Shown here in pieces: positions 1-20,862 of a DNA stretch of 20,862 nt. Within the stretch, counting starts at the first letter, position 1. Each line of letters opens with the position of its first letter. The notes under the pieces were generated by a model. The model saw only the letters and a list, made by a program, of their open reading frames with translations, was not told the DNA's origin and did no database searches. The stretch lies in IMG/VR virus record IMGVR_UViG_3300010392_001058, positions 1 to 20,862 of that record; one strand, 5' to 3'. Source of the stretch: a virus. The translations under genes and the position numbers were made by a program.

Positions 1-1205
1 ATATCACCTCTCATTGTAGGATCGTTTAGGTATTTCCAGTCAGACTTGTAGAAGTCATATCCTCTACGGAATCCTGTGAATCCTAAATTTAAAGCCATTT
101 CTTTATCATTATCAAAAAGACCATATGAAGTACCACCAGCTCCGTAAGAGTTTTGTGCTGCTAACATATCATCAATGTCAAATGAGAAATTTCTATTTAC
201 AAAAAGAACATTTTCTTCGATTGAACCTTGTCTGTCTAATCTCTGAATTACAGAATCAAAACCTGCTAGAGTAACTGGGTTACCACCACTCCATACGTTT
301 CCTCTGTTTTCAACTGCCCAGAAAATTCCATCAGATCCAGATTGGTTTGCAACTGATAAACCAACACCTGTATTTTGAATGAAATCTCCAGCACCAGAAG
401 CTGCGTCTGCTGGTACAGTTTCTACCATTGCTGTTTCTAAGTAATCTTCGAAACGCATTCTAGTTTCATGCTCTGATTTTAAATACCATAAGTATCCATT
501 TGCTCCATTTTCAGTTGTAACTTCAATCCAACCGATCTGAGCCATATCAGAACCATTTACTGTATACTGATCTTTAATAATAATAGGCTTGTTGTCAAAA
601 ATGAAATCTTGAGATTCGTTAGAACCAACCATTCCGTCTGTTCCTTTTGCGAATTCAGATCCATATATAAACATAGAAGCTGTTGTTCCTGCTCCTGCCC
701 ACGCTTGTCCTGTAGCCTCATAGTATCCAACTGTGAATACGTTTGGTGCTGCTGCTGTAGGTGCTACAGTAACTACTGCTTTATTATAAAGAGTCGTTCC
801 ATTTGTTTCAAGTGAAATCATAACCGTCTGACCAACTCTTATTGCTGCAAAACCATTTGCTGGTGCAGAAGATGCTGGTGGAGAAGGTGGATTTACTTGT
901 GCTAAAGGAATAGTCCATACTGCATTGTCAGCTCCTGCTGCTGCTGGAGTTGTCATTGCTGTATACTTACTATGTAATCTTCCTTGTTCTGCCCACTTTA
1001 TCAAATCTGAGTTAGTTGGCATCTCAGCTCCTACCATTCTTAAGAATGATGCAACTGATCTATTTCCATAACGCTCAAATTCTTTCTCATAAGTATCTGG
1101 TAGATACTGACTTAGAAAGTCAAAGTTTGTTATGTAGTTTGTTCTTGTGGCTACTTGCTGAGCACTTGGCTGCAAGTCAAAGCCAGGGACTGCTTGTACT
1201 GACAT
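1..1205 (-). CDS. Major capsid protein, HK97-fold type (C-terminus cut by window edge)
   Basis: Open frame from an ATG at 1205 to the left edge, 401 codons without a stop. This is probably the protein that forms the icosahedral shell. Visible features are a helical N-terminal part with the segment LIKWAEQGRLH (about residues 69-78), a Pro/Ala-rich linker (about 103-118), and a beta-rich stretch (about 119-182, starting AAIRVGQTVMI) that looks like an inserted domain. A mixed alpha/beta part follows, ending GFRRGYDFYKSDW at about 378-390. The call rests mainly on position: it directly follows a scaffold-like gene, downstream of terminase and portal, as capsid genes do. The composition (few Cys, many Ala/Gly/Thr) and a length above 400 aa fit. 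Nineteen bases separate it from the scaffold stop, and the leader is A/T-rich without Shine-Dalgarno. I see no short motif that proves the HK97 fold. Confidence 0.72.
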   Translation of the reverse strand, partial: MSVQAVPGFDLQPSAQQVATRTNYITNFDFLSQYLPDTYEKEFERYGNRSVASFLRMVGAEMPTNSDLIKWAEQGRLHSKYTAMTTPAAAGADNAVWTIPLAQVNPPSPPASSAPANGFAAIRVGQTVMISLETNGTTLYNKAVVTVAPTAAAPNVFTVGYYEATGQAWAGAGTTASMFIYGSEFAKGTDGMVGSNESQDFIFDNKPIIIKDQYTVNGSDMAQIGWIEVTTENGANGYLWYLKSEHETRMRFEDYLETAMVETVPADAASGAGDFIQNTGVGLSVANQSGSDGIFWAVENRGNVWSGGNPVTLAGFDSVIQRLDRQGSIEENVLFVNRNFSFDIDDMLAAQNSYGAGGTSYGLFDNDKEMALNLGFTGFRRGYDFYKSDWKYLNDPTMRGD

Positions 1206-1224
1206 AATTAATTGTTTTTAAAAT

Positions 1225-2358
1225 TTATACTCGTTTTATACTTCTAATTTTGAGTCCTCTTCCACTATCATTAGATTTTACTGCTCGTATGGTTCTACCG
1301 TCTTTTGTTACGCTTTGTTGTGCTTGTCTAATATCCATATTAATGTTTTTTGATTTTTTTGAAACATTGTCTACAGTATCAGAAACACCTTGGTCGTAAA
1401 AAAACTTCGCATACTTTTCTGGATTCATTGCCATAGATATTGCTTTATGGTAACCAGCTGCATCTATCATCAAACCATCTTTGTCCATAAATTTATTTAA
1501 AAATGTATTGACATCAGATTGCTTGTTTTTTAATTCAGCCGAATCTCCAGGCTTAAAAGTAAAATTCTTTTCCCCTACATTGAACTCAAAACCTTTGAAC
1601 TCATTGCTGAAAACCTCATCGGTTTTCTTGAGAAAATAATCGTATCTTTTTGCATTAGCCTCTTTTGCAGTATTAGATTCCTCGATGTAACTTTTATAAG
1701 CATTTAAACTTTCTTTGTCTGTGTCAGATAATCCACTCCCACTTGACTCAAGAGGAATTTTATATTTATCTTTCTGTTCATTGAAATATTTTTTGGCTTT
1801 CGCAAGTTCTCTTTTTTTAGCTAAATTTAATTTCTTAATAGTTTTTGGTTCGTCTATCTCTTCATCATAACCAAAGTTATCATCAATTAAATCTTGAATA
1901 TCAACAGCATCTAAACCTTCTTCAGTTGCATTATAATATTCAGCTAATAGTTGATCAGAGTCCATAGTACCAAAGTCTTTTTGTAATTTATAAAAGTCTT
2001 CAATACCACGCCCTGTTTCTTTTTTATACTCCATATATGCAGAAACATCTTCTGGTAACTCTATGTTTGCTTCTTTTTGAGCAAACAATTCGTCAACAGA
2101 TGATATTTCCTTATCATACCTGTTTTTAATATATTTAAGAACGTCTTCGTCATTTAACTCTGACGATGGAGTTGTTTCTGGTTCAACAACTTTTTCTTCA
2201 GCTGCTGGCGTTTCCTGATTTACAGGAATATTTATTTTTTCTGTTTCATCAACTTTTTCAACATTTTCAAACTTTTCTTCATGCTTTTCTAAAAGTTCTT
2301 TTTCAATTTGTTGTGTTGACTTTTCTTCTTTTGTAACTTCTTTTACTTTAATTTCCAT
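1225..2358 (-). CDS. Probable capsid scaffolding protein, 377 aa
   Basis: Probable internal scaffold that guides capsid assembly and is absent from mature heads. The first 75 residues or so are highly charged and low in complexity (Glu/Lys-rich, with PETTPSS), as in disordered scaffold N-termini. A long acidic helical middle follows, including an Asp/Glu-rich patch at about residues 145-170 (DLIDDNFGYDEEIDE). The C-terminus is basic (ends GLKIRSIKRV), the place where many scaffolds bind the capsid protein. There is no cysteine, signal peptide or membrane segment. It sits between portal/basic protein and capsid, the classic scaffold position. The ATG at 2358 follows a leader with the element TAACTTTG and an A-rich stretch, so it may be the first gene of a strongly expressed scaffold-capsid unit. 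No protease motif is visible. The call is by context and composition, not by a recognised domain. Confidence 0.58.
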   Translation of the reverse strand: MEIKVKEVTKEEKSTQQIEKELLEKHEEKFENVEKVDETEKINIPVNQETPAAEEKVVEPETTPSSELNDEDVLKYIKNRYDKEISSVDELFAQKEANIELPEDVSAYMEYKKETGRGIEDFYKLQKDFGTMDSDQLLAEYYNATEEGLDAVDIQDLIDDNFGYDEEIDEPKTIKKLNLAKKRELAKAKKYFNEQKDKYKIPLESSGSGLSDTDKESLNAYKSYIEESNTAKEANAKRYDYFLKKTDEVFSNEFKGFEFNVGEKNFTFKPGDSAELKNKQSDVNTFLNKFMDKDGLMIDAAGYHKAISMAMNPEKYAKFFYDQGVSDTVDNVSKKSKNINMDIRQAQQSVTKDGRTIRAVKSNDSGRGLKIRSIKRV

Positions 2359-2398
2359 TTTATTTAATTTTATTTATACAAAGTTAGTGTAATTTTAT
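2359..2398 (-). promoter_or_regulatory. Candidate promoter and leader for scaffold and capsid genes
   Basis: This 40-base gap between the basic protein and the scaffold contains TAACTTTG on the minus strand (2379-2386), a perfect match to the Bacteroidota -7 box TAnnTTTG. Twenty bases separate it from the scaffold ATG. The leader carries ATAAATAAAATTAAAT, a 16-base string also found in front of the 90-aa gene at 12842. No clear TTG-type -33 box lies about 19 bases upstream, which weakens the call. The A-rich leader would suit Bacteroidota translation initiation. Confidence 0.45.
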
Positions 2399-2707
2399 TT
2401 ACTTTTTTGAGCCTTTCTTTTTCATATTCCTGACTCTTTTTATTAATGCCATTTCTTTATCATATTTTTTTTTCATATTGACTACCTTACTCTTTTTATT
2501 CGTAGACTTTCCTAATCCTTGAGGTAATGGATCTAAAATTAAGCCAGCTAAAGTAGTTTTACGCTGAAAAGATAATCCTTTTTTAACAACTTCTTTTGCA
2601 ACAGGAACAACTTTTTTAACAACTTTTTTTGCAAGCTTAAATGCTGACTTTTTAGTCAGTCTAAATGCTTTTTGTGTTGCTCTTTTTTTTGCTGAATTTG
2701 TTGTCAT
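2399..2707 (-). CDS. Small lysine-rich basic protein, 102 aa, between portal and scaffold
   Basis: Unknown protein. By my count 28 of 102 residues are Lys and 5 are Arg, against only 4 acidic residues. The N-terminal 45 residues contain helical Lys-Lys-Val/Ala repeats (SAFKLAKKVVKKVV and similar), then a hydrophobic centre (TTLAGLILDPLPQGLG, about residues 52-67), then a second basic tail ending KKKGSKK. The composition resembles nucleic-acid-binding tails. The gene lies between portal and scaffold, so a DNA-binding or packaged internal head protein is the simplest inference. The start is placed at the ATG at 2707, just after the portal stop (TAA-T-ATG). A longer frame from 2743 would overlap the portal by 35 bases and breaks the coupling pattern seen at other junctions. 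Membrane activity of the amphipathic half is an alternative role. Confidence 0.6.
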   Translation of the reverse strand: MTTNSAKKRATQKAFRLTKKSAFKLAKKVVKKVVPVAKEVVKKGLSFQRKTTLAGLILDPLPQGLGKSTNKKSKVVNMKKKYDKEMALIKRVRNMKKKGSKK

Positions 2708-2708
2708 A

Positions 2709-5147
2709 TTATCTTGGGTCAAACTCGGCCATATCAAATCCATCTAAGCTGTCTTCATTAGACTCAAAAGTAATAGGTGGTAAATTGTTTTTTCTCTGAG
2801 TAATCATTTGAGACTGCTGAGTAGACTGTTGAGTAATTCTTTTATCTTTAGCCTTCTCTCTATTTTGTTCTCTATTGTTTATCTGCTGCTCCTCTCTTCC
2901 TTTTAATTGCATTTGGAATTGGAATTCAGTTAACATTAATTGTTCTTTTAATGCAGCCTCGTTTTTAAGCTTTTCTATTTCAAAACCAATCTCTGCTTGC
3001 TTAACCTGCATTTTAGATTGAGTCTCCATTTGAATTTTTTGCATTTGAATTTGAGCAGCTGCTTGTTGAGATTGCATATTATTTTGCTGTTGCATTTGCA
3101 TTTCAGTAGCTTTTTGCTGTTGTTCTTGTTTTTGTTTTTGCTTACGCTTTACTTTTAACAACTGATTAGCCATTTTGATATTTTTAATTTCTCTTATATC
3201 AATAGCATCCTCAAGGTCTATTCCTCCTTTTGATAAAGCCATTTGAATGTTTTGCTCTAACATTGCTTTTTGTTCTGCATCTGGTGACATTTCAATAAAT
3301 ATACCAAAGTCATATAGGTATAAGTTTTTAATGTCTTCTAATAATCCCAAATTATATTTACCTATTTGCATTGCAAACTCATCAGCAAAATCAGAATACT
3401 CTAATACATCAGCCGTTCTTATTGATAATGCTTCGGCTAGTGTTTGTGTTAAAAACAAACTACCTTCTAAAATATGTCTTGTTGCAGTATTAGAATTTAG
3501 TGCAGCTAATTTTTGCACACCTACTAAAGAGTAAGCATCAGGCGTAGAGCCATCTCTTGCCTCATTTAATCCAGTAACCTGTCTAATCATATCTAAATAA
3601 TGATTATAATTACCTATTAACATTTGCATTTTTTGAGAACCACTAGATGAGGTTAGCTGTGTAATAGGAACTCTTGCTTGATTAAAGTCTCCATCTTGAG
3701 TATAACTTCTACCAACAACGCTACCAGTTTGGAAATATAACCTTAAAGCATCAGATGGATCATATGCATTTCCAGTTCCCAAATCTACTTCATTCATTCC
3801 GTCTGCATCTATATACACGCCATCTGGCACAACCTTAGAAATAACCTGTTGTAGTTTTAAATGAGTTAACTGTATTAGGTCAGCAAAAGGTATCATCCGT
3901 CTAACTAATGACTCTATGTTTCCCTTGTACATTCTTGGTGCTGTTGCTACATAATTAGGCATTGCATATTGACTTGCAGATTGCGGTCTAACCATATTTT
4001 TAGCCATCTCCCATTTAAGTATAATATTTGTTCCCATCACCATAACACCCTCATACCATACATCAATTCTTTTTTCTACTCTTTCAAATTTACCTTCCTC
4101 CATCATTTCTTGTGGTGGATTAAATTGATCATCTTTAGGAACCGTAGTATAATTACCTTCCGAAGTTTGTTTCTTTTTATAAACAAAACTTTCTGTTGAT
4201 TTGTAATTAAAATACAAAAGAGTACAAGTGTCTCTATAGAACATACTGTTTTCGTACATCTGAGCTACATTGTAATAGTCATACCATGATTGACTATACT
4301 TAGAAATTTCTTTCATATCCTCCTGAGTTAAATCAGGATTTATTTTTAAAACTTCTGTTATAGGTATTGTCTTAACTTCTCCCCAGTAAAAACAATCTTT
4401 AAAGTATGGGTCTTCAGTATAGCTATAAACAACATTTGCTGGGTCTACATATTTTACTTTAATACCATCGCCTAACTGAAACTCGTGTTTTACCATAGAC
4501 ACACCCAAAGTCATTAAGTCCATGTCACATCTTTTACGAGTCTGGTCATAATGATTTTCTTCTAACATTGTGTTAATAGCAATTTCATTTGCCATCTCTA
4601 CAGCTGGCTTGTAATTCATTTGCATATAAAGCTCCATCTCTAAATCACTTTCTGGCAGCTCGTCAGGATTAACCTGAAACACATCCATTCCAAAATCTTG
4701 TTCTATCTGTTTAAATAAAGGTTTTGCTATAACATTTGTTTCAACCATTTGCTGAAACTTACCTCTTTTTTCTGATGACATTGCATCTTGTGCATATGTT
4801 TTTATTGTAAATAATCTATCACTCATACCGTTTACAACGATATCTACAAACTTAGGGATAATAGGTACTGGCGTCCAGTCAAGATTTAAATATGATAAAT
4901 CTCCATCTACAGCTAATTCGTTTTTATATTTTGCAATTGACTGTTCTCCTCTAGCATATAATCTTAATCTATTAAACTCTAACCACTGACTGTAAAACCT
5001 ACATTGATTCACTCCTTCTTTTCTAAACCACTCGTATTGAATAGCCTGACCTACTTGTAACCCAAACTCTTTAGTTTTTTTTTCTGAATCAGGTGCAAAT
5101 TGATCGGGAAATGATGCTGATTTTATGTCAATAGTTACGTTATCCAT
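2709..5147 (-). CDS. Portal protein, 812 aa, with long Gln-rich C-terminal coiled coil
   Basis: Forms the dodecameric ring at one capsid vertex through which DNA is packed. It directly follows the large terminase with a TAATG junction, the usual partner order. Features typical of portals are a helical N-terminal half with YLNLDWTPVPIIPKFVDIVV (about residues 86-105), a central beta-rich part, and the segment TGLNEARDG (525-533) before a long helical region, like the TGI/TGL-containing stretch ahead of the portal stem and crown. From about residue 667 the chain becomes Lys/Gln/Met-rich coiled coil (19 Gln in the first 50 residues), probably an extended crown or barrel inside the head, and it ends in an acidic tail (EDSLDGFDMAEFDPR). 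At 812 aa it is longer than the usual 450-700 aa. Long portals of this kind are known in crAss-like and other podovirus-like phages. The gene looks intact. Confidence 0.8.
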   Translation of the reverse strand: MDNVTIDIKSASFPDQFAPDSEKKTKEFGLQVGQAIQYEWFRKEGVNQCRFYSQWLEFNRLRLYARGEQSIAKYKNELAVDGDLSYLNLDWTPVPIIPKFVDIVVNGMSDRLFTIKTYAQDAMSSEKRGKFQQMVETNVIAKPLFKQIEQDFGMDVFQVNPDELPESDLEMELYMQMNYKPAVEMANEIAINTMLEENHYDQTRKRCDMDLMTLGVSMVKHEFQLGDGIKVKYVDPANVVYSYTEDPYFKDCFYWGEVKTIPITEVLKINPDLTQEDMKEISKYSQSWYDYYNVAQMYENSMFYRDTCTLLYFNYKSTESFVYKKKQTSEGNYTTVPKDDQFNPPQEMMEEGKFERVEKRIDVWYEGVMVMGTNIILKWEMAKNMVRPQSASQYAMPNYVATAPRMYKGNIESLVRRMIPFADLIQLTHLKLQQVISKVVPDGVYIDADGMNEVDLGTGNAYDPSDALRLYFQTGSVVGRSYTQDGDFNQARVPITQLTSSSGSQKMQMLIGNYNHYLDMIRQVTGLNEARDGSTPDAYSLVGVQKLAALNSNTATRHILEGSLFLTQTLAEALSIRTADVLEYSDFADEFAMQIGKYNLGLLEDIKNLYLYDFGIFIEMSPDAEQKAMLEQNIQMALSKGGIDLEDAIDIREIKNIKMANQLLKVKRKQKQKQEQQQKATEMQMQQQNNMQSQQAAAQIQMQKIQMETQSKMQVKQAEIGFEIEKLKNEAALKEQLMLTEFQFQMQLKGREEQQINNREQNREKAKDKRITQQSTQQSQMITQRKNNLPPITFESNEDSLDGFDMAEFDPR

Positions 5148-7393
5148 TATCTTATTATTTGACTCAAGGAATTCTTGTTGTTATATCGTGCAAAGTTAAT
5201 ACTTATTTTTGATTTTTGTTTAGATGGTGTGTATAAGTGCTTCTGATTAGCCATGATAGCTAAACCAGAACTAATAGCAGCATCAAACTTTGTTCTTTTG
5301 CTAATATCAAACTTTGCCCAGTCTATTAAAGTTTTTTGAAATGGCATATCTCCTATGGTTTCAGAATCTCTGTAATGACCTTCAAAATCAAAACCTATAT
5401 ACTTTTCTATATAAGATTCAATTGCAGCCGCATGAGATTGCTTTACGTCTTCTGAAGTGTTAGGTATACCGCCTAACTCTCTTTCTGTTTTTGATAATTT
5501 GTTAAATCTTTTATCTGGTCTATTCATACTATAACCTCTATATCCTCTGTTTTTAAAATGATACAATAATCTTGGCTTGTTGTTTTCACACAATATAGGC
5601 ATTCCATAAAAAACACAAGCCATTAAAACTTCTTCAAAAAATATTTCAGCCGTTTGTGGTCTGGCTATGTATTCTAAAAAAAATGTATTAGAAGGAGCGT
5701 CATCCATATTAAACTTTGTTAATCCATGCAAGGCTCCATTAGAACCTTTACCAACAACTACTCCAGAAATATCATAAGAGTCACAACCAAAAGATCCTAG
5801 GTGCTCGTTGGCTGGATGCTTAATACCATTACGAACAATTACTCTATTTTGTAAAGCGACTCCTGGAGTCCAAGATACTAAAAATCTACCACTTTTGTTT
5901 GGGCTAAAAATTACCTTAGTATCCTTTACACCATCTTTCCAAGAAAAAGATCCTCGAGTAATATGTTGACCTAACATTAATGAATCATTATAATCAATTT
6001 GTTGGTAAATTTTTGTTAAATTAAACAGTGATTGTTTAGACTCATCTCTAAAGGCATGAGATTCAGTTCGTGGAAATTGTCTGTAAAATTCATTTAATGC
6101 ATCAGGATCATTTGACAAAGATGATACCTCGTTCTCCCAATAATTTATAGCACCAGTTGTAATGTCTTCTCCATCAATACCAACAACAGGTTTGTCAGGA
6201 GAATGTAAAACAGGCATTCCATACTTATCTATATACCCTTCAAAATTCCACTCCATTGGAATAAATAAATTATACAATCCTGACTTAGTTTGTCCGTTCT
6301 GATTTCTTTTACCACCATCTGAGTCTTCAAACAATTTTTTAAAATTTTCACCACCTTTATCTAATGCGTTTGAAGTAGACCCCATCATACATTTCCCAAT
6401 AACCTTACTACCAAGTCTCAAACAAGTTTTAGTAACCCTCCAATTATTTAAGATGTTTTCAGGCCTTTCCCACTTACCACTTTCATCATGTAATAAGTAT
6501 TGCAACTTTTCACCATCATAAGAGTTGTCTGATGTATTCTTCCAATCTATTGTTGTGTCTAATCCGTCAAGCTCCTCAATACCAATATCATACATATTTT
6601 TTTTAGTTATCTTAGACGCAGGAACTCTATAAGCTAATTCTGTTTTTGGCTTGTCCATACCATCTTGTATGGGTTTAAAAAAGAACGGATAGTTATTCGA
6701 TATTGGAACTACTTTATCAGTAAACATTTTTTTAGCATCGGCTCCTGTTTTAGATAGTATACCAATACGAGCATCTCTTGTTATTGTTGCCTGATTAACT
6801 CCTTCAGAAGAACTCATAAATGAAAATCCTGACCGTCTTATTTTTAAATAACACATTCCAAAACTTCTTTTGTCTGCTTTACAGGCTTCCCAGAATAAAT
6901 AAAAAATCCTGTTTGCTTCTCTAAAGTCTGGATTACCAACATCAATCTTAGTCCACTGTAAATACATATAATGCGTTCCTGTAATGTAAGTAGGTATTCC
7001 GTTATTTTTAAACCAATGCCCTTGCTCTCTTTTATCAAATTCGCTTTCTATATAGTCAACCCACTCTGATTTAAAGTGTGGAGGTGCTTCGTGCCACTGG
7101 AAAATAGTTTGTATTCTTTTTAATATCTTAGGTATTAGAGTTACCTCCCAAGTTTGATCTTCTTTTTTTTCTTTATCATTAATAAATTTTACAGGAGCCT
7201 TAGGTAGTCCTATTTTAATATTACTAACTTCATAAACCTCGCCAAGAGTTCCATCTTTTGAAATAATAATTACATCGTATTTTTCGTTATATCCATACAA
7301 CCATGTTTTTGCTCTGTTTTTATTAGCAATAACATTTTTAGGTATGTAGTTTTTTAATACCCTGTAAATACTATTTTGATCTTGATTCTGCAA
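5147..7393 (-). CDS. Terminase large subunit (packaging ATPase and nuclease), 748 aa
   Basis: DNA-packaging motor. The N-terminal ATPase has a Walker A-like LKIRRSGFSF (183-192), a Walker B YLLHDE (299-304, Asp303/Glu304) and a coupling motif GSTSN (338-342). The segment RQFPRTESHAF (438-448), common in terminases, precedes the C-terminal RNase-H-like nuclease, whose acidic residues are probably Asp538 (GCDSYD), Glu603 (LCENN) and Asp704 (KFDAA). The Walker A lacks the usual Lys before Ser/Thr; the tandem Arg186-Arg187 may replace it, as in other divergent terminases. The start is unusual: between the upstream in-frame stop and residue 143 there is no ATG, and the first usable start is TTG at 7393, overlapping the 91-aa gene by 23 bases. 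The portal starts in a TAATG overlap with its stop. At 748 aa it is longer than most large terminases. The gene looks intact. Confidence 0.93.
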   Translation of the reverse strand: MQNQDQNSIYRVLKNYIPKNVIANKNRAKTWLYGYNEKYDVIIISKDGTLGEVYEVSNIKIGLPKAPVKFINDKEKKEDQTWEVTLIPKILKRIQTIFQWHEAPPHFKSEWVDYIESEFDKREQGHWFKNNGIPTYITGTHYMYLQWTKIDVGNPDFREANRIFYLFWEACKADKRSFGMCYLKIRRSGFSFMSSSEGVNQATITRDARIGILSKTGADAKKMFTDKVVPISNNYPFFFKPIQDGMDKPKTELAYRVPASKITKKNMYDIGIEELDGLDTTIDWKNTSDNSYDGEKLQYLLHDESGKWERPENILNNWRVTKTCLRLGSKVIGKCMMGSTSNALDKGGENFKKLFEDSDGGKRNQNGQTKSGLYNLFIPMEWNFEGYIDKYGMPVLHSPDKPVVGIDGEDITTGAINYWENEVSSLSNDPDALNEFYRQFPRTESHAFRDESKQSLFNLTKIYQQIDYNDSLMLGQHITRGSFSWKDGVKDTKVIFSPNKSGRFLVSWTPGVALQNRVIVRNGIKHPANEHLGSFGCDSYDISGVVVGKGSNGALHGLTKFNMDDAPSNTFFLEYIARPQTAEIFFEEVLMACVFYGMPILCENNKPRLLYHFKNRGYRGYSMNRPDKRFNKLSKTERELGGIPNTSEDVKQSHAAAIESYIEKYIGFDFEGHYRDSETIGDMPFQKTLIDWAKFDISKRTKFDAAISSGLAIMANQKHLYTPSKQKSKISINFARYNNKNSLSQIIR

Positions 7394-7646
7394 ATCCTTT
7401 AGGTGTTGTGTTTTTTGTTTCTGTTGTTATTCCTTCAAGTAGGTTTCTTTCTTCTTCTATTTTTTTTACTATTTCAAATGCATCCATAATACAAAGTTTT
7501 TTAGTGGCAGCTGCATTTTTTAATCTATCAGCGGCTAATTCATCCTCGGCATCAAACTTAATAATATCTTCTTTAGCCACCTTAACTAATTGTTTTACAG
7601 CCTTTTCCCCAGCTTCTATTATTTGTAACTTTAATTCTTTATTCAT
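7371..7646 (-). CDS. Small helical protein upstream of terminase, 91 aa; possible small terminase subunit
   Basis: Unrecognised protein, predicted mostly helical. The N-terminal part is Lys/Glu-rich (LQIIEAGEKAVKQLVKVAKEDIIKF, given here in pieces: residues 7-16 LQIIEAGEKA and 17-31), followed by ADRLKNAAATKKLCIMDAF (about 39-57) and a second charged helix, then a polar tail rich in Thr and Ser. It overlaps the co-chaperonin-like gene by 8 bases and the terminase start by 23 bases, so translation of the three is probably coupled. The position just before the large terminase and the small helical fold make a small terminase subunit possible, but I see no helix-turn-helix motif that would confirm this. 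Another packaging or head-assembly factor is equally possible. It is well supported as a gene by its place in a gapless operon. Confidence 0.75.
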   Translation of the reverse strand: MNKELKLQIIEAGEKAVKQLVKVAKEDIIKFDAEDELAADRLKNAAATKKLCIMDAFEIVKKIEEERNLLEGITTETKNTTPKGFAESRSK

Positions 7647-8208
7647 TTAGTATAGTTGTTAAATTATTAGTAAACATTCGATAAAGCAATTCACCATCTA
7701 CAGTAAATTCATATTCGCTTTCAGGTTGATATACAACTACATCTCCAACTGAAAAGCCTAAAGATATTAATTCTTCGTTGATATATTTTATAGTTCCTTG
7801 TAGCCTTTCATATTTAGCACCCTTTTCTAAAAATGCTTTTTTTGCTAATAGAGGTTTTATAAAACAATACTTGCCATGAGACTTCCACCCATCTTTATTT
7901 TTAAATAAAAAAAACTGATCGTGCTCTACAAAAAACAAGTTGTCTTTAAAAAAACTTCTACCGCTTTTACGTCTACCATACATATCATTATAAAACTTAA
8001 ATACATTATGATGAACTAAAAGAGTATCACCTTTTTGCACTTCACCCTTATAATTTAAAGGTAATTCTTTTACTATTCCAAATCTATTTGATGCTTTATG
8101 GTCTTCTTCAGATACGCTAGTTATAAACTGTGTGTCACCAAATTCTTTTATATTATCATATCTCCTGTTGTTTACAGGCTCTACAATAAACGAGTGCACC
8201 GACCTCAT
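7639..8208 (-). CDS. GroES-like co-chaperonin with two Cpn10-type domains, 189 aa
   Basis: Probable phage co-chaperonin that would cap host GroEL during folding of a phage protein such as the capsid protein. Two halves each read like a GroES barrel. The first (about 1-103) has FIVEP near the start, then FGIVKELP (43-50), VQKGDTLLVHHNVF (57-70) and a closing strand DQFFLFK. The second (about 114-189) has CFIKPL, LQGTIKYI, then SVGDVVVYQP (153-162) and a Cpn10-like ending with VDGELLYRM and a hydrophobic last strand. GroES itself is about 97 aa, so 189 aa fits two copies. The mobile loop that binds GroEL would be about 15-42 in the first half. A frame from 8265 adds 19 residues, but the ATG at 8208 forms a TAATG junction with the 74-aa gene and gives a GroES-like N-terminus, so I prefer it. 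The similarity is by eye. Confidence 0.68.
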   Translation of the reverse strand: MRSVHSFIVEPVNNRRYDNIKEFGDTQFITSVSEEDHKASNRFGIVKELPLNYKGEVQKGDTLLVHHNVFKFYNDMYGRRKSGRSFFKDNLFFVEHDQFFLFKNKDGWKSHGKYCFIKPLLAKKAFLEKGAKYERLQGTIKYINEELISLGFSVGDVVVYQPESEYEFTVDGELLYRMFTNNLTTILNE

Positions 8209-8432
8209 TAAAAGTTTATGTTGTATTCTAAAGTTATTGGAAGCGTATACAAAAACTCTTTCCATATTAAAACTTCCTGATCTTTAATAACCCAAAGTTT
8301 ATAGGATTGTGTCTCTTCGTTAGCTTGTATTAAATGTATTTTGTAATCTCCACCTAAGACTGGTTGATTTACTATATAGTGCATAGATCCTGATTTATAA
8401 TCAGATCCAACTGAAATTTTTCTAATATCCAT
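8208..8432 (-). CDS. Conserved small phage protein, 74 aa, function unknown
   Basis: Compact soluble protein with no signal peptide or membrane segment, probably all-beta or alpha/beta. It has the pattern KISVGSDYKSGSMHYIV (residues 5-21), then VLGGDYKIHLI, a Tyr/Trp strand (YKLWVI), a Trp-Lys segment (IWKEF) and the ending LEYNINF. I recognise this pattern as a recurrent hypothetical protein of marine phages, usually close to structural and packaging genes; its function is not known to me. Its stop overlaps the co-chaperonin ATG as TAATG, and its own ATG lies 6 bases after the stop of the 44-aa gene, with an A-rich leader. This indicates a cotranscribed set. The regular Trp/Tyr spacing suggests a small binding domain, but that is a guess. 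Confidence 0.82.
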   Translation of the reverse strand: MDIRKISVGSDYKSGSMHYIVNQPVLGGDYKIHLIQANEETQSYKLWVIKDQEVLIWKEFLYTLPITLEYNINF

Positions 8433-8438
8433 TTTATT

Positions 8439-8573
8439 TTATTTTTTTTCTTCCACTAAACCTTTATTAATCTCCTTTGTAATTTCTTCAACAATATGTA
8501 GTGTACTTATTGGAAGTGATTGTAATAGTCGATTTATATGTTTAATAGATTCTTCATTTAATTCTACTCTCAT
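8439..8573 (-). CDS. Very small protein, 44 aa, between the YadA-type fibre and the 74-aa gene
   Basis: Short open frame found by reading the gap between 8433 and 8582. ATG at 8573, TAA at 8439-8441. The product starts MRVELNEESIKHINRLLQSL and ends in charged residues (GLVEEKK). It is largely helical and amphipathic, without cysteine or membrane segment. Support: it fills an otherwise empty 150-base gap in an operon that has almost no empty space. Its start follows the fibre stop by 9 bases with an A/T-rich leader (TTAAATTAAATG), the same type of leader as its neighbours. Its stop is 6 bases before the next ATG. The function is unknown. It could be a small regulator or an assembly factor, but nothing in the sequence decides. 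Confidence 0.6.
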   Translation of the reverse strand: MRVELNEESIKHINRLLQSLPISTLHIVEEITKEINKGLVEEKK

Positions 8574-8582
8574 TTAATTTAA

Positions 8583-11500
8583 TTAGGTTGCTAATAATAT
8601 ATTATAGTTTACGCCATTAATTCTAACTGGCCATTTATGTGTTGATGCTGTTGCTACTGATGACGCAACAACACCTAAATTTTGTGTATTAGACCCGAAA
8701 GCTATTGTATTAGCAGAAGTTGTTGCCGCACTTGTTCCTATTGCTACAGAATTTGCAAATGTTGCTTGTGCTCCAAATCCTATTGCTATTGAGTTGTCAA
8801 CACCTGCCCCTGAAGATGCGTCTGAATTTTTACCAATAGCTATCGAGTTTTCACCTTGTGCTATTGCTGATGTACCTATTGCAATTGTACCACCTTCTAT
8901 TACAGAACCAGTAATCCCTGCGGATTGATATCCTATTGCTATATTCCCTACGCCTGATCTAGTTATATTTGAATAAACCGCAGCAGTACCCTCTGCTTGA
9001 TATCCTACTGCAATACCAAAAGTTGATGTGTTGTATGTTTCGGTTTCTGTAGTTTGATCACCAATAGAGGCGTAAGCCCCAATAGCAACTTGTCCTTCTC
9101 GTGCACTACCACCACCATTAGCCATGGCAAATGCCCCTATACTAACATGATCACGACTATTACCACTTGAACGGAAATTATCATAACCCGCACCTGAAAA
9201 CATACCTATATAAACACCATTTCCTTCATTCGTTGATGATGATGCTTTAAATTGTTTAGCACGATCTCCTATAACAACGTCCCCACGATTTTGTTGATGT
9301 GGGTTTGTGCTAGTACCAGCCATAGAAAAACTACCAATAGCAATTCTATTTTCAGCATCTGCTGGGACTCCTCTATTTCCTAAATATCTAGCCGCATTAG
9401 TACCTATCATAATATCAACAATAGGCTGAGCGTCTCTTCCTGCTAAATTTCCTATTGCTAAATTGCTACTCGTATTAACAACGGTAAATAGTGCGTTTGT
9501 ACCAATAGCTATATTGTTAGATGATGTTGTAGCATTATACAGGGCTAAATCTCCTATGGATGTATTATTAGCTCCTGTTGTCAGGGCCCTGTTAGTGTCT
9601 TCACCTATACCTATATTATGTAAACATAGTGCATCGTCATAGTTCCATCCATTTCCATAAGCACCTATTTTTATATTTGTACTACCTGTTCGTGCTATTA
9701 ATCCTAAATCACCCCCTGTATTATCTAAAAGAGTTATTCCATTGATTGGTGTGTTTGCTAAAGCATTTGTGCCTACTGAAATAAAAGATCCAGTAAAAGT
9801 GCTTGAGGTTCCATTTGAAACAACTTCGTTAATGGTACTAGAATACATTGTTAGATCGTCCTCAAATCTACCTATACTTCTTATATTAGAAACTCCACCA
9901 AAAGAACTTACATCTGTTCCCGATAATCCTCTCCATGTTGTAGTTGTTACTGTTCCTGTAGCTCCGACTGAAGCAACTGTTAGTGTAGCTAAAGTAGTTC
10001 CATAATTAACTGTTAAAGTATCACCTACTGTCCAATCTTTACCTCCACCATAAACTTGTATACCTGTTATCTCTCCTGATCCCCCCACACTCGTAACTCT
10101 TATTATTACACCAGTAGCTGTTCCGATAATAGAAGAAACTTTTGTAGTTGGATAGTAATTATTAGCAACATATCCTGTACCAGCCGCAGTAATAGTCGCT
10201 GTAACTACCGCTCTAGTTCCTACTGTTGAATCTGCATTACCATTTAATGTAATATTACCTCCAAATGAATTTACTTGAAGAACACCTGTGTTACTAATAG
10301 TTATTGTTCTAGTCCCTGGTGTGCTTACTGTACTGATACCATTACCACCAACAATATTTACTGTTTCTCCGTCAGCAACTGTTCCAGGCCCACCTGTGTC
10401 TCCATCAATATTCCATGATGTCATATTACCTCCTGCTGCTTGAGCCACCCATTCCATATACCCACCGTTTGTGCTGTTAAACGCAAGAATCTGTCCTGCT
10501 GTAGCTACCGATGGTGCGGCTGTTGTTCCTAATACAAATGAATTATTTGTTGTTCCGTTTGAGTTTTGAATAGTTAAAGCTGTGTCCAGTAATGTACCGC
10601 CTTTGGTAGCAACAACTTGAATAGTTGGTGTTTCGGTAGATAATTTTATAGACGTACCTGTAACGGCAGACGTTGTTCTTAAATAAGTAGCAGTTGCAGC
10701 CTGCTCAGCAAAAGTAAATGTGCCTGAGTTTGTAATTGCAGTTCCAGCAGTACCAGTAGAGTCAGTTAAAGAAATACTTTGAACCGTTCCTGTTCCTGAG
10801 CCAGTAAAATTTAGCTCTATATTATTACTTCCAGCGTTAGTAAACACAGCACCTCCGCCTCCTTGTAATGTAAACGAGCTAGAATTAGTCCCATCTGAAT
10901 TTGTTACAGTTATTAAGTTCCCTGCATTAGTTACAGCTAAATCCCAGTCAGCTCCTTTAGGAGTTGAAAATCTACCCGTTTGATCATAGTAAGTTCCTGT
11001 AGCAATTGCATCTACCTCAATAATTAAATTATTATCTGACCCACTTTGATTTACTCTAAATGTATCTCCTGATACATAGCCAGATCCTCCAGCAGTAAAT
11101 GCTAAATCAGCTAATACTACACTACCAGCAGTTGTATTTGTTATGCTTACTATTATTCCTGAACCACTTCCAGTTACGGCTGTTGTTGTTAGTCCGTTTG
11201 CAATTGCATAATTTGTTCCTGTAGTGTTGTCATCATAAAAAGCTGTTGTTAATCCACCAGGCCCTGTTGCAACCGTTCCTGTTGTTATTAATTGAGAAGA
11301 AACTATTGGTGTAGCTGGAGCTGTAGCATCTACAGAAGTATCAATATATGTTGTGTCAGCTACGTTTACAGCCGTTACGGTTCCTGTACCTGCACTTGCC
11401 CATGTAGGGAAACCTGCTGGCCCTCCCGAAATTAACACCTGACCTAATGTTCCTCTATCTGTATTTAACTCTATAAATGCATTTGCTGCTAATTTTAATC

Positions 11501-12557
11501 CTCCACCCGCTAAATTTATATCTCCTGTTAAGGTTATGTTTTGTGTTGCTGTATTACCATTATCTAATACTTGCTGAAGAGTTTCGTTTATTCCAGAAAC
11601 TGTCTGCCAGGTGGGTGTTACAAAAGGCCCATTAGAAACTAAAGCCTGACCAGCCGTTCCTGAACTTCCAGCCAATAATATCTGACTATTAGCACCAGAC
11701 AAGCTTATTGACCCTTGACTTATTATTAATCTTCCTTGTGTTGCTGAAGCTGTTGGCGTTCCATTACCATTAAAGTTTATAACTCCTTGTCCTGTTATTG
11801 TATTAGTTCCACTTAATGTAATCCCACCAGTTCCTGTAAAAACTATACTACTATTTAATAAAGTATTACCAGCTGTTACAACTTGTTGTAGGGTTGGTGT
11901 TGTAAGTGTTCCCGCACTACTCCAAGCCAAACCATTAGCCGTTGCACTTAAAAACTGTCCAGGAGTACCATACACATAAGTTCCTGTTCCATCATCTATA
12001 CCTATTTGTGACTGATCACTAACTTTTAAATTTACACCATCACTTAAAGTTACATTGCTATAAAATATAGAGGTACCACTAACAGATAAAGTTGAATTAC
12101 CTAATAAAGATAATCCACCGCCTGTTTGAATTGTAAATGTTCCTGTTAAATTTGGATTTGCCGTTGCAACTGGGCTTACAGCTAACGTATCGTTCCATGA
12201 CTGAGTTGTTCCTGGTGCTGCTATCCAAGCTAATCCTGTTCCTGTAGAACTTAATACTTGACCAGCCGTACCATGTGAACCTAATCCACCAGCCGAAATT
12301 GTTGTTGGGAATATATCTATTACAGATATACTTGATCCTAATGCAGAGGCGTTTCCATTTAATTCTATATTAAGCAATGAGGTGTTCCCCACGCCTAATA
12401 CAGAATTTAAATCTTGATTGACACCTCCTCCGCCACCTAATGAGCTAACTGTAAATGTTACTGTCTTTTTGTTATCGCTAACATCTGTTCCAATAATTAA
12501 ATCATTAGATGCTGGTGTTACCGTAGGGTAAGCAGTAGTATTTTTTATTTTAGCCAT
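8583..12557 (-). CDS. Giant tail fibre with YadA-head-type beta-roll near the C-terminus, 1324 aa
   Basis: Long fibre that probably reaches and binds the host surface as a trimer. The N-terminal 40 residues (SNDLIIGTDVSDNKKTVTF) resemble the N-terminus of the 240-aa protein and probably anchor it to the virion. A Gly/Thr/Ser-rich shaft follows, with at least four copies of a GT-GQ-L...W motif (for example GTAGQVLSSTGTGLAW) and stretches like TLQQVLDNGNT. The module at 714-758 is shared with the other two fibres. Residues about 981-1290 form 17 short repeats around IAIG or VAIG, the pattern of YadA/Hia head beta-rolls. The tip (HKWPVRINGVNYNILL) is a typical fibre ending. I see no intramolecular chaperone (S74 peptidase) domain and no signal peptide, so this is not a bacterial autotransporter. 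It starts 10 bases after the stop of the 90-aa gene. Confidence 0.85.
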   Translation of the reverse strand: MAKIKNTTAYPTVTPASNDLIIGTDVSDNKKTVTFTVSSLGGGGGVNQDLNSVLGVGNTSLLNIELNGNASALGSSISVIDIFPTTISAGGLGSHGTAGQVLSSTGTGLAWIAAPGTTQSWNDTLAVSPVATANPNLTGTFTIQTGGGLSLLGNSTLSVSGTSIFYSNVTLSDGVNLKVSDQSQIGIDDGTGTYVYGTPGQFLSATANGLAWSSAGTLTTPTLQQVVTAGNTLLNSSIVFTGTGGITLSGTNTITGQGVINFNGNGTPTASATQGRLIISQGSISLSGANSQILLAGSSGTAGQALVSNGPFVTPTWQTVSGINETLQQVLDNGNTATQNITLTGDINLAGGGLKLAANAFIELNTDRGTLGQVLISGGPAGFPTWASAGTGTVTAVNVADTTYIDTSVDATAPATPIVSSQLITTGTVATGPGGLTTAFYDDNTTGTNYAIANGLTTTAVTGSGSGIIVSITNTTAGSVVLADLAFTAGGSGYVSGDTFRVNQSGSDNNLIIEVDAIATGTYYDQTGRFSTPKGADWDLAVTNAGNLITVTNSDGTNSSSFTLQGGGGAVFTNAGSNNIELNFTGSGTGTVQSISLTDSTGTAGTAITNSGTFTFAEQAATATYLRTTSAVTGTSIKLSTETPTIQVVATKGGTLLDTALTIQNSNGTTNNSFVLGTTAAPSVATAGQILAFNSTNGGYMEWVAQAAGGNMTSWNIDGDTGGPGTVADGETVNIVGGNGISTVSTPGTRTITISNTGVLQVNSFGGNITLNGNADSTVGTRAVVTATITAAGTGYVANNYYPTTKVSSIIGTATGVIIRVTSVGGSGEITGIQVYGGGKDWTVGDTLTVNYGTTLATLTVASVGATGTVTTTTWRGLSGTDVSSFGGVSNIRSIGRFEDDLTMYSSTINEVVSNGTSSTFTGSFISVGTNALANTPINGITLLDNTGGDLGLIARTGSTNIKIGAYGNGWNYDDALCLHNIGIGEDTNRALTTGANNTSIGDLALYNATTSSNNIAIGTNALFTVVNTSSNLAIGNLAGRDAQPIVDIMIGTNAARYLGNRGVPADAENRIAIGSFSMAGTSTNPHQQNRGDVVIGDRAKQFKASSSTNEGNGVYIGMFSGAGYDNFRSSGNSRDHVSIGAFAMANGGGSAREGQVAIGAYASIGDQTTETETYNTSTFGIAVGYQAEGTAAVYSNITRSGVGNIAIGYQSAGITGSVIEGGTIAIGTSAIAQGENSIAIGKNSDASSGAGVDNSIAIGFGAQATFANSVAIGTSAATTSANTIAFGSNTQNLGVVASSVATASTHKWPVRINGVNYNILLAT
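8688..9617 (-). repeat. YadA-head-like repeat block within the 1324-aa fibre
   Basis: Coding repeat of about 310 residues containing 17 occurrences of the core (I/V/L)-(A/S/M/V/G)-(I/V/F)-G, mostly 14-20 residues apart but with longer insertions (for example after GDRAKQF and around YNTSTFG). In bacterial trimeric adhesins this pattern gives a left-handed parallel beta-roll. The spacing is regular at the end (IAIGTSAIAQGENSIAIG) and looser at the start, as if the older repeats have diverged or gained surface loops. Confidence 0.8.
10284..10418 (-). repeat. Copy of the shared SW-GD-GG fibre module (1324-aa fibre)
   Basis: A 45-residue module (residues 714-758) with pattern SWNIDGDTGG, then VADGETVNIVGGNGI, then RTITISNTG. 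Similar modules occur once in the 736-aa fibre and four times in the 878-aa fibre. It probably forms one beta-solenoid or beta-prism unit of the shaft. Confidence 0.65.
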
Positions 12558-12569
12558 AGGGTTGCATTT

Positions 12570-12842
12570 TTATTTTTCTATCTTCAAGTCGGCAGCCTCT
12601 TCTTTTGGAGCGTCAGTAACATCTCCAGTTTCTAAATTAATAGTTGCGTTTTTACCATACTTTTCCATTAAAGTAATTTCTTCTTTTTGAAACTTTTCTT
12701 TAACTTCAGCAACCTGTTCCATTAGTTGATTCTGTTGCAATATAGTATCACCTAAATTCATTTTTAAAGTATTAAATTCGGCTTGTAATCCTTGAAGTAA
12801 TGTTAATTCTTCTTCCGTTAGTTTTTTCATTTTCTTATCCAT
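12570..12842 (-). CDS. Small coiled-coil protein of the fibre region, 90 aa
   Basis: Soluble helical protein with heptad-like spacing of Leu/Ile/Val from residue 8 to 62 (LTEEELTLLQGLQAEF and following), then a short tail with KYGKNATINLETGDVTDA (about 61-79) and a charged end. The combination of an N-terminal coiled coil and a YG-x-INLETGDV tail is a pattern I associate with hypothetical proteins of marine phages next to fibre genes. The role is not known; a fibre-assembly chaperone or connector is a guess from position. It starts with ATG at 12842 after a 62-base gap with a promoter-like element, and its stop is 12 bases before the 1324-aa fibre ATG. The two are therefore probably one transcriptional unit. 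Confidence 0.8.
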   Translation of the reverse strand: MDKKMKKLTEEELTLLQGLQAEFNTLKMNLGDTILQQNQLMEQVAEVKEKFQKEEITLMEKYGKNATINLETGDVTDAPKEEAADLKIEK

Positions 12843-12904
12843 TTAATTTTATTTATTTAAGGTTATTAAAGTAACAAAGATACAAAAGTTTTTTTATGTA
12901 ATTG
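12843..12904 (-). promoter_or_regulatory. Candidate promoter and leader for the 90-aa/1324-aa fibre unit
   Basis: This 62-base gap contains TATCTTTG on the minus strand (12875-12882), a perfect match to TAnnTTTG, 32 bases before the ATG at 12842. The leader holds ATAAATAAAATTAAAT directly on the start codon, the same 16-base string as in the scaffold leader. A convincing -33 TTG box is not seen at the expected distance. Confidence 0.45.
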
Positions 12905-13792
12905 TTATGGTACGTTGGTTGTCCATGTAGGAGTATTGACTCCTGTTCCATCAAAGGAATTTGCAGAACTATCATCGTATGATGTACCAGTTCCCTCATT
13001 AAATCTCATCCAAAACTGTAAATTAGATGATACTGAATAACTTCCTGTGTTTACAGATAAGTCTATTGGTGATCCACTATTATAAATAGCATTCATATTT
13101 GTGTCATTTAAAGCAGTATTCCATATTGCTGCATTATTTATTTCGCCATCAAAAACATTAGATAAATTTGTTCCCGCTCTTTGCCAAGCCCCAAGATTTG
13201 AGTTACCACTATATGCTAAATTCATATTTGCATTTCCAGAATTTATATATGTACCTGTGTATTCAGAACCATTAATATACATTTTCCAAGTTGTATTATC
13301 ATCATATCCATTTGCAGGAACAACAACCCCTAAGTGATACCATTGACCTGAAGATATTGTTGAGTTTTGTGTACTTTTAGTTATACGATTAGCTGTACCG
13401 CCACCAGGAGAACTACCATTTAAACCAAAGAAATGAAATACAAATTTACCAAATCTATTCACTAACATATTTATACCGTAGTAACTTGTAGTCCCACTAA
13501 CCCCCAAAGAAAACATAGTAAAAGAAGTTGTAAAGTCGTCAATATACACCCATGATGTCCAGGTGTAACCGTTAGCATTAATTTGAGTCTCTGTTGGATT
13601 TAAAACTGTATTTTGTTGATTTCCTAAAGATATATATTGATTAGAGCCATTACCTTCTATTGAATAATCTACAGTGAATGCTGCGGCAGCATCTATATTA
13701 TTTATAGCCTCAATATCTCCAGCCAACTCAATAGTGTTAACCTCTTGTATTAAATCAGTAGCTGTATCGTTAAGCTTTGCAATAGTACCCAT
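12905..13792 (-). CDS. LamG/concanavalin-A-like lectin protein, 295 aa
   Basis: Probable carbohydrate-binding structural protein of the adsorption apparatus. After a short helical N-terminus (1-40, with NTIELAGDIEAINNIDAAAAF) there is a LamG-type jelly-roll domain (about 44-285). It has GSNQYISLG (50-57), WTSWVYID (78-85), GQWYHLGVVV (149-158), WKMYINGSEY (169-178), FDGEINNAAIWNTAL (214-228) and the closing strand LQFWMRFNEGTGTSYDDSSANSFDG in pieces (258-266, 267-282). These are the standard signature strands of the family. The N-terminus is probably the virion anchor. There is no signal peptide, so it acts on the virion rather than being secreted. The ATG follows the 736-aa fibre stop by one base, so the two are translationally coupled. 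The lectin may bind surface polysaccharide; the ligand cannot be read from the sequence. Confidence 0.85.
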   Translation of the reverse strand: MGTIAKLNDTATDLIQEVNTIELAGDIEAINNIDAAAAFTVDYSIEGNGSNQYISLGNQQNTVLNPTETQINANGYTWTSWVYIDDFTTSFTMFSLGVSGTTSYYGINMLVNRFGKFVFHFFGLNGSSPGGGTANRITKSTQNSTISSGQWYHLGVVVPANGYDDNTTWKMYINGSEYTGTYINSGNANMNLAYSGNSNLGAWQRAGTNLSNVFDGEINNAAIWNTALNDTNMNAIYNSGSPIDLSVNTGSYSVSSNLQFWMRFNEGTGTSYDDSSANSFDGTGVNTPTWTTNVP

Positions 13793-13793
13793 G

Positions 13794-16004
13794 TTATGCT
13801 AGCTCTATAAACGTATTGTCTGGATGAAAGAATATTTGTCCATTTGAAGAATCTATTAAGGTACCTACAATTCTAACATATTTACCTGTACCTGAAGGTG
13901 GCTCTACCACTAAATTACCTGCGGTTAATGAAAGATGTAGTATATCTCCATCATTTCCTGGGTCATAATTTAAAGTATACATTCCTCTAGTTAACATCCC
14001 CACACTACTAGATGTTCCGCTTCCACAGGCAATAGCTAATAAACCTATACTTGTAGCCTTAGCATCCGCATCAGTAGCAATCCAGTCTCCACCAGAATAA
14101 CAATAAACTTTACCTTGCACAACAGTTGTTCCTCCTAAATAAACTCTTTCTCCTTGAAATAATCCCGAACTGTTTCCTGTTTTTTCTAATTGTGTATTAG
14201 CATTCCAAGTTCCTGTAGTTACCCCTCCACCTGCACCATTCGTAGACTCTGTCTCAGTCAAGTTAGGAAGATTTGTTATCTCTGTTTGATTTAGATTAAT
14301 AACAGGATCAGCAGCTGTTCCTGCTAAATTTAAAGGAGTACCCGTTCCAGTGTTTGAAACACTAACTGAGGTTACCGTACCATTATTTAAAGCTGTTACA
14401 GTAATATTTCCAGAAGAAGTAATAGGTGAATTAGAAACACTTATTCCTGTACCTGCCGTTATTCCTACTGAAGTAACTGTTCCTTGAGGAGCTAGAGAGG
14501 TTATTTCTTGTATTTCATATGCTCTTGTTTCTCCCGAACTACTAGAATCTAGCCCAATCATTATAAGATCATTTTCGTCTGGTGAGCCTGTACCTCCAGG
14601 ACAGTCTGCGATTATTCCTGTTGTGTCATAATCTACAGCTATCGTACCTGATGTATTTATATTACCCCCTGTTAATCCTGCTCCTGCGGTTACTTGTGTA
14701 ACTGTTCCAGCTCCAAATGGTAAAGCACTAATGGTAGCTTTTTTTATAGTAGTATCAGTTGCGTCAGAAAACCATATGGTGTCTGCTGCAACAGGTGCTT
14801 CTGATGTTGCTACTAAAATTGCATTATCAGCACCTGAATAATCAATATTTACAGTTGGTGTAACTGAAGCACTTCCTGATACCGATATTCCTGTTCCTCC
14901 TGAAACTGAAGTAACTGTACCTACTGTTAAATTACCTAAAGATAAATCTCCTAATATTACTTGAGAAGACGTTCCAGCACCAGCAATATTTATAGTTCCT
15001 GAAGCGGTTACTGGCGAGCCAGTAATTGTTAAAGCACTACCAGTTTCTGTAATAGAAACTGAACTTACTGATCCGTAATTTTGACTAACTACCCATGCAG
15101 TAGATGCCGCAAAAGTAGTATTATCTGACAATCCTCGTGTACCAACATCGGGTACTGTTCCAAATGTTTTTGTTCCGTTTATTGTTTGTGCTCCTGATGT
15201 TACAACTACTGTACTATCAACGTCAATAGTTACATTATACCCACTATTTGAAGTGGTAATTCCTGACCCACCTATTAAGTCTATTGTGTTTCCGTCTGAT
15301 ATTGTTTGAGCTGAACCCCCACCAGAATCTGTCTCTATATTCCAAGAGTTCATTGTTCCTGGGCTAAATGTAGCTAAAGACCCATCTCCTCTAATATATT
15401 GGCTTGTTGTTCCTGCCATTGTAATAGCAAGAGTTCCTGCACTTGTAATAGGTGAACCCCCTACAGTAAAAGCATTTCCTGCATGAGTAAGTTCTACACT
15501 TGTTACTGTTCCATTTCCTGTTCCTGCTCCAATATCACTTCTTACTTGTGCAGCAGTTCTTGACACAACTAATCCGCTAGATTGAGTTAAAAATACTGAT
15601 GCCGCCGAACCTAATGCCGATATTGTGTTTATTGTTAATGATCCACTAACTGTGCACCCAGCTCCTGTTGTTTTAAATCTTATACCACCATTAGCATATA
15701 ATGTTACAGCACTGTTTCCTCCTACATAATTACTTGCCTGTATAAAGGTTGCCATAATATCATTAACACCCTCTATTCTTGTTTCGGTAGCTTGTATGTA
15801 TATCGGTCTTGGATTGGGATCATCAGGATCGGAACTTGCAAACTTTGTAGCTGTAATATAGTTTATATTAGAAGTTCCACCAGGAGCGTCATGATAAATA
15901 GTAAAGTCTGGCACTTGATTACCACTGCTTCCTGGGCCGCCATCACCCATTTTAATTTTGGCATTATCACAATACCAACTATTTGTATTTCCATTACAAG
16001 GCAT
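13794..16004 (-). CDS. Tail fibre, 736 aa, with Gly/Thr-rich shaft
   Basis: Fibre or spike protein. The N-terminus (1-110) is distinct from the other fibres, with two early Cys (3, 12), a Gly-rich stretch and IYIQATETRIEG, and is presumably the attachment part. The shaft is built of repeats: FLTQSSGLVVSRTAAQVRSDIG (about 138-159, in pieces), the GTVTSV motif about five times, the GSPITSAGT type (183-191), and one shared SW-type module (220-264). The C-terminal region (about 626-736) is non-repetitive, with VVQGKVYCYSGGDWIATD, then GMLTRGMYTL and a final beta part ending NTFIELA, and is probably the receptor-binding or trimer-locking tip. No enzyme motif is seen. It is preceded by a 77-base gap with a promoter-like element inside a large inverted repeat, and followed after one base by the lectin gene. 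Confidence 0.82.
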   Translation of the reverse strand: MPCNGNTNSWYCDNAKIKMGDGGPGSSGNQVPDFTIYHDAPGGTSNINYITATKFASSDPDDPNPRPIYIQATETRIEGVNDIMATFIQASNYVGGNSAVTLYANGGIRFKTTGAGCTVSGSLTINTISALGSAASVFLTQSSGLVVSRTAAQVRSDIGAGTGNGTVTSVELTHAGNAFTVGGSPITSAGTLAITMAGTTSQYIRGDGSLATFSPGTMNSWNIETDSGGGSAQTISDGNTIDLIGGSGITTSNSGYNVTIDVDSTVVVTSGAQTINGTKTFGTVPDVGTRGLSDNTTFAASTAWVVSQNYGSVSSVSITETGSALTITGSPVTASGTINIAGAGTSSQVILGDLSLGNLTVGTVTSVSGGTGISVSGSASVTPTVNIDYSGADNAILVATSEAPVAADTIWFSDATDTTIKKATISALPFGAGTVTQVTAGAGLTGGNINTSGTIAVDYDTTGIIADCPGGTGSPDENDLIMIGLDSSSSGETRAYEIQEITSLAPQGTVTSVGITAGTGISVSNSPITSSGNITVTALNNGTVTSVSVSNTGTGTPLNLAGTAADPVINLNQTEITNLPNLTETESTNGAGGGVTTGTWNANTQLEKTGNSSGLFQGERVYLGGTTVVQGKVYCYSGGDWIATDADAKATSIGLLAIACGSGTSSSVGMLTRGMYTLNYDPGNDGDILHLSLTAGNLVVEPPSGTGKYVRIVGTLIDSSNGQIFFHPDNTFIELA
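15213..15347 (-). repeat. Copy of the shared SW-GD-GG fibre module (736-aa fibre)
   Basis: Residues 220-264, SWNIETDSGG, then ISDGNTIDLIGGSGI, then NVTIDVDST. It aligns by eye, position for position, with the modules in the 878-aa and 1324-aa fibres, including the GG-x-GI core. Confidence 0.65.
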
Positions 16005-16081
16005 AAAATTAGATTTTTACAAATATACGAATTTAAATAAAAGTGTTTAACTAATATTTAAACTCGTATATGTAATTCAGA
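16005..16081 (-). promoter_or_regulatory. Intergenic region with candidate promoter before the 736-aa fibre
   Basis: A 77-base A/T-rich gap between two fibre genes. The minus strand reads TATATTTG at 16020-16027, matching the TAnnTTTG box, 15 bases before the ATG at 16004. The outer end of a long inverted repeat overlaps this box. A clear -33 TTG box is not seen. Promoter activity is inferred from the match and its placement. Confidence 0.42.
16023..16071. repeat. Long imperfect inverted repeat (17-bp stem) between two fibre genes
   Basis: Left arm 16023-16039 and right arm 16055-16071 are complementary over 17 positions, with a single exception (16031 against 16063). That exception becomes a G-U wobble in minus-strand RNA. 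The loop is 15 bases. The outer half of each arm is ATATACGA and the inner half includes TTTAAAT. The stem is A/T-rich and is followed on the minus strand by TTGTAAAAATC rather than a clean T-run, so it is a poor intrinsic terminator. It may be an operator over the overlapping -7 box, an RNA-stabilising or processing hairpin at the end of the 878-aa fibre message, or an attenuator. Confidence 0.7.
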
Positions 16082-18718
16082 TTAAAGTATCTCTGTAATC
16101 ATTACTCTTGCTTCATCTGTATCTAAAGCATCTACAGTAGTAATAGTAATCGCTGATGTTGAGGTTCTTTCAACTCCACAAAACAAATCATCAAAAGGAG
16201 ATTCGTTACGATAAATTTGAACCATTACATCTCTTGTTCCTAAATTGTGAGTAACAGTGTATGATGTTGCCGAGCCGTTACCAATATTTGCTACTGCATT
16301 ATGATTGTTTCCAATACAAGTTGTAACTGCTTGACAAAAGTCTGTTATTTGTGACGCTGGTATTGCAATAGTATTTTCTGACATTGCAGTCACAAAACCT
16401 TTAGCGTCAACCGTTGCATTTAAAGATTTAGTTACACCACCGTATGATGCTGCTGTTACACCAGAGTTATCTATTGTTACAAATCCATTTGCTGTTACTC
16501 CAAAGTTTGCCGAATCAAATCCTGCAACCCCTTTTGCTGTTGCACCATCAGTTGCTCCTGCTCCTGCAATGTTTTCGTCAGCTATAACAACCGTATAGTC
16601 AGACTTAGCTGGAGATGAACTTGCTGCAATATCTGAATTTGCAAATAATAAATCTCCTGGTTCTAATTGTGTACTAAAGAATGCTGAACCTGCTACAGTA
16701 ACTACAAAGAAGTCACCATTATTTAAGGCTACGTTGGCAGCTCCAGATAATGCAGGAGAGTTTGTACTTGCATTATATCCTCCTTGAAATGCTCCTACTC
16801 CTCCAACTTGTGCTAATACATAAGCTTTCGAAGCTGCATCTGTTGAAGCAGAAGGTGTTGTTGGTACAGTTACTTGACCAGCAAAAGCCGATTGACCTGT
16901 TCCTGTTACATTTAATGCTCCTGATGTTTCTATTCCTCCAGTACCTACATTTAAACTTGTTGTAACTGTTACATTACTTGGTAATCCAATAGTTATATCA
17001 CCACCGTTACCTGTAGATGGTGTTGTTATTTCAATCTCCGAAGTTGTTCCTGAGAATTTTGCAGTTGTTGTTGAACCTCCAGAAGAACCTACTAATGATA
17101 ATGTAGACTCGTTAGAAGACACAGCACCTACACTTAATGCATACTTTGCATCTGTATTACTAACTGTGTTAGTTATTGTTACTGATCCTGTTGAACCACT
17201 AACACTAATTCCTGTTCCAGCTGAAACTGCCGTTACACCTGTGTTGGATATTGTTACGTTTCCTGTTGCACCACTTACACCAATACCTGTTCCTGCAACA
17301 TTACTTAATACACCATCATTTTGTATATCAAGTATAAATCCATTAGAACTTGTAGTAATACCTGTTCCTCCTTGGAATGTAGCTGTTGAACCCGCTGTTA
17401 CGTTTGCTGAGGTACCACTGTCTCCTGTTAATTTCCAACCACTGTATACAGTAGGTGATGTTGGCATTGTAACAGTCTTTAAGTTTAAGGCTGTTAAATG
17501 ACCTGTAGAATTTGTAGTAACCGAATCAACTACGTCAAAAGTCCCTGCTGAACCTGGTGACGATGAACTTGAGGTATCACTTCTTGAAGTAGTGTCGTGA
17601 GAAAGAGTAACTGTTCTTGTTCCACCAATACTTCCACTTATATATGTGCCACCAACAACATCTACTACTTGACCATTACTAACTGTTTGATTTGATCCAG
17701 TTGTTGAACCTATAGTCCATGATGTCATTGTTCCTGCACCACCATTAGATGCGGCAGTTATTCTACCTTGTGCATCAACCGTAAAGTTAGCCGAAGTATA
17801 AGAACCAGCAGTAACCGCTGTATCATCAAGAGTAATTGTTAAAACATCTGTTGCAGCAGCTGCTGTAGTAAGACCTGTTCCTCCTGTAAAAGTTGCAGTG
17901 TTTGTGTCACTTATAGTTTGTGATCCTGTATCTCCAGCCATTGTCCATGAAGACATTGAGCCAGTTGGGCCTGTATAAGCAATAGTTACCGCTCCAGTTG
18001 CACCACTTACAGATATATTAGATCCAGCTACTGCCGAAGTTACACCTGTATTAGTTAAAGTCATTCCTGACGCAGTAGTTGCAGTTCCAATACCTGTTCC
18101 TCCTGCAATATCTACAGTTACTCCATTTGTAACTGATAAATTAGATCCTGAATCACCTTGAAGAGTCCATGAAGTATATCCACCTGGAACAGATGCCCAT
18201 ACATTATCACCTCTCAAGAAAGTAGAACTACTTGGAGAACCAGTTGCTGATAAATCTATGGTTCCCATAGTTACAGCTCCTGTAGCACTAGAGTTTGCAG
18301 TTCCAGCAGAAACAAATGTTCCGTTAGCATTAGTAAATGATGTTACTCCTAATGTAGCCGTTCCATTTGATGCGGCTGTTACAATACCCTGTGCATTTAC
18401 AGTAATACTTGCGTGAGTATATGATGCAGCTGTAACACCAGAGTTTGGCATATTAACTGATATTGTTCCGCTACTTGTTATTGGTGAACTACCAATAGTT
18501 AGGTAATTACTAGACACCCCAACAGACGTTACGGTACCTGCATTACTGTCTAAAGTAATCCAATTAGAGCCATTATAAAATTTAAGAACATTAGAGTCTG
18601 ATCTATATATTAACTGACCCTCTCCAGTTACGGATGGATCAGAAGTTACGTTCTGTACTTTAAAGTTTTGTAGCTCTGTATTATTGAGCGAGACATTTTG
18701 TAAAAAATTAATTGCCAT
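16082..18718 (-). CDS. Tail fibre, 878 aa, modular, with a beta-rich receptor-binding tip
   Basis: Probable main tail fibre. The N-terminus (INFLQNVSLNNTELQNFKV, then GQLIYRSDSNVLKFYNGSNW, residues 3-53) is the common fibre anchor pattern. The shaft holds GTVTSVGVSS...SPITSSGT (61-85) and a repeat with AQGxxTAASNG (about 95-119 and 302-326, degenerate at 754-780). Four copies of a 43-45-residue module begin at 183, 257, 333 and 427 (for example SWTMAGDTG...FTGGTGL). VPTTPSASTDAASKAYVLAQV (618-638, in pieces) is a widespread fibre motif close to the trimeric tip. The last 70 residues (TVTHNLGTRDVMVQIY and onward) resemble the end of the 240-aa protein and probably form a beta-sandwich tip. No lyase or peptidase motif is seen. 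Its ATG lies 20 bases after the outer-membrane protein stop. Confidence 0.87.
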   Translation of the reverse strand: MAINFLQNVSLNNTELQNFKVQNVTSDPSVTGEGQLIYRSDSNVLKFYNGSNWITLDSNAGTVTSVGVSSNYLTIGSSPITSSGTISVNMPNSGVTAASYTHASITVNAQGIVTAASNGTATLGVTSFTNANGTFVSAGTANSSATGAVTMGTIDLSATGSPSSSTFLRGDNVWASVPGGYTSWTLQGDSGSNLSVTNGVTVDIAGGTGIGTATTASGMTLTNTGVTSAVAGSNISVSGATGAVTIAYTGPTGSMSSWTMAGDTGSQTISDTNTATFTGGTGLTTAAAATDVLTITLDDTAVTAGSYTSANFTVDAQGRITAASNGGAGTMTSWTIGSTTGSNQTVSNGQVVDVVGGTYISGSIGGTRTVTLSHDTTSRSDTSSSSSPGSAGTFDVVDSVTTNSTGHLTALNLKTVTMPTSPTVYSGWKLTGDSGTSANVTAGSTATFQGGTGITTSSNGFILDIQNDGVLSNVAGTGIGVSGATGNVTISNTGVTAVSAGTGISVSGSTGSVTITNTVSNTDAKYALSVGAVSSNESTLSLVGSSGGSTTTAKFSGTTSEIEITTPSTGNGGDITIGLPSNVTVTTSLNVGTGGIETSGALNVTGTGQSAFAGQVTVPTTPSASTDAASKAYVLAQVGGVGAFQGGYNASTNSPALSGAANVALNNGDFFVVTVAGSAFFSTQLEPGDLLFANSDIAASSSPAKSDYTVVIADENIAGAGATDGATAKGVAGFDSANFGVTANGFVTIDNSGVTAASYGGVTKSLNATVDAKGFVTAMSENTIAIPASQITDFCQAVTTCIGNNHNAVANIGNGSATSYTVTHNLGTRDVMVQIYRNESPFDDLFCGVERTSTSAITITTVDALDTDEARVMITEIL
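17312..18172 (-). repeat. Four copies of the shared SW-type module in the 878-aa fibre
   Basis: Modules start at residues 183, 257, 333 and 427 (offsets 74, 76 and 94). Each runs (S/G)W-x-x-x-G-D/T-x-G, then V/I-x-x-x-x, then GG-T-G/Y-I/L, then a final Thr/Ile strand. Between modules lie GTGI-VSGATG-VTI repeats (for example 474-495 and 498-518). Confidence 0.7.
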
Positions 18719-18738
18719 GTTATCTGTGTTTTATATTG

Positions 18739-19131
18739 TTAAAATTTATAGGTTAAGCTTAATTTAAGTTCTCCTTCACTATCTTCTGATTCCATATCTA
18801 ATAAATAAGAAGGCTCAATATATAGGTTGTCCCAAACATTTAATGCATATCCAACTCCCAAAGACACTTCTTCTTCTTCAGTTATTAATCCATATGCAAA
18901 TAGGTGTTCACCAAATATATATCTTGCTATCAAATTATAATCTTCCCCGTTCATCATTATACCTGCACTTATTTTATCCATAGAGTACATTACTCCTATG
19001 TTATCTGTTAAGTTGTCTAAACTTATTTCTTCTCCGTCTGCTGGTGAACTAATCATGCTAGTTACCATAAATTGTGCTGAAGCTAAAATTGTAAATAAAC
19101 TTAATATTGATGTTAAAAATATTTTTCTCAT
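18739..19131 (-). CDS. Small secreted outer-membrane beta-barrel protein, 130 aa
   Basis: Has a clear Sec signal peptide: basic start MRK, hydrophobic core (IFLTSILSLFTILA) and cleavage most likely after ASA at residue 19, leaving Gln20. The mature part of about 111 aa shows alternating hydrophobic strands, such as NIGVMYSM (44-51), SAGIMMNG, YNLIARYIF, EVSLGVGYALNV (88-99) and NLYIEPSYLL. The last strand, ELKLSLTYKF, ends in a C-terminal Phe, the usual recognition signal for outer-membrane barrel assembly. I count about six to eight strands, so a small barrel. There is no lipobox Cys. In a phage this suggests alteration of the infected cell surface, such as superinfection exclusion or receptor masking. 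Lambda Lom is a small outer-membrane protein encoded among tail genes, a parallel in position but not shown to be homologous. A virion role is unlikely with a signal peptide. Confidence 0.72.
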   Translation of the reverse strand: MRKIFLTSILSLFTILASAQFMVTSMISSPADGEEISLDNLTDNIGVMYSMDKISAGIMMNGEDYNLIARYIFGEHLFAYGLITEEEEVSLGVGYALNVWDNLYIEPSYLLDMESEDSEGELKLSLTYKF

Positions 19132-19145
19132 GTTTTGTTTTTTAG

Positions 19146-19868
19146 TTAGTTAAAAAAGGCCTTTCCTGTTTGTGCCCCGTTAAAAGTTATTGTTACTTGG
19201 TTTAAACTATCATACTCTACATCTCCGTATACTGTTTCTAACGCTGAGTTAACAACAGATACTGACGGATACTTATTTAATCCATGATTTATTACCCAAG
19301 GATTAGCAGCTACATTCTGAGAAAACACATAATTCTTGTCTCCAGAAACAGCTCCGCCATACGTTAGCAAAGATATGAAATAATCTTTATCGTTTTGTAG
19401 GTTACCTGCACCCGCCTTAAATGTAACTCCAATATCAAAAAAATCAGTCTCTACACCATCTTGAGCCGCTGAATTCCAATCATATACACCAAAGTTTGAT
19501 GGATCGTCAGTTTGTGATATTAAAACAACTGAAGATATTAATGGTACTGAGTAGTAGGAAGAAACGTCTATGTTTGATTTTAACATAAACTTACTTAACA
19601 TAAAGGTTGTTAAAGAAGAAAAGGCTGGTGTTCCTGCTCCAGAATTTGAAAATGATATTGTTCCTGATCTTCTTACCTCTCCTGTGTTCCAGTTCTGATA
19701 CTGATACCTTAAGGCGTTACTTTCTATTTTATTATTTGTATTTAAAAATACAGCAATATCGTCAAAAGTAAAATTCTTTGTTGCCATGTCATTAATAGCA
19801 TCACTACCAATTACTTTGTCAGTTCCTACTATTATAGATTGTATTGGATAAGAAGATATTTTTGACAT
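19146..19868 (-). CDS. Short tail-fibre-type protein, 240 aa
   Basis: Structural adsorption protein. Residues 1-42 (MSKISSYPIQ, then DKVIGSDA and NFTFDDIAVF) resemble the N-terminus of the 1324-aa fibre and probably form the same virion anchor. The middle is beta-rich without repeats. The last 53 residues (NPWVINHGLNKYPSVSVV and onward, ending TGKAFFN) carry a W-x-I-x-HGL tip pattern found at the end of many phage fibres, and similar in outline to the end of the 878-aa fibre. With both anchor and tip but almost no shaft, it may be a short fibre, a spike or a fibre-tip adaptor. It begins in a TAATG junction with the holin stop. I see no catalytic motif. Confidence 0.75.
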   Translation of the reverse strand: MSKISSYPIQSIIVGTDKVIGSDAINDMATKNFTFDDIAVFLNTNNKIESNALRYQYQNWNTGEVRRSGTISFSNSGAGTPAFSSLTTFMLSKFMLKSNIDVSSYYSVPLISSVVLISQTDDPSNFGVYDWNSAAQDGVETDFFDIGVTFKAGAGNLQNDKDYFISLLTYGGAVSGDKNYVFSQNVAANPWVINHGLNKYPSVSVVNSALETVYGDVEYDSLNQVTITFNGAQTGKAFFN

Positions 19869-20272
19869 TACTTGTTTTTGATTTTAGTTCCTTTTTCATA
19901 TGAGCGTCCTCCAAAGTATGCAGCAACAACTGTAACTAGCAAAACTTTTAAAAGATCTTTCCACTCATCGTCAACTACAAAGGTAATAAATCCTGAATCA
20001 ATAAAAATAAGCAAGATTGTACTAAAAATCAAAAATATTAAAACAGCTGGTCTAACTGTTTTAGACAAATAGCTGTCTGAAGCCATGTCGCTTTTCCAGC
20101 GTTCTGTTACATTCTTTTGTTCTTCATTAGCAGCGTTATTAAATATCTCTAACATTTCTTTTTTAAACGCTACTTTTTCATCAGGAGTTTGAACAAACTT
20201 GTCAACCACATTACTAACCTTGTCTGCCACTTCCATTCCTGCTGATCCAAATATCTTACTCCATATACTCAT
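19868..20272 (-). CDS. Holin of the GTA/3TM family, 134 aa
   Basis: Probably makes the inner-membrane lesion that releases the endolysin. The N-terminal 70 residues are soluble and helical (SIWSKIFGSAGMEVADKV...; QTPDEKVAFKKEMLEIF). Then comes a hydrophobic helix at about 75-93 (PAVLIFLIFSTILLIF), a short turn with DDEWKD, and a second helix at about 107-121 (LLKVLLVTVVAAYFGG), ending RSYEKGTKIKNK. The RP...  first helix and the YFGGRSYEK end are the hallmarks of the family known as holin of 3 TMs, for gene-transfer-agent release. Only two strong membrane helices are evident, with the N-terminal part possibly amphipathic. It overlaps the amidase by four bases (ATGA), which gives a standard lysis pair. 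The gene looks intact. Confidence 0.85.
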   Translation of the reverse strand: MSIWSKIFGSAGMEVADKVSNVVDKFVQTPDEKVAFKKEMLEIFNNAANEEQKNVTERWKSDMASDSYLSKTVRPAVLIFLIFSTILLIFIDSGFITFVVDDEWKDLLKVLLVTVVAAYFGGRSYEKGTKIKNK

Positions 20273-20682
20273 AATTCATTATATTCTTTTGTTGCATCAA
20301 AACTAGGGCACTCTTTGCTTGAAAAATCTCTATGCCCATAAACAACTGCTTCAGGGTGAAATTTTTTTAAAGTTTTAAGAAGTAAAATTAAAGATTCTTT
20401 TTGTTGATCTGTTCTAGTGTCCTCCCAACACTTCATGTCTTTATCCATCCCACCGATATAACATATTCCCAAACTATCATAGTTATGTCCCGAAACATGG
20501 GCACCATACTTGTCAACCATTCTACCATACTCTATTTTTCCATTTAACCTTACAACAAAATGATAACCTATATCGTCCCAGCCGTTTCCTTTAACATGCC
20601 AGTCTCTAATATCTTCTGCTGAAAAATCTTTATTTCGAGGAGTAGCAGAACAATGAACAATAATTTTTTTTATTGCTCTCAT
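20269..20682 (-). CDS. Endolysin: N-acetylmuramoyl-L-alanine amidase, T7-lysozyme type, 137 aa
   Basis: Cuts the bond between N-acetylmuramic acid and L-alanine in peptidoglycan to lyse the host. A single Amidase_2 domain fills the protein. Zinc ligands are His10 (IIVHCSAT), His117 (YGHRDFS) and Cys125 (KECPSFD). Tyr40 (IGYHFVV) and Lys123 match the catalytic Tyr46 and Lys128 of T7 lysozyme. Other family marks are WDDIGYHF (35-42), GAHVSGHN (60-67) and SLGICYIGG (70-78). There is no signal peptide, so it depends on the holin encoded next, whose ATG overlaps its stop as ATGA. At 137 aa it is close to T7 lysozyme (151 aa) and lacks a cell-wall binding domain, as usual for phages of Gram-negative hosts. 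T7 lysozyme also binds its own RNA polymerase; I see no evidence for that here. Confidence 0.95.
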   Translation of the reverse strand: MRAIKKIIVHCSATPRNKDFSAEDIRDWHVKGNGWDDIGYHFVVRLNGKIEYGRMVDKYGAHVSGHNYDSLGICYIGGMDKDMKCWEDTRTDQQKESLILLLKTLKKFHPEAVVYGHRDFSSKECPSFDATKEYNEL

Positions 20683-20685
20683 TCA

Positions 20686-20862
20686 TTATTTTCTTAGTTG
20701 ATAAATTCTATCGTCTAACCTATTAAGAGTTTCTTTCATTTCTGACATTTCTGTTTTTATAAAAACCAACTCCTTTTGTATTTCTATCATTTGTTCTGAC
20801 GATGTTTGGCTAGGCTTTGGTAATTCTTTAGCTACTTCTATTTGAGCTTGTAGAGAATAATA
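20686..20862 (-). CDS. C-terminal part of a coiled-coil protein upstream of the amidase (partial)
   Basis: Open frame from the right edge to TAA at 20686-20688, 58 visible residues; the N-terminus lies outside the window. It reads as a helical coiled coil: SLQAQIEVAKELPKPSQTSS, then EQMIEIQKELVFIKTEMSEM, then KETLNRLDDRIYQLRK. Hydrophobic residues fall at regular heptad-like spacing in the last 38 residues. The visible part has no membrane helix. It ends three bases before the amidase ATG, so it is cotranscribed with the lysis pair. A membrane-anchored coiled-coil lysis accessory protein (as XhlA-type proteins accompany holins elsewhere) is possible if the missing part contains a membrane helix; an assembly or structural protein is the alternative. 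Confidence 0.6.
   Translation of the reverse strand, partial: YYSLQAQIEVAKELPKPSQTSSEQMIEIQKELVFIKTEMSEMKETLNRLDDRIYQLRK

Follow-up and report, generated by a model that had tools for sequence, protein, structure and literature searches.

The window, a 20,862-nt stretch of viral DNA, carries a gene for a predicted small outer-membrane β-barrel whose relatives also occupy bacterial chromosomes. With a probability of about 0.6, we read the protein as a small outer-membrane barrel of a cellular, Flavobacteriales type, carried by phages as accessory cargo (a "moron"), which supplements or displaces the host copy and alters the cell surface. Because the barrel occurs in bacteria and is spread among unrelated phages, a role in remodelling the infected cell's surface is probable. 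Enterobacterial prophages are the main known source of phage-encoded outer-membrane barrels. Here, members of one barrel family were located both on Flavobacteriales chromosomes and in marine phages of several unrelated lineages. Since related phages with and without the gene at the exact site occur naturally, one can test directly why host-type surface proteins are carried by phages. In abundant ocean bacteria, about whose phages little is known, the barrel is a candidate for changing the surface of infected cells.

The window belongs to a phage of marine Flavobacteria, in a podovirus group. Its terminase matches phrog_6681, its portal matches phrog_6547, and its relatives by portal are phages of Flavobacterium, Cellulophaga, Maribacter, and Tenacibaculum. 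The genes follow the order amidase, holin, fib240, barrel, fib878, and fib736 (Table 1). The initial annotation placed the barrel gene between two fibre genes, which is right in substance, as fib878 lies on the 3′ side and the fibre-like fib240 on the 5′ side. Pfam cut-offs were passed by BppL_N in fib736, YadA_head in fib1324, and Laminin_G_3 in a 295-aa protein, and these domains indicate a cluster of receptor-binding type. The length and sequence of fib736 and fib1324 are highly variable between related phages.

Table 1. The barrel gene, its parts, and its neighbours (window positions unless a contig is named).
Feature	Position	Strand	Basis and remarks
Outer-membrane β-barrel protein gene (predicted)	18739..19131	-	130-aa ORF, ATG start; 66 viral relatives (contigs) and ~50 chromosomal relatives; dN/dS 0.07-0.20
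Sec signal peptide, residues 1-19, cleavage ASA^Q	19075..19131	-	Motif invariant in 41 rows; model helix 2-15, low pLDDT
Mature 8-stranded barrel (predicted), residues 20-130, predicted pI ~4	18742..19074	-	AlphaFold2 model, structural matches, alternation, charge
C-terminal β-signal KLSLTYKF, putative BAM recognition type	18742..18765	-	Sequence and alignment
Predicted extracellular loop 1, residues 29-44, conserved	19000..19047	-	13/16 positions invariant in the window's group; sidedness assumed (OmpA topology)
fib240, upstream neighbour, 14 nt before barrel gene	19146..19868	-	C-terminal domain: phrog_34633 (E=1e-15), function-unassigned phage proteins
fib878, downstream long fibre-like protein, 20 nt after barrel gene	16082..18718	-	phrog_8309 (E=7e-21)
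Holin (3 TM)	19868..20272	-	PF11351, phrog_3427
N-acetylmuramoyl-L-alanine amidase (endolysin)	20269..20682	-	PF01510, phrog_822
Fibre cluster	12905-13792, 13794-16004, 8583-12557		Domains Laminin_G_3, BppL_N, YadA_head
74-aa two-TM protein gene	L074 10487-10711; L043 10434-10658; L053 10483-10707		Directly downstream of the barrel gene

The dN/dS values, which come from close phage copies of the barrel, indicate a real gene under purifying selection. The leader of the window copy is MRKIFLTSILSLFTILASA^Q. The 41-row alignment of phage and bacterial relatives shows no change at residues A17, S18, A19, Q20, F21, M22, and V23, whereas within the window's group only 5 of the 19 leader positions are constant. 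A leader that drifts while ASA^Q stays fixed is the pattern expected for a cleaved leader, in agreement with the Sec signal peptide proposed in the initial annotation. There is no Cys anywhere in the protein and hence no lipobox; the ASA^Q cleavage motif is present instead. These features are not those of an Llp-type lipoprotein (no Cys, ASA^Q) or of a spanin (no Cys, predicted barrel).

We ran AlphaFold2 on the window barrel protein with 41 homologues as the alignment. The model has eight strands (residues 20-28, 45-51, 54-61, 64-73, 77-83, 89-100, 103-112, and 121-129) with a pLDDT of 83.1 and a pTM of 0.71. In VIA-align, its Z scores were 12.3 against OprF, 11.9 against the designed TM barrel 6x9z, 11.8 against Opa60, 11.6 against OmpA, and 11.2 against NspA, with matches spanning 94-105 residues. 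Soluble avidins also score Z ~11, and the fold alone is indecisive between a soluble and a membrane barrel. The membrane barrel is preferred because of the leader, the β-signal (the C-terminus reads NLGLSYKF in other copies), and the strands, in which a hydrophobic/aromatic face alternates with a polar/charged face (p=0.001 when residues are shuffled within strands). The closed barrel of eight antiparallel strands, the alternation, the Sec leader, and the aromatic C-terminal β-signal are all found together, and the model shows the window protein as a predicted 8-stranded outer-membrane barrel of the OmpA/OprF/NspA type. The earlier description of a barrel with a terminal aromatic strand is supported by this eight-strand model, its Z scores of ~12, and the end LTYKF.

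With the sidedness of the loops assumed from OmpA topology, the length variation is mostly in the loops predicted outward (sd 1.1 to 5.5, with loop 2 the most variable), and the periplasmic turns have an sd of 0 to 1.2. Loops predicted to lie at the surface are conserved as well as short, and acidic with 33-44% Asp and Glu; the mature protein has a predicted pI near 4. In its modelled form, the barrel has no pore-sized lumen. The barrel gene sits among structural genes, as would be expected if the product were a virion protein with a leader-like N-terminus, but the conserved Sec leader and cleavage motif, the β-signal, and the chromosomal homologues make this very improbable. The signal peptide and the outer-membrane barrel suggest that the protein would act in the cell envelope during infection and not in the virion, as the initial annotation also held.

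The OprF N-domain, the OmpA TM domain, NspA, Opa60, and OmpX/Ail share the fold, the strand number, the signal peptide, and the aromatic C-terminus with the window barrel. However, it shows 9-15% identity to OprF, OmpA, NspA, and Opa60, much shorter loops, and no peptidoglycan-binding domain. A Pfam search with the window protein gave no match to PF13505 (OMP_b-brl) at E≤1. Relative to the PF13505 cut-off of 28.7 bits, the bacterial copy L122 passes at 35.4, the phage copy L053 reaches 25.6, and several phage relatives also stay below. A PorP/SprF match to the window protein (E=0.03) was likewise below the cut-off.

Lambda Lom is a phage-encoded outer-membrane barrel among tail genes, and the likeness to Lom drawn previously holds for the fold. 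It does not extend to the sequence, since Pfam gave no Ail/Lom match to the window protein at E≤1 and Ail and OmpX were weak fold matches only. The window barrel also lacks the long loops of Lom and Ail, and its family is not bound to tail genes. The cyanophage Phage_OMP (PF24653, phrog_417) is likewise a tiny signal-peptide barrel-like marine phage protein with a similar C-terminal strand; its Syn1 gene is placed in a region of accessory genes and not in a fibre cluster. Homology to Phage_OMP is not supported. The window protein had no Pfam match to PF24653, the L043 copy reached E=0.0075 with 16.9 bits against 27, and the hhalign probability against the Syn1 protein was 0.4%.

Barrel proteins of this kind had been called little described for Bacteroidota phages, which is fair for their function, but Cellulophaga phage barrel proteins are already in databases. 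Our literature search on phage barrel proteins and phage PA-2 yielded nothing citable. A tblastn search with the window copy and a T4-like copy against 50,697 named phages gave no match at E≤10, and the 41-copy profile found no barrel copy in the immuto, elemo, Panino, Manatee Spring, and Syn1 records.

We surveyed 80 viral loci with the amidase as the starting point. The order amidase-holin-fib240-barrel-fib878 is present in 16 contigs among these loci and in the window. The barrel is absent between fib240 and fib878 in L176-L179, L183, L184-L187, L195, and L196, and the gap between the two genes is 9-21 nt at the measured empty sites (L177-L179, L183, L184, L186, L195, and L196). L169 was not counted as an empty site because only the end of the contig accounts for its missing barrel. 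The near-genome-length contigs L183, L184, and L186 (59-63 kb) have no barrel copy elsewhere in them, and fib878 of the 63-kb L183 has the same start as that of the window. Barrel presence is patchy on the amidase, holin, and fib240 tree with at least two changes, and a phage of the same terminase family has the barrel at a different place (L248/L319). These loci show that the barrel gene is an optional accessory insert at a precise site.

The empty sites weaken a role in lysis, in which the barrel would weaken the outer membrane late in infection as a spanin substitute. Such a role would fit the position of the gene in or beside holin/endolysin modules (the window's group and L043-L047) and its sequence distance, which follows the amidase distance best among the genes compared (r=0.77; Mantel r 0.63). 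However, the barrel is missing from syntenic relatives whose amidase and holin are the same, T4-like phages carry it in the head module, bacteria retain it as a chromosomal gene, and a lipobox of the spanin kind is absent. We consider a lysis helper quite unlikely.

The phage contexts of the barrel were read from contigs, which are often fragments, and homologues were found in at least seven of them. Besides the window's podoviruses (context A), the gene lies between the prohead protease gp21 and the presumed scaffold gp22 of T4-like phages (B; L048-L077 contigs), beside a holin, with an M15 peptidase too in L043 and L047 (C), among small genes some kb from a holin (D), downstream of a ribonucleotide reductase gene (E), near a terminase in L041 (F), and in other settings in L052/L053 (G) and L054 (H). 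The initial annotation suggested looking for the gene beside fibres; it is there in the contigs with the window's order, but head, lysis, and ribonucleotide reductase contexts occur as well. The three named T4-like phages that we inspected have no barrel between gp21 and gp22.

A protein of 74-79 aa with two predicted TM stretches is encoded 24-163 nt after the barrel in contexts B, C, F, G, and H (Table 1). Its relatives were found in 68 of 296 Flavobacteriales genomes, some as tandem pairs near polA, and in the bacterial loci examined they sit apart from the barrel gene. We tentatively suggest that marine Flavobacteriales phages share a mobile two-gene envelope cassette, made of the barrel and the 74-aa two-TM inner-membrane protein, both of host type, as a previously undescribed two-membrane system of which the window's group has the barrel only. 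If so, the cassette would move between T4-like and other phage types and act on both membranes of the infected cell.

The barrel profile matched 50 of the 296 sampled Flavobacteriales genomes, nearly always in a single copy, with two of the 50 matches marginal (E near 1e-3). Nearly all of these 50 genomes are 0.8-2.1 Mb. The chromosomal loci that we read have the order hisS, barrel, and Zn-metallopeptidase, or porin, barrel, and alaS. In many genomes (L102-L111) the barrel adjoins a larger porin-like gene (MKKNLRNILALALG...) and alaS, and one bacterial genome has two tandem barrel copies (L108 1501-2415). L112, L114, L117, and L122 have a His/Asp/Glu-rich loop 2 (e.g. HDHAEGDDHSDDE) which looks metal-binding and is absent from the phage copies read.

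The tree separates phage from bacterial copies as two groups (support 89/86), and the identity between them is at most 59%. If the phage gene was acquired from hosts, this would therefore have happened long ago or from unsampled hosts. A cellular origin is favoured because the chromosomal loci are conserved, and transfer in the other direction, from phage to host, may instead have taken place. The bacterial copies resemble the phage barrel in size and charge. This likeness is consistent with envelope upkeep, in which the phage would supply an outer-membrane protein in abundance, or an acidic surface that binds cations, during shutdown of host synthesis so that the cell lasts to the burst. The His/Asp/Glu-rich loop 2 of some bacterial copies and the second host-type membrane protein adjoining the barrel in many phages also point this way, but related phages manage without the barrel. 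We regard upkeep as a possible explanation, although a tentative one.

From its place among these genes, the initial annotation suggested that the barrel blocks or masks the receptor used by the fibres beside it; in this reading, binding or hiding that receptor would give superinfection exclusion. The barrel adjoins genes of receptor-binding type, and receptor-inactivating phage envelope proteins exist, such as T5 Llp acting on FhuA (PMC9586334). The mean barrel distance is 0.17 in the window's group (15 contigs), and the mean distances of fib736 and fib1324 are 0.49 and 0.57 (11 phages). After the amidase, the Mantel correlation with the barrel was 0.48 for fib1324, 0.47 for fib240, 0.46 for holin, and, last, 0.18 for fib736. 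When amidase and holin were allowed for, the partial r of the fibres fell between 0.03 and 0.27. The residual signals of the adjacent fib878 (0.27, p=0.023), the highest, and of LamG295 (0.23, p=0.049) are both weak and could be explained by linkage. Covariation of barrel and fibres as a sign of matching was rejected, as it is largely accounted for by the phage backbone. Masking matched to these fibres is disfavoured because of the little covariation, the non-fibre contexts, and the short, conserved loops, and it is further opposed by related phages with the same fibre order but no barrel, by the tracking of the amidase, and by the cellular homologues on chromosomes. We consider it unlikely; a general effect on adsorption is untouched by these results.

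For our preferred reading, a host-type barrel carried as cargo, the gene order suggests that the barrel would be transcribed late with the lysis/fibre operon. Sec would export the protein and the leader would be removed at the ASA^Q motif, and the β-signal suggests that BAM would insert and fold the barrel in the infected cell's outer membrane. There the phage copy may add to or displace the host's copy, which would result in a changed outer membrane with short, strongly acidic loops. The most likely benefit would be less further adsorption, whether of superinfecting phages or of progeny stuck to debris, and envelope upkeep is nearly as likely.

Lc, an outer-membrane protein of host type carried by phage PA-2, takes the place of host porins and lowers adsorption. 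It belongs to a temperate phage and is a trimeric porin with 16 strands, whereas the window protein is a small barrel without a pore-sized lumen. T5 Llp likewise is made by a phage and acts in the infected cell's outer membrane (PMC9586334). It is an early periplasmic lipoprotein, whereas the window protein is a predicted barrel without Cys in a late-type operon. By analogy, Lc and Llp show that phages alter the host outer membrane to limit adsorption, and they may serve as precedents for the window barrel. Elsewhere in the window, a GroES-like co-chaperonin (phrog_13932) is encoded near the terminase at positions 7639-8265, and it is likewise found in related Flavobacterium and Maribacter phages.
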